From: Acidimicrobiales bacterium
GTDB taxonomy: Bacteria > Actinomycetota > Acidimicrobiia > Acidimicrobiales > JAHEJN01
Length of the DNA: 56,251 nt
Assembly: GCA_024638845.1 (NCBI GenBank)
Contig: JAHEJN010000014.1
Location: 1 to 56,251, forward strand
Direction of reading: 5' to 3'
Each line of letters starts with the position of its first letter. Position 1 is the stretch's first letter. The position numbers were made by a program, and so were the translations under genes. A model generated the notes under the pieces. That model did no database searches. It worked only from the letters and a program-made list of their open reading frames with translations, and was not told the origin of the DNA. This document shows, piece by piece, positions 1 to 56,251 of the stretch.

Positions 1-234
1 AATGATCAGCACGAGGATCACGAGGCCGGCCACCGACGCGACCCAGAACAGGGGCTGCTGGTACCACGGCTTCCCCGCCTCTGGCGCAGAACCTCCTGGG
101 CCGCCGGCGCCTGGGCCACCGGCGCCCGGGCCACCGGCTCCGGCACCCGGGGCGACGTCGGGCATGGGACTTCCAGGAGCCCCTGCGGCTGGGTCGGTGG
201 GCGGGGTCTGGGGTGTCTCGGGCGTGTCGCTCAT
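1..234 (-). CDS. Partial membrane protein, Pro/Gly-rich N-terminus
   Basis: Only the first 78 codons lie in the window; the gene continues beyond base 1. The N-terminus is rich in Pro, Ala and Gly, with three GPGAGG-like repeats at about residues 30-48. A short KPWYQQPLFW stretch follows, then a hydrophobic segment ending in GLVILVLII, probably the first membrane helix. The ATG at 234 is the first Met of the open frame; no clear Shine-Dalgarno is visible. The family cannot be named from this fragment. It lies downstream of the VOC gene on the same strand, 86 bases away. Confidence 0.6.
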   Translation of the reverse strand, partial: MSDTPETPQTPPTDPAAGAPGSPMPDVAPGAGAGGPGAGGPGAGGPGGSAPEAGKPWYQQPLFWVASVAGLVILVLII

Positions 235-320
235 GGGCGAAACGCTAGCGGGCCATGACCGCCGGGCTGCGGACCAGGCTGCTCGACCGCGGCCGACGAG
301 AATGACCCGGCCCAGTCGCG

Positions 321-656
321 TCAGTCGCCGCGGCGGGCTCCGATCCGCAGGCGGTTCCCGTCGGGGTCGGTCAGCTCCACCTCACGTGCCCACGGCTGCT
401 CGCTGACGGCCGCGCCGAACTCGGACGCGATGGCATCGACATCGTCGACCCAGAGGTAGACGAGCGAGTCGGGCGTGGCGTCACCGGTGTGCTCGGACAG
501 ATGCAGTTGAGCACCGTTGCGCTCCAGGAACAGGTACAGCGGCAAGCTCGGGGCGAAGCGATGCTCACCGACGACGACGAATCCCATACGCGCGTACCAC
601 TTGGCCGTCTCGTTTCCGTCGGATACCCGGAAGATCGGGACCACCTCGTCGGCCAC
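321..656 (-). CDS. VOC (glyoxalase/bleomycin-resistance) family protein
   Basis: This is a 111-residue protein of single VOC-domain length. It opens with a beta strand (EVVPIFRVSD), then a WYARMGF helix motif, and ends with ELTDPDGNRLRIG, the usual VOC closing strand. Members are metal-dependent isomerases, dioxygenases or drug-binding proteins, and the substrate cannot be told here. Bleomycin-resistance-like members share this length and the YLWVDDVDAI signature. The start is a GTG one base after the stop of the upstream LuxR-type regulator, so the two are almost certainly translationally coupled and co-transcribed. Confidence 0.8.
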   Translation of the reverse strand: MADEVVPIFRVSDGNETAKWYARMGFVVVGEHRFAPSLPLYLFLERNGAQLHLSEHTGDATPDSLVYLWVDDVDAIASEFGAAVSEQPWAREVELTDPDGNRLRIGARRGD

Positions 657-657
657 G

Positions 658-3258
658 TCACGACCCGCGATCGGGAGGGCCCATCATCAGTGGGGCCAGC
701 TCGGCGCGACCGTTCATGCCCAGCATCACATAGATGCGCTGGAGATGGTTCTCGACCGTCTTGGGTGTCACATCGAGACGACGGCCGATGTCGCGGGTCG
801 ACCAGCCCGACGCAGCGAGGCGCGCAACTTCGAGCTGACGGTCCGACAGCGGGTGTTCGCACGCAGCCAGCAGTGGAGCCTCATACGCCGGGCATCGACC
901 GGAGATCTCGTACGCGGCCAATGCCGCTCGGGCTGCCGCAGCGGAGTCGTCGTGAGCGAGGGCCTCGGCCGCGAGAGCATCAGCGGCCGCGGCCCAGGCG
1001 CCGAGCTCCACGAACTCGGCCGCCACCTTGGCCAAGAGGAGCGGCTCGGCGGCGGCAGCCGCGGCGGCATGCCGGGCCAGGAGCTCGACGAGGGGACCCG
1101 AGTCGCGAGCCGCCAGTGCGGCCAGCTCCGATGCCGCGTCCTCCGGAAACCCGAACCGCACGGCCGTGTGAAGTGCCTGAGCGCCCCAGACCACGTGCCA
1201 GCGCTCGGCGGCCTGCGCTCCGGCCTCGACGACGAGCTCGGCGCCGTCGCTCGGTTGGCCGGACCGGGCGGCGATCCACGCCTCGGCCTGGGCCAACCAC
1301 ACCAGGTTGCGAGCCTCACCACGGCGCGGGTCGGCGCTCGCCAGGTCGAGGAGCTCCCGGGCCCGCGCAACGTGGCCGAGGATCGCGTGGGTGCCGGCAC
1401 AGAATGCGGTCGAGAGAACGAGCGTGCCGATCGGATCCGAGCCGCGCTGTCGCTCGACGGCCTCGGCGGTATGGACGACGGCACGTTCGAGGTCACCGAC
1501 GAGCCAGCGGGCCGGCGTGGAGATGTACAGCCAGGGTGAAAGGAGGCGCTCACTGCCGCCGTCGCTGATCATGACCTGCTCGGACAGCTCGATGCCTTCG
1601 TTCAGCCGCGCCGCCGAATGGAGCACGAGCACCCGGTTGAGCCCGAGCTGATCCCGCAACAACGGGTGCTGCAACCGCACGACATCGGCGAGGTCGTCGC
1701 CGCGGTCGAGCAGCTCGATGGCCCCGTCGACCTTCCCCGTCATGCTCAGGGCCAGCGTGTAGGCCATCAGAACCGGACCGGCGGCAAACGGTGGGAGATC
1801 GGCATCGACCAATGTGCCTCCGAGCTCCAGCGCGGTCCCGAAGTCGCCGGCGACACCGGCGACCAGAAGCGACCGAGCCGCCAGCTCGGCCCGAACGGCG
1901 GGATCGGTGACTCGCGCTTGCGCTGCCGCGAGGTGACCGGCCGCACGGGCGGGGTCGCCCAGGCCGAAGAGCACGGTGTCGGTGAGCGCGCCGACCACCA
2001 TGGCAACCTGCTCGTCGGAGCCGGCCGAGTCGAGCGCCCGTTCGAGAACACCGACCGACTCGTCGTGGCGGCCCTGCATGGTCAACGCCCGTCCGAGCAC
2101 GGCCAGCGCGGTCGAGGTCTCCCCGGCCTCGATCGCCGCGCGTCCGAGACGCTCGGCGGCACCCGGATCGAAGCGATCGACCGCGGCGAGGGCCCCGAGA
2201 GTCGCGAGCTCGGGGGGCGGGGTGTCGCCCACGTCGAGCATCCAGGTGGACACCCTCAGGGCATCGACGGGACTCGGGTCGCTGGCACCGAGGCGGGCCG
2301 CGATGGCTTTCAGGATGTCGTGCCGGTCGAGGCGCCCGACCTCCTCGCGCATGACTTCGCCAAGCAACGGGTGCGCCATACGCACGACCACCGTGCCCGT
2401 CTGGTCGTCGATCTCGATCAGCTGTTGGTGCTCGAGGGTGGTGAGCACATCAGGCTTCGCCACCGCCGTCAGCGTCTCGGCATCGATCGGGTCGGCTATG
2501 GCGACAGCGGCGAGGCCGCGTCGCGCGGTCGGATCGAGATCCGCGAGCCGCCGCTGCACGAGGTCCTGCACCCGGCCCGAGGCCGCGATCACGCCCTTCA
2601 GATCCCAGTAGTGGGGGCCGCGAACCACCGCTCCGTCGATTCGGGACGTCCACAGGACCTCACGGAGGAACAGCGGGTTTCCCCTGGTGATCTCCCACAG
2701 CCGGCTGGCCAACGCAACTGAGATGGGGCCGTCGAGCATGCCCGAGGCCACGGCGTCGGAGCCGCCGCGATCGAGGGGGCCGACATCGATCCGGCGAAGA
2801 GACTGATCCTTCCAGAGGGCCAGTACGGCCGGGTCACTTGCGCTGTCGCTGCGGGTGGTGGCCAAGACCACCGCCTCGCTGCCGGCAGCCAGCGCCGCCA
2901 CGGCGGCGAGCGAAGCGTCGTCGAGCAGGTCGACGTCGTCGACGGTGACCAGCGGCGGCGAACCAGGGGCGGCGACGAGTCGATCACAGAGCTCGTGCAC
3001 CAGCAGCGCTCGATCGACGGCGCGGACATCGCCGAGCAGATGGGCAACCGCCCCGAAGGCGATCGAGCGCAGAGCCGGCGAGCCGGTGATGGAGTGGACA
3101 GCGCGTCCGGACACCGATGTGCGGTGGGCGATCTCGGCCACGATGCGGCTCTTGCCCACGCCCGCTTCGCCGACATAGAGGGCGCTGACACCCGACTCCA
3201 CCAGCGCCAATCCGGCCGCGACCTCAGATTCTCGTCCTTCGGTCGGCCATTCCACCAT
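658..3258 (-). CDS. Large LuxR-family (LAL-type) ATP-binding transcriptional regulator
   Basis: The 866-residue protein has the LAL architecture. An N-terminal AAA/STAND ATPase domain carries the Walker A GEAGVGKS at residues 30-37 and a Walker B-like LVTVDDVDLLDD near 105. A long helical, TPR-like middle region follows. A C-terminal LuxR helix-turn-helix occupies about 800-855 (LSDRQLEVARLAASG, then TPKTVENHLQRIY). Such proteins are ATP-dependent transcription activators responding to small inducers; the ligand is unknown. It is divergent from the lipoprotein operon starting at 3400 and is followed at one-base spacing by the VOC gene. Length and both end domains fit the family well. Confidence 0.9.
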   Translation of the reverse strand: MVEWPTEGRESEVAAGLALVESGVSALYVGEAGVGKSRIVAEIAHRTSVSGRAVHSITGSPALRSIAFGAVAHLLGDVRAVDRALLVHELCDRLVAAPGSPPLVTVDDVDLLDDASLAAVAALAAGSEAVVLATTRSDSASDPAVLALWKDQSLRRIDVGPLDRGGSDAVASGMLDGPISVALASRLWEITRGNPLFLREVLWTSRIDGAVVRGPHYWDLKGVIAASGRVQDLVQRRLADLDPTARRGLAAVAIADPIDAETLTAVAKPDVLTTLEHQQLIEIDDQTGTVVVRMAHPLLGEVMREEVGRLDRHDILKAIAARLGASDPSPVDALRVSTWMLDVGDTPPPELATLGALAAVDRFDPGAAERLGRAAIEAGETSTALAVLGRALTMQGRHDESVGVLERALDSAGSDEQVAMVVGALTDTVLFGLGDPARAAGHLAAAQARVTDPAVRAELAARSLLVAGVAGDFGTALELGGTLVDADLPPFAAGPVLMAYTLALSMTGKVDGAIELLDRGDDLADVVRLQHPLLRDQLGLNRVLVLHSAARLNEGIELSEQVMISDGGSERLLSPWLYISTPARWLVGDLERAVVHTAEAVERQRGSDPIGTLVLSTAFCAGTHAILGHVARARELLDLASADPRRGEARNLVWLAQAEAWIAARSGQPSDGAELVVEAGAQAAERWHVVWGAQALHTAVRFGFPEDAASELAALAARDSGPLVELLARHAAAAAAAEPLLLAKVAAEFVELGAWAAAADALAAEALAHDDSAAAARAALAAYEISGRCPAYEAPLLAACEHPLSDRQLEVARLAASGWSTRDIGRRLDVTPKTVENHLQRIYVMLGMNGRAELAPLMMGPPDRGS

Positions 3259-3399
3259 GCCCGCAGAGTATGGCCCAGCCCGTGGCTGTGGGTACTCGAC
3301 GAGCCCGCTTTGGGGGGTGGTTCGTACCGGTTGGGGGTTTCGCCGTCACCGCGGCACCCGCACGATCGGGATGTCGAACGACCGATGGAGGTGTCTTCC

Positions 3400-4248
3400 G
3401 TGCGCAGCAAGTGGCTCATCGTCTTGCTCGTGTTGCTCGTCTTGATCGCCGCATGCGGCGGCGGAGACGACGAGGCCGCGAACGGGCCAGCTGACGACGC
3501 CGCCTCGTCGTCGGCCAGCTCGGAGACCGCCGAGTCCGACGTCGAGTCGGCTGACGCATCCCAGGTGGCCCTCCGGCTGCCCGCATGGTGGCCCAGCGAC
3601 ATGCCGGTACCCGAAGGCCTCTCGATCGAGTCGCTCGTTGCCGATGATGTCGAGAGCGTCTACCGGGAACTGACCGGATCATTCCCGGGGGACGATCCGG
3701 CGTCGGCTGTCAACGAGTACGCCGGTGCATTGGGCGCGGCAGGTTTCGAGGTCGAGGCGGTGAGCACCGAACAGGGTGTCGTCGTCGCGTCCCGCGACGA
3801 CGTCCCGACTGCACAATTCCTGATCTCCGAGCTGAACGGCGGTCTCGGGTACGTCGCCACCTTCGTCGACGGTGTCGGTACCGCTGCACCCGACGCCGCC
3901 AGAACGGCGACGGGCACCGGCATCGGATCGGCCACGATCGGCGACCGTCAGTTCGACGTGACCGACGGCGACTGCGAGTTGACCGACACCGGCTACCGCT
4001 TCACGAGCACCGGCGACGTAGCCATGGGCCTGATCGTCGAAGTGGGCCCTCCGCCCAGGTTGCAGGCCGCGGGCATCCTGCTCGACGGCGGCGACGCGCT
4101 CGAGGACTGGTTCGTCGTGGGCGACGAGCCGATTCAGGTCGACATCTGGAGCACGGGCTTCTCGATCGTCGGGTCGGGCCGGGATCTCCAAGCCGGGCCC
4201 GATGCTCGATCGACGCCGCTCACCTTCTCGGTGGAGTGCGGAGTGTGA
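3400..4248 (+). CDS. Secreted lipoprotein of unknown function
   Basis: Translated from GTG 3400, the 282-residue product has a basic start (RSKWL), a hydrophobic core and the lipobox LIAAC, followed by a Gly/Asp/Ser-rich linker. It should be lipidated and surface-anchored. GGAGG at 3387-3391 gives good spacing to 3400, which makes 3400 preferable to the in-frame ATG at 3385. The mature part begins with an ARLPAWWPSDMPVPEG-like segment and shows no family I recognise. It is the first gene of a three-gene operon; its TGA overlaps the next start (GTGA). It is divergent from the LuxR-type regulator. Confidence 0.75.
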   Translation: MRSKWLIVLLVLLVLIAACGGGDDEAANGPADDAASSSASSETAESDVESADASQVALRLPAWWPSDMPVPEGLSIESLVADDVESVYRELTGSFPGDDPASAVNEYAGALGAAGFEVEAVSTEQGVVVASRDDVPTAQFLISELNGGLGYVATFVDGVGTAAPDAARTATGTGIGSATIGDRQFDVTDGDCELTDTGYRFTSTGDVAMGLIVEVGPPPRLQAAGILLDGGDALEDWFVVGDEPIQVDIWSTGFSIVGSGRDLQAGPDARSTPLTFSVECGV

Positions 4249-5501
4249 ACGGGCGCCGACGTCTCTCGGTGCCGGCCATCGCGGCGATCACCCTGGCCGC
4301 ACTGGCATCGCAGCCGGCGGTCGCGCAGGACGACGACGGCCTGCTCCCGATTCCACCGGACGCATTCGAGCCCGGGCTCCTGCCCGCTCCCGGCGATGAG
4401 CCGCCCGATCCCGTTGCGCCGCTCCCCGAGCCGGAAGGGGAACCCCCGACCATCCCCGACGGCGACTACGTGGGCGCATGGGGTCTCGGCGGCTCGTGGT
4501 GGTTGGGCACGGCGGGGTTCACTCTCGTCTGGACCGGTGAGGCATCGGGACCCATCGACTTCAGCGTCGAGGACGACGCCCTCGAGGGCGAATGGTCGAT
4601 GGAGGGCGCCGCCATCACCACGACGCGCGGGGTTCCGGTCGCGGCCGAGGGATCGACGCTCTGGTCGGCCACCGGCACGATCAGCGGGAGTGGGCCCTAC
4701 ACCACTGACGGGTCCGGCTCGGGCACATCGAGTGCGACCGTCGTGGCGCCCGGTCTCGGCCCCCAGACTCGGACCGAGAGCTACTCGTTCTCCGGTGCCG
4801 GCCAGCTCGACCACCTGCTGGTGGTGTGCGGTCAGGTCAACGGGAGCTGGCAGCAACGCTTCGACGAGGCCTTCGCCGGCAGCGGCATCCAGCACTCGAT
4901 CACGACGTACCTGTCGGCGATCCAGATCGACAGCGACGATCCGTTGGACACCGAGGTGGCTGAGCTCACCGAGCTCGTTGCCTCCGCCAATCTCGTACAG
5001 CCCGACTTCTCGAACCCGGGACCGTCGCTCTCGAGGCTCACGCAGATCGTGGCCCAGGCCGAGGGCCTCATCGCCGATCTCGGGTTCGACTTCACCGAGT
5101 GCGACCCGGGTGAGAAGTTCATGCGCATCATCACCGGACGGGTGCAGGACATCCTCAACTCGTACCTCGTCCACTGGCTCGGACAGGGACCTGGAATCGA
5201 CCTGGCCGACTTTCGTCAGGCGATCACACTGGGTTTGCGTTCGGGTGCCATCGGTGGCGGCGGGCCCGACCCGGCGGGGTCGTTGTTCCTGCAGTTACAG
5301 GCGGAGGACATCCTGCAACGTGAGTTCGACGACGCGGTCGGAGACGACCTGCTCGGAACCGGCAGCGACCCCGACCGGGTGATCGAGGTCGTCCTCGTCG
5401 CCGAGCAGCTCGGGATGACCCTCGACGACCCCGCGTCCACGTCGGAAGTGACCGCACCGGATGTGTGTCTGGCCCTCGGCCTCGAGGTCTCGGCATGCTG
5501 A
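4245..5501 (+). CDS. Secreted protein of unknown function
   Basis: The 418-residue protein begins with an Arg-rich n-region, a hydrophobic stretch and an AVAQ signal-peptidase-like site near residue 28, followed by acidic and Pro-rich sequence. The middle is Gly/Trp/Ser/Thr-rich and probably beta-structured; the C-terminal third looks helical and ends in Cys. No family is recognised. GTG 4245 is chosen because it forms a GTGA overlap with the preceding stop and has GGAG about eight bases upstream; GTG 4236 is an alternative. The gene sits between two lipoproteins, so an extracytoplasmic complex is plausible. Confidence 0.7.
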   Translation: MNGRRRLSVPAIAAITLAALASQPAVAQDDDGLLPIPPDAFEPGLLPAPGDEPPDPVAPLPEPEGEPPTIPDGDYVGAWGLGGSWWLGTAGFTLVWTGEASGPIDFSVEDDALEGEWSMEGAAITTTRGVPVAAEGSTLWSATGTISGSGPYTTDGSGSGTSSATVVAPGLGPQTRTESYSFSGAGQLDHLLVVCGQVNGSWQQRFDEAFAGSGIQHSITTYLSAIQIDSDDPLDTEVAELTELVASANLVQPDFSNPGPSLSRLTQIVAQAEGLIADLGFDFTECDPGEKFMRIITGRVQDILNSYLVHWLGQGPGIDLADFRQAITLGLRSGAIGGGGPDPAGSLFLQLQAEDILQREFDDAVGDDLLGTGSDPDRVIEVVLVAEQLGMTLDDPASTSEVTAPDVCLALGLEVSAC

Positions 5502-6016
5502 CGTGGCGCCGCCTCGCGGTCGGTCTGACGGCACTGCTCCTGGTGGTCGGATGTTCGAGCTCGGCCGAATCCGATGCCCAGTCGACCCCATCCGAACCTG
5601 CGTCGGCGGCGCCGTCGGAGTCCGCAGCCGAGTCCTCCGAGGAGGACTCGGCACCGACGCCGGTGCCGACGGCAACGCCTGCGCCGACGCCCACGGCGAC
5701 ACCCGCTCTCCTCGTGAATGCCGACGGAATCGACGAGATCGAGCTCCTCACCGGGGTCGAGGGCAACGACGCCTACGCCATGCTCGAGTGGGTGGGCCTC
5801 GACGCGGCGAGCGAGTACACCGTCACCGTGTTCACCGCCGATGGGCGGCCATGGTGGGCCTGGTCCGGGCCGGAGACCTCGGTACCGCTGGGCGGGCTTC
5901 GTACCGAGGTCGATCTGGGTGGTCCCCGGGCCGGACCAGGCGTCACCTGGTTCGTTGTGGGGCGAGACGGCGACGGACGGCTCGTGGGCGTCAGTTCGCG
6001 GAGGGCCGTGGCCTGA
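5495..6016 (+). CDS. Small lipoprotein with a beta-sandwich-like domain
   Basis: The product is 173 residues long. It has a clear lipoprotein signal (RRLAVGLTALLLVVGC), then a low-complexity Ser/Ala/Glu and Pro/Thr linker to about residue 70. The final domain of about 100 residues (LEWVGLDAASEYTVTVF onwards) resembles one fibronectin type III-like repeat. ATG 5495 overlaps the preceding stop by seven bases and has GAGG seven bases upstream. It is the last gene of the operon beginning at 3400. The role is unknown; a long flexible tether carrying a small beta domain suggests surface display. Confidence 0.75.
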   Translation: MLTWRRLAVGLTALLLVVGCSSSAESDAQSTPSEPASAAPSESAAESSEEDSAPTPVPTATPAPTPTATPALLVNADGIDEIELLTGVEGNDAYAMLEWVGLDAASEYTVTVFTADGRPWWAWSGPETSVPLGGLRTEVDLGGPRAGPGVTWFVVGRDGDGRLVGVSSRRAVA

Positions 6017-6081
6017 TCGCAGCACTCATCGGATGACTAGTCTGAGGGATCCATCGACAGACCGGCCGGGAGGTCCATCTG

Positions 6082-7332
6082 ATGAGTGAGGATTCCCAGA
6101 GGCGGCCCGGGCCGTTCAGTCGCCTCGTCGGATCGGTCGTCTCGCCGGTGGTCGACTCGGTCGATGTCGACCACATCGTCGAGCGGATCGACGTGAACGA
6201 CGTGGTCAGTCGGGTCGACCTCGATGCGGTCATCTCAGATCTCGACCTCAACGCCATGCTCGACCAGATCGATCCCGACCGGCTCCTCGACCGGCTCGAT
6301 CTGAACCGGCTGCTCGACCGGCTCGATCCCGACCGGCTCCTCGACCGGCTCGATCTGAACCGGCTGCTCGACCGGCTCGACGTCGATCGCCTGATCGGAC
6401 GGGTCGACATGAACGCGCTCGTGCAACGGGTCGACCTCGATGCGGCCATCGACGGAGTCGACCTCGATCGCGTCATCGGCCGTGTCGATCTCGACGCCGC
6501 GGTCGACCGAGTCGACCTCAATCGCGCCGTCGACCGGGTCGACCTCGATCGCGTGATCGGTCGTGTCGATCTCGACGCCGCGGTCGATCGGGTCGACCTC
6601 AATCGCGCCGTCGACCGGGTCGACGTCAATGCAGTAGTCGAACGAACCGAGCTCGGTGCGATCATCGCCCGGTCGACCACTGGCGTGTTCGGCCAGCTAC
6701 TCGACGTGGCCAGGACACAGGTGATGGGCGTCGACCAGGTGGTGCAGTCGGTCCCGGCCCGTCTCCTCCGCGGTACCCGTCGCGAGATTCCGGAAGTCCC
6801 CGGGCCCGCCCCGAGCCCGGTCGAGGTTCCGCCCGACAGGGTCCTGACATCGGAGGAACGGGCGGTCGCCTTCCAGGGTCGCTATGCCGGTTCGGTGTCT
6901 CGCTTTCTCGCCTTCGTCGTCGACCAGTTCACCATGGGTGCTCTATTCGCCCTTGGCTCACTCCTTGTCTCGGCGGCCCTCACCGTTGTCATCGGCACCG
7001 ACCTGACGCTGTCGGCGGATCGACTCCTGATCGTGATCGCCTACGCCTGCTGGGCTTTCGTCTACTACGCCGGGTCGACCGCGGCGACGGGAAGAACCAT
7101 CGGCAAGGCGATCCTGGGCCTCCTCGTCGTCGACGGCACCGGCCAGCGGCTGACCGCAAAGACCGCGGTGGTGCGAACACTCGTCTTCCCGATCAGCTTC
7201 CTCCTCTTCGGCATCGGCTTGATCATCGGCCTGTTCCGGCCCGACCGCCGAGAGCTCCACGACCTCATCGCCGACACTGCGGTCATCTACCACTGGGACG
7301 CAGCCATCGCCGCCCGGCGCGACAACAGCTGA
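6082..7332 (+). CDS. RDD-family membrane protein with N-terminal nonapeptide repeats
   Basis: This is a 416-residue protein. Residues 27-197 are nineteen contiguous 9-residue repeats with consensus [VIL]D[LVP][DN]xx[VLI]xR. A linker follows, then a C-terminal RDD domain (about 280-400) with hydrophobic segments around FLAFVVDQFTMGALF, LLIVIAYACWAFVYY and VFPISFLLFGIGLIIGLF. The hallmark R-D-D residues are at RFLAFVVD and in the RPDRRELHDLIADT end. RDD proteins are poorly characterised membrane proteins linked to transport or assembly. GGGAGG nine bases upstream supports the ATG. A strong hairpin follows the stop. Confidence 0.85.
   Translation: MSEDSQRRPGPFSRLVGSVVSPVVDSVDVDHIVERIDVNDVVSRVDLDAVISDLDLNAMLDQIDPDRLLDRLDLNRLLDRLDPDRLLDRLDLNRLLDRLDVDRLIGRVDMNALVQRVDLDAAIDGVDLDRVIGRVDLDAAVDRVDLNRAVDRVDLDRVIGRVDLDAAVDRVDLNRAVDRVDVNAVVERTELGAIIARSTTGVFGQLLDVARTQVMGVDQVVQSVPARLLRGTRREIPEVPGPAPSPVEVPPDRVLTSEERAVAFQGRYAGSVSRFLAFVVDQFTMGALFALGSLLVSAALTVVIGTDLTLSADRLLIVIAYACWAFVYYAGSTAATGRTIGKAILGLLVVDGTGQRLTAKTAVVRTLVFPISFLLFGIGLIIGLFRPDRRELHDLIADTAVIYHWDAAIAARRDNS
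6160..6672 (+). repeat. Nineteen tandem 27-bp coding repeats
   Basis: Nineteen 27-bp units encode 9-residue repeats such as VDLDRVIGR, VDLDAAVDR and VDLNRAVDR. Higher-order duplications are visible at DNA level: units 12-14 (6457-6537) are nearly identical to 15-17 (6538-6618), and units 5-6 (6268-6321) are nearly identical to 7-8 (6322-6375). The array expanded by in-frame duplication of two- and three-unit blocks. Confidence 0.95.
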
Positions 7333-7358
7333 GGTCGGCCTTCGTAGACCTCGGGTCG

Positions 7359-7390
7359 AGGCCCAGGTCGCTGACCTGGGCCTTCGCTTT
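7359..7390 (+). terminator. Strong hairpin terminator after the RDD gene
   Basis: AGGCCCAGGTC at 7359-7369 pairs perfectly with GACCTGGGCCT at 7373-7383, giving an 11-bp stem with a 3-nt loop, followed by TCGCTTT. The T-run is short, but position (26 bases after the RDD stop) and stability suggest a transcription terminator. Confidence 0.7.
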
Positions 7391-7494
7391 GATTCCGCCG
7401 CCCGTGTAGGAAAGGGTGTCCCGACAGGCAACGACTCGGCGCAGACACTGCGAGAGGACTTCACCGATGCTGGAGCAAAGGAGTCCGCACACCA

Positions 7495-8217
7495 ATGGAT
7501 GAGAAGTGGATCTGGGCATCGATCGCTGTCGTCGCCGGTCTGACCCTCGGTTCGGTCTGCGGATTACTGGTTCGCCGGCTGCTCGGACGTCCGGGCCGCC
7601 GGCCTGCGCTCCAGCAAGTCGCGGCACCGGCCAGCATCTTCGTGTTCTGGGTGCTCACCGCGGCGGGTGCGCTGGTCGCCATTGCCGTCTCGAGCCCCGA
7701 CACCCTCCGACCCATCCCGGCCGACGTTCTCGCCTGGCTGCCGAACGTTGCGATTGCCGGCCTGCTGTTGCTCGGCGGCTATGCGCTCGGCCTGATGGTG
7801 GCCACCGCGGTCGGTCGAATGGTGACTCGAGCATCCGGCACCAGGCATCGGGGGCTCGAGCGGGCCACACGCACGGCGGTGTTCGCCGGTGCCGTCGTTC
7901 TCGCTCTCGGGCAGCTCGACGTCGACACCACGACGCTGAACATCCTGATCGCGGCTGCGGCGTTCGGATTGGCGGCGGCCCTGGCCGGGATCGCCATCGT
8001 CGGCGCCCGCTCGGTCGCGCCCGATGTCGCGGCGGGCCGAAATCTTCAGCGGACCCTTAGCGTGGGTTCACGGATCGAAACCGGTTCGATCACGGGCACC
8101 ATCGCCGAGCTGGGCATCTCGCATCTGGTGCTCGACACGGGTGCGGGCGTGATGCACATGCCGTACAGCCTGATCGCCGGCCAGCCGCTCCTGATCATCG
8201 AGGCCGCAGAGGACTGA
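7495..8217 (+). CDS. MscS-like mechanosensitive channel-family membrane protein
   Basis: The 240-residue protein has four hydrophobic segments at about residues 7-27, 46-67, 83-105 and 124-160. The last is an Ala/Gly-rich helix (NILIAAAAFGLAAALAG) like the pore-lining TM3 of MscS. A small C-terminal beta domain follows (GSITGTIAELGISHLVLDT), resembling the MscS beta domain. It is shorter than canonical MscS and lacks most of the cytoplasmic vestibule, so channel activity is an inference. AAAGGAG about 12 bases upstream supports the ATG. It converges on the envelope-stress locus at 8236. Confidence 0.65.
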   Translation: MDEKWIWASIAVVAGLTLGSVCGLLVRRLLGRPGRRPALQQVAAPASIFVFWVLTAAGALVAIAVSSPDTLRPIPADVLAWLPNVAIAGLLLLGGYALGLMVATAVGRMVTRASGTRHRGLERATRTAVFAGAVVLALGQLDVDTTTLNILIAAAAFGLAAALAGIAIVGARSVAPDVAAGRNLQRTLSVGSRIETGSITGTIAELGISHLVLDTGAGVMHMPYSLIAGQPLLIIEAAED

Positions 8218-8235
8218 CCTCGATCGCGGGGTCAA

Positions 8236-8424
8236 TCAGCGGTCCTGCAACCGTTGCAGGAGGCCTATGAAGATGTCGGGGCGCTGGAAGATCATGCCGA
8301 TCAGCCAGCCGATCGCGGCGAAGCCGAGCACCACGAGGACGGCGACGCCGTCCCACGCGACCCAGATCACCGCGACAAGTGCGCCGGCAAGCGCCCCGAG
8401 GGTTGCTTTGTTGGTCATGGACAT
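8236..8424 (-). CDS. Small DUF2273-like membrane protein
   Basis: This 62-residue protein has two hydrophobic segments (LGALAGALVAVIWVAW and VLVVLGFAAIGWLIGMIF) and ends in RPDIFIGLLQRLQDR. That matches the small DUF2273 membrane proteins that accompany Asp23/Gls24 proteins. The in-frame GTG at 8436 is rejected because it overlaps the Shine-Dalgarno GGAGAAAGAG, which correctly places the ATG at 8424. It is the last gene of the envelope-stress locus on this strand, 15 bases after the preceding AmaP-like gene. Confidence 0.75.
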   Translation of the reverse strand: MSMTNKATLGALAGALVAVIWVAWDGVAVLVVLGFAAIGWLIGMIFQRPDIFIGLLQRLQDR

Positions 8425-8439
8425 CTCTTTCTCCACTGG

Positions 8440-8985
8440 TTAGCGCACTCGTGGCGGTTTGGGGTGATGGACGACCAGGAGGTTCACGCCGAAGTCGGCG
8501 AGGCCGAGGTTGATCCAGAACTCGTGGCCGAGTCGGGCTCGGGCTTGGTTCTCGATGTCGGTGAGGTTGGCCCGATCGTCGATCTCGATCGTGACGTGGG
8601 TGGTCTTGCGACCGATGCGTGCGTCGACGTCGACGATGCCGTCGATGCCGCTCAGCTCGTGTCGAACCGCCCCGATCGCCGCGCGACCCCGGATACTCGT
8701 ATCGCCGTCGTGGGCGCTGTTGACCTCGTGCACGGTGTTGAGTCCCTTCTTCGGAGGAGCCAGTTGAGCCGCGATCATCGCGACTCCGACGACGGCCAGA
8801 GCAGCGCCGACCACGCCGGAGAGCCAGAGCCCCCAGGTGGGGAAGAGAGCCGTGTCGAGCAGATCGCCGAGGTCCCGTCGCCACTCACCGCTGATGATCT
8901 CGGTTGCCTCGAGGATCAGGAAGACGCCGACTGTCGCGATGACGCCGATGCCGACGAGTTGGGTGGCTCGGCGCAGGGCGGTCAT
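8440..8985 (-). CDS. AmaP/DUF6286-like membrane protein, paralogue 2
   Basis: The 181-residue product has two N-terminal membrane helices (about 8-28 and 52-78). A soluble domain follows that is rich in short strands (ISG to VDVDARIGRKTTHVTIEIDD). This matches the AmaP-like alkaline-shock membrane-anchor family, whose members tether Asp23 to the membrane. ATG 8985 overlaps the upstream stop as ATGA; a longer frame to 9048 exists but would overlap the upstream gene heavily. It shares architecture with the gene just upstream, so the pair looks like a tandem duplication that diverged. Confidence 0.7.
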   Translation of the reverse strand: MTALRRATQLVGIGVIATVGVFLILEATEIISGEWRRDLGDLLDTALFPTWGLWLSGVVGAALAVVGVAMIAAQLAPPKKGLNTVHEVNSAHDGDTSIRGRAAIGAVRHELSGIDGIVDVDARIGRKTTHVTIEIDDRANLTDIENQARARLGHEFWINLGLADFGVNLLVVHHPKPPRVR

Positions 8986-9533
8986 CGGACCCGCCGCCTC
9001 GCGGTCATCCGTCGGGGAATCGAGCTGACGATTCGACCCGACCGGCACGGCAACGAACGAGCCTCAGTGATTTCGTCGACGCCGTCGCGGAGCTCCTTGA
9101 CCGACCCCATCACCGTCGGGTCGGGCGTGATGATGTTCAGGTCGACGCGGCCGTTTCGCCGGACGCGTACGTCCACGTCGTTGCGTCGATCGATGTGTTC
9201 GAGCTGCCGCTCGAAGGCGTCTTCGAGGGTGGCGCGGTCCAGCTTGGTCCAGCCGTGCCGGCGACGGGTCGTGATGACCCGACGGTCGGGCCCGACCGAC
9301 CGAAGCGCGGCCACCAGCAGCACCAACGCGATGATCACCAGGGCCCCGCCGACGAGCACTGCGGCCCCCGGGCTCGGTCGAGTCTCTATCCAGTCGACCA
9401 TGTCGCCTAGGCGACCTCGGCTGATCAACGGATCGGTTTCGAAGCTGAGCAGGAGCAACTGGGTGGCCGCCACCAGAATGAGGGCGGCCACCCCGATACC
9501 AACGACCCGCAAGGCGGTTCGACGAAGCAGCAC
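8982..9533 (-). CDS. AmaP/DUF6286-like membrane protein, paralogue 1
   Basis: The 183-residue protein has two membrane helices (GIGVAALILVAATQLLLL and AAVLVGGALVIIALVLLVAAL). A cytoplasmic-type domain follows with VDVRVRRNGRVDLNI, comparable with the next gene. The GTG at 9533 is 32 bases after the asp23 stop; no convincing Shine-Dalgarno is present, so the start is uncertain. Family knowledge (AmaP anchors Asp23) and adjacency suggest it holds the Asp23 protein at the membrane. The C-terminus is basic (RRMTARRRVR), which could contact lipid or nucleic acid. Confidence 0.65.
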   Translation of the reverse strand: MLLRRTALRVVGIGVAALILVAATQLLLLSFETDPLISRGRLGDMVDWIETRPSPGAAVLVGGALVIIALVLLVAALRSVGPDRRVITTRRRHGWTKLDRATLEDAFERQLEHIDRRNDVDVRVRRNGRVDLNIITPDPTVMGSVKELRDGVDEITEARSLPCRSGRIVSSIPRRMTARRRVR

Positions 9534-9565
9534 GTGACGACGCGGTCCGGTTTCGGTTCGGGCCG

Positions 9566-10000
9566 CTACTCGACGCGGCTCTGGGTCTTGTCCTCTTCGA
9601 ATTGGAGGTCGTCGACCTCGATGTTGACCTCTTTGACGATGAGGCCGGTGTCGGTCTCGATTCGGGTGATGACGTTCTCGCGAACCTCTTGGGCCAACGA
9701 GGGGATCGGATAGCCGTAGCGGACGAGAATCACTATGTCGATGGCCGCTTCCTTCTTGCCGACCTCGACGTTCACACCCTGGGTGAGCGATTCCTGTCCC
9801 GGCTTCACGCGCCCGAGAAGGCGACGGAAGGTCGCGCCCATACCGGCGACGCCTTCGATCTCGCGGGCGGCGTGGCCGGCGAGCTTGGCGACGACCTCAT
9901 CGGAGATCGTGGTGATGCCGCGCTCGGTCAAAAGCGTCAGACCGGTCTCGGTTCCCTGGGTTTTCGCCGTCACGTCGACGACGTCGGTGTTGGTTGCCAT
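9566..10000 (-). CDS. Asp23/Gls24 family envelope stress protein
   Basis: The 144-residue sequence carries the Asp23 pattern: GITTISDEVVAKLAGHAA near the start, EIEGVAGMGA, the strand VNVEVGKKEAAIDIVILVRYG, then PIPSLAQEVRENVITRIE and VKEVNIEVDDLQF. Asp23 proteins are abundant cytoplasmic proteins attached to the membrane through AmaP and support cell-envelope homeostasis. AGGAGG eight bases before the ATG is a strong ribosome binding site. It precedes two AmaP-like genes and follows the sigma factor pair, from which it is separated by about 100 bases. Confidence 0.9.
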   Translation of the reverse strand: MATNTDVVDVTAKTQGTETGLTLLTERGITTISDEVVAKLAGHAAREIEGVAGMGATFRRLLGRVKPGQESLTQGVNVEVGKKEAAIDIVILVRYGYPIPSLAQEVRENVITRIETDTGLIVKEVNIEVDDLQFEEDKTQSRVE

Positions 10001-10101
10001 GTGAGTTCCTCCTGAGGAGCAGTGGTGAATGCTTCAGTGGGGTAACGCACGGGGAAGAGCCCGGTCGCGCCCGTCGGAGGAGAATCTCGGAAGAAGCTGG
10101 G

Positions 10102-10440
10102 TCAGGAGTCGTCCGAGTCAGGCCGAGAGCCATCGAGGTTCTCGTCGGTGACCAGCATGGCCTGGCCCACATGGAAGCCCAGACCCAGCAGGTCGGCCAT
10201 GAGCGACACTGTTCCGTAGTTGTCGATCCGAGTCCGCACTCCTTGGGCGACCCGGTCGGTGAAATCCGGTTGCGGCGTGACCAGGCGATCTATCGCTTCG
10301 GTGTGAACCCTCTCGAGTGCCGTCATGGCTTCGAGTCGTTCTGCCACCGACGGATCGGTCTCGATGGCGTCTCCCACGCGGGCGGGCCGACCGGTGTCGA
10401 GCCACCGACGCAACGAGCGGTCGGTGACCTTGCGTCTCAT
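10102..10440 (-). CDS. Small soluble protein coupled to ECF sigma factor (possible anti-sigma factor)
   Basis: The 112-residue protein is soluble-looking, charged and mostly helical (RRKVTDRSLRRWLDTG, then ERLEAMTALERVHTEAIDRL), with an acidic end. It has no membrane helix and no His/Cys zinc motif typical of classical anti-sigma factors. ATG 10440 overlaps the sigma factor stop (ATGA) and has GGGAGG just upstream, so the two are translationally coupled. The position is that of an anti-sigma factor, but sequence alone does not establish the role. Confidence 0.65.
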   Translation of the reverse strand: MRRKVTDRSLRRWLDTGRPARVGDAIETDPSVAERLEAMTALERVHTEAIDRLVTPQPDFTDRVAQGVRTRIDNYGTVSLMADLLGLGFHVGQAMLVTDENLDGSRPDSDDS

Positions 10441-11087
10441 TGCGCCTCCCATGCTTCGAGCTCCTTCTTCAGGGCGTGCCGGGATCGGTAGAGCTTGGCC
10501 TTGACCGCCGACGGCGTGAGCTCCGTGATCTCGGCGATCTCCGCGTACGAGAGGTTCTCGCTCTCCCGCAGCACGATCAGGAGACGAGACGGCTCGTCGA
10601 GATGCGACAGTGCCGCTCGAACCGCATCGACCCGCTCCCGGCCCTCGACAACGCGTTCGACATCAGGAGCATCCGACGCCACCTCGCCCCACTCGTCGCG
10701 GGCAAAGGAGCGATTCTCCTTGCGCATCACCGAGATCGCACGATTCCGTGTGACCCGCCGAAGCCAGCGCACCGGGACGTCGTCGTCCCAGCTCGGCATC
10801 GACGTCCACGCCTGGAACAGAGCATCCTGGACCACGTCTTCGGCCAGGCCGTTGTCGTGGGTGACGGCATAGGCAACGCGGTAGAGCAACGGGCCCAGGT
10901 CGTCGGCCAACTCGCGGATCTGATCATCCGACGCGGCCCGCTCACCACGACCATTCGCATCAGCGCCCGGCCCGACCGGCAGTCCCGTCAACGACAACAG
11001 ACCCACCGTGACCGCCAGCGCAACCATCAGGACGATCACGACGTCGTCCGGACGGGGAGAATCGAGCCGACACACGGCATGCGGCAC
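10437..11087 (-). CDS. ECF (sigma-70 family) RNA polymerase sigma factor
   Basis: The product has region 2 (LYRVAYAVTHDNGLAEDVVQ, then ALFQAWTSMP and WLRRVTRNRAISVMR) and region 4 (LSYAEIAEITELTPSAVKAK), as in ECF sigma factors. Upstream of region 2 the frame encodes an unusual hydrophobic stretch (VVIVLMVALAVTVGLLSLTG). The start is uncertain: GTG, ATG and TTG codons occur in or before this stretch and none has a strong Shine-Dalgarno. It is head gene of the envelope-stress locus and overlaps the small coupled gene at 10440. Likely it directs transcription of the Asp23 genes; this is inferred from adjacency. Confidence 0.85.
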   Translation of the reverse strand: MPHAVCRLDSPRPDDVVIVLMVALAVTVGLLSLTGLPVGPGADANGRGERAASDDQIRELADDLGPLLYRVAYAVTHDNGLAEDVVQDALFQAWTSMPSWDDDVPVRWLRRVTRNRAISVMRKENRSFARDEWGEVASDAPDVERVVEGRERVDAVRAALSHLDEPSRLLIVLRESENLSYAEIAEITELTPSAVKAKLYRSRHALKKELEAWEAQ

Positions 11088-11200
11088 TGCACATCGACCA
11101 GTAGACCCCTGAACCGGTGCCGATGGAAGGATCGTCTCACGCGTTCACTGACGCATGACAGCCGTGCGGGTCGCGCCCGTGACCGGTCGATACTGTTGAC

Positions 11201-12226
11201 ATGGACCCAGACGAGACGACTCTCGAGCAGCTGCTCCGCGCAATCCGGCGCGCCGCCGCCGCGCCGTTGCTCGCCTGGGCCCGGCCACCCCAGCGCCTCA
11301 GCGGAGGCTTCTGGGCCCAGATGTGGCGCATCCGTCTCTCCGACACCAGCGAAGGGCTCGAGGGCGAGCTCGTCGCGCGAGTCATGCCCAACGCCGAGGT
11401 CGCCGCCCGCGAGACCGCCGTTCAGGCCCATCTCGCCGATCACGGCTACCCGACTCCCCACGTTCGCCTCGCCGCTGGACCCGGGCCCGACCTCGACCGG
11501 GCGTGGATGCTGATGGACCTCGCCCCTGGCAAACCCCTCCTTGCCGGCCTGTCGGGGCTCTCGGCCCTGATCCGGCTCCCGCGACTCGCCCGCAGCCTCC
11601 CCGACCGGCTCGCCCGGCACGCCGCCACCCTCCACCGCATCGACCCCGGCCCGCTCCGCGACCAGGACCTGAGCGCCACGGCCCGCCTCCGAAGACTGCA
11701 CGATCAGGCAACTGGAATCGGCCGGGACGATCTCGCGGCGAGCGCCGAATGGCTCGAGGCCAACCGACCCGACTTCGGCGGTTCGGTGATCTGCCACGGC
11801 GACCTCCACCCCTTCAACATCCTCACCGACCCGGGCGGCGACACCGTCCTCGACTGGTCGGCCACCCAGATCACCGATCCGGCCTACGACGTCGCCTTCA
11901 CCCGGCTCCTGCTCGGCCATCCCCCACTTGGCGCACCGCGCCCACTCGAACCAGTCATTGCGTTCGCCGGAAGAGCGCTCGCCGCCCGGTTCACGCGCAC
12001 CTACGACGACCTCGCACCCAGACCGGTCGACGAGGAGAGGCTGGATTGGTTCACCGAGCTCCATGCGCTCCGCATGCTCACCGAGGTTGCGGTGTGGTAC
12101 GCGCAAGACGAGGTCGACCTCCACCGCGGCCATCCGTTCCTCACCCTTCAGAAGCCACTCACGGCTCTCCTGCATCACCCGGGCTCGGGCGGCGCCCGAA
12201 CAGGCCGCGAGCCTTCAGGGTCATGA
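11201..12226 (+). CDS. Aminoglycoside phosphotransferase (APH)-family kinase
   Basis: The 341-residue protein has the APH fold signature. The catalytic loop is VICHGDLHPFN at about residues 196-206, followed by VLDWS, the metal-binding Asp. A nucleotide-binding lobe precedes it (SGGFWAQMWRIRL; ELVARVM). Members phosphorylate aminoglycosides, choline, homoserine or other alcohols; the substrate cannot be assigned. ATG 11201 lies within a short, A/T-containing leader (GATACTGTTGAC) that could be a -10 element of a near-leaderless transcript. The 3' end overlaps the convergent MaoC gene by 68 bases. Confidence 0.85.
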   Translation: MDPDETTLEQLLRAIRRAAAAPLLAWARPPQRLSGGFWAQMWRIRLSDTSEGLEGELVARVMPNAEVAARETAVQAHLADHGYPTPHVRLAAGPGPDLDRAWMLMDLAPGKPLLAGLSGLSALIRLPRLARSLPDRLARHAATLHRIDPGPLRDQDLSATARLRRLHDQATGIGRDDLAASAEWLEANRPDFGGSVICHGDLHPFNILTDPGGDTVLDWSATQITDPAYDVAFTRLLLGHPPLGAPRPLEPVIAFAGRALAARFTRTYDDLAPRPVDEERLDWFTELHALRMLTEVAVWYAQDEVDLHRGHPFLTLQKPLTALLHHPGSGGARTGREPSGS

Positions 12227-12629
12227 CGACCACTCCGTCCTGATTGGTCATCGTCGATTCGGTGAACACGGTGCCGCGGGTGGGGTCACGCTCCGATGGC
12301 CTGGCATCGACGACGGTGGTGATCCCGGTGAGCGTGTCACCCGGTCGAACGGGGGCCCGCCATCGCAGCTCGTCGATGCCCGGCGATCCTCGACCGTCGG
12401 TGTCGGGCAGGATGACATCGGCGTACATGCGCATCCACAGCGAACCGGTGTGCCAACCGCTGGCGATCAGGCCACCGAATGACGACGCAGCAGCGGCGAC
12501 CTCGTCGGTGTGGAACGGTTGAGGATCGAACTGGGTGGCGAATTCGATGATGGCCTCCCGGGTGACGGTGACCGATCCGAGCTCGAACACCCGGCCCGGC
12601 GTGAAGTCCTCGAAGTAGACCGACGGCAT
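12159..12629 (-). CDS. MaoC-like acyl-CoA dehydratase
   Basis: This is a 156-residue hot-dog-fold protein. It begins with YFEDFTPGRVFELG and has the hydratase motif region FDPQPFHTDEVAAAASSFGG, with the Asp and His expected for enoyl-CoA hydratase-like activity. The pattern GLIASGWHTGSLWMRM follows, then WRAPVRPGDTL. Known members hydrate enoyl-CoA thioesters, so a role in fatty or other acyl-CoA metabolism is likely. Its end runs 68 bases into the convergent APH-family gene; both reading frames appear genuine. Length is normal for the family. Confidence 0.85.
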   Translation of the reverse strand: MPSVYFEDFTPGRVFELGSVTVTREAIIEFATQFDPQPFHTDEVAAAASSFGGLIASGWHTGSLWMRMYADVILPDTDGRGSPGIDELRWRAPVRPGDTLTGITTVVDARPSERDPTRGTVFTESTMTNQDGVVVMTLKARGLFGRRPSPGDAGEP

Positions 12630-12730
12630 CGATCAGGTCTACCAAGGTCGTCCGCCTCTGGCGAGGATCTGACCACGCTTGCTCGTCCAGACCACTTCGA
12701 CGCGGCACTGCGAGTCCGCGTCGGACTCGG

Positions 12731-13495
12731 TCAGAACTTCCCGGAGTTGACCCAGCTGTCTCTGGCAGTGATCTCCTCGACGACGTCCCAATGTTCGACG
12801 ATCTTGCCGTGCTCGACGCGGAACAGGTCGATGACTGCGTGACGCTTGGCGTCGAGCTCGCTCTCGGCGAGGACGGCGACGAAGTTCCCGGAGCCGACCA
12901 ACTTGTGCACCTCGATGTAGCGCATCGCCGATCCGGTCGCGAAGGCCCGGAGCGAGGCGATGCCGTCTGCGATCTCGGGATTGTGTTGCGCGATGTCGTC
13001 GATCACGAAGTCGGACAGGCGGTCGAAGTCACCGGCAACGAGGACCTCGTCGACGAATCGGGTGACCAACTGCTTGTTGGCCTCGGTGTCGTCGAGATCG
13101 GTGGGTTCGGTGGGCCCGTCGATCTGACTGCGACTGCCGGTGGCAGTGTCGCGAAGCTCGTCGATGATGTCCCAGTGCTCGATGAGGTTGCCGTGGTCGT
13201 CGGTGTCGAAGATGTCGGCCGTGACGTACCGGTACCGACCGTCGTTGAGGGTCTGCACGACGTGGAGGAACACATGGCGGCCGTCCTCGAACGCCCGGAT
13301 GATCTCGACGTCGCGTACCGGGTTGCGCTCGGTGAAGTCGGCGAAGAACTCGATGAAGCCCTCCTTGCCGTCGCGGACCGGTGTGGAGTGCTGGGTGTAC
13401 CGATCTCCGGCGTAGGCGTTGATGGCTTCGACGTAGTTGCCGTCGCGGATTGCCTCCAGGTAGAGGGAGGTGGCGTTGTCGAGTCGTCGTCCCAT
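12731..13495 (-). CDS. Two-domain SnoaL-like (NTF2-fold) protein
   Basis: The 254-residue protein contains two successive SnoaL/NTF2-like domains, about residues 1-115 and 135-254. Each shows the pattern YxQHxP or AQHNP, a G-F-FxxF or G-SLRAF segment, and a closing strand with IEHWDIIDE or VEHWDVVEE. Such folds act as small-molecule isomerases, cyclases or ligand binders; the duplicated repeat may form one intramolecular dimer. ATG 13495 is chosen because GGAG lies eight bases upstream; another ATG two codons earlier is too close to it. No partner gene is evident. Confidence 0.8.
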   Translation of the reverse strand: MGRRLDNATSLYLEAIRDGNYVEAINAYAGDRYTQHSTPVRDGKEGFIEFFADFTERNPVRDVEIIRAFEDGRHVFLHVVQTLNDGRYRYVTADIFDTDDHGNLIEHWDIIDELRDTATGSRSQIDGPTEPTDLDDTEANKQLVTRFVDEVLVAGDFDRLSDFVIDDIAQHNPEIADGIASLRAFATGSAMRYIEVHKLVGSGNFVAVLAESELDAKRHAVIDLFRVEHGKIVEHWDVVEEITARDSWVNSGKF

Positions 13496-13730
13496 GAACA
13501 TCGCTCCGTGAAGTGGAGTGGCGCATGCCTCGCGCCTTTCACACGGATGGTACGACTCGAACAACACGGGCTCCCCGACCGTCGTCGACGCTCTGGCCAC
13601 CGACCTCGGGCAGCGGTGACCTTCTGCTCTGGGCCCAAGGGGATCTCGTTGACACCCTGGAGCCATGTTCTCCGACGGCGTCGAAGCCGGCCATCACCCG
13701 GCTGAGCGTTCGGGCAGTCCTCGGCCGCGG

Positions 13731-14705
13731 ATGAAGCTCGGTCTGGCCGGCGACACGATGCTCGGCCGGACGGTTGCCGAGCACCTGGCCCGTGACGGGC
13801 CCGGCTCACTCTTCGCGGACGAAGTGGTGGCCGTGGCCCACGAGGCCGATCTGTTCGTCGCCAACCTGGAGTGCGCCGTCTCCGAACGTGGTGAGCGGTG
13901 GGCCGACCCATCCAAGCCGTTCTTCTTCCGGGCGCCGCCGATGGCGGTCGAGGTCCTCATCCTGCTCGGCGTCGACTGTGTGACGCTGGCCAACAACCAC
14001 GCGCTCGACTACGACGTCCCCGCGCTGCTGGACACGATCGACCTGGTCGCCGAGGCGGGCATCGCCGTCGTCGGTGCGGGCCGCGACCGGGCCACCGCAC
14101 GAAGCCCGGCGGTGCTCGAGCACGACGGGCTCCACATGGGGGTGGTCGGTGTGACCGACCACCCCGAATCATTCGCCGCAGGGGAACATCACCCCGGCGT
14201 GGCCTTCGCCGACCTCCGGACCGGTACTCCGCCATGGCTCATCGACACGGTGCAGGCGCTCGACACCGAAATCGTCCTGGTCACCCCTCACTGGGGGCCC
14301 AACATGGTGCCGGCGCCACTCCCCCACGTCCGCTCGGCGGCGGCTGCGCTCCGCAACGCCGGTGCCACGCTGGTGGCCGGACACTCGGCCCACGTGTTCC
14401 ACGGCGTCGGCGACGCCGTGCTGTTCGATCTCGGCGACTTCATAGACGACTACATCCGCCACCCGATCCTGCACAACGAGCTCGGCTTGTTCTTCCTGGT
14501 GACCTTCGAGGGAAGCCAGCCCGTCGAAGTCGAAGCCGTGCCACTCGCGCTCGACTACTGCCACACCCGCCTGGCCGACGACGACGAGGCCGCGTGGATC
14601 GCCGATCGGTTCACGACCGCGTGCGCTGCGCTGGGCACCACCGTCGAGACGCGCGACGATCGTCTGGTGGTGCACTTCGACCCACCGACCGACGACGGCG
14701 CGTGA
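13731..14705 (+). CDS. CapA-family (poly-gamma-glutamate synthesis type) metallophosphatase-like protein
   Basis: The 324-residue protein begins with KLGLAGDTMLGR. It then shows NLECAVSERG, the NNHALDYDVPAL motif, VVGAGR, VTPHWGPN and GHSAHVFHGV, the ordered signature of CapA/PgsA-like proteins of the calcineurin-like phosphoesterase fold. CapA takes part in poly-gamma-glutamate export, but cytoplasmic homologues such as this one, without a signal or anchor, are widespread and unassigned. ATG 13731 fits the family start; an in-frame ATG at 13665 would add 22 unlike residues. Its stop overlaps the archease start (GTGA). Confidence 0.85.
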   Translation: MKLGLAGDTMLGRTVAEHLARDGPGSLFADEVVAVAHEADLFVANLECAVSERGERWADPSKPFFFRAPPMAVEVLILLGVDCVTLANNHALDYDVPALLDTIDLVAEAGIAVVGAGRDRATARSPAVLEHDGLHMGVVGVTDHPESFAAGEHHPGVAFADLRTGTPPWLIDTVQALDTEIVLVTPHWGPNMVPAPLPHVRSAAAALRNAGATLVAGHSAHVFHGVGDAVLFDLGDFIDDYIRHPILHNELGLFFLVTFEGSQPVEVEAVPLALDYCHTRLADDDEAAWIADRFTTACAALGTTVETRDDRLVVHFDPPTDDGA

Positions 14706-15124
14706 GCAATCGCGGCCACCGCAGTGTCGCCCACACCGCCGATGTGATCATCGAGGCATGGGGGCCCGACCTGGCCGCGTGCTGCGAAGAGGCCGTGGCC
14801 GCGCTGGTCGACACCTACCTCGACGCCGTCGTCCCTCACGCTGCGGTCGAGCGGCGCGCCGTCGTGGTCGGCCCCGGATCGCCCGAAGCGCTTCTCGTCG
14901 ACCTGCTCGACGAGATCATCTTCGTGCTCGACACCTCGCCGCGGGCACCGGTCGGCGCCGACGTCCGCCTGGTGGGAGACGACGAGCTCGCCGTCGACGT
15001 GGCCCTCGCCGACGTGGCATCGGTCGAACCGACCGGGTCGGTTCCCAAGGCGATCTCGCGATCGGGCCTGCTCGTGGAACACGACGCCGCCGGCTTTCGC
15101 TGTTCGGTGTTGGTCGACGTGTGA
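14702..15124 (+). CDS. Archease (RtcB cofactor)
   Basis: The 140-residue sequence matches archease: HTADVIIEAWGPDLAACCEE near the N-terminus, EALLVDLLDEIIFVLDT in the middle, and a final KAISRSGLLVEHDAAGF segment. Archease promotes guanylylation and multiple turnover of the RNA ligase RtcB. The gene converges on rtcB, only six bases separating the two stops, which supports the pairing. GTG 14702 overlaps the capA stop as GTGA. Conserved Asp and Glu residues near the start and the C-terminus are expected to bind a divalent metal. Confidence 0.85.
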   Translation: MSNRGHRSVAHTADVIIEAWGPDLAACCEEAVAALVDTYLDAVVPHAAVERRAVVVGPGSPEALLVDLLDEIIFVLDTSPRAPVGADVRLVGDDELAVDVALADVASVEPTGSVPKAISRSGLLVEHDAAGFRCSVLVDV

Positions 15125-15130
15125 CCGGAG

Positions 15131-16582
15131 TCAGCCCTTGACCACGCCCAGCGGCACCAGTCGAGCGACCCGACGGGCCAGGCCCGCTCGTTCGACGGTC
15201 TCGACCACCGCGTCGACGTCCTTGTAGGCGTACGGCGCCTCTTCGGTCAGGCCGTGGCGGGTCGCCGAGCGCACCTCGATGCCCATGGCCCGGAGCTCCT
15301 TGCGCAGTTCGGCCGCCGACGTCATCTTCCGCGCCTTGGTGCGGCTCATCGTGCGACCCGCGCCGTGGCAGGCCGAATGGAAGGCTTCGCCTCCGGGCTC
15401 GCCGACCAACACGTACGAGGCCGTTCCCATCGAACCCGGGACCAACACCGGTTGCCCGACCGCGGCGAGATCGGCGGGCAGATCAGCATGCCCGGGCGGG
15501 AGCGCCCGGGTCGCGCCCTTGCGGTGCACGCACAGTGTGCGCCGACGCCCATCGATCTCGTGCTCTTCGAGCTTGGCCAGGTTGTGCGACACGTCGTAGA
15601 GCAGGTCGAGGCCGGGAGCGCCCGGCAACCTTGCGGCGAACGCAGCCCGCGCTGCCTGCGACAGCAGCTGGCGGTTGGCCCGGCCGTAGTTGGCCGCCGC
15701 GGCCATCGCCGCCATGTACGCCGTGCCTTCGGGTGAGTGCACGGGGACGCACGCGAGCTGCCGATCGGGCACCTCGATGCCATAGCGGCCCATGGCACCC
15801 TCCATCTGGCGCACCTGGTCGGTGCAGATCTGGTGGCCGAGCCCACGAGAACCGGAGTGGATCATCACGCACACCTGGCCCACGCGCAGGCCGAACGCCT
15901 GGGCCACCGACGGATCGAGGATGCGGTCGACAACCTGCACTTCCAGGAAGTGGTTGCCCGAGCCGAGACTGCCGACCTGGTGGAGGCCACGAGACCGTGC
16001 CCGCTCACTCACCACATTCGGATCGGCCCCGGCGAGCACGCCACCGTCCTCGCACCGCTCGAGATCGCGAGCCACACCATGGCCCTGTTCGACCGCATAC
16101 ACCGCGCCGCCGGTGAGCACCAGCCCGAGTCGGCGATCGGACAGCTCCCACATCGCCCCCGGCCCCATTCCCTTCGGCACCGAGCGGCTGAGCTCGTCCA
16201 TCAGCGCCGCCAGGTGCGTTGTCACGTCGCCGCTGGTGGCATTCGAGGTCAGCAGCCGCACGCCGCAGGAGATGTCGAACCCGACGCCACCGGGCGACAC
16301 CACGCCACCGGCGTCGACATCGGTGGCCGCCACTCCACCGATGGGGAAGCCGTAGCCCCAGTGCACGTCGGGCATCGCATACGACGCACCGACGATGCCC
16401 GGCAATGTTGCGACATCGGCCACCTGTTGGAGCGTCCGATCGCCGGCGACATCGGGCAACAGCTCGGCCGACGCGAACACGATGCCGGGCACGCGCATCG
16501 CACCCGTACGCTCGATGCGCCACCGCCACGGCGACTCCTCGATGAGCCCGATGCGGCTCGCTGCGCCTTTGTGGGCACCCAT
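15131..16582 (-). CDS. rtcB: RNA-splicing ligase RtcB
   Basis: The 483-residue protein is clearly RtcB. Visible elements are [17 protein letters not shown], the metal-binding Cys in [30 protein letters not shown], the [10 protein letters not shown] region and the guanylylated His in ACHGAGR. It joins RNA 2',3'-cyclic phosphate or 3'-phosphate to 5'-OH ends using GTP. ATG 16582 is preceded by AAGGGGG and corresponds to the usual family start; a frame to 16690 adds unlike sequence. Its convergent neighbour encodes archease, its known activator. Physiological RNA targets in such bacteria are unclear. Confidence 0.93.
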
Positions 16583-16665
16583 GCCGCCCCCTTCTGCGGT
16601 TCTCCAGCCTGCTCGCAAGGTACCCGCCGCGGTCAGACGGTCGTAGAGGCCAAGGACCTCGCCGA

Positions 16666-17484
16666 TCACCTCGGTCGGGCGGTAACCCATCCGAGGTCGG
16701 ACGAGATTCGCACTCCGGTGCGTGGATCGTGCAGCGGGGTGACGAACTCGCGCAGGGCTCCACAGAACGTGTCATAGCCGACTGCCTCGATGGCGGGGAT
16801 CGCAGGCCCGGCTGCCGCGAGCGAGCGGATGGCCGTTTCGATGTCGGGCCACTCGTTCGTCACTTCGACGGTTCCCCGCGCTTGGACCTCGAATCGGGTC
16901 CGCCCGAGCATGGCTTCGACGACGTCGCCGGTCTCGCCCAGTTCCATCGTCGCCGACTGGTGACTCACCGGCGACAGCTCGATGATCTTCATGAAGTACG
17001 GCAGCAGCCCCATGCGGTCGAACGAACCCCAGAACGTCATCCCCAGCTGTCCGTCGGTAGTGAGCACCCGGCGGGCCTCGGTGAGCGCGTCGTCGCATCC
17101 GTTCCAGATCCCATTGAAGCTCGTCACCACGTCGAAGCGACCGTCTTCGAACGGCAGGGCGAACATGTCGCCGACCCGGAAGTCGCCCTCCGGGGTGCGG
17201 GCCCGCGCGATGTCGATCAGGGTGGTCGACGCATCGAGCCCGCTGACCGAGGCCCCACGGCGGGCTGCGACGTTTGCGGCCAACCCCGAGCCACAGGCGA
17301 CATCCAAGCAGGACGTTCCCTGGCCCACACCCAGCTGATCGAACAGCAGGTGGTTCGCCGGCAGGGCATAGGGCTCGAACTGGTAGGCCCACTCCTTGGC
17401 CCGCGCTCCCCAGCCGCGTCCCGCTTCCATCCAAGCGCTGCGCCGCGCCTCACCGGTCGATGTGGCCAGAGTGCTGACGATCAT
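16666..17484 (-). CDS. Class I SAM-dependent methyltransferase
   Basis: The 272-residue protein has a class I methyltransferase core. Motif I is [18 protein letters not shown], followed by GLDAS (acidic end of beta 2), [16 protein letters not shown] and the [15 protein letters not shown] segment. It resembles UbiE/arsenite-type small-molecule methyltransferases; the substrate is not known. ATG 17484 has AAAGGGGGG upstream. It is divergent from a TetR repressor, and a TTGACA/TACTGT promoter with an operator in its spacer lies between them, so the enzyme is probably the repressor's main target. Confidence 0.85.
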
Positions 17485-17501
17485 CGGATCCCCCCTTTAG
17501 A

Positions 17502-17521
17502 TAGCACGATCGGTCGTGCTA
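17502..17521. promoter_or_regulatory. TetR-type operator 1
   Basis: TAGCACGATCGGTCGTGCTA is a near-perfect 20-bp palindrome (nine of ten arm positions match). It lies between the methyltransferase start and operator 2. Confidence 0.8.
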
Positions 17522-17526
17522 CTTAG

Positions 17527-17556
17527 ACAGTACGACCGATCGTGCTATCTTGTCAA
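17527..17556 (-). promoter_or_regulatory. Putative promoter for the methyltransferase gene
   Basis: On the minus strand TTGACA (17556-17551) is followed after 18 bases by TACTGT (17532-17527). Operator 2 occupies the spacer, so repressor binding would block polymerase directly. Confidence 0.55.
17529..17546. promoter_or_regulatory. TetR-type operator 2
   Basis: AGTACGACCGATCGTGCT is the reverse complement of operator 1 with one changed base in the compared 18 bp. It ends 13 bases before the tetR ATG. Two copies in one short divergent spacer suggest cooperative or dual-promoter repression. Confidence 0.8.
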
Positions 17557-17559
17557 CCG

Positions 17560-18168
17560 ATGCCCCAGCGACGGACCAGAGCCGACGGCGAACGCACGAA
17601 ACAGCTGATCCTCGACACCGCCGTTCGTCTGGCGACCATCGAAGGACTCGACGGACTCAGCATCGGCAAGCTCGCGAGCGCCACCGACGTCAGCAAGAGC
17701 GGCGTCTATGCCCACTTCGACTCCAAGGAAGGCCTGCAACTGGCCACAGTGGACACCGCACGCGCCCTCTTCGTCGATGTCGTGGTGGCTCCTGCCTTCG
17801 AAGCGGAGGGACTCGACCGCCTCTGCGCACTGTGCGAGTCGTTTCTCTCCTACGTCGAGCACCGCACGCTCCCGGGCGGCTGTTTCTTCGCCGCCGCCGC
17901 TGCCGAACTTGGCGGGCGGCCAGGCCCACTGAAAGAGCGCGTCGCAGAGAACCAGCGGGATTGGATCGGCGTTCTCACCGACGCCGCCGAAGCTGCGAAG
18001 TCGAACGGACAGCTCCGTGCCGACACCGACGTGGCAGTCCTCGTGTTCGAGCTCAATGCCCTGGTGGTAGCGGCGAACACCGGCTTCATCCTCCACGATG
18101 ACCCGGCCATCATCTCCCAGGCCCGAGCCGCCGTCGCTCGAGTGCTCGCCGCTGCCACACCCGCCTGA
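17560..18168 (+). CDS. TetR/AcrR-family transcriptional regulator
   Basis: This 202-residue regulator has the TetR N-terminal helix-turn-helix: ERTKQLILDTAVRLATIEGL, then LSIGKLASATDVSKSGVYAHF with the recognition helix in SKSGVYAHF. A ligand-binding C-terminal domain with PGGCFFAAAAAELGGRPG (TetR_C-like) follows. It should repress the divergent methyltransferase gene and itself through the two palindromes at 17502-17546. ATG 17560 starts the conserved part; the GTG at 17542 lies inside operator 2 and is not favoured. No strong Shine-Dalgarno is visible, which may mean a short leader. Confidence 0.88.
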   Translation: MPQRRTRADGERTKQLILDTAVRLATIEGLDGLSIGKLASATDVSKSGVYAHFDSKEGLQLATVDTARALFVDVVVAPAFEAEGLDRLCALCESFLSYVEHRTLPGGCFFAAAAAELGGRPGPLKERVAENQRDWIGVLTDAAEAAKSNGQLRADTDVAVLVFELNALVVAANTGFILHDDPAIISQARAAVARVLAAATPA

Positions 18169-18251
18169 CAACACATCGTCCGAAAAGCGACACAACCCGC
18201 TCGGGACACGAAGACCTCGATGGTGGCCAAGTGCTCCAGGGGCGGCGACCG

Positions 18252-20855
18252 TCAACGGGTGAAGCGTGACGCTCGCCGTTCGGTGCGCCGTCGCCGGCGG
18301 GAGTGAGCGATGGCGAGCGGGGCGGTGGGCTCGGGGAGGCGTTGATAGAACCATCGTTTCGTGGTGTCGACCAGGACGAGGTAGGCGGCGGCGAGCAGCA
18401 CGATGGTGCCGAGCAACGCCGGTGATGGTGCGGTGAACCCGAAGGTGCCGGCGAGGGGGCTGTACGGGAACGCGACGGCGACCGCCGCGCACCCGAGGGT
18501 CGACGCGAGCAGTGGCAGTGCCGGGCGACTGGTCCAGAACGGTGAGCGTCGGGTTCGGATGACGAACACGACGAGGGTCTGGGTGAGGAGCGACTCGACG
18601 AACCAGCCGGAGCGGAACAGCTCGGGGTTGCTGCGGGCGCCGAAGGCGACGATCAGGATGGCGAACGTCGTGAAGTCGAAGATCGAGCTGAGCGGCCCGA
18701 AAACGGTCATGAAACGGCGGATGAACCCGATGTCCCAGTGCGCGGGCCGGCGGAGCTGTTCGGGGTCGACGTGGTCGGACGGAATGGTGGTTTGACTGAT
18801 GTCGTAGAGCAGGTTGTTGAGCAGCACCTGGGTGGGCAGCAACGGCAGGAACGGGACGATGAGCGAGGCGCCGACGAGGCTGAACATGTTGCCGAAGTTC
18901 GACGAGGTCGCCATCAGGACGTACTTCATCGTGTTGGCGAAGATCCGCCGCCCTTCGACCACCCCGTCGGCGAGCACGCCGAGGTCCTTGCGCATCATCA
19001 CGATGCTGGCGGCGTCCTTGGCGACGTCGGTGGCCGTGTCGACCGAGATGCCGACGTCGGCGTGGTGCAGGGCCACGGCGTCGTTGACACCGTCGCCGAG
19101 GAACGCAACCGTCGAACCGAGTGAACGTTGGGTGCGGATGATGCGTGCCTTCTGATCCGGTGTCACCCGCCCGAACACGGTCGTGTCGGCGAGCGCGGCT
19201 GCCAGTGCTGCGTCGTCGAGGGCAGCGATCTCGGTGCCGGTGAGCACGCCGGACATGGGGAGCCCGATCTGTTCGCCGAGGTGGCCGGCGACGGCCGCAT
19301 TGTCGCCCGTGACGATCTTGACCCGGATGCCCAGCCGGCGGAGCCGTTCGAGGGAGGCGGCGACGTCGGGTTTCGGTGGATCGAGGAACGTGACGAAACC
19401 TGCGAGCTCGAGATCGGCCTCGTCGGCGAGCTCGAGCCCGGTCCGATCCGGGTCTGGGAATGTTCGTGTCGCGACGGCGATCACCCGCAGCCCGGCGGCG
19501 AAGACACCGTCGAGGAACGCGCGGCTGCCATCCGGAATCGAGTTGCAGCGGCCGAGCACCGCTTCCGGGGCGCCCTTGGTGATCTGGGTGCGGCCCGACA
19601 CCGGGTCATCGACGAGAACGGAGGTCAACCGCCGGTCGTGATCGAAGGGGAGCAGTGCGAGGCGCGTCGATTCGGTGGTATCGGGGCCCGCCGGGTCGTC
19701 CCAGAGCGCCCGGTCGAGCGGGTTGCCCCCGCTGACGACGTCGCCGTCGTGGGCGACGTCGCTGCACAGGCGGGCGAGCCGCCAGACGCCGAGATCGTCG
19801 CCACCGGTCGGGTCGGTCGATCGCTCGAGGGTGATCCGACCGGCGGTGAGCGTGCCGGTCTTGTCGGTGAACAAGACGTCGATGTTGCCGAGATCCTCGA
19901 TCGCGACCAGGCGCTTGACCACCACCTCACGCTCGGCCAGCTCCGCCGATCCCCGGGCGAGCGACAGCGACACGAGGGCGGGGAGCAACTGCGGCGTCAG
20001 GCCGACCGCGACCGCGAGCGCGAAGAGCGCCGTGTTCAGAACCCCCTGACCGCGAGCGAGGTTGATGGCCACGATCACCACGATCAGCCCGCCGGTGATC
20101 CGCACCAGCAGGTTGGTGAACGACCGGATGCCGCGTTCGAACGCGGTGCGCTCGTGGCGCTCTCCGAGCTGCACCGCGATCCGGCCGAACGCCGACGCAC
20201 CACCGGTTGCGGCCACGACACCGAACCCGGACCCGGCTCGCACGATCGTGCCCATCAGCGCGCACGAGGGGAGATCGAGCGGCGAGTCACCCGCCGGCAA
20301 CGGCTCGGCGCGCTTGGCCACCGGCAGCGTCTCGCCGGTCAACACCGCCTCGTCACACTCGAGACCGGTGACCTCGACCAAGCGGACGTCGGCCGGCACG
20401 ATCTGCCCCAGCTCGAGCCGGACGAGATCGCCGGGCACCAGGTCGGTCACATCGATCTCGACATCGGCTCCATCGCGGCGAACGGTGCACCGATGTCGAA
20501 CACGCTCGTGCAGCGCCTCGACCGCCCGCTCCGACCGCAACTCGTTGACAAAACCCAACACGACGCTCAACAACACGATCACCGTCACGATCACCGCGTC
20601 CGCCCGCTCACCAACGGCCACGGACACACCCGCCGCCACCAACAGGAGCAATTGGATCGGGTTGGCGAACTGATGCGCCAGAATCACCAACGGTTGGACC
20701 CGGTGGGAGCGAACTGCGTTCGACCCGAAGACACCCAGACGTCGATTGGCCTCATCGGTTGCGAGGCCGTCTCTCGACGTCTCCATCGCCGCGCGGGCCG
20801 AGTCGAGGTCCATCGCCGCGAGGTCGCCGATGGCGGGAAGCGAGTCGGGGCTCAT
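18252..20855 (-). CDS. mgtA: MgtA-like P-type (P3B) magnesium-transporting ATPase
   Basis: The 867-residue P-type ATPase has the actuator motif TGET, the phosphorylation motif DKTGTLT, the KGAPEAVL nucleotide-binding segment, the TGDN hinge and GDGVNDA. The M4 region AVGLTPQLLPALVSLSLARG is characteristic of MgtA/MgtB rather than Ca or heavy-metal pumps, though the usual TPEMLP reads TPQLLP here. It has about ten hydrophobic helices and a basic C-terminal tail (SRRRRRTERRASRFTR). It lies 20 bases downstream of a VIT1-like gene and is likely co-transcribed with it. Import of Mg2+ is the family function; specificity here is inferred. Confidence 0.85.
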   Translation of the reverse strand: MSPDSLPAIGDLAAMDLDSARAAMETSRDGLATDEANRRLGVFGSNAVRSHRVQPLVILAHQFANPIQLLLLVAAGVSVAVGERADAVIVTVIVLLSVVLGFVNELRSERAVEALHERVRHRCTVRRDGADVEIDVTDLVPGDLVRLELGQIVPADVRLVEVTGLECDEAVLTGETLPVAKRAEPLPAGDSPLDLPSCALMGTIVRAGSGFGVVAATGGASAFGRIAVQLGERHERTAFERGIRSFTNLLVRITGGLIVVIVAINLARGQGVLNTALFALAVAVGLTPQLLPALVSLSLARGSAELAEREVVVKRLVAIEDLGNIDVLFTDKTGTLTAGRITLERSTDPTGGDDLGVWRLARLCSDVAHDGDVVSGGNPLDRALWDDPAGPDTTESTRLALLPFDHDRRLTSVLVDDPVSGRTQITKGAPEAVLGRCNSIPDGSRAFLDGVFAAGLRVIAVATRTFPDPDRTGLELADEADLELAGFVTFLDPPKPDVAASLERLRRLGIRVKIVTGDNAAVAGHLGEQIGLPMSGVLTGTEIAALDDAALAAALADTTVFGRVTPDQKARIIRTQRSLGSTVAFLGDGVNDAVALHHADVGISVDTATDVAKDAASIVMMRKDLGVLADGVVEGRRIFANTMKYVLMATSSNFGNMFSLVGASLIVPFLPLLPTQVLLNNLLYDISQTTIPSDHVDPEQLRRPAHWDIGFIRRFMTVFGPLSSIFDFTTFAILIVAFGARSNPELFRSGWFVESLLTQTLVVFVIRTRRSPFWTSRPALPLLASTLGCAAVAVAFPYSPLAGTFGFTAPSPALLGTIVLLAAAYLVLVDTTKRWFYQRLPEPTAPLAIAHSRRRRRTERRASRFTR

Positions 20856-20875
20856 CTCGTCGTCGCGTCGATCGG

Positions 20876-21565
20876 TCAGACGACCGCACCGAACGCGGTG
20901 CCGATCAACGCAGTGACCGCCATCGCCAACGCTCCCCAGAACGTGACGCGCACGGCCGCGGCGCGAACGGGTGCGCCACCGGCCCGTGCTCCTACCGCCC
21001 CCAGCAGCGCGAGGAAGACCAGCGCGGTCACCGCCACCACGGCGATCTGCGCCGCCCCGGTCGCGACCGCCGCGGCCGACAACGGCAGTGCGGCGCCGGC
21101 CGCGAACATCGCCGCTGAAGTGAATGCTGCCTGCACCGGACGAGCCGTTGTGGTGTCGGAGATCCCCAACTCCTCGCGGGCGTGAGCGCCGAGCGCATCG
21201 TGGGCGGTGAGACCCTCGGCAACCCGTCGGGCGAGCTCGGTATCGAGCCCCCGCCCCTCGTAAACCAGGCTCAGCTCTTCGAGCTCACGTTCGGGATCCT
21301 CACGCAACTCCCTGCGCTCTCGCACCAGATCGGCCGCTTCGGTATCGGCCTGCGAGCTGACCGACACGTACTCACCGGCCGCCATCGACATCGCCCCGGC
21401 CACCAACCCAGCCATCCCCGCCACCAGCACCTCACTACGCGACGCGCTAGAAGCAGCCACCCCGATGATCAGACTCGCCGTCGACACGATCCCGTCGTTC
21501 GCACCCAGCACTGCCGCGCGCAACCAGCCGATCCGATGCGTGCGATGAGTCTCCTTGTGGGCCAT
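20876..21565 (-). CDS. VIT1/CCC1-family metal transporter
   Basis: The 229-residue membrane protein begins with WLRAAVLGANDGIVSTASLI, the VIT1/CCC1 signature. It continues with MSMAAGEYVSVSSQ (metal-binding helix), an acidic cytoplasmic loop (REDPERELEELSLVYEGRG), and three C-terminal hydrophobic helices. The family exports or sequesters Fe2+ and Mn2+. It precedes the MgtA-like ATPase by 20 bases, forming a probable metal-homeostasis operon. The His-rich start (AHKETHRTHRIGW) could bind metal. Confidence 0.88.
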   Translation of the reverse strand: MAHKETHRTHRIGWLRAAVLGANDGIVSTASLIIGVAASSASRSEVLVAGMAGLVAGAMSMAAGEYVSVSSQADTEAADLVRERRELREDPERELEELSLVYEGRGLDTELARRVAEGLTAHDALGAHAREELGISDTTTARPVQAAFTSAAMFAAGAALPLSAAAVATGAAQIAVVAVTALVFLALLGAVGARAGGAPVRAAAVRVTFWGALAMAVTALIGTAFGAVV

Positions 21566-21716
21566 GACAACCGATCTGATGGGATGAACCTGGGGTCCGT
21601 TCTGGTCACCACGCTACGGTCGACAGCGACGTGCGCCGGGTTCTCTCCCGGGCCGGCCGGGCCGTTGGGCACAAGCAGATGTGGACCACGACCGGAGAGC
21701 GACCGCAACGCCGCGA

Positions 21717-22886
21717 TCATCCACCGGGCGGGCCACCGCCCGGAGGACCTCCGCTGCCGGGCCCAGCGCCTCCGTCGGGCAATGTTGCCGAGCCGTTGTC
21801 GGGGCTGGTCAGCTTCCCGGTCGCTGTGGCTCCGACGCGGCAGGTGGGCAGGTTCGGGGAGTCGAAGGAGAGGTGATAGTGGTAGCTCTCGCCGAGCTCG
21901 GCGGTGTCGGAGACGTGGCCCGAGCAGTCGTCGAGGTCCGTGGGGATGGCGCCATTCTCCTCGGGGCCGTAGATCCCGTACCCGTCGAACGCGAATCCGA
22001 CCAGCGCCTCGTGATCCTGTTCGACCGAGCACGAGACGTCGGCACCGGCGTCGTCGAGGTTGCTCTGAATCGATTCTGCTCCGAAATGCCAGTGGTAGTA
22101 GCCCGACGGGTCGATGTGGCCGCCACAGGCGTCGAGCGCCGGCAGCCCGCCGGTGTCGCCCACCGACGGGGCATCCCCGAAAATGGTCACCCCGTCGAGG
22201 GCCAAGCCGATCTGGGCCACCGTCGACAGATCGGTCGCGCTGTCGAGGTTCTCCGGGGCGACAGGAAGCAACACCTGGAGGTGGAAGGAGCCGTCGGCGG
22301 TCGCTTGCAGGCAGGAGTTCTCGGTCGCCGCTGACGACGGGGCCCCACCCGCCGGGTCGACGATCGTGATGTTGCCCTCTGCGTCGGCAAACTCGTAGCC
22401 CTGTTCGGTCATCAGCGCCCAGAACTCGCCATCGAGGGCATACAAGCCCGGCTCGTCGCCATCCCACACCCAGATGCCACCCACGTCGCTCGTCGTCGCC
22501 GGACAGAACGGCCCGTCGGTGTCCACCGTCGACGCCAGGCTGGCGACCTCGAGTTGGTAACAGGTGGTCTCGGTGCCGTTCTCGAGGACGCACTCCACGA
22601 CAACGGCGTCAGCGGTGAGGGCACCGTCGACGAACAGCGACGGTACGCCGCGGGAGACGTCGGGTGTTCCGGAGTCGACGGCGTCAGGGTCGTCGGAAGT
22701 GGTGGGTTCGGGTTCGACATCGCTCGTGGTGTCGGCGACGTCCTCGTCACTGCTGGCCTCGTCACTGCTGGCCTCTTCGCCGCTGGGCACGTCGGTACCG
22801 GCATCGCTCGAGGACGAAGCGCAGGCCGAGACGACCAACGCGAACGGGATGAGCGTGCTCAGCGCCAATCGGGTGCGGATCTTCAT
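21717..22886 (-). CDS. YHYH-domain secreted lipoprotein
   Basis: The 389-residue protein has a lipoprotein signal (ALSTLIPFALVVSAC) and an acidic Ser/Asp/Glu linker to about residue 85. The C-terminal domain carries the YHYH family hallmarks: LDACGGHIDPSGYYHWHFG, GFAFDGYGIYG and SYHYHLSFDSPNLPTC. The end is a Gly/Pro-rich tail. YHYH proteins are secreted and of unknown function, with His clusters that suggest metal binding. ATG 22886 has AGGAG seven bases upstream; an ATG at 22913 overlaps the kinase stop. It follows a two-component system in the same operon. Confidence 0.83.
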   Translation of the reverse strand: MKIRTRLALSTLIPFALVVSACASSSSDAGTDVPSGEEASSDEASSDEDVADTTSDVEPEPTTSDDPDAVDSGTPDVSRGVPSLFVDGALTADAVVVECVLENGTETTCYQLEVASLASTVDTDGPFCPATTSDVGGIWVWDGDEPGLYALDGEFWALMTEQGYEFADAEGNITIVDPAGGAPSSAATENSCLQATADGSFHLQVLLPVAPENLDSATDLSTVAQIGLALDGVTIFGDAPSVGDTGGLPALDACGGHIDPSGYYHWHFGAESIQSNLDDAGADVSCSVEQDHEALVGFAFDGYGIYGPEENGAIPTDLDDCSGHVSDTAELGESYHYHLSFDSPNLPTCRVGATATGKLTSPDNGSATLPDGGAGPGSGGPPGGGPPGG

Positions 22887-22909
22887 CTGCTTCTCCTGTG
22901 CGGGACGGG

Positions 22910-24253
22910 TCATCGTTGGTCGTCGTCGGCGAGGGGAAGGCGGAAGCCGACTCGGGCGCCGCCGAGGTCGGATTCGGTGACGACGACGTTGCCGCCGTGT
23001 TGTTCGACGATGCTCGCGACGATCGAGAGCCCGAGGCCAGATCCGGGCATGGAGCGGTCTTGGTCTCGGCGGTAGAACCGGTCGAACACCAGGTCCCGCT
23101 CGGCTGCTGGGATGCCCGGTCCGGCGTCGTCGACGAACACGCCGTCTGGGCCGACATCGATGGCGATGGGGCTGTCGGCGGGGCTGTACTTGTCGGCATT
23201 GGCCAACAGGTTGGTGACGGCCCGTGCGAGCCCATCGGGGTCTCCCATCACCGTTGCCGGCGATGCGTGCGTGGTCACGTCCCGGCCCGATCGCCGAACG
23301 AACCGGTCGACCGCCGTGTCGACGACTGCGGCCAGATCGACCGGGACCGTCGGAGGCGGCTCATGGGAGTCGGTCGCAAGCTCGATGATCTCTGCCATCA
23401 CGTTGTTCAGTTCGCCGAGCTCGCGGCGAACGCCGGCAAGGGTTTCGTTTCTCGCCTCGGGATCGGCGTCGGAAGCCCGCATCAGCCAGTCGACGTTGGC
23501 GGTCACGCTGGTGAGGGGGGTTCGGAGCTCGTGCGCGGCGTCTTGAACGAGCCGTCGTTGTTGCTGTTGTGATCGTTGGAGCGTCTCGAGCATCCGGTTG
23601 AAGCCGTCGGCGAGCCGCCCCACCTCGTCTCGGCCCGACGTAGGCACCGGAACCGCGAAGTCGCGGGTTTCCGCGACCTCGTCGACCGTGTCGGTCAGTG
23701 CCCGCAACGGGCGGGTCGTGCGTTGTGCGAGGACCCACCCCGCGCCCGCAGCCAACATGGCGACTGCTCCGGCGATGATCAGTGTCCGGGTCTGGAGCAC
23801 GTTCAGGAGACTCGCCGACTCCTCGAGTGAGCGAGCTACTTGAATCGCTCCACCACCATCGAGGTGGTCGGTGATCATGCGATACTCGGTCCCGTCGACC
23901 GAGATCGTCCGCAGCACGGCTCGCTGTTTGTGGTCGGCGAGGTCGCGGTCGGTTTGGTCGACGGGCAGGAGCAGCCCGGTGTTGGAGACGACGTCGCCTT
24001 CGCGGTCGAGGATCTGGACCTCGGCGTCGGGGCCCACGGCGACGATGACTGCTTCGTTCGACTGACGGTCGCGGCGGTCGCGGGGCTCGTCGCGGCGCCC
24101 GTCGGAGATCTCGTTGGCGCGCTGCACGAGGAACTGGTCGATCTCGGCGGTGACTTGTCGATCGGTGGTGACATAGGAGGCACCGCCCACGAAGAGCGCC
24201 GTCGCGACACCGACGACGGCGAATCCCATGGCCAGTCTCGCTCCGAGACCCAT
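22910..24253 (-). CDS. Two-component sensor histidine kinase (HAMP-type)
   Basis: The 447-residue kinase has two membrane helices (about 6-28 and 156-176) flanking a roughly 125-residue extracytoplasmic sensor. A HAMP region follows (LAQRTTRPLRALTDTVDE), then the HisKA box LVQDAAHELRTPLTSVTAN with the phospho-accepting His, N box LLANADKYSP, G1 DDAGPGIP and G2 GSGLGLSI. The layout is like MprB-type envelope-stress kinases. ATG 24253 begins two bases after the response regulator stop. Its stop overlaps an ATG of the YHYH gene, so sensor, regulator and YHYH protein form one transcriptional unit. Confidence 0.9.
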   Translation of the reverse strand: MGLGARLAMGFAVVGVATALFVGGASYVTTDRQVTAEIDQFLVQRANEISDGRRDEPRDRRDRQSNEAVIVAVGPDAEVQILDREGDVVSNTGLLLPVDQTDRDLADHKQRAVLRTISVDGTEYRMITDHLDGGGAIQVARSLEESASLLNVLQTRTLIIAGAVAMLAAGAGWVLAQRTTRPLRALTDTVDEVAETRDFAVPVPTSGRDEVGRLADGFNRMLETLQRSQQQQRRLVQDAAHELRTPLTSVTANVDWLMRASDADPEARNETLAGVRRELGELNNVMAEIIELATDSHEPPPTVPVDLAAVVDTAVDRFVRRSGRDVTTHASPATVMGDPDGLARAVTNLLANADKYSPADSPIAIDVGPDGVFVDDAGPGIPAAERDLVFDRFYRRDQDRSMPGSGLGLSIVASIVEQHGGNVVVTESDLGGARVGFRLPLADDDQR

Positions 24254-24254
24254 C

Positions 24255-24950
24255 TCAGGCCTTGTCCCGCAGGACGAACCCGATGCCACGCACGGTTTCG
24301 ATGACGCGGGGGGTCCCGTCTGCTTCGAGCTTGCGCCGCAGGTAGCCGACGTGGACGTCGAGCGATCTCGACGAGTCCCCGAAGTCGTAGCCCCAGATCC
24401 GGTCGTACATCACCGACCGGTCGAGCACGATCCCCTGGTTGCGCATCAGCAGCTCGAGAATGGCGAATTCGGTGCGGGTGAGGTCGATGTCGCCGCCCGG
24501 ACCCGTCACCAGCCGGCGCGGGACATCCAGCGTGAACGGGCCGGCCCTCAGCTGGTCGCCGCCATCGTCGTCAACGCGGCGCAGGAGCGCGCGCACTCTG
24601 GCCAGCAGTTCGTCGAGCTCGAACGGTTTGGTGAGGTAGTCATCGGCGCCTGCATCCAGGCCGGCGACACGGTCACTGACCTCATGGCGGGCCGTCAGCA
24701 TCAACACCGGCGTCCGGTCGCCGCTCGCTCGCAGCTTGCGGCACACCGCGAGTCCGTCGACGAAGGGCATCATCACGTCGAGCAGGACCGCCTTGGGTTC
24801 ATGGTCTTTGATCACTTCGAGCGCGGCTGCTCCGTCGTTCGCGGTGATCACCTCGTAGCCCTCATAGGTCAAGATGCGATCGAGGGCCTGACGAATCTCG
24901 GCGTCGTCTTCGGCCACGAGGACGCACTGCTTCGGTTGGGGAAGTGCCAC
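24255..24950 (-). CDS. OmpR/PhoB-family response regulator
   Basis: The 231-residue regulator has a receiver domain with an acidic pocket (VAEDDAE), the phosphorylation Asp in VLLDVMMP, Thr in MLTARH and Lys in DYLTKPF. A winged-helix DNA-binding domain follows (LTRTEFAILELLMRN, then SRSLDVHVGYLRRKLE and VRGIGFVL). GTG 24950 is preceded by GGAG. It is the first gene of the unit with its kinase and the YHYH lipoprotein. Targets are unknown; the divergent-position hairpin at 25005-25042 lies just upstream. Confidence 0.92.
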   Translation of the reverse strand: MALPQPKQCVLVAEDDAEIRQALDRILTYEGYEVITANDGAAALEVIKDHEPKAVLLDVMMPFVDGLAVCRKLRASGDRTPVLMLTARHEVSDRVAGLDAGADDYLTKPFELDELLARVRALLRRVDDDGGDQLRAGPFTLDVPRRLVTGPGGDIDLTRTEFAILELLMRNQGIVLDRSVMYDRIWGYDFGDSSRSLDVHVGYLRRKLEADGTPRVIETVRGIGFVLRDKA

Positions 24951-25004
24951 GGGTAGCTCCAGGGGGATCGACGATCCCTGAGTGTTGATTGTTGCGCGAA
25001 GCGG

Positions 25005-25042
25005 CCCTGTTCCGGACCACCAAGCGGTGATCCGGAACAGGG
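25005..25042 (-). terminator. Perfect 12-bp inverted repeat, probable terminator
   Basis: CCCTGTTCCGGA (25005-25016) pairs with TCCGGAACAGGG (25031-25042) across a 14-base loop. It lies between the stop of the small secreted-protein gene (25099) and the response regulator start (24950), so on the minus strand it could end the upstream transcript. An operator role for the response regulator is possible. Confidence 0.55.
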
Positions 25043-25098
25043 GGGCATCCTGCGCCCATCGCGGGAGGGGGCGCGAGGGCGCAGGGCCGCGCTCCGAG

Positions 25099-25620
25099 TC
25101 AGGCCTGCGGTGCCTCCTGCTCGCCGTTCACCCGGTCGGTGATGCGAGCCTCGAGCTCGGCCAGCTTCTCGTCGGCCTCCTGCTGGGTGATGCCACCTTC
25201 GGCAACCTTCTCGCTGATGCGCTCGGCCTTGGCATCGACCATCGCGTCGATCACGACTTCGACCTCGACACCGTTGGCCTCGGCAACGTCGGCGATCGTG
25301 TCACCGCTGTCGATGGCCACCCTCAGGTCGGCCACATCGATGCCGATCGCCGCAGCAGCCTCGTCGAGGTCACACCCGCCACGATGGCCACGGCGGCCGT
25401 CGCGTTCGCCGTCGACATCGCCCTCTTGGGTGTCGGGCTCGCCGGTGTCCTGGACCAGGACGATGTCTTCGGCATCGGGTGCGACGGTGGTCTCGGTGGT
25501 TTCGACCGCCGGGGCCGAAGGGTCCTCGCCGTAGCTCTGAGCCGTCGCCGCAGAGACGGACAGCCCGCCGAGCGTCAGACCGGCGAGTGTCGCAACGGTG
25601 AGGAGCTTCTGGTTCTTCAT
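25099..25620 (-). CDS. Small secreted helical protein
   Basis: The 173-residue protein has a signal peptide (KNQKLLTVATLAGLTLGGL with an ATAQ cleavage-like site). An acidic Thr/Glu-rich linker and a His/Arg/Gly cluster (RRGHRGGC) follow. A helical domain then contains AAAAIGIDVADLRVAIDSGD, ADVAEANGVEVEVVID and ITQQEADEKLAELEARI. This pattern recurs in uncharacterised secreted actinobacterial proteins and loosely recalls DUF2680. AAGGAG seven bases upstream supports ATG 25620. The function is unknown. It is divergent from the heme peroxidase. Confidence 0.75.
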   Translation of the reverse strand: MKNQKLLTVATLAGLTLGGLSVSAATAQSYGEDPSAPAVETTETTVAPDAEDIVLVQDTGEPDTQEGDVDGERDGRRGHRGGCDLDEAAAAIGIDVADLRVAIDSGDTIADVAEANGVEVEVVIDAMVDAKAERISEKVAEGGITQQEADEKLAELEARITDRVNGEQEAPQA

Positions 25621-25926
25621 GATGGTTCTCCTTGGGAGGGGTGGTTGGTGTTGACGTCCACCCTGGAAGGCCTCCCTCAACGACTCGACAGGTGAGCGGC
25701 AAGATACTGACAAGTTGCGACACCGTTCTCGGAGGCGTTTCGCAGCCACCTCCGACCACCCACCTCACAGCCCGGTGCCGTCGTTGGTTCGACGCGCACC
25801 AGCGTCTGCGACGACGTTCTGGCCACTCGCCTCGCTTCCCTTTGCCGGAACCTTGCCGGAGGGCTGCGGACTCCTTGCAACACCAGTGGTTCGTTGGAAA
25901 CCCACATCCCCTCGAAGGAGAAGAAC
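25621..25926. other. Divergent intergenic region, no gene seen
   Basis: This 306-base spacer separates the small secreted-protein gene (minus) from the heme peroxidase gene (plus). Promoters for both must lie here or in nearby coding sequence, but I could not pick convincing -35/-10 pairs. A GAAGGAG ribosome binding site lies at its right end. Confidence 0.6.
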
Positions 25927-28161
25927 ATGGAACCCGGCAACGAACCCCGCGGCGACGACACGGCCTCGACCGACCCCACCGACGCAGCGTCCTCGGCGGC
26001 ACCGTCGAAGCGACGAACCCGATCGGCGCTGTTGGCCTTCCCGATCGTCGCCGCAGGAATCGGTTCGGTCGCCGGCACCACCGCCCCGGAGACCTCGGCG
26101 ACACCTGTCGACACCGAGGATGTCGCCGCCGCGGTCCTGGATGATCTGCGATCGCTGGATGGCTCGGGCAACAACATCGACATCCCCGCCCTCGGTCGAG
26201 CCGGCGAGACCTACGTGCGGGTGGCAGAGGCCAACTACGCCGACGGTCTCGGAGAAATGGTCGAAGGGCCCCAAGCGCGGTACCTGAGCAACCGGATCTT
26301 CAACGACACGAACCAGAACATCTTCTCCGAGAACGGTGTCACCCACTGGGGCTTCGTGTGGGGCCAGTTCATCGACCACACCATCGGCCTGCGCGAAGTC
26401 GGCGAGGAGGAGCTGCTCATCGGCTTCGACCCCGCGGACCCCCTCGAGGAGTTCACCAACGACCTCGGCAGCATCGCCACCACCAGATCGGCCGCGGCCG
26501 ACGGAACCGGCATCGACGGCACACCCCGCGAACAGGTCAACACGGTCAGCTCCTACATCGACGCGTGGGCCGTCTACGGGGGAACCGCCGAGCGTCTCGA
26601 CTGGCTGCGTGACGGCAGCGTCGATGGCGACCCGACGAACAACGACGCCACCTTGCTCAACGACGACGGCTACCTTCCCACCGCAGCGACACGTGCGGGC
26701 GTCGACGCCCCCGAAACCGACTTGATGGGACGCCTGTTCGCCGACCCCGACGCTGCGGTCATCGCCGGTGACGTGCGAGTCAACGAGAACATCGGGCTCA
26801 CCGCAGCCCACACGCTGTTCCTTCGCGAACACAACCGCATCGTCGACGCCCTGCCCGAGGACCTCGACGAAGAAACCAAGTTCCAGATCGCCCGACGCGT
26901 CGTGGCCGCCGAACAGCAGTACATCACCTACAACGAATTCCTCCCGGCCATGGGCGTCGAGCTCGACACCTACAGCGGCTACGACCCGACCGTCGATCCA
27001 TCCATCACCAACGAGTTCGCAACCGTTGGCTACCGGGCCCATTCCCAGGTCCACGGCGAGCTCGAAGCCGAGATCCCGCTCGGCCAACTCGACGACGCCA
27101 CCCGCGAAACGCTCGAAGCCCGAGGTGTGGAGGTCGTCGTGGATCAGGGCGCTGGCGTCGCAGAGGTCGCCGTTCCGCTCAACGTCGCCTTCGGCAACCC
27201 CGCCCTCCTCGAGGACATCGGCCTCGGCAACCTCCTTGCCGGTCTGACCTCCGAAGCCGCCTACGCCAACGACGGCCAGATCGACAACCAGCTCCGCAGC
27301 GTGCTCTTCCAGATCCCCGGGCCCGACACCGACGACCCCCTCGACTGTCTCGACGGCGAAGCCATCGCCGAGTGCTTCAGCGGTGTCAACGACCTCGGAG
27401 CACTCGACGTGGCCCGGGCGTCCGACCACGGCATGCCCGGCTACAACGAGCTTCGCGTCGCCTACGGGCTCGCACCGGTCACCTCCTTCGCCGAGCTGAC
27501 CGGTGAGGCCACCGATGACCTCGGCGGTCTCAGCATCGATGACCCCGCAATCCTCGAGTTCGTGTACCTCGAAGACGGAGAAGGCAACGTGCTCGAGCTC
27601 GGGTCCGAGGCTGCCGACACCGAGACCGTCGTGGCCGAGCGACGGACAACCGCCGCCGCCCGCCTCGCCGCGATCTTCGGCGACGTCGACGACGTCGACG
27701 CCTTCACCGGCATGATCTCCGAACCCCACGTTCCCGGTACCGAGTTCGGTGAGCTCCAGCTCGCCATGTGGAAGGTCCAGTTCCAGGCGTTGCGAGACGG
27801 GGATCGCTTCTTCTACGGCAACGACCCCGTTCTCGACGCCATCGCCGACGCCTACGGCATCGACTACCGACGCACGCTCACCCAGGTGATCGCCGAGAAC
27901 ACCGACGTCGAAGTCACCGACCTCCCGGCAAACGCGTTCCTGCTGGCCGACGCCCAGACCGCCGATGGGGTCGAGAGCTCAACGGGAGATCAGCAATCAC
28001 TCGATGCTGGTGAGTCTGGACAGGACGCACCCGAAACCGCCGAGGACCAGCCTGGCCGCCGCGGCGAGAACGGCACCGACGACGCGCGGCGCACGGCCAA
28101 CGGCCGCAACCGAGGACACCGGCGCCCGGGTCAGTTGGGCCGCAACCAGGGCCCGACGTGA
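25927..28161 (+). CDS. Animal-type heme peroxidase
   Basis: The 744-residue protein belongs to the animal heme peroxidase superfamily. The distal His lies in GQFIDHT (about residues 146-152). The characteristic VNENIGLTAAHTLFLREHNR appears near 285, and the probable proximal His is His372 in YRAHSQVH. An N-terminal hydrophobic segment (about 34-53) suggests export or anchoring. The last 40 residues are Arg/Gly/Asn-rich (GRRGENGTDD, NGRNRGHRRPG) and are encoded by one copy of an 81-bp repeat. GAAGGAG precedes ATG 25927. Known members oxidise halides or phenols with H2O2; the substrate is unknown. Confidence 0.88.
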   Translation: MEPGNEPRGDDTASTDPTDAASSAAPSKRRTRSALLAFPIVAAGIGSVAGTTAPETSATPVDTEDVAAAVLDDLRSLDGSGNNIDIPALGRAGETYVRVAEANYADGLGEMVEGPQARYLSNRIFNDTNQNIFSENGVTHWGFVWGQFIDHTIGLREVGEEELLIGFDPADPLEEFTNDLGSIATTRSAAADGTGIDGTPREQVNTVSSYIDAWAVYGGTAERLDWLRDGSVDGDPTNNDATLLNDDGYLPTAATRAGVDAPETDLMGRLFADPDAAVIAGDVRVNENIGLTAAHTLFLREHNRIVDALPEDLDEETKFQIARRVVAAEQQYITYNEFLPAMGVELDTYSGYDPTVDPSITNEFATVGYRAHSQVHGELEAEIPLGQLDDATRETLEARGVEVVVDQGAGVAEVAVPLNVAFGNPALLEDIGLGNLLAGLTSEAAYANDGQIDNQLRSVLFQIPGPDTDDPLDCLDGEAIAECFSGVNDLGALDVARASDHGMPGYNELRVAYGLAPVTSFAELTGEATDDLGGLSIDDPAILEFVYLEDGEGNVLELGSEAADTETVVAERRTTAAARLAAIFGDVDDVDAFTGMISEPHVPGTEFGELQLAMWKVQFQALRDGDRFFYGNDPVLDAIADAYGIDYRRTLTQVIAENTDVEVTDLPANAFLLADAQTADGVESSTGDQQSLDAGESGQDAPETAEDQPGRRGENGTDDARRTANGRNRGHRRPGQLGRNQGPT
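28052..28132 (+). repeat. 81-bp direct repeat, copy 1 (coding)
   Basis: This copy encodes the Arg/Gly-rich tail of the heme peroxidase. It matches 30979-31059 at 80 of 81 bases in the same orientation; the only difference is G versus C at the 33rd base. Confidence 0.95.
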
Positions 28162-28180
28162 AGTCCGGGCCCACCGAACC

Positions 28181-28441
28181 CGCGATCTACCGCCGGACGT
28201 CCCGAGGGTCTTCGTCGCGTCCGACCCGTTCCGCGATGCCGCGGCCGCTCAGGCTGCGCCGCTCGGTCTCGACGCGGCGCGGGTGTGCGTCGCCCACCCG
28301 ATCCAGGATCGCACCGACGACGAGATGGCCGCGCTGGCCGACGCCGCAGTCGACCGGCTCGTGGCCGCCATCACTGGCCCGTCGGACCAGCTCCCTTTCG
28401 TCACGACACGAGTCGGTCGTGGAGGTAGTCGAGCAGAGTGA
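28181..28441 (+). pseudogene. Remnant of a UGSC-family protein gene (C-terminal part)
   Basis: The plus-strand frame from 28181 reads RDLPPDVPRVFVASDPF, then AAAAQAAPLGLDAARVCVAH, PIQDRTDDEMAALADAAVDR and LVAAITG. This order resembles the C-terminal half of UGSC-family proteins (a strand, ARAQA-like helix, VVxHPI, then ALADAA-VxxIxxAL). The N-terminal part with the UGSC motif is absent, there is no start codon in a suitable place, and the last 40 bases run into the end of the convergent beta-helix gene. I read it as a truncated remnant left by rearrangement, lying directly beside copy 1 of the 81-bp repeat. Confidence 0.5.
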
Positions 28442-30722
28442 ACACCTCATTGCGGGCGTCGACCGGTGCGCGGTAGTCGAAGAGGAAGGCACCGCGGGCA
28501 CCAGCGGCTGCTGAGCCGTCGGCCAACTCGTCGCCGGCACCGTAATCGAACACCACCGGTGGGCTCCCTGGAGTCTGCGCGGTGGCCACGACGTTGGCGT
28601 CGCCGCCGACGAGCCCGAAGGCCATCTTGTGCTTCTTCTTCAGCACGGTCACGCGGCCGTTCAGACCCGACGAAGCGTCGACGATGTCGACCTGCGGCGT
28701 CTTCTTCTTCGTCTCGCCGGACTGCGTCGCCATGCCGAGGTCGTCACTCAGATAGCCCTCGGTGTTCAGCACCGGAACGGTGAGATCGCGGATGTCGCCG
28801 ATGTGGGGGGTGACCTTGTCGAGCTTGACCGACGACGAGATCACGACCAGATCAGCATCGGCCAACGCCGCGAGCGCGGCGGGTCCGAGAGCGTCGTCGT
28901 CGACGGGCACGACCTCGTAGTGGAGGCTCTCGAGCCACTCGCGCAGCACTCGGTCAGGCTTCAGCAGCTGCTCTCGACCCACCAGCATCAGCGCAGCGAG
29001 CACCTCGTTCTCCTCGACCGAACCCACTTCGCACGCCGCCCCTTGAGGTCGGCTTATGCCGCGCTGGTCGTCGTCGGCATTCGTGCAGACCGCGCCGGTG
29101 ACATGACCGAGCAGCGGGCTGCCCATGAGCGGGAGACGCGTGTCGGTCGGGCCGCCGTTCGGCGACAGCGGCCCGAGCATCGGATTGGCAGAGGGGATGA
29201 CGTCGCCGGGCGCACTCGCCAGCATGCAGCTGGTGTCGGTGATCTGCATGAATCCGCCGGAGGTCATCGAGCCCCCGCTCGCCCCGCAGTTCAGGCCTCC
29301 GATCGGCAGGCCGATCACCGTCGCGGTCGTATCGAGCAACCCGGTCTCACGTTGCAGGTTGGCCCCGCCGGACGAGGTCGTGTTCTCGACCAACGTCACG
29401 AAGTCGAGCGCTATCGGCTGCGAGCCGATACTGGCGATCCCGCCACCCTCGCCGAGCGCCTCGTTGTCGGTGATGGTGCTCTGGCCGATGTCGAGTCCGG
29501 CGTTCACCGCGCGAATGCCGCCGCCGTTGCCGCCAGGGCCCGACGTGTTGCCGGCGATCGTCGAGCGGCTGATGGTGACGACCGGGTTGAGACCAGGGTC
29601 GACGTTCATGTCGACCCCACCGGCCTCGAAGTCGAATTCGGTGACGCCGGTGTTCCCTTCGATGGTCGAGTTCGTGATCGTCATCGTGGGGCCCAACAGG
29701 TTGGCGAGCATCGAGACGCCGACGCCGTCGTTCGAGTAGACGGTCGAGTTCAACAAGTTCAGGTTGGTGCAGAACGAGCACGACACCCCGCCGACGCTGT
29801 TGTCGATCGAGTTGATGTTGGTGAGGCTCACGTCCTGGCCCGAGTCGGCGTTGCCCGTTCCGCGGAAACCCCAGCCGTTGTTGTTGCCGGCCGACGAGTT
29901 GGTGATGTCGAGCGCGGAGTCGATGCCACTGACGCCGTTGCCGTTGTTGTCGACGAGCGTCGTCGTGTCCATCGTGAGCGTGCCGAACGTGTTCGTGAAG
30001 CCAGGGCCGTCGTTGTCGTTGATGGTCGAGCCGGTCACGTTGGCGTCGCCTGTGTTCACCCGCACGCCACCCTGACCGTTGCCGAGGATGGTGGAGTCGG
30101 TCATGGTCAGGAGCAGGCCGAGGTTGTCGGGCGCACTGAGCCCGACCACGACACCGGCCGCCTGGCTGCCGATGTCGCTGACGCCATCGGTCACGGTGAC
30201 ATCGGTCATCGTCATGGAGCCGAGCACCCAGATGTTGGTGCCCGACCCCGGTGGGCTGATGCCACCAGTGATCGTGACGTCGTCGAGCACGACCATGGAG
30301 TCCGCGTGCTGGCTGTGGAGCACCCGGTCGTAGAGGCACGTGTTCTCGATGGTCGAGCCGTCGCCGTTGATGGTGAGGTCGTTGGCCTCGGTGTGATCGA
30401 GGTCGCCGTCGAGATTGGCATCGTCTTCGGCCGGAGGCGAGAGAAAGCCGCCTCCGAGGTCGATCGGCTCCTTGGCGACGCAATCGGTGAGCTGGTAGGT
30501 GAGCCCCGTACCCAGCTGGATGACCGTGTCGTCGGCGTCGGAGTTGGCCATGTCGATGGCCTCGCGGAGCGAGATCAACCCATCGGCTCCATTCGTGACG
30601 TCGGCCGTCGTCGTCACCACGACGTTCGCCACCGCATGGGCCGATGGCGTCGTTACCGCCATCACCGACGTCGCCGCCAGCATCCACACAAGCAAGGATC
30701 GCCCGATCCGTCGGTAGCCCAT
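28401..30722 (-). CDS. Secreted right-handed beta-helix (CSLREA-type) surface protein
   Basis: The 773-residue protein has a signal peptide (LLVWMLAATSVMAVTTPSAH). A CSLREA-like start follows (VVTTTADVTNGADG, LISLREAIDMANSD), then about 500 residues of Asn/Gly/Thr-rich parallel beta-helix repeats such as NSTIEGNTGV and STIAGNTSG. The C-terminal ~200 residues differ: an alpha/beta domain (VLREWLESLHYEVVPVDDD, ADLVVISSSV, VPVLNTEGYL) resembling a class I glutamine amidotransferase/ThuA-like fold. GAGGAGG precedes ATG 30722. It is probably a large cell-surface or secreted protein; ligand and role are unknown. Confidence 0.8.
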   Translation of the reverse strand: MGYRRIGRSLLVWMLAATSVMAVTTPSAHAVANVVVTTTADVTNGADGLISLREAIDMANSDADDTVIQLGTGLTYQLTDCVAKEPIDLGGGFLSPPAEDDANLDGDLDHTEANDLTINGDGSTIENTCLYDRVLHSQHADSMVVLDDVTITGGISPPGSGTNIWVLGSMTMTDVTVTDGVSDIGSQAAGVVVGLSAPDNLGLLLTMTDSTILGNGQGGVRVNTGDANVTGSTINDNDGPGFTNTFGTLTMDTTTLVDNNGNGVSGIDSALDITNSSAGNNNGWGFRGTGNADSGQDVSLTNINSIDNSVGGVSCSFCTNLNLLNSTVYSNDGVGVSMLANLLGPTMTITNSTIEGNTGVTEFDFEAGGVDMNVDPGLNPVVTISRSTIAGNTSGPGGNGGGIRAVNAGLDIGQSTITDNEALGEGGGIASIGSQPIALDFVTLVENTTSSGGANLQRETGLLDTTATVIGLPIGGLNCGASGGSMTSGGFMQITDTSCMLASAPGDVIPSANPMLGPLSPNGGPTDTRLPLMGSPLLGHVTGAVCTNADDDQRGISRPQGAACEVGSVEENEVLAALMLVGREQLLKPDRVLREWLESLHYEVVPVDDDALGPAALAALADADLVVISSSVKLDKVTPHIGDIRDLTVPVLNTEGYLSDDLGMATQSGETKKKTPQVDIVDASSGLNGRVTVLKKKHKMAFGLVGGDANVVATAQTPGSPPVVFDYGAGDELADGSAAAGARGAFLFDYRAPVDARNEVFTLLDYLHDRLVS

Positions 30723-30978
30723 ACCGTTTCCTCCTCGCTCTGGTTGTTGCCACAGACTTGCGGATATGAGCACGTGCCGCCAGCGGCATTGCATGGAAAC
30801 GTGGCGGCCGTCATGGCCGTCGACCCGACACCACCCCCGTGGCAGCTCCGCACATTCCTCGAAGCCATCGCCGAACACGAGCTGCCTCGCACGTCGAAAG
30901 GAACGAACGGCGTTCCGAGTGGCCCTCCGTGCCGGATCGTCGGTGAGAGGATCCGTTGGGAGTCTGGCCCAAGAACGA

Positions 30979-31059
30979 CTGGCCGCCGCGGCGAGAACGG
31001 CACCGACGACCCGCGGCGCACGGCCAACGGCCGCAACCGAGGACACCGGCGCCCGGGTC
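30979..31059 (+). repeat. 81-bp direct repeat, copy 2 (non-coding)
   Basis: The second copy lies in the spacer between the beta-helix gene start (minus, 30722) and the DAO-like oxidase (plus, 31112). It is not inside a credible gene, whereas copy 1 is coding, so copy 2 is likely the derived one. The copies bracket 2846 bases containing the UGSC remnant and the beta-helix gene. Confidence 0.95.
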
Positions 31060-31079
31060 GTCCGGGGACCGAGCAGACT

Positions 31080-31097
31080 CGGGGGGCCCACCCCCCG
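31080..31097 (+). promoter_or_regulatory. GC hairpin just before the oxidase start
   Basis: CGGGGGG (31080-31086) pairs with CCCCCCG (31091-31097) around a 4-base loop, ending 14 bases before ATG 31112. It may affect translation initiation, or be the end of a terminator-like structure; no T-run follows. Confidence 0.4.
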
Positions 31098-31111
31098 TCT
31101 ACGCTCGCGTG

Positions 31112-32050
31112 ATGCGAGCCACGATCGTCGGTGCCGGTGTCTCGGGGTTGACCACGGCGGTGGCGCTGCTCGAAGCAGGTTGGGATGTGGCCGTGGTGGC
31201 CCGGGAGACGCACGAGTCAACGGTCTCGGTGGTGGCGGCAGCGGTGTGGACGACAACGGTGGCCGAGCCACTCGAGTCGACGAGGCGCTGGGCGATCGTC
31301 GGGTGGCATCGGTTCGCCGAGATCGCAGCGGATCCCGAGAGCGGCGTGGTGCCGCTGCGCCAACGTGAGCTGGAGCGGACCGACCCCGGACCGACGTGGT
31401 GGGAGACGACCCCCTACGCGCGGCGAATGGCGACCGATGAGCTCCCGCCGGGCTATGGCGCCGGGTTCGAGGTCGACGGGTTCATGATCGAGCCCCTCAT
31501 CTACTTGCGATGGCTCACCGAGCGGCTGACCGCACTGGGGGGAACGGTCACCATCGCCGAGGTCGTCGGGTTCGCCGACCTCGATGGTGACGTGGTCGTG
31601 AACTGCTCGGGTCTCGGCGCGACGGTGCTCGTTGGCGACGAGAGCGTCTCGCCGATCCGCGGCCAGGTGGTTGCGGTCGCCAATCCCGGGATTCGTGATG
31701 CCGTTGCCGACGAATCCGACATCGATCGGATCGCCTACGTCTACCCACGGTCGCAGGAGGTGGTCCTCGGAGGGACCCGCCACGTCGGGAGCGTGGATCC
31801 CGAGCCGGATCAGATCATCACGCAGCAGATCCTCGACCGCTGCGCCCAACTCGACTCGCGGGTGGGCGGGCTCGAGGTGCTCGACGTGCGGGTGGGCCTC
31901 CGTCCTGGGCGGCCAACAGTGCGGGTGGAACGGGAGCTGGTGTCGGATGGACGGCCGGTCGTCCACAACTACGGGCACGGAGGGGCCGGCTTCATCCTGT
32001 CCTGGGGGTGCGCGCTCGAGGTGCTCGACCTGGCCGCCACCGCCTGCTGA
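31112..32050 (+). CDS. DAO-family FAD-dependent oxidase (D-amino-acid oxidase-like)
   Basis: The 312-residue protein starts with the FAD-binding dinucleotide motif (TIVGAGVSGLTTAVALLEAG). It continues with WTTTVAEPLESTRRWAI, the ribityl-contact region VNCSGLGA, SPIRGQVVAV and YVYPRSQEVVLGGTRHVG. It ends with VVHNYGHGGAGFILSWGCA, the C-terminal D-amino-acid oxidase signature. Such enzymes oxidise D-amino acids to 2-oxo acids, NH3 and H2O2. ATG 31112 is adopted; the frame extends upstream without support. It lies 131 bases before the heterocycle cluster and could belong to it or not. Confidence 0.8.
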   Translation: MRATIVGAGVSGLTTAVALLEAGWDVAVVARETHESTVSVVAAAVWTTTVAEPLESTRRWAIVGWHRFAEIAADPESGVVPLRQRELERTDPGPTWWETTPYARRMATDELPPGYGAGFEVDGFMIEPLIYLRWLTERLTALGGTVTIAEVVGFADLDGDVVVNCSGLGATVLVGDESVSPIRGQVVAVANPGIRDAVADESDIDRIAYVYPRSQEVVLGGTRHVGSVDPEPDQIITQQILDRCAQLDSRVGGLEVLDVRVGLRPGRPTVRVERELVSDGRPVVHNYGHGGAGFILSWGCALEVLDLAATAC

Positions 32051-32181
32051 ACCGACATCGCCGGTGACCACGTCGAGGTGAGTCTTCGCCGGCGGGCCGA
32101 CACTGTGCCGTTGTGCCCTAGCGGCCGGGGCCTGGCCACCTGCACAGTGAAGTCTGCAGCTGTACGAGCAAGGAGGGTGAC

Positions 32182-33270
32182 ATGGCGATCGAAGTCGCGA
32201 AGGTGATCCTGGAGAACGTGTCGGACGCGTCCGGGCTCGAGGCGCTCATCGACGCCAACGTCTTCTCCGCCGACGAGGTGATTGCCGTCATCGGCAAGAC
32301 GGAGGGCAACGGCGGGGTAAACGACTTCACCCGGATCCTCGCCGACCGCGCCTTCCGTGACGTGCTCATGAAGCACGGCAGCCGTCCGGAGGCCGAGGTC
32401 AAGCAGATCCCGATGGTGTGGTCGGGTGGGGTGGACGGGGTGCTCTGTCCGCACGCAACCGTCTTCGCCCGCGTGCCTGGTGAGCCGGGCCCCGAGCCGC
32501 GGTTGACCGTTGGAATCGCGATGAGCGACACGATCCTCCCGGAGCAGATCGGCCGGCCCGCGATGGTGGAAAAGGTGGCCGAGGGCGTGCGCCGGGCGAT
32601 GACGAACGCGGGGATCACCGACCCGGCCGACGTCCACTACGTGCAGACCAAGACCCCCTTGCTCACGATGGAGACGATCGCCGAGGCCAAGGCGCGAGGC
32701 GAAGATGTCATCACCGAGCAGACCCTCGAATCGATGGACATCTCGAACGGCACCACGGCATTGGGAATCGCCGTCGCGCTCGGCGAGATCGAGATGCCGA
32801 CCGCCGACCAGATCTGCCATGACGTGTCGCTGTTCTCATCGGTGGCCTCGTGTTCCTCCGGCGTCGAGTTGGACCAGGCCCAGACCGTGGTCGTCGGCAA
32901 CGCTCCCGTCGGGGGTCGCTACCGGGCTGGGCACAGTGTGATGGCCGACGCACTCGACATCGACGGTGTGTACGCCGCGATCCGTTCTGCCGGTGTCGAC
33001 CTCGATGACCGCGCCAGGGCCGACGACCTGGGCGATCGCGTGGTGAACGTGTTCGTCAAGTGCGAGGCCGTGCCGACCAGCCGCCTGCGGGGACGCCGCC
33101 AGGTGATGCTCAACGATTCCGATGTCCACCACCATCGTCAGATCAAGGGCGCGGTCGGCGGTGTCGTGGCTGCCGCCACCGGCGACCCCGCGGTCTTCGT
33201 GTCGGTCGGCGCGCTCCACCAGGGCCCATCGGGTGGTGGAACAGTGGCCGCCATCGTCCGCGCCGAGTGA
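32182..33270 (+). CDS. Ring-opening amidohydrolase (barbiturase/cyanuric acid hydrolase family)
   Basis: The 362-residue protein belongs to the cyanuric acid hydrolase/barbiturase family, a fold of three related domains. Visible signatures are [14 protein letters not shown] in domain 1, [11 protein letters not shown] (Lys157) and [18 protein letters not shown] (Ser225-Ser226) in domain 2, and [20 protein letters not shown] in domain 3. The Lys and Ser match the family's catalytic pair. Known members hydrolyse barbiturate to ureidomalonate or cyanurate to carboxybiuret. AAGGAGG precedes ATG 32182. It heads a ten-gene run with FdrA-type and molybdopterin genes, which favours a pyrimidine-like substrate. 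Confidence 0.88.
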
Positions 33271-33282
33271 GAGGACCCAGGA

Positions 33283-34098
33283 GTGAGGTACCGACCCGCG
33301 GTGGCGAGCACGGCGATGACAACCGCCTGTCTGGGCCCACCGCGGTCATGGCAGGTGCTGGGCGTGTCGACCCACGTGTGGTGGTGCTCGGCTGACGATG
33401 CAGTCCTCGTCATCACCGACGATCGCGTCGTGCGTCTGCCCAACGCCGTGGTCGTCCATCCGGGCCACACCCTTCCGGCACCGTTGTCGCCGCCCGGCGA
33501 CCACATCCTCGTGGGCGGCGGTGCGGTCGTGACACGAACAGCATCCTGGCGGGTGGTCCGATGGTGGGACGCGCAGGTCGCACCCGTCCAAGCCGACCCG
33601 GGCGAGGTGATGGGTCTGGCCCGCGCGGCGGCCGATCTGTTGTCGATTCCCTCGCCGATCGATGGCGAGGCTCCAGTGACCGCCGCGCTGCGCAGGGGCA
33701 ACGGTGAGCGAGTCGTTGCGGAGGCGGGTCGGCTGATCGGCAGGGGGGTCGGGCTCACGCCGGAGGGCGACGATGTCCTCAGCGGGGTCGTCGCGGCTTA
33801 CCGGCACATCGGCGCCTCGATCGGCAACCCGGCCGTGTCCACCGTGCTCGAGCGGGTGGGCCCATCGGTGCTGGCCCTGGCACGGACATCGACGACCCTT
33901 CTCTCGTTCTCACTTCTGCGCCATGCCTTCGCCGGCGAGGTCGCGGCTCCGGTGGGTCAGTTGCTGCGGGCGCTCACCGGGCGTGGTGACCTCCCGACCG
34001 CGGTGGAGGCGACGGTCGCCATCGGGCACCGTTCGGGTCCCGCGCTCGCGCGGGGCGTCGTGGCCGGCGTCGCGGCCGGATGTGGAGACCGGCTGTGA
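33283..34098 (+). CDS. DUF2877 (AllH/YlbF-like) protein
   Basis: The 271-residue protein has the DUF2877 signature GRGVGLTPEGDDVLSGVVAAYRH-like stretch near residues 152-172, followed by LALARTSTTLLSFSLLRHA. DUF2877 proteins accompany FdrA and DUF1116 proteins. In E. coli this trio (fdrA, ylbE, ylbF; also allF, allG, allH) has been reported to form oxamate carbamoyltransferase. GTG 33283 follows an AGGA; it starts 12 bases after the amidohydrolase stop and its own stop overlaps the FdrA start (GTGA). Its role is probably as a subunit of the carbamoyl-transfer complex. Confidence 0.8.
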   Translation: MRYRPAVASTAMTTACLGPPRSWQVLGVSTHVWWCSADDAVLVITDDRVVRLPNAVVVHPGHTLPAPLSPPGDHILVGGGAVVTRTASWRVVRWWDAQVAPVQADPGEVMGLARAAADLLSIPSPIDGEAPVTAALRRGNGERVVAEAGRLIGRGVGLTPEGDDVLSGVVAAYRHIGASIGNPAVSTVLERVGPSVLALARTSTTLLSFSLLRHAFAGEVAAPVGQLLRALTGRGDLPTAVEATVAIGHRSGPALARGVVAGVAAGCGDRL

Positions 34099-35528
34099 TC
34101 GACCGCGTCGAGCTCCTGCACGGCCGTTACTTCGATTCGGTGCGCTTGATGCAGGTGACACGCGACGTGACCGCGGTCGCGGGGGTGGACGCGTCACTGG
34201 TGGCCATGGCGACCGATCTGAACCTCCGCTTGCTCGACGAGATGGGATTCGACCGGTCAGCGGTGACCGCTGCCGGTCCCGACGACCTCATCATCGCAAT
34301 TCGGGCGACCGGCGCCTCGGAGGCCGACGCGGCGCGGGCGGCCGCCGAGCGCGGCCTGGTCGGCCCGAGCGCATCGACGGCGGGCGGGCTGTCCGCCCCA
34401 CCCCCACCCCACACGGTCGTCGCCGCCGGTCAAGCCTCTGCGGCCAACCTCGCCTTGATCTCGGTGCCCGGCGCCAACGCCTACGTCGAGGCGATGGAAG
34501 CGCTCCGTGCCGGGCTGCACGTGATGGTGTTCAGCGACAACGTCGGGATCGAACACGAAGTGCAGCTGAAGCGCGAAGCGGCGGCACGCGGGCTGCTCGT
34601 CATGGGTCCCGACTGCGGGACGGCGATCGTCAACGGCGTCGGCCTCGGCTTCGCCAACGCCGTCGATCTCGGCCCGGTCGGCATCTGCGGTGCCTCGGGC
34701 ACCGGGATCCAGCAGCTCTGCTGCCTGCTCGACGCGGCGGGCGTCGGCGTGCGGCATGCGCTCGGCACCGGGAGCCGCGATCTCTCGGCTGAAGTCGGCG
34801 GTTCCTCGACGTTGAGAGCTCTGGCTGCGCTCGACGCCGATCCGGCCGTCGAGGTGATCGTGGTCGTCTCCAAGCCACCCGACCCCGACGTTGGGCTCCA
34901 GGTCGAGCGGGCGGTCGCCGCGTGCAAAACACCGGTCGTCGTTGCCCTCCTCGGCGAGGCCGATGTGACGCTGGAGACTGCGGCCACGGAAGTACTGACG
35001 GTGCTCGGAGTCCCTGCGGTCGAGACGCCCGTCTGGAGCCCGGATGCTCCGCTGACGCCACGCGACGGGGCGCTGCGCGGGTTCTTCTCGGGTGGGACGC
35101 TGCGGGACGAGGCGCGCGTCATCGCCAGCGCAGGCCTCGGACCGGTAGCCGTGGACCCGACCGCCGAAGGTCACCGCATGGTCGACTACGGAGCCGACGA
35201 GTTCACGATGGGTCGTGCGCATCCGATGATCGATCAGAGCCTGCGTTTGGACGCGCTGTCGTCGGCGGTGACCGACTCGGCGACGGGCGCCGTCCTGCTC
35301 GACGTCGTGCTCGGCTATGGCGCCCACCCCGACCCGGTCGCCGAACTGGCGCCGGTCGTGATGGGTGCAAGCCCTCCGGTCGTCGTCTCGTTGTGCGGGA
35401 CGCGCCGCGACCCGCAGGGCCGGGAGCGGCAAGCCGAAGCGCTGCGCGCGGCCGGCGCCGAGGTGTACCTCTCGAACGCCGCAGCTGCTCACCGCGCGGC
35501 TGCCCTGATCAGGGAGGCGGCACAGTGA
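34095..35528 (+). CDS. fdrA: FdrA-like acyl/carbamoyl-transfer subunit
   Basis: The 477-residue protein is FdrA-like, related to succinyl-CoA synthetase alpha/beta chains. It has an N-terminal ferredoxin-like part (YFDSVRLMQVT), a helical linker (GASEADAARAAAERGL), then the Rossmann-type domain with GLLVMGPDCGTAIVNGVGLG and VGICGASGTGIQQLCCLLD. A ligase-type C-terminal domain follows. E. coli FdrA takes part in phosphorolysis of oxalurate to oxamate and carbamoyl phosphate. GTG 34095 overlaps the preceding stop and has GTGGAG upstream. Beside a ring-opening amidohydrolase it may act on ureidomalonate instead. Confidence 0.85.
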   Translation: MIDRVELLHGRYFDSVRLMQVTRDVTAVAGVDASLVAMATDLNLRLLDEMGFDRSAVTAAGPDDLIIAIRATGASEADAARAAAERGLVGPSASTAGGLSAPPPPHTVVAAGQASAANLALISVPGANAYVEAMEALRAGLHVMVFSDNVGIEHEVQLKREAAARGLLVMGPDCGTAIVNGVGLGFANAVDLGPVGICGASGTGIQQLCCLLDAAGVGVRHALGTGSRDLSAEVGGSSTLRALAALDADPAVEVIVVVSKPPDPDVGLQVERAVAACKTPVVVALLGEADVTLETAATEVLTVLGVPAVETPVWSPDAPLTPRDGALRGFFSGGTLRDEARVIASAGLGPVAVDPTAEGHRMVDYGADEFTMGRAHPMIDQSLRLDALSSAVTDSATGAVLLDVVLGYGAHPDPVAELAPVVMGASPPVVVSLCGTRRDPQGRERQAEALRAAGAEVYLSNAAAAHRAAALIREAAQ

Positions 35529-36919
35529 CCGGTCTCATGACGTTGCTGGACACCGAGCCGGTGGTGGCCACCGCCGGCGTCGAGCTGCTGGCCGAGGCGC
35601 TGGAGGCACAGGGCGTACACGTCCAGCGGGCCGACTGGAGACCGCCTCCGGCCGCCACCGTCGAGGCACTGAACACGCTGGTCACGAACGACGTGTCCGG
35701 CGCGAACCGGCAGGCCGTCGAGCGCATGCTCTCGGTCCGCCCGCACCTGGTCGACATCGTCACCGCTCGCGACGTGATCCCCGCTCTGGCGGAGGGGACG
35801 TTCCTCCATGCCGGGCCCCCCATCGAGTGGGACGATTGCAGTGGACCGCTCAGGGGTGCGCTGATCGGGGCGATGCTGTACGAGGGGCGCGCCGACGATG
35901 CCGAACAGGCGGCGACTGAGGGACGGTTGCTGTCGCTGTCGCCGTGTCATCACCAGGGCGCCGTCGGGCCGATGGCGGGGGTGGTGAGCCCGTCGATGCC
36001 CGTCGCGGTCATCGAGGATGCGGCCGGGAGCGGACTGGCCTACGCCACGCTCAACGAGGGCTTGGGCAAGGTGCTCCGCTACGGGGCGTTCGACGACGAG
36101 GTGGTCGATCGCCTGCGATGGATGGACCGGGTGTTGGCACCCACGTTGCAGGCAGCGATCCGCCGTCGGGGCGCAATCGACCTCCAGGTGCTGATCGCGC
36201 AGGCTCTCCAGATGGGAGACGACGGCCACAACCGGAACCGGGCCGCGACCTCGCTGTTCCTGCGACAGATCGGCGCGGCGCTCCTCGAGGGGCGCACGGG
36301 CATCGAAGATCGGGCCGCCGTGTTCCGGTTCATCGACGGCAACGACCACTTCATGCTCAACCTGGTGATGGCCGCCGGCAAGCTGGCGGTGGACGCCGCC
36401 GCCGGCATCCCGGGTTCGAGCCTCGTGACCACGATGGCCCGCAACGGCACCGAGTTCGGGATCCGCCTCTCCGGTACCGGCGATGCGTGGTTCACGGCCC
36501 CGGCGCCGATCGTCGACGGCCTCTTCCTCGGCGCGTACACCGCCGCTGACGCCAATCCCGACATCGGGGATTCCGCGATCACCGAGACGGTGGGTCTCGG
36601 CGGGTTCGCGATGGCCGCATCACCGGCGATCGTCGGCTTCGTCGGCGGCACCGCGGCCGGCGCGGTCCGGCGCACCCTCGAGATGTACGAGATCACCGTG
36701 ACCGAGCACCCCTTCTACCGTGTGCCGATCCTCGAGGGCCGAGGCACCCCGACGGGCATCGATGCCACGCTGGTCGCCAGGACCGGCGTGGTTCCCCAGA
36801 TCAATACCGGTATCGCCGGCAGGGAACCCGGCGTCGGCATGGTGGGCGCCGGGCTGGTGCAGGCCCCGCTTCGGTGCTTCGTCGATGCCGTGAACGCACT
36901 CGCCGACGGAGAGCGCTGA
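35525..36919 (+). CDS. DUF1116 (AllG/YlbE-like) protein
   Basis: The 464-residue protein is DUF1116-like. It shows ANRQAVERMLSVRPHLVDI, HAGPPIEWDDCSGPLRGALI, HHQGAVGPMAGVVSPSMPV, DGHNRNRAATSLFL and the Gly-rich closing part. This family is the constant partner of FdrA. GTG 35525 overlaps the FdrA stop (GTGA) with GGGAGG upstream, so stoichiometric co-translation is likely. With FdrA and DUF2877 it should form a three-subunit carbamoyltransferase-type enzyme. An 86-base gap to the next gene is the largest within the cluster and could hold a second promoter. Confidence 0.85.
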   Translation: MTGLMTLLDTEPVVATAGVELLAEALEAQGVHVQRADWRPPPAATVEALNTLVTNDVSGANRQAVERMLSVRPHLVDIVTARDVIPALAEGTFLHAGPPIEWDDCSGPLRGALIGAMLYEGRADDAEQAATEGRLLSLSPCHHQGAVGPMAGVVSPSMPVAVIEDAAGSGLAYATLNEGLGKVLRYGAFDDEVVDRLRWMDRVLAPTLQAAIRRRGAIDLQVLIAQALQMGDDGHNRNRAATSLFLRQIGAALLEGRTGIEDRAAVFRFIDGNDHFMLNLVMAAGKLAVDAAAGIPGSSLVTTMARNGTEFGIRLSGTGDAWFTAPAPIVDGLFLGAYTAADANPDIGDSAITETVGLGGFAMAASPAIVGFVGGTAAGAVRRTLEMYEITVTEHPFYRVPILEGRGTPTGIDATLVARTGVVPQINTGIAGREPGVGMVGAGLVQAPLRCFVDAVNALADGER

Positions 36920-37005
36920 GCAGGCGAGCCGCCTCACGCGAAGGGCCCTTCGCCCCTACGTCCGGTACGGCCCGAGTCGTACGGTCGAAGCTGGAAAGGC
37001 AGCCG

Positions 37006-37890
37006 ATGACGATTGCCCATGGGTTCGACTACGTGCGGCCGGCGACGTTGGACGCGGCGCTGGCTTGCCTCGCGAGTGACGGCTCGCGTGTGCTCGCCGG
37101 TGGCACCGACATCGTGCCGTGGCTGCGCGACGACCTGATCGAACCCGAGGTGCTGGTCGACATCAAAGCAATCCCCGATCTCGGGCAGATCTCCGTCACG
37201 GATGGCCGGCTCATCCTCGGAGCGCTCGTCACGTTCAGCGATCTCATCGAATCCGACGTGGTTCGAGATGCAGCTCCGGCGCTCGTCGAAATGGCCCACC
37301 AGGTGGCCTCGGTGGGTGTTCGCAACCGTGCGACGATCGTGGGCAATCTCTGCGCCGCGGTTCCCAGCCTCGACGCCGGACCGGTGTTGATGGTGTACGA
37401 CGCAACCGTCGAGGTGGCCCGCACGGGCGGTGTCCGTTCGGTGCCGTTGGTGGAGTGGTTCGTCGGCCCGAAGGAGACACAGCTGGCCGCGGGAGAAATG
37501 GTCACCGGTGTGACCCTGCATCTCCCTGCCGTCGAACATGCTGCGGTCTTCCTGAAGCTCGCTCGCTACTCCGGCGAGGATCTCGCGCAGGCCAACCTGG
37601 CCATCCTGCTGACCGCTGAGCACGACTGCCGCCTCGCTTTCGGTGCAGTGGCACCCGTACCGTTTCGGGCCGCAGCCATCGAAGCCGTCCTGTGCGGCAA
37701 CGCGCTGACCGACGAGGTGATCGCCGACGCTCGGGCGCTCGTCGCCGGGTCGATCTCGCCTATCAGCGATGTGCGTGCCTCCGCCGAATACCGCACCCAC
37801 ATGTGCGCCGTGATGGTCGAGCGCGGCCTGCGCGCGGTGGCATCGCGCCTCGCCGGTGACGGTCCCCCCTACCCGACCCATCTGATCTGA
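37006..37890 (+). CDS. XDH/CoxM-family FAD-binding subunit
   Basis: The 294-residue protein is the medium, FAD-binding subunit of an XDH-family molybdoenzyme. It contains RVLAGGTDIVPWLRDDL (FAD pyrophosphate loop), LGALVTFSDLIES, and VRNRATIVGNLCAAVPSLDA, the second FAD motif. A CODH_FAD_C-like C-terminal domain follows. It passes electrons from the Fe-S subunit to the acceptor. GAAAGG lies seven bases before ATG 37006. The 36920-37005 gap precedes it; the [2Fe-2S] gene starts ten bases after its stop. Confidence 0.9.
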   Translation: MTIAHGFDYVRPATLDAALACLASDGSRVLAGGTDIVPWLRDDLIEPEVLVDIKAIPDLGQISVTDGRLILGALVTFSDLIESDVVRDAAPALVEMAHQVASVGVRNRATIVGNLCAAVPSLDAGPVLMVYDATVEVARTGGVRSVPLVEWFVGPKETQLAAGEMVTGVTLHLPAVEHAAVFLKLARYSGEDLAQANLAILLTAEHDCRLAFGAVAPVPFRAAAIEAVLCGNALTDEVIADARALVAGSISPISDVRASAEYRTHMCAVMVERGLRAVASRLAGDGPPYPTHLI

Positions 37891-37900
37891 GGAGAGCCAG

Positions 37901-38404
37901 ATGAGAACCGTCACCCGTCATCAGATCCAGACCGTCGTCAACGGAGAACCCACCTCGGTCGAGGTCGAGCCGAACGACGTCCTGCTCGACGTGTTGCGGA
38001 CGGCGTTGGGCGTCAAGAGCCCCAAAATCGGCTGCGAGCGCGGAGACTGCGGCAGCTGCACGGTCCTACTCGACGGCAGGACGGTTCGCAGCTGCCTGGT
38101 GCTCGCCGTCGAGGCCGACGCGCACGAGATCACGACGGTGGAGGGCATCGAGCACGACGGTCTGACCGCGGTCCAGGAGATGTTGATCGAACAGAGCTCG
38201 TTCCAGTGCGGCTTCTGTGCTCCCGGCATCGTCCTGGCCGCAGCGGAGCTCATCGAGCTGGTGCCGCGCCCCACCGCCGACGAGGTGCGCGAGGCGATCG
38301 CGGGGAATCTCTGCCGGTGCACCGGGTACGAGTCGATCGTCGATGCCGTGCTCGCCGCGACCGGCTCTGGCACGAGTGCCACCAGCCGCGGAGCATCGTC
38401 ATGA
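37901..38404 (+). CDS. XDH-family [2Fe-2S] subunit
   Basis: The 167-residue small subunit has both clusters of the family. The plant-type ferredoxin motif is GCERGDCGSCTVLLDG with a fourth Cys in VRSCLV. The C-terminal cluster is QCGFCAPGIVLAA and GNLCRCTGYESIVDAV. It relays electrons from the molybdenum cofactor to FAD. CTGAGGAG is a good ribosome binding site. Its stop overlaps the start of the large molybdopterin subunit (ATGA), fixing both ends. Confidence 0.94.
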   Translation: MRTVTRHQIQTVVNGEPTSVEVEPNDVLLDVLRTALGVKSPKIGCERGDCGSCTVLLDGRTVRSCLVLAVEADAHEITTVEGIEHDGLTAVQEMLIEQSSFQCGFCAPGIVLAAAELIELVPRPTADEVREAIAGNLCRCTGYESIVDAVLAATGSGTSATSRGASS

Positions 38405-40743
38405 CCGGTCGGCACTACGTCGGGAGCAGGGAGCCCCGCATCGACGGACGCGACAAGGTGAGCGGCGCGGCCCACTTCGTCGACGACCTCGAGTTCGGCC
38501 CGGATCTCCTGCACGCCGCCGTGGTGGAGAGCCCCCATGCCCACGCGCGCATCGTCGCCATCGACACCGCGGCCGCGGCAGCGATGCCGGGCGTCGTCGC
38601 GGTCGTCACCGGTGCCGACTTCCCGTTCACGTTCGGCCTCTACATGAAGGACCGCTACGTGTTCGCGCAGGATCGGGTGCGATTCGTCGGTGAGCAGGTG
38701 GCCGCGGTGGTGGCCCGTGACCCCGCGGCGGCGAAGCGAGCTGCGGCCGCGATCGAGGTCACCTACGACGAGCTCCCGGCGGTGCTCGATGTGGAGCGGG
38801 CGATGGCCGACGACGCCGACCTCATCCACCCCGATCTCGGGGAGTACCCGCATGTGCCATGGTTCTTCCCTCGCGGCGGCACGAATGTCGCCCACTGGCG
38901 CAAGATCCGCAAGGGAGACCCGGAGGCCGGCTTCGCCGAGGCCGACGTCGTGCTCGAGGACACCTACACCGTGCCTCGGTACGCCCACTGCGCCATCGAG
39001 CCCCACGTGGTGGTCGCCCAACAGGATCACGCCGGCCGGCTCACCGTCTGGACGGCCTCGCAGTCGCCGTACATCCAGCGCGACCTCTTCGCCGACGCCC
39101 TCGGCCCGCTGGGGCTCACCCACCACGACATCCGGGTGATCACTCCGTATGTCGGTGGTGGGTTCGGCGGTAAGGCGGGCGTGACGATGGAGATCATCGG
39201 TGCCGCTCTGGCCACGGCGGTGAAGGGTCATCCGGTGAAGCTGCGTTGGACCCGCGAGCAGGAGTTCTACAACACGTATCAGCGCCAGGGTCTCGTTGCC
39301 CGGCTCAAGGTGGGTGCCAAGGCGGACGGGACGATCACCGCCATCGAACATGTCCTGGAGTGGGATGCCGGCGCCTACGTCGAGTACGGCGCGAATGTCG
39401 TGAACGCCGCCGGGCTCTCGGCCACGGGCCCCTACCGGATCCCCAACGTCAGCATCGACTCGGTGTGCATCTACACGAATCTCCCACCGGGTGGTCCCTA
39501 CCGAGGGTTCGGATATTCGGAGTTCCACTTCGGACTCGAATCCCACATGACCCGGTTGGCGCAGCAACTCGGGATCGATCCGGTCGAGTTCCGTCGTATC
39601 AACGCCATCACCGAGGACGACACCCTGCCGTACGGCAGGGCGATGAACGCGTCCGGGCTGCGCGAGGCGATCGACAGGACCGCCGCGGCCATCGACTGGG
39701 GCACAGACGCAGAGTCGCCCGACCCGCGCACTCGGATCGGCAAGGGATTCGCCCTCTTCTGGAAGGCCCCGGCGATGCCGCCGAACGCGTCATCGGCGGC
39801 GTTCCTCAAATTCAACGAGGACGGGAGCATCAACATCACGGTCTCCGGCATGGAGATCGGCCAGGGCTACCTCACCGTGATGGCGCAGATCGCGGCCGAG
39901 GTGTTGGGTGTGCCGCCCTCGAAGATCCGGGTGGAGACGCCCGACACCGACCGCAACCCGTACGAGTGGCAGACCGTGGCGTCGCACGTCACCTGGAGCT
40001 GCGGCAACGCCGTGCTCGCGGCGGCCGGCGAAGCGCGGGACCGGATCTTCGAGGTCGTCCGCCGCGCTCGCGGCTACGACCCGAGCACGCTCTACCTGGA
40101 GGACGAGAAGGTCAAGTGCACCGAGGTCCCAGAGCTGCAACTGCCGCTCAGCGACCTCGTGACCAGCGGGCTGGCGATGGAGGACGGCACATGGAGGGGC
40201 GGTCCGATCGTCGGTTCGGGCACCTACATGCCAGAGTTCACGTCGGCGCTCAGTAACCCCGAGACCGGCCAGGGCGGGCACCCGAACGTGCACTACACGA
40301 CCGGTGCGGCCGGCGTCGTGCTCGAAGTCGACCTCGAGACGGGCCGGATGAAGGTGCGCAAGGTGGCGTTGGCGGTCGACGCGGGAAGGGCGATCAATCC
40401 GACCATGGTCGAGGGCCAGATCACCGGCGGTGTGCTGCAGGGCCTCGCGACGGTGCTGTACGAGGACATGCGCTTCGACGACGAGGGCCGGCTGCGCAAC
40501 CCGAACTTCACCGACTACAAGATCCCGACGTCGCTGGACACCCCCGACGTCGTCATCCCGATCATCGTCGAAGTGCCCCAGCCCGACGGACCGTTCGGCG
40601 CGCGAGGTGTCGGCGAGCACACGATGATCCCGGCGGCTCCGATGGTCGCCAACGCCGTGGCCGATGCGACCGGCCTGCGCGTCACCTCGATGCCGATCAC
40701 GGCGGAGAAGGTTGCACTGGCGATGCTCGCAGCAAGCACCTAG
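38401..40743 (+). CDS. XDH-family molybdopterin-binding hydroxylase subunit
   Basis: The 780-residue catalytic subunit shows YVGGGFGGKAG (cofactor loop), PGGPYRGFGYSEFHFGLE, SGMEIGQGYLTVMAQIAAEV and GPFGARGVGEH, whose Glu is the expected catalytic base. The loop is XDH-like, not the AYRCSFR of CO dehydrogenase. Such enzymes hydroxylate N-heterocycles with water. Given the neighbouring amidohydrolase, a uracil/thymine dehydrogenase making barbiturate-type products is a reasonable inference. ATG 38401 overlaps the preceding stop; the TAG stop overlaps the ribosome binding site of the next gene. Confidence 0.9.
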   Translation: MTGRHYVGSREPRIDGRDKVSGAAHFVDDLEFGPDLLHAAVVESPHAHARIVAIDTAAAAAMPGVVAVVTGADFPFTFGLYMKDRYVFAQDRVRFVGEQVAAVVARDPAAAKRAAAAIEVTYDELPAVLDVERAMADDADLIHPDLGEYPHVPWFFPRGGTNVAHWRKIRKGDPEAGFAEADVVLEDTYTVPRYAHCAIEPHVVVAQQDHAGRLTVWTASQSPYIQRDLFADALGPLGLTHHDIRVITPYVGGGFGGKAGVTMEIIGAALATAVKGHPVKLRWTREQEFYNTYQRQGLVARLKVGAKADGTITAIEHVLEWDAGAYVEYGANVVNAAGLSATGPYRIPNVSIDSVCIYTNLPPGGPYRGFGYSEFHFGLESHMTRLAQQLGIDPVEFRRINAITEDDTLPYGRAMNASGLREAIDRTAAAIDWGTDAESPDPRTRIGKGFALFWKAPAMPPNASSAAFLKFNEDGSINITVSGMEIGQGYLTVMAQIAAEVLGVPPSKIRVETPDTDRNPYEWQTVASHVTWSCGNAVLAAAGEARDRIFEVVRRARGYDPSTLYLEDEKVKCTEVPELQLPLSDLVTSGLAMEDGTWRGGPIVGSGTYMPEFTSALSNPETGQGGHPNVHYTTGAAGVVLEVDLETGRMKVRKVALAVDAGRAINPTMVEGQITGGVLQGLATVLYEDMRFDDEGRLRNPNFTDYKIPTSLDTPDVVIPIIVEVPQPDGPFGARGVGEHTMIPAAPMVANAVADATGLRVTSMPITAEKVALAMLAAST

Positions 40744-40754
40744 GAGGCATCGAC

Positions 40755-41513
40755 ATGTCCGTTGACCTCGAGAAGACGCTCCGGCCGATCGACGCGGACC
40801 TGCCGCCGTATCCCGCCAAGTGGGTGACGCTGGCGAGTGGCGACGAGATGGTGATCCGCCAGGTCGGGCGCGACGACGTGTCGACCCTCCTCGCTCATGT
40901 CGAGCCGCTGATCCATGTCGAGCGCGACTACTACGACATCGTCGCGGCTCGTGTCTATGCCGAACTGCTCGCCTATCACGTCCACCGGGTGCAGGACGAG
41001 TACGTGCTCGTCGCTCAGATAGACGGCGAGTTGGCGGCAGTCGTCAACGGCCGCCAGGTCAGACCGGGGCTCGGCATGTCGTTGCACACCTTGGCCCTCC
41101 GCCGAGGTCTGCGGATCGGCGCCCATGCCTTCGCCGCCAAGATGGAGTACCACATGGACATCCTCGGCCACGACGAGGTACTCGTCGTCGCCGAGTCGCC
41201 GATCGGCTTCCGGCGCTGGATGATCGAGTACCAGCTGGAGGAGCGCTTCGACACACCCCACGAATTGGGGGGTGTCCCGTCCTACGCGTTGACGCGAGAG
41301 CTCTTCGAGCGGGCGCGCAGCAAGCTGGTCGTGGGGCGTCGGCCGGTGCCGGCCGAGCTGCTCGCGAAGGCGCAGGAGGCAATTCTGCCTCCCACCGATC
41401 CGCCGACCCCGCCGGCGGACCTGTTGGCCGCCACACGCGCCCGGTACGACACCACCGGCACCGCACTCATGCTGCAACGCCGGATCCAGGAGCAGGGGGT
41501 GCACGATGCGTAG
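40755..41513 (+). CDS. Unknown protein with GNAT-like features
   Basis: I do not recognise a named family. The 252-residue protein starts with a leader (PIDADLPPYPAKWVTLASGD), then a GNAT-like part (MVIRQVGRDDVSTLLAHVEP; YVLVAQIDGELAAVVNGRQ; LRIGAHAFAAKMEYHMDILG), and ends with a helical tail (YALTRELFERARSKLV). The VAQIDGELAAVV strand and following loop recall an acyl-CoA N-acyltransferase core, but a clear pyrophosphate-binding loop is not obvious. AGGAGG overlapping the previous TAG stop supports ATG 40755. Its end overlaps the thiolase-fold gene by eight bases, so it belongs to the same pathway. Confidence 0.8.
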   Translation: MSVDLEKTLRPIDADLPPYPAKWVTLASGDEMVIRQVGRDDVSTLLAHVEPLIHVERDYYDIVAARVYAELLAYHVHRVQDEYVLVAQIDGELAAVVNGRQVRPGLGMSLHTLALRRGLRIGAHAFAAKMEYHMDILGHDEVLVVAESPIGFRRWMIEYQLEERFDTPHELGGVPSYALTRELFERARSKLVVGRRPVPAELLAKAQEAILPPTDPPTPPADLLAATRARYDTTGTALMLQRRIQEQGVHDA

Positions 41514-42681
41514 CGTCTACGTGGCCGGCATCGGCATCACGACCTTCGGCCGGCTCGAGTATCCCCTGGCGGAGATCGCCGCCTACCCGGCGATGATGGC
41601 GATGAAGGACGCCGGGCTCACCGACGTCGAGCAGGTGTACGTGGCCAACATGGGCGGCGGACGGATCAATCATCAGACCGGTCTCGCCTCGGCGGTCGTC
41701 GACACCCTGTCGCTCACCCCCGCCGGAGCGGAGGTCATCGAGAACGGTCCCGCGTCCGGCGCGTCGGCGCTGAAGCAGGGCGTGCTGGCGGTGGGATCGG
41801 GCATGTACGACGTGGTGCTGGTGACCGGGGCCGAGCGGATGCGGGAGGTCAACAACCTGGATGCCACCGACTTCATCGCCACCCTCACCCATCCGCTCTC
41901 CGAGTACGTCTACGGCGTCACCCTTCCCGCTCACGCCGCCATGTTCACCCGGCTGTACATGGCGAAGTACGGCGTGACCGAGCGGCACCTCGCCATGGTC
42001 GCGGTGAAGAACCAGAACCAGGCGATGGCCAACGAGTTCGCGCACCTCCAGCAGAACATCACGATCGAAGGCATCCTCGACTCCCCGGAGGCGATGACGA
42101 ACAACCCGTACGTCGCCGAGCCGCTGCGCTTCTTCGATTGCTGCCCCGTGTCCGACGGCGGTGCCTGCCTGATGTTGGTCAGCGAGGATGCGATGGCTGG
42201 TGTCGACCGGCCATGGGTTCGCCTCGCCGGTGTCGGCCAGGCCACCGACAGCCACGCCGTGGCTGAGCGCGCTGACCCGACCGAGCTGACCGCGGTGCGG
42301 CTGGCGGCCGAGCGGTCGTTCGCGATGGCCGGGTGCGGTCCGGCCGACGTCGACGTCGCCGAGTTGCACGACGCGTTCACGATTCTCGAGATCGCGGAGA
42401 GCGAGGAAGCCGGCTTCTTCGGCAAGGGCGAGGGCCATCTCGCCCTCGAACAGGGAGAGACCGCCCTCGGCGGCTCGCTGCCGATCAACGTGTCGGGTGG
42501 TCTGAAGGGCAGAGGTCATCCGGTCGGCGCCACCGGAATCGCTCAGGCACACGAGATCGTCACCCAGTTGCGCCATGAGGCGGGCGCTCGCCAGGTCGAC
42601 GACGCTGCAATCGGCTTCACCTGCAACTTCGGAGGCTTCGGCAACAACGTCGTGTGCCTCACCTTCGTCAGGGAGCGATGA
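41506..42681 (+). CDS. Thiolase-fold protein lacking the nucleophilic Cys (Ltp2-like)
   Basis: The 391-residue protein is of SCP2/lipid-transfer thiolase type. The usual nucleophile segment ENACASG reads ENGPASG at residues 79-85, so Pro82 replaces the acyl-accepting Cys. Later elements remain: DVAELHDAF near 285-292, GRGHPVGATG near 335-343, and CNFGGFG with Cys373. Ltp2-type proteins that lack the thiolase chemistry act as retro-aldolases together with a DUF35 partner, which is exactly the next gene. I infer C-C cleavage of a beta-hydroxyacyl-CoA rather than thiolysis. The start overlaps the preceding gene. Confidence 0.85.
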   Translation: MRSVYVAGIGITTFGRLEYPLAEIAAYPAMMAMKDAGLTDVEQVYVANMGGGRINHQTGLASAVVDTLSLTPAGAEVIENGPASGASALKQGVLAVGSGMYDVVLVTGAERMREVNNLDATDFIATLTHPLSEYVYGVTLPAHAAMFTRLYMAKYGVTERHLAMVAVKNQNQAMANEFAHLQQNITIEGILDSPEAMTNNPYVAEPLRFFDCCPVSDGGACLMLVSEDAMAGVDRPWVRLAGVGQATDSHAVAERADPTELTAVRLAAERSFAMAGCGPADVDVAELHDAFTILEIAESEEAGFFGKGEGHLALEQGETALGGSLPINVSGGLKGRGHPVGATGIAQAHEIVTQLRHEAGARQVDDAAIGFTCNFGGFGNNVVCLTFVRER

Positions 42682-43031
42682 CCGTGGAACGTCGTATCTA
42701 CGCCTATCGCTGCCGATCCTGCGGCACCGCCCACTACCCCTTCCGGATGCGGTGCAGGGGGTGTGGCAACCTCGAATTCTTCGAGTTCGATGCCGAGCCG
42801 CTGCCGACGGCTGGCACGCTGCTCACCTTCACCCACGTGCACAACCTCCCGGCCGAGTACGAGGTCGAGCGTCTCGGTCTCGGCGTCGTCGAGCTCGAGG
42901 GCGGCATGCGGGTGACCGGCCAGATCGACATCGATCGACCGGAGCTGGGCATGCCGGTCAGCGGCTCGGTGGAGGTCGTCAGGCATGAGCCGTACGAGGA
43001 CTACTGGGGCCTCGTCTTCAGAGAGGGGTGA
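42678..43031 (+). CDS. DUF35 Zn-ribbon/OB-fold protein
   Basis: The 117-residue protein has the rubredoxin-like zinc ribbon CRSCG ... CRGCG near residues 14-34. An OB-fold follows (GTLLTFTHVHNLP; GLGVVELEGGMRVTGQI; RHEPYEDYWGLVF). DUF35 proteins are obligate partners of thiolase-fold enzymes, where they channel acyl-CoA substrate and bind the pantetheine. ATG 42678 overlaps the thiolase-fold stop (ATGA), so equal synthesis of the two is likely. It is the last gene of the cluster. Confidence 0.9.
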   Translation: MTVERRIYAYRCRSCGTAHYPFRMRCRGCGNLEFFEFDAEPLPTAGTLLTFTHVHNLPAEYEVERLGLGVVELEGGMRVTGQIDIDRPELGMPVSGSVEVVRHEPYEDYWGLVFREG

Positions 43032-43350
43032 CGCCGACCTGATTGGGCTCGAGCGGGGCAAGCGCGCCGCCGGCGCTCCTGTGTGACGTGCTTGCCGGTG
43101 GTTCGCGGGATTTGAACCTACGACCTTCGGACGGGCCCACGGGACGATCAGGCCCGGCCGCCGGTGCTCGGCTCGTTCAGCGGTCGTTTCTGGCATTGCT
43201 GGTCTTCCCCGGAGTTCCCCGCTGGTCCCTCCTGTTCAGGGCTGCCCCGGGAGTTCTCTGTGAGCTCTTCGGCCCGTCCCTCGGAGTGGACGGCGGCGGC
43301 CGTCGCCACGGAAGGCGGCGCTCGCGAGCGACTGCTACATTCGGCGGTCG
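43032..43350. other. Intergenic region at cluster/accessory boundary
   Basis: No gene is seen in this 319-base stretch between the DUF35 gene and the glucokinase. It holds the tRNA-like remnant at 43097-43130 and a G/C-rich segment. The glucokinase promoter should be at its right end but no clear -35/-10 pair was found. Confidence 0.6.
43097..43130 (-). repeat. tRNA 3'-end-like remnant (possible attachment site)
   Basis: On the minus strand this reads GAAGGTCGTAGGTTCAAATC followed by CCGCGAACCACC, like the variable loop, T-arm and acceptor end of a tRNA. The T-stem no longer pairs fully and the 5' half is absent. It shares a 26-base core (24 identical) with the tRNA-Met fragment at 49297-49341 in the same orientation. 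Confidence 0.55.
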
Positions 43351-44145
43351 ATGAGCGCAACCGAACGACGAGATCCGTCCATCGGCGTACTCGGTATCGA
43401 CGTCGGTGGTTCGGGCGTCAAGGGTGCCGTCGTCGATACCGAGACCGGGAAGTTGTTGAGCGAACGGATTCGGATCCCGACGCCGAAGCGGTCGACACCC
43501 GAGAAGATTGCCGGTGTCGTTCAGGAACTCGTAGGCCAATTGGGATACAGCGGTCCGGTCGGCTGCAGCTTTCCAACCGTCGTCGTCGACGGGCGGGCAT
43601 TGACTGCGGGCAACATCGACGAATCCTGGCGCGGCACCCGTGTCGATCAGCTGTTCGCTCAGTCGACCGGCCAGAAGTTCGTGGTGCACAACGATGCAGA
43701 CGTAGCCGGCATCGCAGAGATGAAGCTCGGAGCGGGTCGCGGGTTGGCAGGAACGGTCATCATGATCACGATCGGCACCGGTCTCGGTTCGGGGGTGTTC
43801 TACAACGGCATGTTGATTCCGAACATCGAACTCGGACGAATGTCCGGAAAGGACGGGGAGCCCATCGAGTTCTACGCGGGCGACCGGGCGAGGAAGGTCA
43901 ACAAACTGAGCTGGGACGACTGGGGTGAGCGATTCAACTACTTCCTGCAGCGGGTCGAGCGTGTATTCACGCCAGCTCATTTCGTCATCGGCGGGGGCGC
44001 AAGCAAGAAGCTCAACAAGTTCGTCGACAAGCTCGACGTGAAGGCGTCGATCCGCGTCGCTCAGTTCCGGAACAACGCCGGAATCGTGGGTGCCGCCATC
44101 GCATCACGGCAGAACGGTGCTGCAACGAGCCCTCGCGACGAGTAG
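43351..44145 (+). CDS. ppgK: Polyphosphate glucokinase (ROK family)
   Basis: The 264-residue protein matches polyphosphate glucokinase. It begins with [20 protein letters not shown] (phosphate-binding loop), has catalytic Asp in [25 protein letters not shown], the [20 protein letters not shown] segment typical of PpgK, and [11 protein letters not shown] with [11 protein letters not shown] at the end. It phosphorylates glucose with polyphosphate or ATP. In place of the family's ELGH the sequence reads ELGRM, so a sugar-contact His is missing. ATG 43351 has no obvious Shine-Dalgarno. It stands alone between two possible attachment remnants. Confidence 0.85.
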
Positions 44146-44251
44146 CTCGCTGGCAACCGCCGCGACGTTCGTCCCTTGCGGCCGGTGTGAACGTTGCTGT
44201 CCCGACAGGCTGAGGGGTCCGGCCGACTGGGACTCGCCTGGCGGCCCCGCC

Positions 44252-44578
44252 TCAAGTGCAGTCCGTGGCGACGCCCAGCGCTGCACAGACCTGCCCCATC
44301 CGAACACCGCTCAGCGTCCCCAGCCGATCGACGAGGACACCGAGCGACACCGACTCGACCGAATCGAGGTTGACCGCACTCACCCGCGGAATCGGGTCGT
44401 CGCCGGGCTCGAGAACGACTTCACTCGGTAACCCTCGGATGGTCGTGGTACACGGCGCCACGAGCACCCGACCGAGTCGCGGGATGGCGACGTTCCGGCT
44501 GAGCACCACGACCGGCCGCCGACCGATAGCGGGGGGCTCGCACCACCACACTTCACCTCGTCGCGGCAGATCGCTCAC
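44252..44578 (-). CDS. MazF/PemK-like toxin
   Basis: The 108-residue protein has the MazF/PemK beta-barrel signature: [43 protein letters not shown] and ALGVATD. MazF toxins are sequence-specific mRNA or tRNA endoribonucleases. GTG 44578 overlaps the stop of the upstream antitoxin gene (GTGA), the classical order antitoxin then toxin. Length is normal. It lies just after the polyphosphate glucokinase on the opposite strand. Confidence 0.85.
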
Positions 44579-44814
44579 GTGGCCGACGCCGCGTCGCGAA
44601 ACGACGAGAGGTCGCCCCACTCGTCAGGCTCATCGATCGGATGCTCGTCGTACGCGGCCGAGTAGGCGCTGTCCACCTCGGCGCGCCTGTATCGGTCGAG
44701 CAAGGCAGCCAGAGCGGCGTCGATGAGCTCCGCATCGTTCGACCCGGCGCCCCGATTGCGCGCTTCGTCGAGCAATGCGCTGTCCACCGTCGTACTGATC
44801 CTCGTTCGTGCCAT
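44575..44814 (-). CDS. Ribbon-helix-helix-type antitoxin
   Basis: The 79-residue protein starts with [18 protein letters not shown], a ribbon-helix-helix DNA-binding pattern, then a helix ([18 protein letters not shown]). The C-terminal tail is acidic and likely disordered ([17 protein letters not shown]), the usual MazF-binding part. ATG 44814 is preferred over an upstream frame to 44832. It is coupled to the toxin through a 4-nt overlap. It should autoregulate from the spacer around 44815-44900. Confidence 0.82.
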
Positions 44815-44901
44815 AGCACAAGCATGCCACACTTATGCCACCTCCGTCTCGCGTCTCGATTCGGCGCAAAGGGGGGGGTCACTGCATCGCGGGTTGGGTG
44901 A

Positions 44902-45120
44902 TCATGTTGTGCGGGCTCTTGCGGGTGAGAGGCCGTCGATGAGGTAGAAGATCGTTGCGGCGGCGTAGGAGATCGCTCCGTAGATGACTGCTCTGGTGCC
45001 CCAGTGTTCTTCGTCGGCGAGGTCTGCGAAGCCGATCGCCACGTCGGCCGCGGTGACGACGGCGAAGAGTGCGGCTGTCTTGAGTCGGTGACGATGCCTT
45101 CTCGGGTCGACCAGTCTCAG
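44902..45120 (-). CDS. Small two-helix membrane protein with probable CTG start
   Basis: A 72-residue open frame follows the response regulator. It encodes a basic N-terminus (RLVDPRRHRHRLK) and two membrane helices (TAALFAVVTAADVAIGFADL and TRAVIYGAISYAAATIFYLI), ending in DGLSPARARTT. No ATG, GTG or TTG precedes the first helix within the available frame. CTG at 45120-45118 forms CTGA with the regulator stop, the same geometry as many ATGA/GTGA junctions here. I infer a CTG start. The function is unknown; it may sense or modulate with the two-component system. Confidence 0.6.
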   Translation of the reverse strand: MRLVDPRRHRHRLKTAALFAVVTAADVAIGFADLADEEHWGTRAVIYGAISYAAATIFYLIDGLSPARARTT

Positions 45121-45797
45121 CTGCCGCGCGACTCGGGGTCGTCTGCGCCGAACCCGGCCTTCCTGGCCCGCAGGGCGATGTCGGTTCGGTCGGTGGCATG
45201 CAGTTTCGAGAGGATGTTCGAGACGTGGTTCGCGACGGTACGGGGGCTGAGATACAACGCTCGCGCGATGACGGGGTTGGTCTCGCCGCGGGCGACCCGG
45301 TCGAGGACTTCTCGTTCTCGGTCGGTCAGCTCCGGGAACACAGGCGTGGCCTCGGTACTTGACGGCCGCATGAAGAGGTCGAGTACACGCTCGGCGACTC
45401 CGGGGCCGAAGATCGCCTCGCCGTTGGCGACGCCGCTGATTGCTCTGCGGAGTTCGTCGGGGTCGGCACCCTTGAGCACGAACCCTCGGGCTCCGGCCCG
45501 CATCGCCGCGAACACGCTTGCGTCGTCATCGAGCATCGAGACGACCAGCACCGCCGCGTCGGGATACGCAGCGCTGATTGCCCGGGTGGCGGTGATCCCG
45601 TCGGTGCCGGGCATGTGCAGATCCATCAAGACCACATCGGCCCCGGTCTCGCGAACAACGGCAAGCGCTTCATCGCCGTCCGCCGCTTCGCCCACCAGTT
45701 CCATGCCGTCGATCGACGCGATGAGTGCTCGGACACCCTCGCGGATGAGTGCATGATCGTCGACCACGACGACACGAATGGGCGCGCGGGGTGTCAT
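45117..45797 (-). CDS. NarL/LuxR-family response regulator
   Basis: The 226-residue regulator has a receiver domain (VVVDDHALIREGVRAL; phospho-Asp in VVLMDLHMPG; VVSMLDDD; FVLKGADP). A LuxR helix-turn-helix follows (LTDREREVLDRVARGETN, then LSPRTVANHVSNILSKL). ATG 45797 overlaps the stop of the kinase gene (ATGA). It pairs with the HisKA_3 kinase upstream. Likely targets include the divergent promoter region at 47843-47987, which holds repeated CCGTGA motifs, but this is inference. Confidence 0.93.
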   Translation of the reverse strand: MTPRAPIRVVVVDDHALIREGVRALIASIDGMELVGEAADGDEALAVVRETGADVVLMDLHMPGTDGITATRAISAAYPDAAVLVVSMLDDDASVFAAMRAGARGFVLKGADPDELRRAISGVANGEAIFGPGVAERVLDLFMRPSSTEATPVFPELTDREREVLDRVARGETNPVIARALYLSPRTVANHVSNILSKLHATDRTDIALRARKAGFGADDPESRGS

Positions 45798-47842
45798 GTC
45801 GAACTCACGTGGAGCGGGAGGTGCAGTCGAACCATCGTGCCTCCGGTCGGGCGGTTCGCGACATGGAGCGTGCCGCCGAGTTCGGCGGCGCGTGTTTGCA
45901 TCGACCGCGCCCCAACTCCCGGTACGACGTCGCCTGCGATGCCGTACCCGTCGTCGATGACTTCGGTGCGGAGACCTTCGCCGTTGCAGATGACACGCAC
46001 GACGCAGTTGGTGGCGTCGGCGTGGCGCACCACGTTCGTGACGGCTTCGGTGATGATCCGATACAGCGCTTCCTCGGTCGCCGCCGGTAACGGGGGCAGG
46101 TCGTCGATCTCGATACCGAGCGACACGCCCGAACTGCGAGTGAGTTGGTTCACCTGATCGCGGACAGCTGCGGCAAGTCCGAGCGATGCGACGGCGGGCT
46201 CACCGAGCGAATACACCAGCCGACGGACATCGGCGACAGTGTGTTGCAGTGCTTCTCGGGCGCTACCGACGAGTTCGTCGGCGGTTTCGACGCCGTCGGT
46301 GGCGAAGTGATTGCGGGCTGCGTCGAGTTTGAGGGTGACCGCGGTCAGTTGCGGCCCGAGTCCGTCGTGAAGGTCACGTTGGATGCGTCGGCGTTCGTCC
46401 TGACGAGCAACCACCAGATGCTCCCGAGCCCCGCGGAGACTCTCGACGAGTTCGCTCGCGGCAACAGCGGCGCCAACCTGGCGGCCCAGGGTCTCGAGGA
46501 GCTGCTCCTCGCCGGTCGTGAGCGCCCCTTCCCCCCGACGGTGGCCGACCGACAGCACGCCGACGCGTTGACCGTGGTGAATCAATTCGACCGCGAAAGG
46601 GACATCGTCGGTCTGGGGAATGCCGCTCGTGGCGAGCGTGGCGCCTGAGGCGTCGGTGATCGTGGCGTAGGGGATACGGAGCTGCTCGGTCAGCGCCGCA
46701 ACGATCGCTCGCAGGCCATCGGCAGGGTCGGCCGCCGTCGCCAGATGACGCCCAAGCTCCGCGACGACCAGATAGGGATCGTCTCGGCGCCCGTACAGCA
46801 ACCGGTTGACCGACCGTTGAATCCATACCGACGCGGGACCGAAAACAGCGATGGCCACTGCCGCACCCAGAGTCGAAGGGATCGGGCCGTCGCGGCCGAC
46901 CAAGGTGGACACCGCGGACACCACCATGGCGTAGCTGCCGAGACCCACCACGAGGAACGAGGCCGCCAGCACCGAGCGGCGCACGACCACATCGACCTCG
47001 AAGGCATGCCATTGCAGGATGGCGACCACGAACAGCACCTGCATCATCAGTGTGCTGCCAACCGCCACGACAGGACCGACCGTTCCTGGTAGCGCGAACA
47101 CCGCGACCGGTGTGACCAAACCTGCCAGCTGGATCAGGGTCACCCAGCGGAACTGGCGGCGGCGAACGCCGCTCGAGCCCCGCCATGCGACCGCTGTCAC
47201 CACCAGAGGCGACATGCCCGCCAGGAACCCCAGCCCGAGAAGTGACGCCGAGATCGCGTCCGCCATCGACGACATGCCGTCGATCCCAACAGGATTCACG
47301 ACTCCCGCCAGCGCACCGTCGGGCTTGTTCGGCGTCGTGACAATCGGACCCGGTGCAATCACCGACCACGCCACCGATACACCCAGCACCGCAACGACCA
47401 GCCATAAGAGCCCTCGACGCCAGCGGCCCTCGAACCGGCCGTCGGGGAACGCCAACACCGCAATCGAGATCAGCGCCGCATGGGGCTGCCACATCCACGA
47501 GAAGACCCACAAGCCCCAGTCGACCCCGACCCAGCCCTCGACCGCGGCCGCTCCCGAATACGCCGCAGCCAAGCCCGCGACCGCCACCGACACCCCGGCA
47601 AACAAGAACAGCCACCCCACCACCAAGGCCGGCCGGCGGCGAACCAGCCACCACCCCGATACCAAGAAGCCCGGCGCGAAACACGACACCAGCCACTCGC
47701 CGAGATCACCGTCCAGCGAGCCTTGCTCCAGCACCGCGACGAACGGAACGGTTGCCACCAGGCAACCAGCCGTGACGACAACCAGCACGATGTCGACACG
47801 AAATCGGAGAAGCAGACCAGAAGGAATGCGTGAAGTCTCCAC
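45794..47842 (-). CDS. NarL-type sensor histidine kinase with GAF and HisKA_3 domains
   Basis: The 682-residue kinase has about eight hydrophobic segments in the first 330 residues, with few extracytoplasmic residues, suggesting membrane-embedded sensing. A GAF-like domain follows (LGRHLATAADPADGLR to GEEQLLETLGRQVGAAVAAS). Then the HisKA_3 box DERRRIQRDLHDGLGPQLTA and a HATPase part with ITEAVTNVVRHA and DDGYGIAG. Start is GTG 47842; the N-terminus ETSRIPSGLLLRFR then enters the first helix. It is coupled to the NarL regulator and, with it, to the small membrane protein. Confidence 0.9.
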   Translation of the reverse strand: METSRIPSGLLLRFRVDIVLVVVTAGCLVATVPFVAVLEQGSLDGDLGEWLVSCFAPGFLVSGWWLVRRRPALVVGWLFLFAGVSVAVAGLAAAYSGAAAVEGWVGVDWGLWVFSWMWQPHAALISIAVLAFPDGRFEGRWRRGLLWLVVAVLGVSVAWSVIAPGPIVTTPNKPDGALAGVVNPVGIDGMSSMADAISASLLGLGFLAGMSPLVVTAVAWRGSSGVRRRQFRWVTLIQLAGLVTPVAVFALPGTVGPVVAVGSTLMMQVLFVVAILQWHAFEVDVVVRRSVLAASFLVVGLGSYAMVVSAVSTLVGRDGPIPSTLGAAVAIAVFGPASVWIQRSVNRLLYGRRDDPYLVVAELGRHLATAADPADGLRAIVAALTEQLRIPYATITDASGATLATSGIPQTDDVPFAVELIHHGQRVGVLSVGHRRGEGALTTGEEQLLETLGRQVGAAVAASELVESLRGAREHLVVARQDERRRIQRDLHDGLGPQLTAVTLKLDAARNHFATDGVETADELVGSAREALQHTVADVRRLVYSLGEPAVASLGLAAAVRDQVNQLTRSSGVSLGIEIDDLPPLPAATEEALYRIITEAVTNVVRHADATNCVVRVICNGEGLRTEVIDDGYGIAGDVVPGVGARSMQTRAAELGGTLHVANRPTGGTMVRLHLPLHVSST

Positions 47843-47871
47843 CCGCAGGCCGTCGCTGTCACGAGCCCCGT

Positions 47872-47925
47872 CTCACGGCTAGCCCGTGAGGATCTCACGA
47901 CCAGGCCGTGATCTCAGCCCCGTGA
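47872..47925. promoter_or_regulatory. Repeat-rich divergent regulatory region
   Basis: CTCACGG (47872-47878) and CCGTGAG (47884-47890) form an inverted repeat; further CTCACG and CCGTGA elements follow within 40 bases, giving at least three CCGTGA motifs. They lie between the kinase start (47842, minus) and the small membrane protein (47988, plus), so a regulator-binding region is likely. Confidence 0.5.
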
Positions 47926-47987
47926 CCAGATGAGCGCTTCCGTGGCCTACTCACCTGACCCGCCTTCTACGACAAAGGAGCATCATC

Positions 47988-48275
47988 ATGAACCTGATCG
48001 CCATGATCGTCCTGGCCCCGACACTCGGATGGTTCGTACCGAACCGACGCCACCTCTACGCCGCGCTCGCCGCCGTCTGGGTTCTGATCCTGCCGTTCCA
48101 AACCCACAACGTCCTGCTCGGTGAACAAGCCGACGAACCGCTCGCGAACACGCTCGCCTACTTCGCCATGAACTACACCATCCTCGCCGCAGGGCTCGGC
48201 ATCGCCACCCTCATCCACCGCCGCCGTCACTCAGCGGTTGGCTCATCCGCCGGAGCTCCGAGACCCGCCAGCTAG
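47988..48275 (+). CDS. Small membrane protein
   Basis: The 95-residue protein has three hydrophobic segments (NLIAMIVLAPTLGWFV; HLYAALAAVWVLILPF; LAYFAMNYTILAAGLGIATL) and a basic, Ser/Ala-rich C-terminus. No family is recognised. AAAGGAG about ten bases upstream is a good ribosome binding site and supports ATG 47988. It is divergent from the two-component system and separated from it by a repeat-rich spacer, which suggests that the regulator controls it. It might be the effector or a sensor accessory. Confidence 0.75.
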   Translation: MNLIAMIVLAPTLGWFVPNRRHLYAALAAVWVLILPFQTHNVLLGEQADEPLANTLAYFAMNYTILAAGLGIATLIHRRRHSAVGSSAGAPRPAS

Positions 48276-48337
48276 GTGTTCCGCCAGCCACCACATCGGA
48301 TACCTGGGCGACCGCGAACCAACGGCCGTGCCAACGG

Positions 48338-48937
48338 TCAACTCTCAGCCGGAGTCGCAATACCGGTCGCAGCCTGAAACGCGAACACCGAACTCAAGAA
48401 CGCACGCTGTGCGAGGCCCTTGTACGACGAATCCACCCGCGTCGTCACGCCAGCGGCGACGAACAAGACGAGCGTCAGTACTCGAGACACACGGGCGACC
48501 CGGCGGTACCAGACCGGCTCGAGCTCAGCCGGCTCGAGCTCCTTCGCAGCGACGAACGGCATCGCCGTCCACAACACAAAGGTCGCGATGCTCGCAGCGC
48601 CATGGCCCGCATCGGATTGCGTTGCGCTCGGGTCGAACCCCGGCTGAGGGCAGCGCGGCTCGCTCACGCGAACCAGCCCCGCAGCAATGGTCGTGATCCC
48701 GGCAGCTCGCTCGACTCGGCGCAGCGTCTGCGTCGGCGCGCTCGCCAGCAGATTCGACGCGCCCAGCGCCAGAAAACCCGGAATCATGATCCTGGCCGAA
48801 GACTCTCCGCGCGCTGCAAGACCGCTCACATGATGCGACCGGTGCGAGTAGCCAGGCTGGCGGCGGGCCGCAGCAACGGCGGCGCCGACAAAACTCGCAG
48901 CGCCCCAGAGCCCCGCGGCTCGCCGGATCAGCATCAT
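48338..48937 (-). CDS. DUF998-like membrane protein
   Basis: The 199-residue protein resembles DUF998 integral membrane proteins: RRAAGLWGAASFVGAAVAAA, YSHRSHHVSGLAARGESSA, IPGFLALGASNLL, then further helices ending RVLTLVLFVAAGVTTRVD. About six hydrophobic segments are visible. Two adjacent ATGs (48937, 48934) begin the homologous part; a longer frame to 49069 adds unlike sequence and overlaps the integrase remnant. No Shine-Dalgarno is obvious. The function of the family is unknown. Confidence 0.7.
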   Translation of the reverse strand: MMLIRRAAGLWGAASFVGAAVAAARRQPGYSHRSHHVSGLAARGESSARIMIPGFLALGASNLLASAPTQTLRRVERAAGITTIAAGLVRVSEPRCPQPGFDPSATQSDAGHGAASIATFVLWTAMPFVAAKELEPAELEPVWYRRVARVSRVLTLVLFVAAGVTTRVDSSYKGLAQRAFLSSVFAFQAATGIATPAES

Positions 48938-49022
48938 TGTCTGAGTGTCGCGCCAACCACCATGCGCGTCGAGGCTCGCTCGAACACAAGGGAGCCAAAT
49001 CCCGGCCAGACATCTGCCGTAG

Positions 49023-49232
49023 AAGGCGACCTCGCCAGAACGGCTCGGCCACACCCACATCACCCACATCCTGCAGACCTACCAGCACGTCCTGCCCGGT
49101 ATGCAGGCCGACGCCGCCGCCACCGCCGAACGCCTCGCCAGCCCTAGTTCGACGGCCAAGAAGAAGACCATCAAGCAGGCCGGGAAGACGCCGGTGGAAC
49201 GTCGAGGGAACAACCGGAAGAACGCCGCCTGA
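49023..49232 (+). pseudogene. C-terminal remnant of a tyrosine recombinase (integrase)
   Basis: The plus-strand frame reads SPERLGHTHITHILQTYQHV then LPGMQADAAATAERLA and ends NRKNAA at a TGA. RLGH, the catalytic Tyr in TYQHVLPGMQADAA, and the basic tail are the C-terminal hallmark of phage-type integrases. An in-frame TAG immediately precedes it and the rest of the protein is absent, so it is a remnant. It lies about 65 bases from a tRNA-Met 3' fragment, the expected place for an integrase next to its attachment site. Confidence 0.75.
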
Positions 49233-49257
49233 GCCGAGAGAACGGCCCGACAACGAC

Positions 49258-49286
49258 GAAGGCCCAGGCCGTTGACCTGGGCCTTC
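49258..49286 (+). terminator. 11-bp perfect hairpin after the integrase remnant
   Basis: GAAGGCCCAGG (49258-49268) pairs with CCTGGGCCTTC (49276-49286) around a 7-base loop. It resembles the hairpin at 7359-7383 (same GGCCCAGG core), and probably terminated the integrase or tRNA transcripts. Confidence 0.6.
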
Positions 49287-49296
49287 ACACATTCGT

Positions 49297-49341
49297 TGGT
49301 GGCGGGGGCGGGATTTGAACCCGCGACCTTCGGGTTATGAG
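49297..49341 (-). tRNA. tRNA-Met (CAT) 3' fragment, probable attachment site
   Basis: On the minus strand this reads CTCATAACCCGAAGGTCGCG, then GGTTCAAATCCCGCCCCCGC and CACCA: anticodon loop with CAT, variable loop, intact T-arm and CCA end. The 5' half (acceptor, D-arm, 5' anticodon stem) is missing; sequence before the loop does not pair. This is the usual trace of site-specific integration into a tRNA 3' end. Confidence 0.7.
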
Positions 49342-49458
49342 TTCGTCAAAGCCCATATCGACTGATGTCGATCAGTGCCAAAAAGTGCCGTTGACCTGGC
49401 GTTTTGCCTGGTCAGCGTGTTGGCCTGTTCCTGTGGATAACAGGCTCTGACGGGCCGT

Positions 49459-49480
49459 CCGTTAGAAGATCCGTTAGAAG
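49459..49480. repeat. Two 10-bp direct repeats
   Basis: CCGTTAGAAG occurs at 49459-49468 and again at 49471-49480, a 12-base period. They may be integrase arm-type sites; function is not established. Confidence 0.6.
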
Positions 49481-49484
49481 TCTT

Positions 49485-49505
49485 GCCCAGAAGGGCTTTT
49501 TGTTT
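49485..49505 (+). terminator. Rho-independent terminator
   Basis: GCCC AGAA GGGC (49485-49496) followed by TTTTTGTTT is a compact intrinsic terminator. It isolates the toxin-antitoxin island to the right from transcription entering from the left. Confidence 0.8.
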
Positions 49506-49587
49506 ACCTCAAACAAGTCGATAGTCTGAGCAAGTCACCCGGAACCGCTCCGGACTCCTCCAACTTGCCTCGATCGGCGACTTGTTC

Positions 49588-50655
49588 ATGGCACGCAAAC
49601 CAGTCCTCCAAGCAACTCGGCGTGTGTTCGCCGCGACCGTAGAGTCGCTCGACTCGCTCGTGCCACCGGGTTGGCAAGTCGAAATCGCTCGACGCTCCGA
49701 CGATGGCGGTGTCGTGCGCGTCGACTCACCCGACGGCGTCTCCGGCGAACTGCGCGTGATCGTCTGCCGAGATCTCACTCCCCGCGAGGTGGTCGCGCTC
49801 CCCGAACCTGAGGAGGCCACGATCGTCGCAGCTGAATGGCTGAGTCCTCGCAGTCGCGAGCTGTTGGCCGACATCGGGTACGGGTATGTCGACTTGACCG
49901 GCAACGTCGGTGTCGTCGTGAGTCGGCCGGGGATCGTCTGTCGGACCGATGGGGCCCAACGCGACCCCTCCCCCAAACCGGTGCCCCGCCTCAACATTCG
50001 CGGCCCACGTGCGTGGGCCCTGCTCCGCACGCTCGCCGAAGTGCAGCCGCCCTACGGCGTGAGCGACCTTGCCAACGCCATCGACAGCGACCCTGGCTAC
50101 GTCTCGCGATTGCTGGCTGCCCTGGCTGATGAGCTCCTGATCAGCCGCGTGGCCCGTGGGCCCGTCGAGCATGTCGAGTGGGAGGCGATGCTTCGCCAGA
50201 TCACATCGAGCTACTCGCTCCTCGAAGCGAACGACACGACGAACTGGGTGGCGTCGGGCGGTGCCGAGCAGTTCGTCGAAGACCTCGCGAGCACCAACGC
50301 GAAGACATGGGCAGTGACCGGCTCGTTTGCCGCGTCTCGGCTCGTGTCGGTCGCGGCGCCCGAGATTGCCGTGGTCTACGCCGACGACCCCGAACGCATC
50401 GCCACGCTGGCACGGCTCAGTCAGGTCAGGAATGGCGGGAACGTCGTCATAGCCCGGCCGTACGATCAGATCGTGTTCGAACGCACGTGGACCAGAGACA
50501 ACGTCGTGTACGCCTCCCCCGCACAGATCGCGGTCGATTGCCTCACCGGTCCCGGTCGAATGCCGACCCAAGGCGAGGCACTGCTCGAATGGATGCGACG
50601 CAAGGCACCACGATGGCAGGCGCCGTCGCTCACGGCGGCCGCTCACGGGCCATGA
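49588..50655 (+). CDS. AbiEi-like antitoxin/HTH regulator
   Basis: The 355-residue protein resembles type IV (AbiEi) antitoxins of actinobacteria. An N-terminal endonuclease-like fold region contains ELLADIGYGYVDLTGNVGVV. A winged helix follows near 150-200 (YGVSDLANAIDSDPGYVSRL, DELLISRVARGPVEHVEWEA), and a C-terminal antitoxin domain (WAVTGSFAASRLVSVAAPEI; DNVVYASPAQIAVDCL). Type IV antitoxins repress their operon and counter an AbiEii nucleotidyltransferase. ATG 49588 is adopted over TTG 49582. Its stop overlaps the next, frameshifted gene (ATGA). Role by family resemblance only. Confidence 0.75.
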   Translation: MARKPVLQATRRVFAATVESLDSLVPPGWQVEIARRSDDGGVVRVDSPDGVSGELRVIVCRDLTPREVVALPEPEEATIVAAEWLSPRSRELLADIGYGYVDLTGNVGVVVSRPGIVCRTDGAQRDPSPKPVPRLNIRGPRAWALLRTLAEVQPPYGVSDLANAIDSDPGYVSRLLAALADELLISRVARGPVEHVEWEAMLRQITSSYSLLEANDTTNWVASGGAEQFVEDLASTNAKTWAVTGSFAASRLVSVAAPEIAVVYADDPERIATLARLSQVRNGGNVVIARPYDQIVFERTWTRDNVVYASPAQIAVDCLTGPGRMPTQGEALLEWMRRKAPRWQAPSLTAAAHGP

Positions 50656-50819
50656 CCGACGAGCTCCGCATCGAGTGCGCCGAAGCCCCACGCAAAGCTG
50701 GTCGAACCGGTCGCCGCGTTGCGTTCTCACCTTGGCAGACCGGTTCTTGTTCTCGTACGGGCGAAGCGCCTATACGTATCAAATACGAAACAGTCGTTTC
50801 ATTTATGATCGATAGATAG
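50652..50819 (+). pseudogene. Frameshifted remnant of the gene partnered with the AbiEi-like antitoxin
   Basis: ATG 50652 starts in an ATGA overlap and reads TDELRIECAEAPRKA in one frame. From about 50693 the other frame reads more naturally (KLVEPVAALRSHLGRPVLVL, then VRAKRLYVSNTKQ) before a stop at 50806-50808. A single-base change near 50690 would join them. The product would still be about 55 residues, so the gene is probably broken and truncated. Identity as an AbiEii-type partner is inferred only from position. Confidence 0.5.
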
Positions 50820-50831
50820 TACGGTGCCGGT

Positions 50832-51455
50832 ATGGACTTCGTGCATCCCGTCCAGGCCGTGATCCCCGGAACGCAAGGCCGGGTGCTCGCTGTGCTCGCC
50901 GAGACCACCGCCGAGCTCAACCTCCGTACCGTGGCTCGACTCGCCAGCGTGAGCCCGGCCCAGGCGTCGCGGGTGCTTCCCGGCCTCGTCGAGCTCGGTC
51001 TGGTAGAGCGACGCGAGGTACCACCGTCATCGCTGTTCCGGCTCAACCGCGAGAACGTGGTCGCGCAAGTCGTGATCGAGCTTGCCCGGTCGCGTGACAC
51101 CGCGCTCGAGCGAATGGGTGCCGTCGCCCGCGAGCTACCGCTTCCACCCGCAAGCGTGATCGTCTTCGGGTCATTCGCTCGACGCGAGGCCGACAGGCAG
51201 AGCGACATCGACGCCGTGATCGTTCGCCCAGACGACGTCGATGATGACGATGACACGTGGACCGCGGGGGTTGAACAGTGGCGCAGCAAGGTCCGAGCGA
51301 TCACCGGCAACCCCGTCGAAGTCATCGAGATCGGGCGGTCTGAGGCCATCGAGAAGTTGTCGAGCCGAGGGCAGCTCTGGCGAGACGTCGCCCGCGAGGG
51401 CGTGGTGGTCCAGGGTGCGACGCTCGATGAGCTCCGAGGCGCGCTCCGTGGCTAA
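50832..51455 (+). CDS. HTH-MNT fused minimal nucleotidyltransferase antitoxin
   Basis: The 207-residue protein fuses an N-terminal winged helix (LRTVARLASVSPAQASRVLP, LVELGLVERREVPPSSLFRL) to a minimal nucleotidyltransferase domain. The latter has VIVFGSFARREADRQSDID, the GS-x-D-x-D signature, and EVIEIGRSEAIEKL. MNT proteins act as antitoxins of HEPN toxins, in known cases by AMP transfer onto the toxin. The next gene encodes the HEPN partner. An imperfect dyad around GAAACAGTCGTTTC (50787-50800) lies upstream and could be the operator. ATG 50832 follows a weak leader. Confidence 0.85.
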   Translation: MDFVHPVQAVIPGTQGRVLAVLAETTAELNLRTVARLASVSPAQASRVLPGLVELGLVERREVPPSSLFRLNRENVVAQVVIELARSRDTALERMGAVARELPLPPASVIVFGSFARREADRQSDIDAVIVRPDDVDDDDDTWTAGVEQWRSKVRAITGNPVEVIEIGRSEAIEKLSSRGQLWRDVAREGVVVQGATLDELRGALRG

Positions 51456-51855
51456 ACCGATGCGGACGCGGCAGGTGTCGGCCCCTCAGATGCGTGCATA
51501 CGCGAGCAAGGCCGAGGAATACGCCGAGGCTGCTGCGAGCGAACTCGAGTCCAAGCGGTACATCGCGGCAACCAGCTTGGCGATTCACGCCGCAATCAAC
51601 GCGGCCGACGCGGTGTGCGGCGCCCGCCTCGGTCAGCGTGCCGCCGGCGAGGATCACGACCAAGTGCTCACTCTGCTCCAGCAGGCCGGACCCGACGGCG
51701 CCACGGTTGTGAAGGACCTGCGCCGGCTCCTGCCACTCAAGACCAAGACTGAGTACGAACCAGGCGATGTCGCCCCGGGCGTCGCCAGGAATGCAGTCGA
51801 GCGCGCGCAACGCTGTGTGGCAGTCGCACGGGCAGTGGCCGCCAGCTCCAAGTAG
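51448..51855 (+). CDS. HEPN-domain toxin
   Basis: The 135-residue protein is a HEPN-type four-helix protein: RAYASKAEEYAEAAASELES, then KRYIAATSLAIHAAINAADA, VCGARLGQRAAGEDHDQVL and a final helix (ARNAVERAQRCVAVARAVAA). It follows an HTH-MNT antitoxin gene, the standard arrangement. HEPN toxins are RNases. A clear R-x4-6-H catalytic motif is not obvious at the usual place, so activity is uncertain. GTG 51448 overlaps the antitoxin gene by eight bases; ATG 51460 is the alternative start. Confidence 0.82.
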   Translation: MAKPMRTRQVSAPQMRAYASKAEEYAEAAASELESKRYIAATSLAIHAAINAADAVCGARLGQRAAGEDHDQVLTLLQQAGPDGATVVKDLRRLLPLKTKTEYEPGDVAPGVARNAVERAQRCVAVARAVAASSK

Positions 51856-52005
51856 GGCCCCTCGCCGCATCGAGAGCGGGGCAGGGAGGTCAGAAACTCC
51901 GGACCGGCACGAGTCTCTCACCGTCTGGGTCATCGGTGACTTCGCCCTGGGTAAGATCGCAGAGACGCTTCCTCTCGTGGCAGAACTCCGCTGTCACAAG
52001 TTCCT

Positions 52006-52533
52006 TGTCGCCGGCAACTGATCGTCCCCACGGAAATCGCGTCCAAGGCCGGGCGCCGAGGTGCTCCACTTCCCCGCGGCCACGGCAGAACCGCGGCGCG
52101 CAAGAGCCCGGGAGTGGAAGGCGCCCTGGTCGATCACGACCTGATCGAGATCGTCGCCCTCGAAGACGCCGACCAGCGCCGGGCCGTGGTCAACGTGGCG
52201 GGTCCGGCCGCGCTCGTCGTGGCCAAGGCCCACAAGCTCGGCGAGCGGCTCGAGACACCCCAGCGACTCTTGTCCAAAGACGCCGGCGACGTGTATCGGC
52301 TCTTCGACGTCAACTCGATCGAGGAGATGGCAGTGGCTCTTGGTGGGCTGCTCAGCGATGATCGATCACGATCGGCGACCGAGCTGGCCCTTGGCTACCT
52401 CCGGCGCCTGTTCGCGACCCCGAGAAGCCCCGGCGTCGAACTCGCCGTGCAAGCTCTCGACGGCATCATCGACCGAACGACGGTGGCGACCTTCATTTCC
52501 GGCCACACCCGCGACCTCCTGGACACGCCCTGA
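52006..52533 (+). pseudogene. Truncated nucleotidyltransferase-like gene (C-terminal part)
   Basis: An open frame from 52006 reads RQLIVPTEIASKAGRRGA, then GHGRTAARKSPGVEGALVDH, VNVAGPAALVVAKAHKLGER and SKDAGDVYRLFDVNSIEEMA. This pattern fits the C-terminal part of AbiEii-like nucleotidyltransferases, including the K-Asp-D-x-x-R motif. The N-terminal catalytic GS-x-D-x-D part is not seen in this or adjacent frames, and no start codon matches. GTG 52114 would give a 139-residue product, so a shortened expressed protein cannot be excluded. Confidence 0.55.
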
Positions 52534-52576
52534 GCGACCGCCAATCGCGTTAGCGATTCGCACCCACCAAGCCAGG

Positions 52577-52921
52577 TCATCCCCAGAAAATGCAAGTGGG
52601 GTCGCGCTTGACCTCTTCGATCAGCTCGTCGATGTGAGGGGTCGGATCAGCCAGGTCGTACTCGTGGAACTTGAGGTTCCGGTCCCGCCAGTACAGCGAC
52701 CACTCCTTGCGGACCTTCGTGTAGCGAAACCGACAGATCGCGAACCGTGTCCAGTCGGGACCGAGGTCCGCCCGCCATGGGGGCCGACACTCGAGCACGG
52801 TGATCGTCCGATCGCCCACATCGACCTCGAAGCGGAGTTGGTCGCGGGCGTCGGGTGGCATGCCGGCGTTTCGGCCGTCGATCCACTTCTGAACGCGGGC
52901 AAGATCCAGGTCAGGGATCAC
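52577..52921 (-). CDS. DUF3024-like protein
   Basis: The 114-residue protein resembles DUF3024: DLARVQKWIDGRNAGMPPDA at the start, RFEVDVGDRTITVLECRPPW in the middle, then FAICRFRYTKVRKEWSLYW and DRNLKFHEYDL. It is small, soluble and of unknown function; the family is widely found in actinobacterial accessory regions. ATG 52921 begins it. It is downstream of the exonuclease gene on the same strand, 30 bases away, and may belong to that unit. Confidence 0.78.
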   Translation of the reverse strand: MIPDLDLARVQKWIDGRNAGMPPDARDQLRFEVDVGDRTITVLECRPPWRADLGPDWTRFAICRFRYTKVRKEWSLYWRDRNLKFHEYDLADPTPHIDELIEEVKRDPTCIFWG

Positions 52922-52951
52922 GTGCCATCCGCCGGCGGTGGCCCGTCGCGA

Positions 52952-54577
52952 TCACCCGTCAGCATCGGAACAGTCCGGACATCTTCTCGGCTTTCGACCA
53001 CGTGTTCGTGTACGTGTCCAGACAGCCCCGCAACTCTCGCAGGTCAGGACCTCGAGAACGGCTTGTTTCGGTCGAGGCTTTGCCCCTTTCGATGGGCGCC
53101 CTTGATCTCGCTCCGACGCCTCCGATCGCCGAACCAGCGGCGCGCACTGATCACAGCGCTGGCTCGACCGTTTGCCCGCGCGGGCAGGCACCGTCCACGT
53201 CGCGAAACAGTCGGGGCATGTCACAACCTTGAGAGCTTCGATCGAGGACCCAACGGCCTCGAAGGTGGCGCCGGGCGCCGCTGTCGCGAATGCAGCGGTC
53301 GTGATGATCGGCACGTTGTAGCTGCGGGCCTTCACTGCCTTGCCGGAACTCGACGCCGCGTCGTAGGCGACAAGAAGATCGGTGCGCCTGGTGACCCCCT
53401 TGCCGACCTCGAGGCCGAACTGTTCCGCGCGCGCAACGAGGGCAACGCGCTCGAGCGCCGGGTCATCGCCGGTGAACGTCACCGACATGCCAGGCCGCAG
53501 CGTCACCTCGACAGAATTCGACCGCGCCGGGCGCGTTCTGCGTTCCACGAGCACCTCATCGACCTCCAAGGCTGAAGAGACCCGCAGAAGCGCATCGAGC
53601 TCTTCCTCGGTGACGACATGATCGTCGAGAGCGGCGTCAACCAATTCGTTCACGAATCGCCGGTGGGCCTGCGCAACGCGTGCATCGTCGAGACCGATTT
53701 CGTTGGCGAAACGGCGAAGGTGGGCTCGCTCCTCGCGATCGAAATGCAGGTCTGCCACCGCTCGACCCACCAGTTCGAGGTATGAAATCGTGTCCGACTC
53801 GGCGCCAGCGTGGGTCAGGGCAGCGGCGAGACCCACGATCAATGGCGGATCGGGAATGACCACCGGGGCGCCGTCGGTCCGCCGGAACACGCGGCCGCTG
53901 CGACCAAGCATCGTGGGAGCGGCCGCCGGGCCACCCGGCTGGCAGTGATGCGCAACTCGCATGAGTAACGACGCGGTAGCGGTCGCGTCCACGACGGCGC
54001 AGTGAGCCCCGTCCAAGGGAATCTCGTGTTCGGCACAAGCCACCGTGAGTCTCGCCTGGACTGCACGAAGCGTGTCGATTCCAGCCGTGATACTCAGATC
54101 GGCCCCGAGGCGCTCGAATTCGCCCACGAGCATCCGGGCATCGAATGGCAAGTTGTGAGCAGCCACACAGGCGCCGTGCAGCCGGACGGCCAGATCGCCC
54201 GCGATGTCTGCGAAGACCGGGGCATCGCGAAGCGACTCAGCCGTCAGGCCATGGATGTGCGATGCACCCACATCGCGATCGGGTTGAACGAGAGTGTCCC
54301 AGGTGTCGACGATTTCACCATCCAGCGACAGGGTCACGAGTGCTACTTCGACCACGCGGTCCGACGGATACACGCCGGTCGTCTCGCAATCCACGACCAC
54401 GATCCGATCCGCGCCGCCAGCCAGCCGCCCGAGCACGTCCGGTGACGCGACCGGCGGACGCAAGTTTGGCTCCGAGAGCGGCCTCGTCAACCGGGGAGGT
54501 GCTGGAGTGTGCCCCACGTTCGCTCCCTGACCGACGGGTCGATACGTCTGGCGACGGAAGCGGTCTAGGAACCCCAT
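52952..54577 (-). CDS. DEDDh exonuclease with BRCT domain and two zinc ribbons
   Basis: The 541-residue protein begins with a short amphipathic GFLDRFRRQTYRPV segment. A DnaQ-type 3'-5' exonuclease follows: IVVVDCETTGVYPSDRVVEV, HIHGLTAESLRDAP, AHNLPFDARMLVGEFERLG and AHCAVVDATATA. A helical region leads to a BRCT domain near 380-450 (RPGMSVTFTGDDPALERVAL to YNVPIITTAAF). Two C2-C2 zinc ribbons close it (CPDC ... CDQC; CESC ... CPDC). ATG 54577 overlaps the preceding stop as TGATG. It should act in DNA repair, editing or defence. The combination is unusual in length and order. Confidence 0.82.
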   Translation of the reverse strand: MGFLDRFRRQTYRPVGQGANVGHTPAPPRLTRPLSEPNLRPPVASPDVLGRLAGGADRIVVVDCETTGVYPSDRVVEVALVTLSLDGEIVDTWDTLVQPDRDVGASHIHGLTAESLRDAPVFADIAGDLAVRLHGACVAAHNLPFDARMLVGEFERLGADLSITAGIDTLRAVQARLTVACAEHEIPLDGAHCAVVDATATASLLMRVAHHCQPGGPAAAPTMLGRSGRVFRRTDGAPVVIPDPPLIVGLAAALTHAGAESDTISYLELVGRAVADLHFDREERAHLRRFANEIGLDDARVAQAHRRFVNELVDAALDDHVVTEEELDALLRVSSALEVDEVLVERRTRPARSNSVEVTLRPGMSVTFTGDDPALERVALVARAEQFGLEVGKGVTRRTDLLVAYDAASSSGKAVKARSYNVPIITTAAFATAAPGATFEAVGSSIEALKVVTCPDCFATWTVPARAGKRSSQRCDQCAPLVRRSEASERDQGRPSKGAKPRPKQAVLEVLTCESCGAVWTRTRTRGRKPRRCPDCSDADG

Positions 54578-55293
54578 CAGCTTGCAGCCTGCAGACGCGC
54601 CATGCTCGTAGCGGCGAGCTCCATGACACCATCGACGCGAAGCGCCGGGTCGCTCGCTGCGATCTCGCAAAACAGTCGGGACGGCAGATAGATCTCGGGC
54701 CGTTGCATCGCCATCCAGCTCCGCAAGGTTTCTGCGATTGGCACAACGCTGTCGGCTGCATCCGTGTGACGGATGTCTGGTTCGATGCGGTCGAGAAACT
54801 CCCACGGGTTCATGCGAGCATCGATCTCGAAGTGCTTGAGCACCTGAGTGATCGTCGCCTCGCGGAGCGCCCAAGCGTGTACGAACGCGGCAAGTGGAAC
54901 GAACGGGATTCGACACGTCCGGACGAGACCAGGATTGCACCATGGTCGCAACGTAACGATCGCCGGAACGTCGACATCCCCCTGACCCAGGCCACCGTCG
55001 AGCACAGCAAGCACCTCAGCTTTGGTACGGCCGCTCTGATTCGCCCAGCGTTCCGGATGCTGTTCAACAGTGAAGCCTTCGAGGACACTCCATACTTGAT
55101 TGATCGCGATCTTCAGCTCCGCATGTTCCCAGTATGCGAAGAGGCCGGCCTTCCGATTGCATCCAGCTGCTGTCACGAGGGCGTCTCGGAGCGTCCAGGA
55201 ACTTGAACTGGAAGCCTCGCTCTGATCGAGCGCAGCCGAGAACTCCACTGCGTCGTCCGCCAGAATCTCGCGTGCCCTCTCGATGAGTCCCAA
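54577..55293 (-). CDS. Unknown helical protein coupled to the exonuclease
   Basis: The 238-residue protein has no recognised family. It begins with GLIERAREILADDAVEFSAA, has YWEHAELKIAINQVWSVLEG and a central WALREATITQVLKHFEIDAR, and ends LQAAS. It looks soluble and mostly helical. ATG 55293 is preceded at some distance by a GGGGAGG. Its stop overlaps the exonuclease start (TGATG), so the two proteins are made together and may interact. The pair lies in a toxin-antitoxin-rich region. Confidence 0.72.
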   Translation of the reverse strand: MGLIERAREILADDAVEFSAALDQSEASSSSSWTLRDALVTAAGCNRKAGLFAYWEHAELKIAINQVWSVLEGFTVEQHPERWANQSGRTKAEVLAVLDGGLGQGDVDVPAIVTLRPWCNPGLVRTCRIPFVPLAAFVHAWALREATITQVLKHFEIDARMNPWEFLDRIEPDIRHTDAADSVVPIAETLRSWMAMQRPEIYLPSRLFCEIAASDPALRVDGVMELAATSMARLQAAS

Positions 55294-55460
55294 TCTCCGA
55301 AACCTCCCCGCGTTGGAAGAACCTTACGTCTCGTACCGGGGCGCTGTGACAGAAGTCGGGATCTGCCGTGGCCCCCTACAGGACCAGATCATGCGTTGAG
55401 CAGGAGACAGGGCCTTCGAACTGAGAGCAAGACCATGGTCAGACCTGCGAAGCTCGCGAA

Positions 55461-55694
55461 ATGGAAGAACCAGGCCCCCGAACTGACCTCCCCTGGCTCG
55501 AGCCGACGGTGAAATTCGAGAATTCGGAGCTCGACGCCGAAACACGGGAGTGGTTCTCGAAGTTCGGGCTTCACTTCCGGGATGGGCTCTACACATCCCA
55601 AGCGATCCGTTGTATTCACGCCAGGACTCGCAGAAGCGATCCTGCGGGCTTCTCACCACTACGTAGCGACCATTTTCGCTCCGGCGGTCGGTGA
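55461..55694 (+). CDS. Weak small open frame, possibly coding
   Basis: A 77-residue frame from ATG 55461 reads EEPGPRTDLPWLEPTVKF and ENSELDAETREWFSKFGLH before an Arg/Ser-rich end. The first 50 residues look protein-like in composition; the last 25 do not. There is no clear ribosome binding site and no recognised family. It could be a remnant. Confidence 0.3.
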   Translation: MEEPGPRTDLPWLEPTVKFENSELDAETREWFSKFGLHFRDGLYTSQAIRCIHARTRRSDPAGFSPLRSDHFRSGGR

Positions 55695-56251
55695 CGGGTA
55701 GCTACAGCCCCTAGCCTCGATAGTGCCGCCCTCTTCCGGAGAACGGAGGCTGTGTGATTAGCCAGGACAGCTCCTCAGGAATCAAGGGGCCAGCCGTACG
55801 TCGAAGGCTGGGCATGGGGCGCAGCGGGGTAGCGCTGCCGGTTCAACGTTACCCACGGTAGGACGGCTCAGCCGACCCAGGCACCACGGGACCGGGTCAT
55901 TGTGCAGGCCTGCACCGATCACTGCACCGACCAGCCACCCCCCGGCACGCGCGCAGCAACATCGACCATCCTCAAGCGCCGCATCAAGGGACACGAGTTG
56001 ACAGCGCCTCGGCTGCAGTCACTATCGGGCGTCGCACTTGGGCCGTGATGTAGCGCTGCCTGCCGGTCGCCGACCGGATTATGGAGCGCACGTTCTGTGC
56101 GGCTCTCCTTGAGCGCCCGGTGCTCCTGTCTGCCGGATCCAGGACGGGTCTGAAGCTGTTGCTGCGCCGGGAATATCGGGCACCGCAGAAGGGCCGAACT
56201 GTTACGGCTCGCCCCGGTGCGCCAGAAGACTGGTGCATCCGTTGCGCTTGC
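55695..56251. other. Right-end stretch with no recognisable gene
   Basis: Frames here are short and of random-looking composition, with no family signature on either strand. I see no transposase, RNA gene or clear repeat. It may be decayed sequence or hold the 5' end of something beyond the window. Confidence 0.55.

What the first reader, a model, noticed from the sequence alone, without database searches (positions are those of the whole stretch)
6160..6672. Nineteen perfect-period 9-residue repeats fused to an RDD membrane domain
Residues 27-197 form uninterrupted nonapeptides [VIL]D[LVP][DN]xx[VLI]xR with no insertions. Regular D/N and R spacing suggests a solenoid or a charged, elongated assembly at the membrane. 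The fold is not one I can name.
Basis: seen in the sequence. Interest (0 to 1): 0.6.

Follow-up and report, generated by a model that had tools for sequence, protein, structure and literature searches.

The report
Nine-residue repeat scaffold paired with RDD
This bacterial gene makes a long chain of nine-residue units, each probably a tiny helix, joined to a membrane protein domain called RDD; the same pairing recurs in dozens of species, as one gene or as two touching genes, so the two parts almost certainly work together although I found no description of them.

Summary
ORF 6082-7332 (+, 416 aa) carries 19 in-register nonapeptides (aa 27-197) before an RDD domain (PF06271). The repeat matches no Pfam or NCBIfam model of its own and no paper in the open library. 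It is widespread: 80 loci from public genomes, mostly Actinomycetota, and 26 of 396 sampled genomes of the phylum. Consensus from 1,356 units: V-D-[VLI]-[DN]-[AR]-[LVI]-[LVA]-[DA]-R. In every evaluable case the array plus a ~60-aa C-terminal cap is fused to RDD (30) or lies next to an RDD gene (49); 40 of 48 same-strand pairs show a 4-nt stop/start overlap. An RDD tree needs nine fused/split switches (at least six forced). R274, D281 and D394 are invariant in 79 domains. AlphaFold2 with a 79-row alignment predicts one 7-residue helix plus a 2-residue linker per unit (pLDDT about 60-79), a long cap helix and a confident RDD fold. Best reading: an acidic, length-variable short-helix solenoid at the cytoplasmic face, an obligate scaffold or regulatory partner of an RDD protein. 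The pairing is strongly supported, the fold moderately; the function is inferred.

The parts
6082..7332 (+). Whole gene, 416 aa: N-cap helix, nonapeptide array, cap, linker, RDD domain
   Evidence: ORF list; Pfam RDD; homologues with the same order
6112..6159 (+). aa 11-26, predicted amphipathic helix that caps the N-terminal end of the array
   Evidence: AF2 helix 11-26, low confidence, pLDDT about 53-61; hydrophobic moment 0.49
6160..6645 (+). aa 27-188, 18 nonapeptide units, each predicted as helix (positions 3-9) plus V-D linker (positions 1-2)
   Evidence: Register and statistics; AF2 with 79 rows; consensus from 1,356 units
6646..6672 (+). aa 189-197, 19th unit TELGAIIAR, transition into the cap helix
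   Evidence: AF2 helix 191-228 starts inside it; same position degenerate in homologues
6652..6765 (+). aa 191-228, conserved cap helix (family consensus STxGVAxxxLDLARRQxVGLDxxxxRxxxRLxRR)
   Evidence: Alignment A2; AF2; about 60 aa after the array is the usual length in split proteins
6766..6849 (+). aa 229-256, proline-rich linker between cap and RDD
   Evidence: Sequence; no helix predicted
6883..7272 (+). aa 268-397, RDD membrane domain; R274, D281, D394 are the family signature
   Evidence: PF06271 5.6e-24, 9.8e-25 in the genome search; residues invariant in 79 of 79; AF2 pLDDT mostly above 90
6257..6380 (+). 54-bp (two-unit) DNA tandem duplication inside the array, 97% matches
   Evidence: Tandem Repeats Finder
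6368..6624 (+). 81-bp (three-unit) DNA tandem duplication inside the array, 83% matches
   Evidence: Tandem Repeats Finder

Best explanation
The protein is the fused form of a two-part membrane system: a cytoplasmic nonapeptide-repeat module (array plus ~60-aa cap) and an RDD membrane domain. Shown here: the two parts are linked in every evaluable genome, as a fusion or as neighbouring, usually overlapping genes, with repeated switches between the two states; the array varies from about 4 to 31 units even where RDD is over 80% identical; all three RDD signature residues are kept. Predicted: each unit is a 7-residue helix (D2 as N-cap, positions 3, 6 and 7 as hydrophobic face, R9 at the C-end) joined by a two-residue V-D linker, so the array is a very short-repeat alpha solenoid with about one net negative charge per unit, ended by a long cap helix leading to RDD. 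[quoted passage not shown]
For: Coupling: 40 of 48 same-strand split pairs have a candidate RDD start that overlaps the end of the array gene by 4 nt. Fission/fusion: 9 changes on the RDD tree, at least 6 forced by well-supported branches, with both states in Kribbella and Phytoactinopolyspora. No other neighbour is conserved. RDD residues R274, D281, D394 79/79. Fold: AF2 helices at positions 3-9 of the units, the same boundaries already in the single-sequence model for several units; 82 of 109 prolines in 1,138 units sit at position 3, the first helical residue; D at position 2 in 93%. Length: RDD 81% identical in L052, L089, L103 but 31, 13 and 11 units. Purifying constraint among units, N/S-like ratio 0.56. 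Published: RDD said to hold an intramembrane binding site facing the cytoplasm (PMC12419801); an RDD protein, SppI, binds and inhibits a membrane protease (PMC7568657).
Against: Repeat pLDDT is only 60-79 and pTM 0.55. Hydrophobic periodicity alone also fits a strand around positions 8-5 (170-degree moment 0.71 against helix 0.63), and the helix moment is reached by 15% of column permutations. No solved structure matches the repeats, so the solenoid is untested. No direct evidence that the array is cytoplasmic, that the cap touches RDD, or what the partner is. AF2 is known to be overconfident on perfect repeats (PMC11795689), although its bias there is towards beta-solenoids.
Confidence: 0.55

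Rival explanations
1. The array is a beta-solenoid (each unit one short strand around residues 9-4 plus a turn), comparable to the 9-residue RTX beta-roll, rather than a helical solenoid.
For: Alternating V-D-V-D at positions 1-4; strand-type moment 0.71 in the window starting at position 8; RTX repeats have the same period (papers listed).
Against: AF2 gives helices, against its known bias to beta-solenoids (PMC11795689). Prolines concentrate at position 3 and glycine is nearly absent from positions 1-3, 6 and 7; alanine, leucine, arginine and aspartate fill positions 5-9. The glycine-rich RTX consensus is absent.
Confidence: 0.15
2. The array is a flexible or partly disordered acidic spacer whose only role is to hold a length between the cap or RDD and something else.
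For: Very variable length, 4 to 31 units, even between close relatives; moderate pLDDT; high charge.
Against: Strict 9-residue register and hydrophobic positions 1, 3, 6, 7 kept in 1,356 units from several phyla, alignment gaps almost all multiples of 9 (62 of 66), constraint among units. A spacer would not need these.
Confidence: 0.15
3. The short amphipathic helices lie flat on the inner membrane surface and shape or sense the membrane around RDD.
For: Each predicted helix is amphipathic (mean moment 0.74 in the window protein); the partner is a membrane protein.
Against: All 80 arrays are net negative, median -1.0 per unit, unfavourable on an anionic inner leaflet; hydrophobic residues at linker position 1 suggest a packed core.
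Confidence: 0.1
4. The RDD part is a Na+(Li+,K+)/H+ antiporter as in Halobacillus andaensis and the acidic array is a cytoplasmic regulator or cation-collecting antenna for it.
For: An RDD protein has this activity (PMC5996927); the array is uniformly acidic.
Against: By spacing from the conserved HD, the indispensable D158 is kept in few members (residue 398 is D in 4 of 79) and R129 falls on a proline (P370) here; in B. subtilis the RDD protein SppI, which has all six antiporter residues, made no difference to salt or alkali resistance (PMC7568657).
Confidence: 0.05

Closest known systems
RDD family (PF06271), including SppI of Bacillus subtilis and RDD of Halobacillus andaensis
   Same: Same membrane domain, R-D-D signature invariant in 79 members
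   Different: The RDD proteins described in the papers read have no nonapeptide array or cap; their described functions (protease inhibition, antiport) are untested here
Alpha-solenoid repeat proteins (ANK, ARM, HEAT, Sel1, PPR, PUF, TAL, TPR as listed in PMC11514114)
   Same: Tandem helical units with a regular hydrophobic face, predicted
   Different: One 7-residue helix per 9-residue unit; reviewed families have longer units (PPR 31-36 in that review; two or more helices per unit from general knowledge)
RTX nonapeptide beta-roll
   Same: Nine-residue period with conserved Asp/Asn
   Different: No glycine-rich RTX consensus or turns; helical prediction; linked to a membrane domain rather than to a type I secretion signal
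VanZ-RDD and kinase-RDD fusions (PMC12419801)
   Same: Another module joined to RDD, read there as coupling to signalling at the cytoplasmic face
   Different: Different partner module; no VanZ or kinase here

Membership tests
RDD family (PF06271) | Sequence profile match above the curated cut-off | tested here: met
   85.4 bits against 24.1, aa 268-397; a split partner and other fused members also match
RDD family (PF06271) | Conserved Arg at start of TM1, Asp in TM1, Asp near the C-terminal end | tested here: met
   R274, D281, D394 in 79 of 79 aligned domains; definition from PMC5996927
RDD Na+/H+ antiporter (H. andaensis type) | Residues D154, R124, R129 and D158 needed for antiport | tested here: inconclusive
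   By spacing: D154 = D394 kept, R124 near R365 (kept in 76 of 79), D158 = residue 398 is D in only 4 of 79, R129 falls on P370; not aligned directly to the Halobacillus sequence
RTX nonapeptide repeats | Glycine-rich GGxG(N/D)Dx(L/I/F)x consensus | tested here: not met
   Consensus V-D-[VLI]-[DN]-[AR]-[LVI]-[LVA]-[DA]-R; glycine rare at every position
Alpha-solenoid | Tandem helical units packed into one continuous superhelix | tested here: inconclusive
   Helix per unit predicted at pLDDT 60-79; coordinates not available to measure packing; no fold match for the repeats in the PDB search
Described repeat families in Pfam or NCBIfam | Profile match over the array or cap | tested here: not met
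   No match above cut-off in the window protein; across the homologues scanned only one borderline DUF3618 hit (25.0 bits, cut-off 24.9, no stretch significant by itself)

The most novel reading that the evidence does not exclude
A new class of solenoid: an exceptionally short alpha-helical repeat, one two-turn helix per nine residues, forming acidic rods of 4 to 31 units that are obligate, co-translated partners of RDD membrane proteins across Actinomycetota and a few other phyla, giving these RDD proteins a common cytoplasmic output.
Probability: 0.35. Interest if true: 0.75.

Novelty: new variant of a known kind. Interest (0 to 1): 0.57.

Why it matters
RDD domains occur in thousands of bacterial proteins and their role is still called unknown. 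An accessory module that travels with one set of RDD proteins with essentially no exceptions is a direct handle on that role: it predicts a physical complex that can be tested in one experiment. If the fold is right, it would also be an unusually short helical repeat, of interest for repeat-protein design and for understanding how array length can nearly triple between close relatives.

Tried and rejected
PDB sequence hit 9e5c (LIM protein with a 9-residue period): low-complexity match of 25 bits spread over several alignments, dismissed. Foldseek on the whole model found nothing for the repeats; the best rows (peroxisomal ligase 7t92 chains) cover the cap end and RDD part; the viral library gave no match with E below 0.001. 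Absence of a fold match is not taken as proof of a new fold. No homologues among plasmids or phages. A universal two- or three-unit superperiod: not supported, lag 1 is as good as lag 2 over the family. Conserved third partner gene: none. A continuous amphipathic helix: rejected, moment 0.06 at 100 degrees over 95 arrays. L038 was a false hit. Single-sequence AF2 was too weak to use by itself (mean pLDDT 45).

Full report
Observation. The + strand ORF 6082-7332 encodes 416 aa. Residues 27-197 (nt 6160-6672) split into 19 nine-residue units without a single insertion. RDD follows at aa 268-397 (PF06271, 5.6e-24). At the DNA level the middle of the array carries recent 54-bp and 81-bp tandem duplications, yet differences among units are biased to synonymous ones (N/S-like ratio 0.56), as expected for a translated, constrained repeat.

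Not a singleton. Searches of 40 relatives and 296 genomes of the phylum found further arrays, and an array-plus-cap profile returned 80 loci from named public genomes: Acidimicrobiia, Streptomyces, Nocardioides, Kribbella, Gordonia, Rhodococcus, Geodermatophilus and others, with Myxococcales (L086, L087) and one Acidobacteria MAG (L119) (MAG assignment of single contigs can be wrong). With the profile, 26 of 396 sampled genomes of the phylum have it. The host genome has four RDD proteins and one array. From 1,356 units the consensus is V1(65%) D2(93%) [VLI]3 [DN]4 [AR]5 [LVI]6 [LVA]7 [DA]8 R9(78%). Pfam and NCBIfam hold no model for array or cap; one member touches DUF3618 at its cut-off without a significant stretch. 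Text searches for RDD with tandem repeats and for repeat strings found no description (the library holds open-licence papers only).

Anatomy. The length after the array is bimodal, about 60 aa or about 205-260 aa, with a few exceptions. The shorter form is the cap, with consensus STxGVAxxxLDLARRQxVGLDxxxxRxxxRLxRRDP; the longer is cap plus RDD. Using an RDD profile built from the family, 30 of 80 loci are fused, 49 have an RDD gene next to the array gene (48 on the same strand, L074 convergent), and the last (L094) ends at its contig edge. In 40 of the 48 same-strand pairs a candidate RDD start overlaps the end of the array gene by 4 nt, the usual sign of translational coupling; the other eight lie between -16 and +28 nt. 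No other gene recurs around the loci. A maximum-likelihood RDD tree needs nine changes between fused and split, at least six on well-supported branches, with both states inside Kribbella and Phytoactinopolyspora. This repeated fission and fusion is strong evidence for a single functional unit.

Evolution of the array. Unit number runs from about 4 to 31. In Streptomyces L052, L089 and L103 the RDD domains are 81% identical but the arrays have 31, 13 and 11 units. Compared with its nearest relative L047 (RDD 67% identical; 17 units), the first and last units are kept (VDVDxxVER at the start, VDVNAVVER TE[LI]GAIIAR at the end) while the middle has been rebuilt by different two- and three-unit duplications. 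So the ends are fixed and the length is free.

Fold. AF2 on the single sequence was poor (pLDDT 45). With 79 aligned sequences, all from the window or fetched loci (alignment A3; register kept in 62 of 66 gaps), mean pLDDT is 80: RDD mostly above 90, cap about 77-93, array 60-79. Every unit from 1 to 18 is a helix at positions 3-9 (the 11th one residue shorter) followed by the two residues of positions 1-2; unit 19 opens a helix running to residue 228. The consensus makes sense on this model: D2 is the helix N-cap, position 3 is the first helical residue, where proline is tolerated (82 of 109 prolines), positions 3, 6 and 7 lie on one face, and 4, 5, 8 and 9 are polar. PDB fold search gave no match for the array; the best matches, peroxisomal ligase chains (7t92, Z 9.8 over 131 residues, model 216-407), concern the RDD part.

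Mechanism. Hydrophobic membrane segments occur only in the RDD part and nothing like a signal peptide precedes the array, so I place the array in the cytoplasm (inference). R274, D281 and D394 are invariant in 79 RDD domains. Published analysis assigns RDD an intramembrane binding site facing the cytoplasm and reports fusions to signalling modules (PMC12419801), and the RDD protein SppI binds and inhibits the protease SppA (PMC7568657). All 80 arrays are net negative, median -1.0 per unit. I therefore propose that RDD senses or binds a ligand at the inner face, the cap couples the array to RDD, and the array is an acidic, multivalent, length-tolerant scaffold for a cytoplasmic partner. The pairing is shown by comparative genomics; the fold is predicted; docking by the cap, location and partner are inferred. 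The antiporter reading is disfavoured because two of four residues essential in the Halobacillus protein (PMC5996927) appear not conserved by spacing, and SppI had no effect on salt or alkali resistance.

Verdict. A real, widespread, apparently undescribed repeat module that is an obligate partner of a set of RDD proteins: a new variant of a known kind, with the possibility of a new, very short class of helical solenoid.

Noticed in passing
window 6883-7272 (RDD domain), model me8cda1ffda6a residues 216-407: The predicted RDD fold matches chains of the peroxisomal retro-translocon ubiquitin-ligase complex (PDB 7t92): all three chains are the top Foldseek rows, VIA-align Z 9.8 over 131 residues. 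No paper found in the library mentions RDD together with Pex2 and Pex10. Weak E-values (0.045 and up), so it may be only a common helical arrangement.
   Followed up: partly
window 8440-11087, - strand: Envelope-stress type cluster close downstream: Asp23 (9566-10000), a DUF6286-like protein (8440-9048) and a small sigma-70 family factor (10437-11087).
   Followed up: partly
window 7495-8217, + strand: Short MscS-like membrane protein just downstream of the RDD gene; matches to mechanosensitive channel models are below cut-off.
   Followed up: no
window 658-3258, - strand: 866-aa LuxR-type regulator with an AAA domain at the start and a GerE helix-turn-helix at the end.
   Followed up: no
window 5991-6680, - strand: A 229-aa antisense ORF (Ser-Thr-Arg rich) is open across the whole array, a by-product of the palindromic GTCGAC common in the repeats; antisense hits also appear in homologues and could be mis-annotated as genes.
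   Followed up: partly
L003 and L065 (split forms), region before the array: Many split array proteins carry an extra Ala-rich N-terminal region of roughly 100 aa or more that fused forms mostly lack; it has no clear Pfam match and was not analysed.
   Followed up: no
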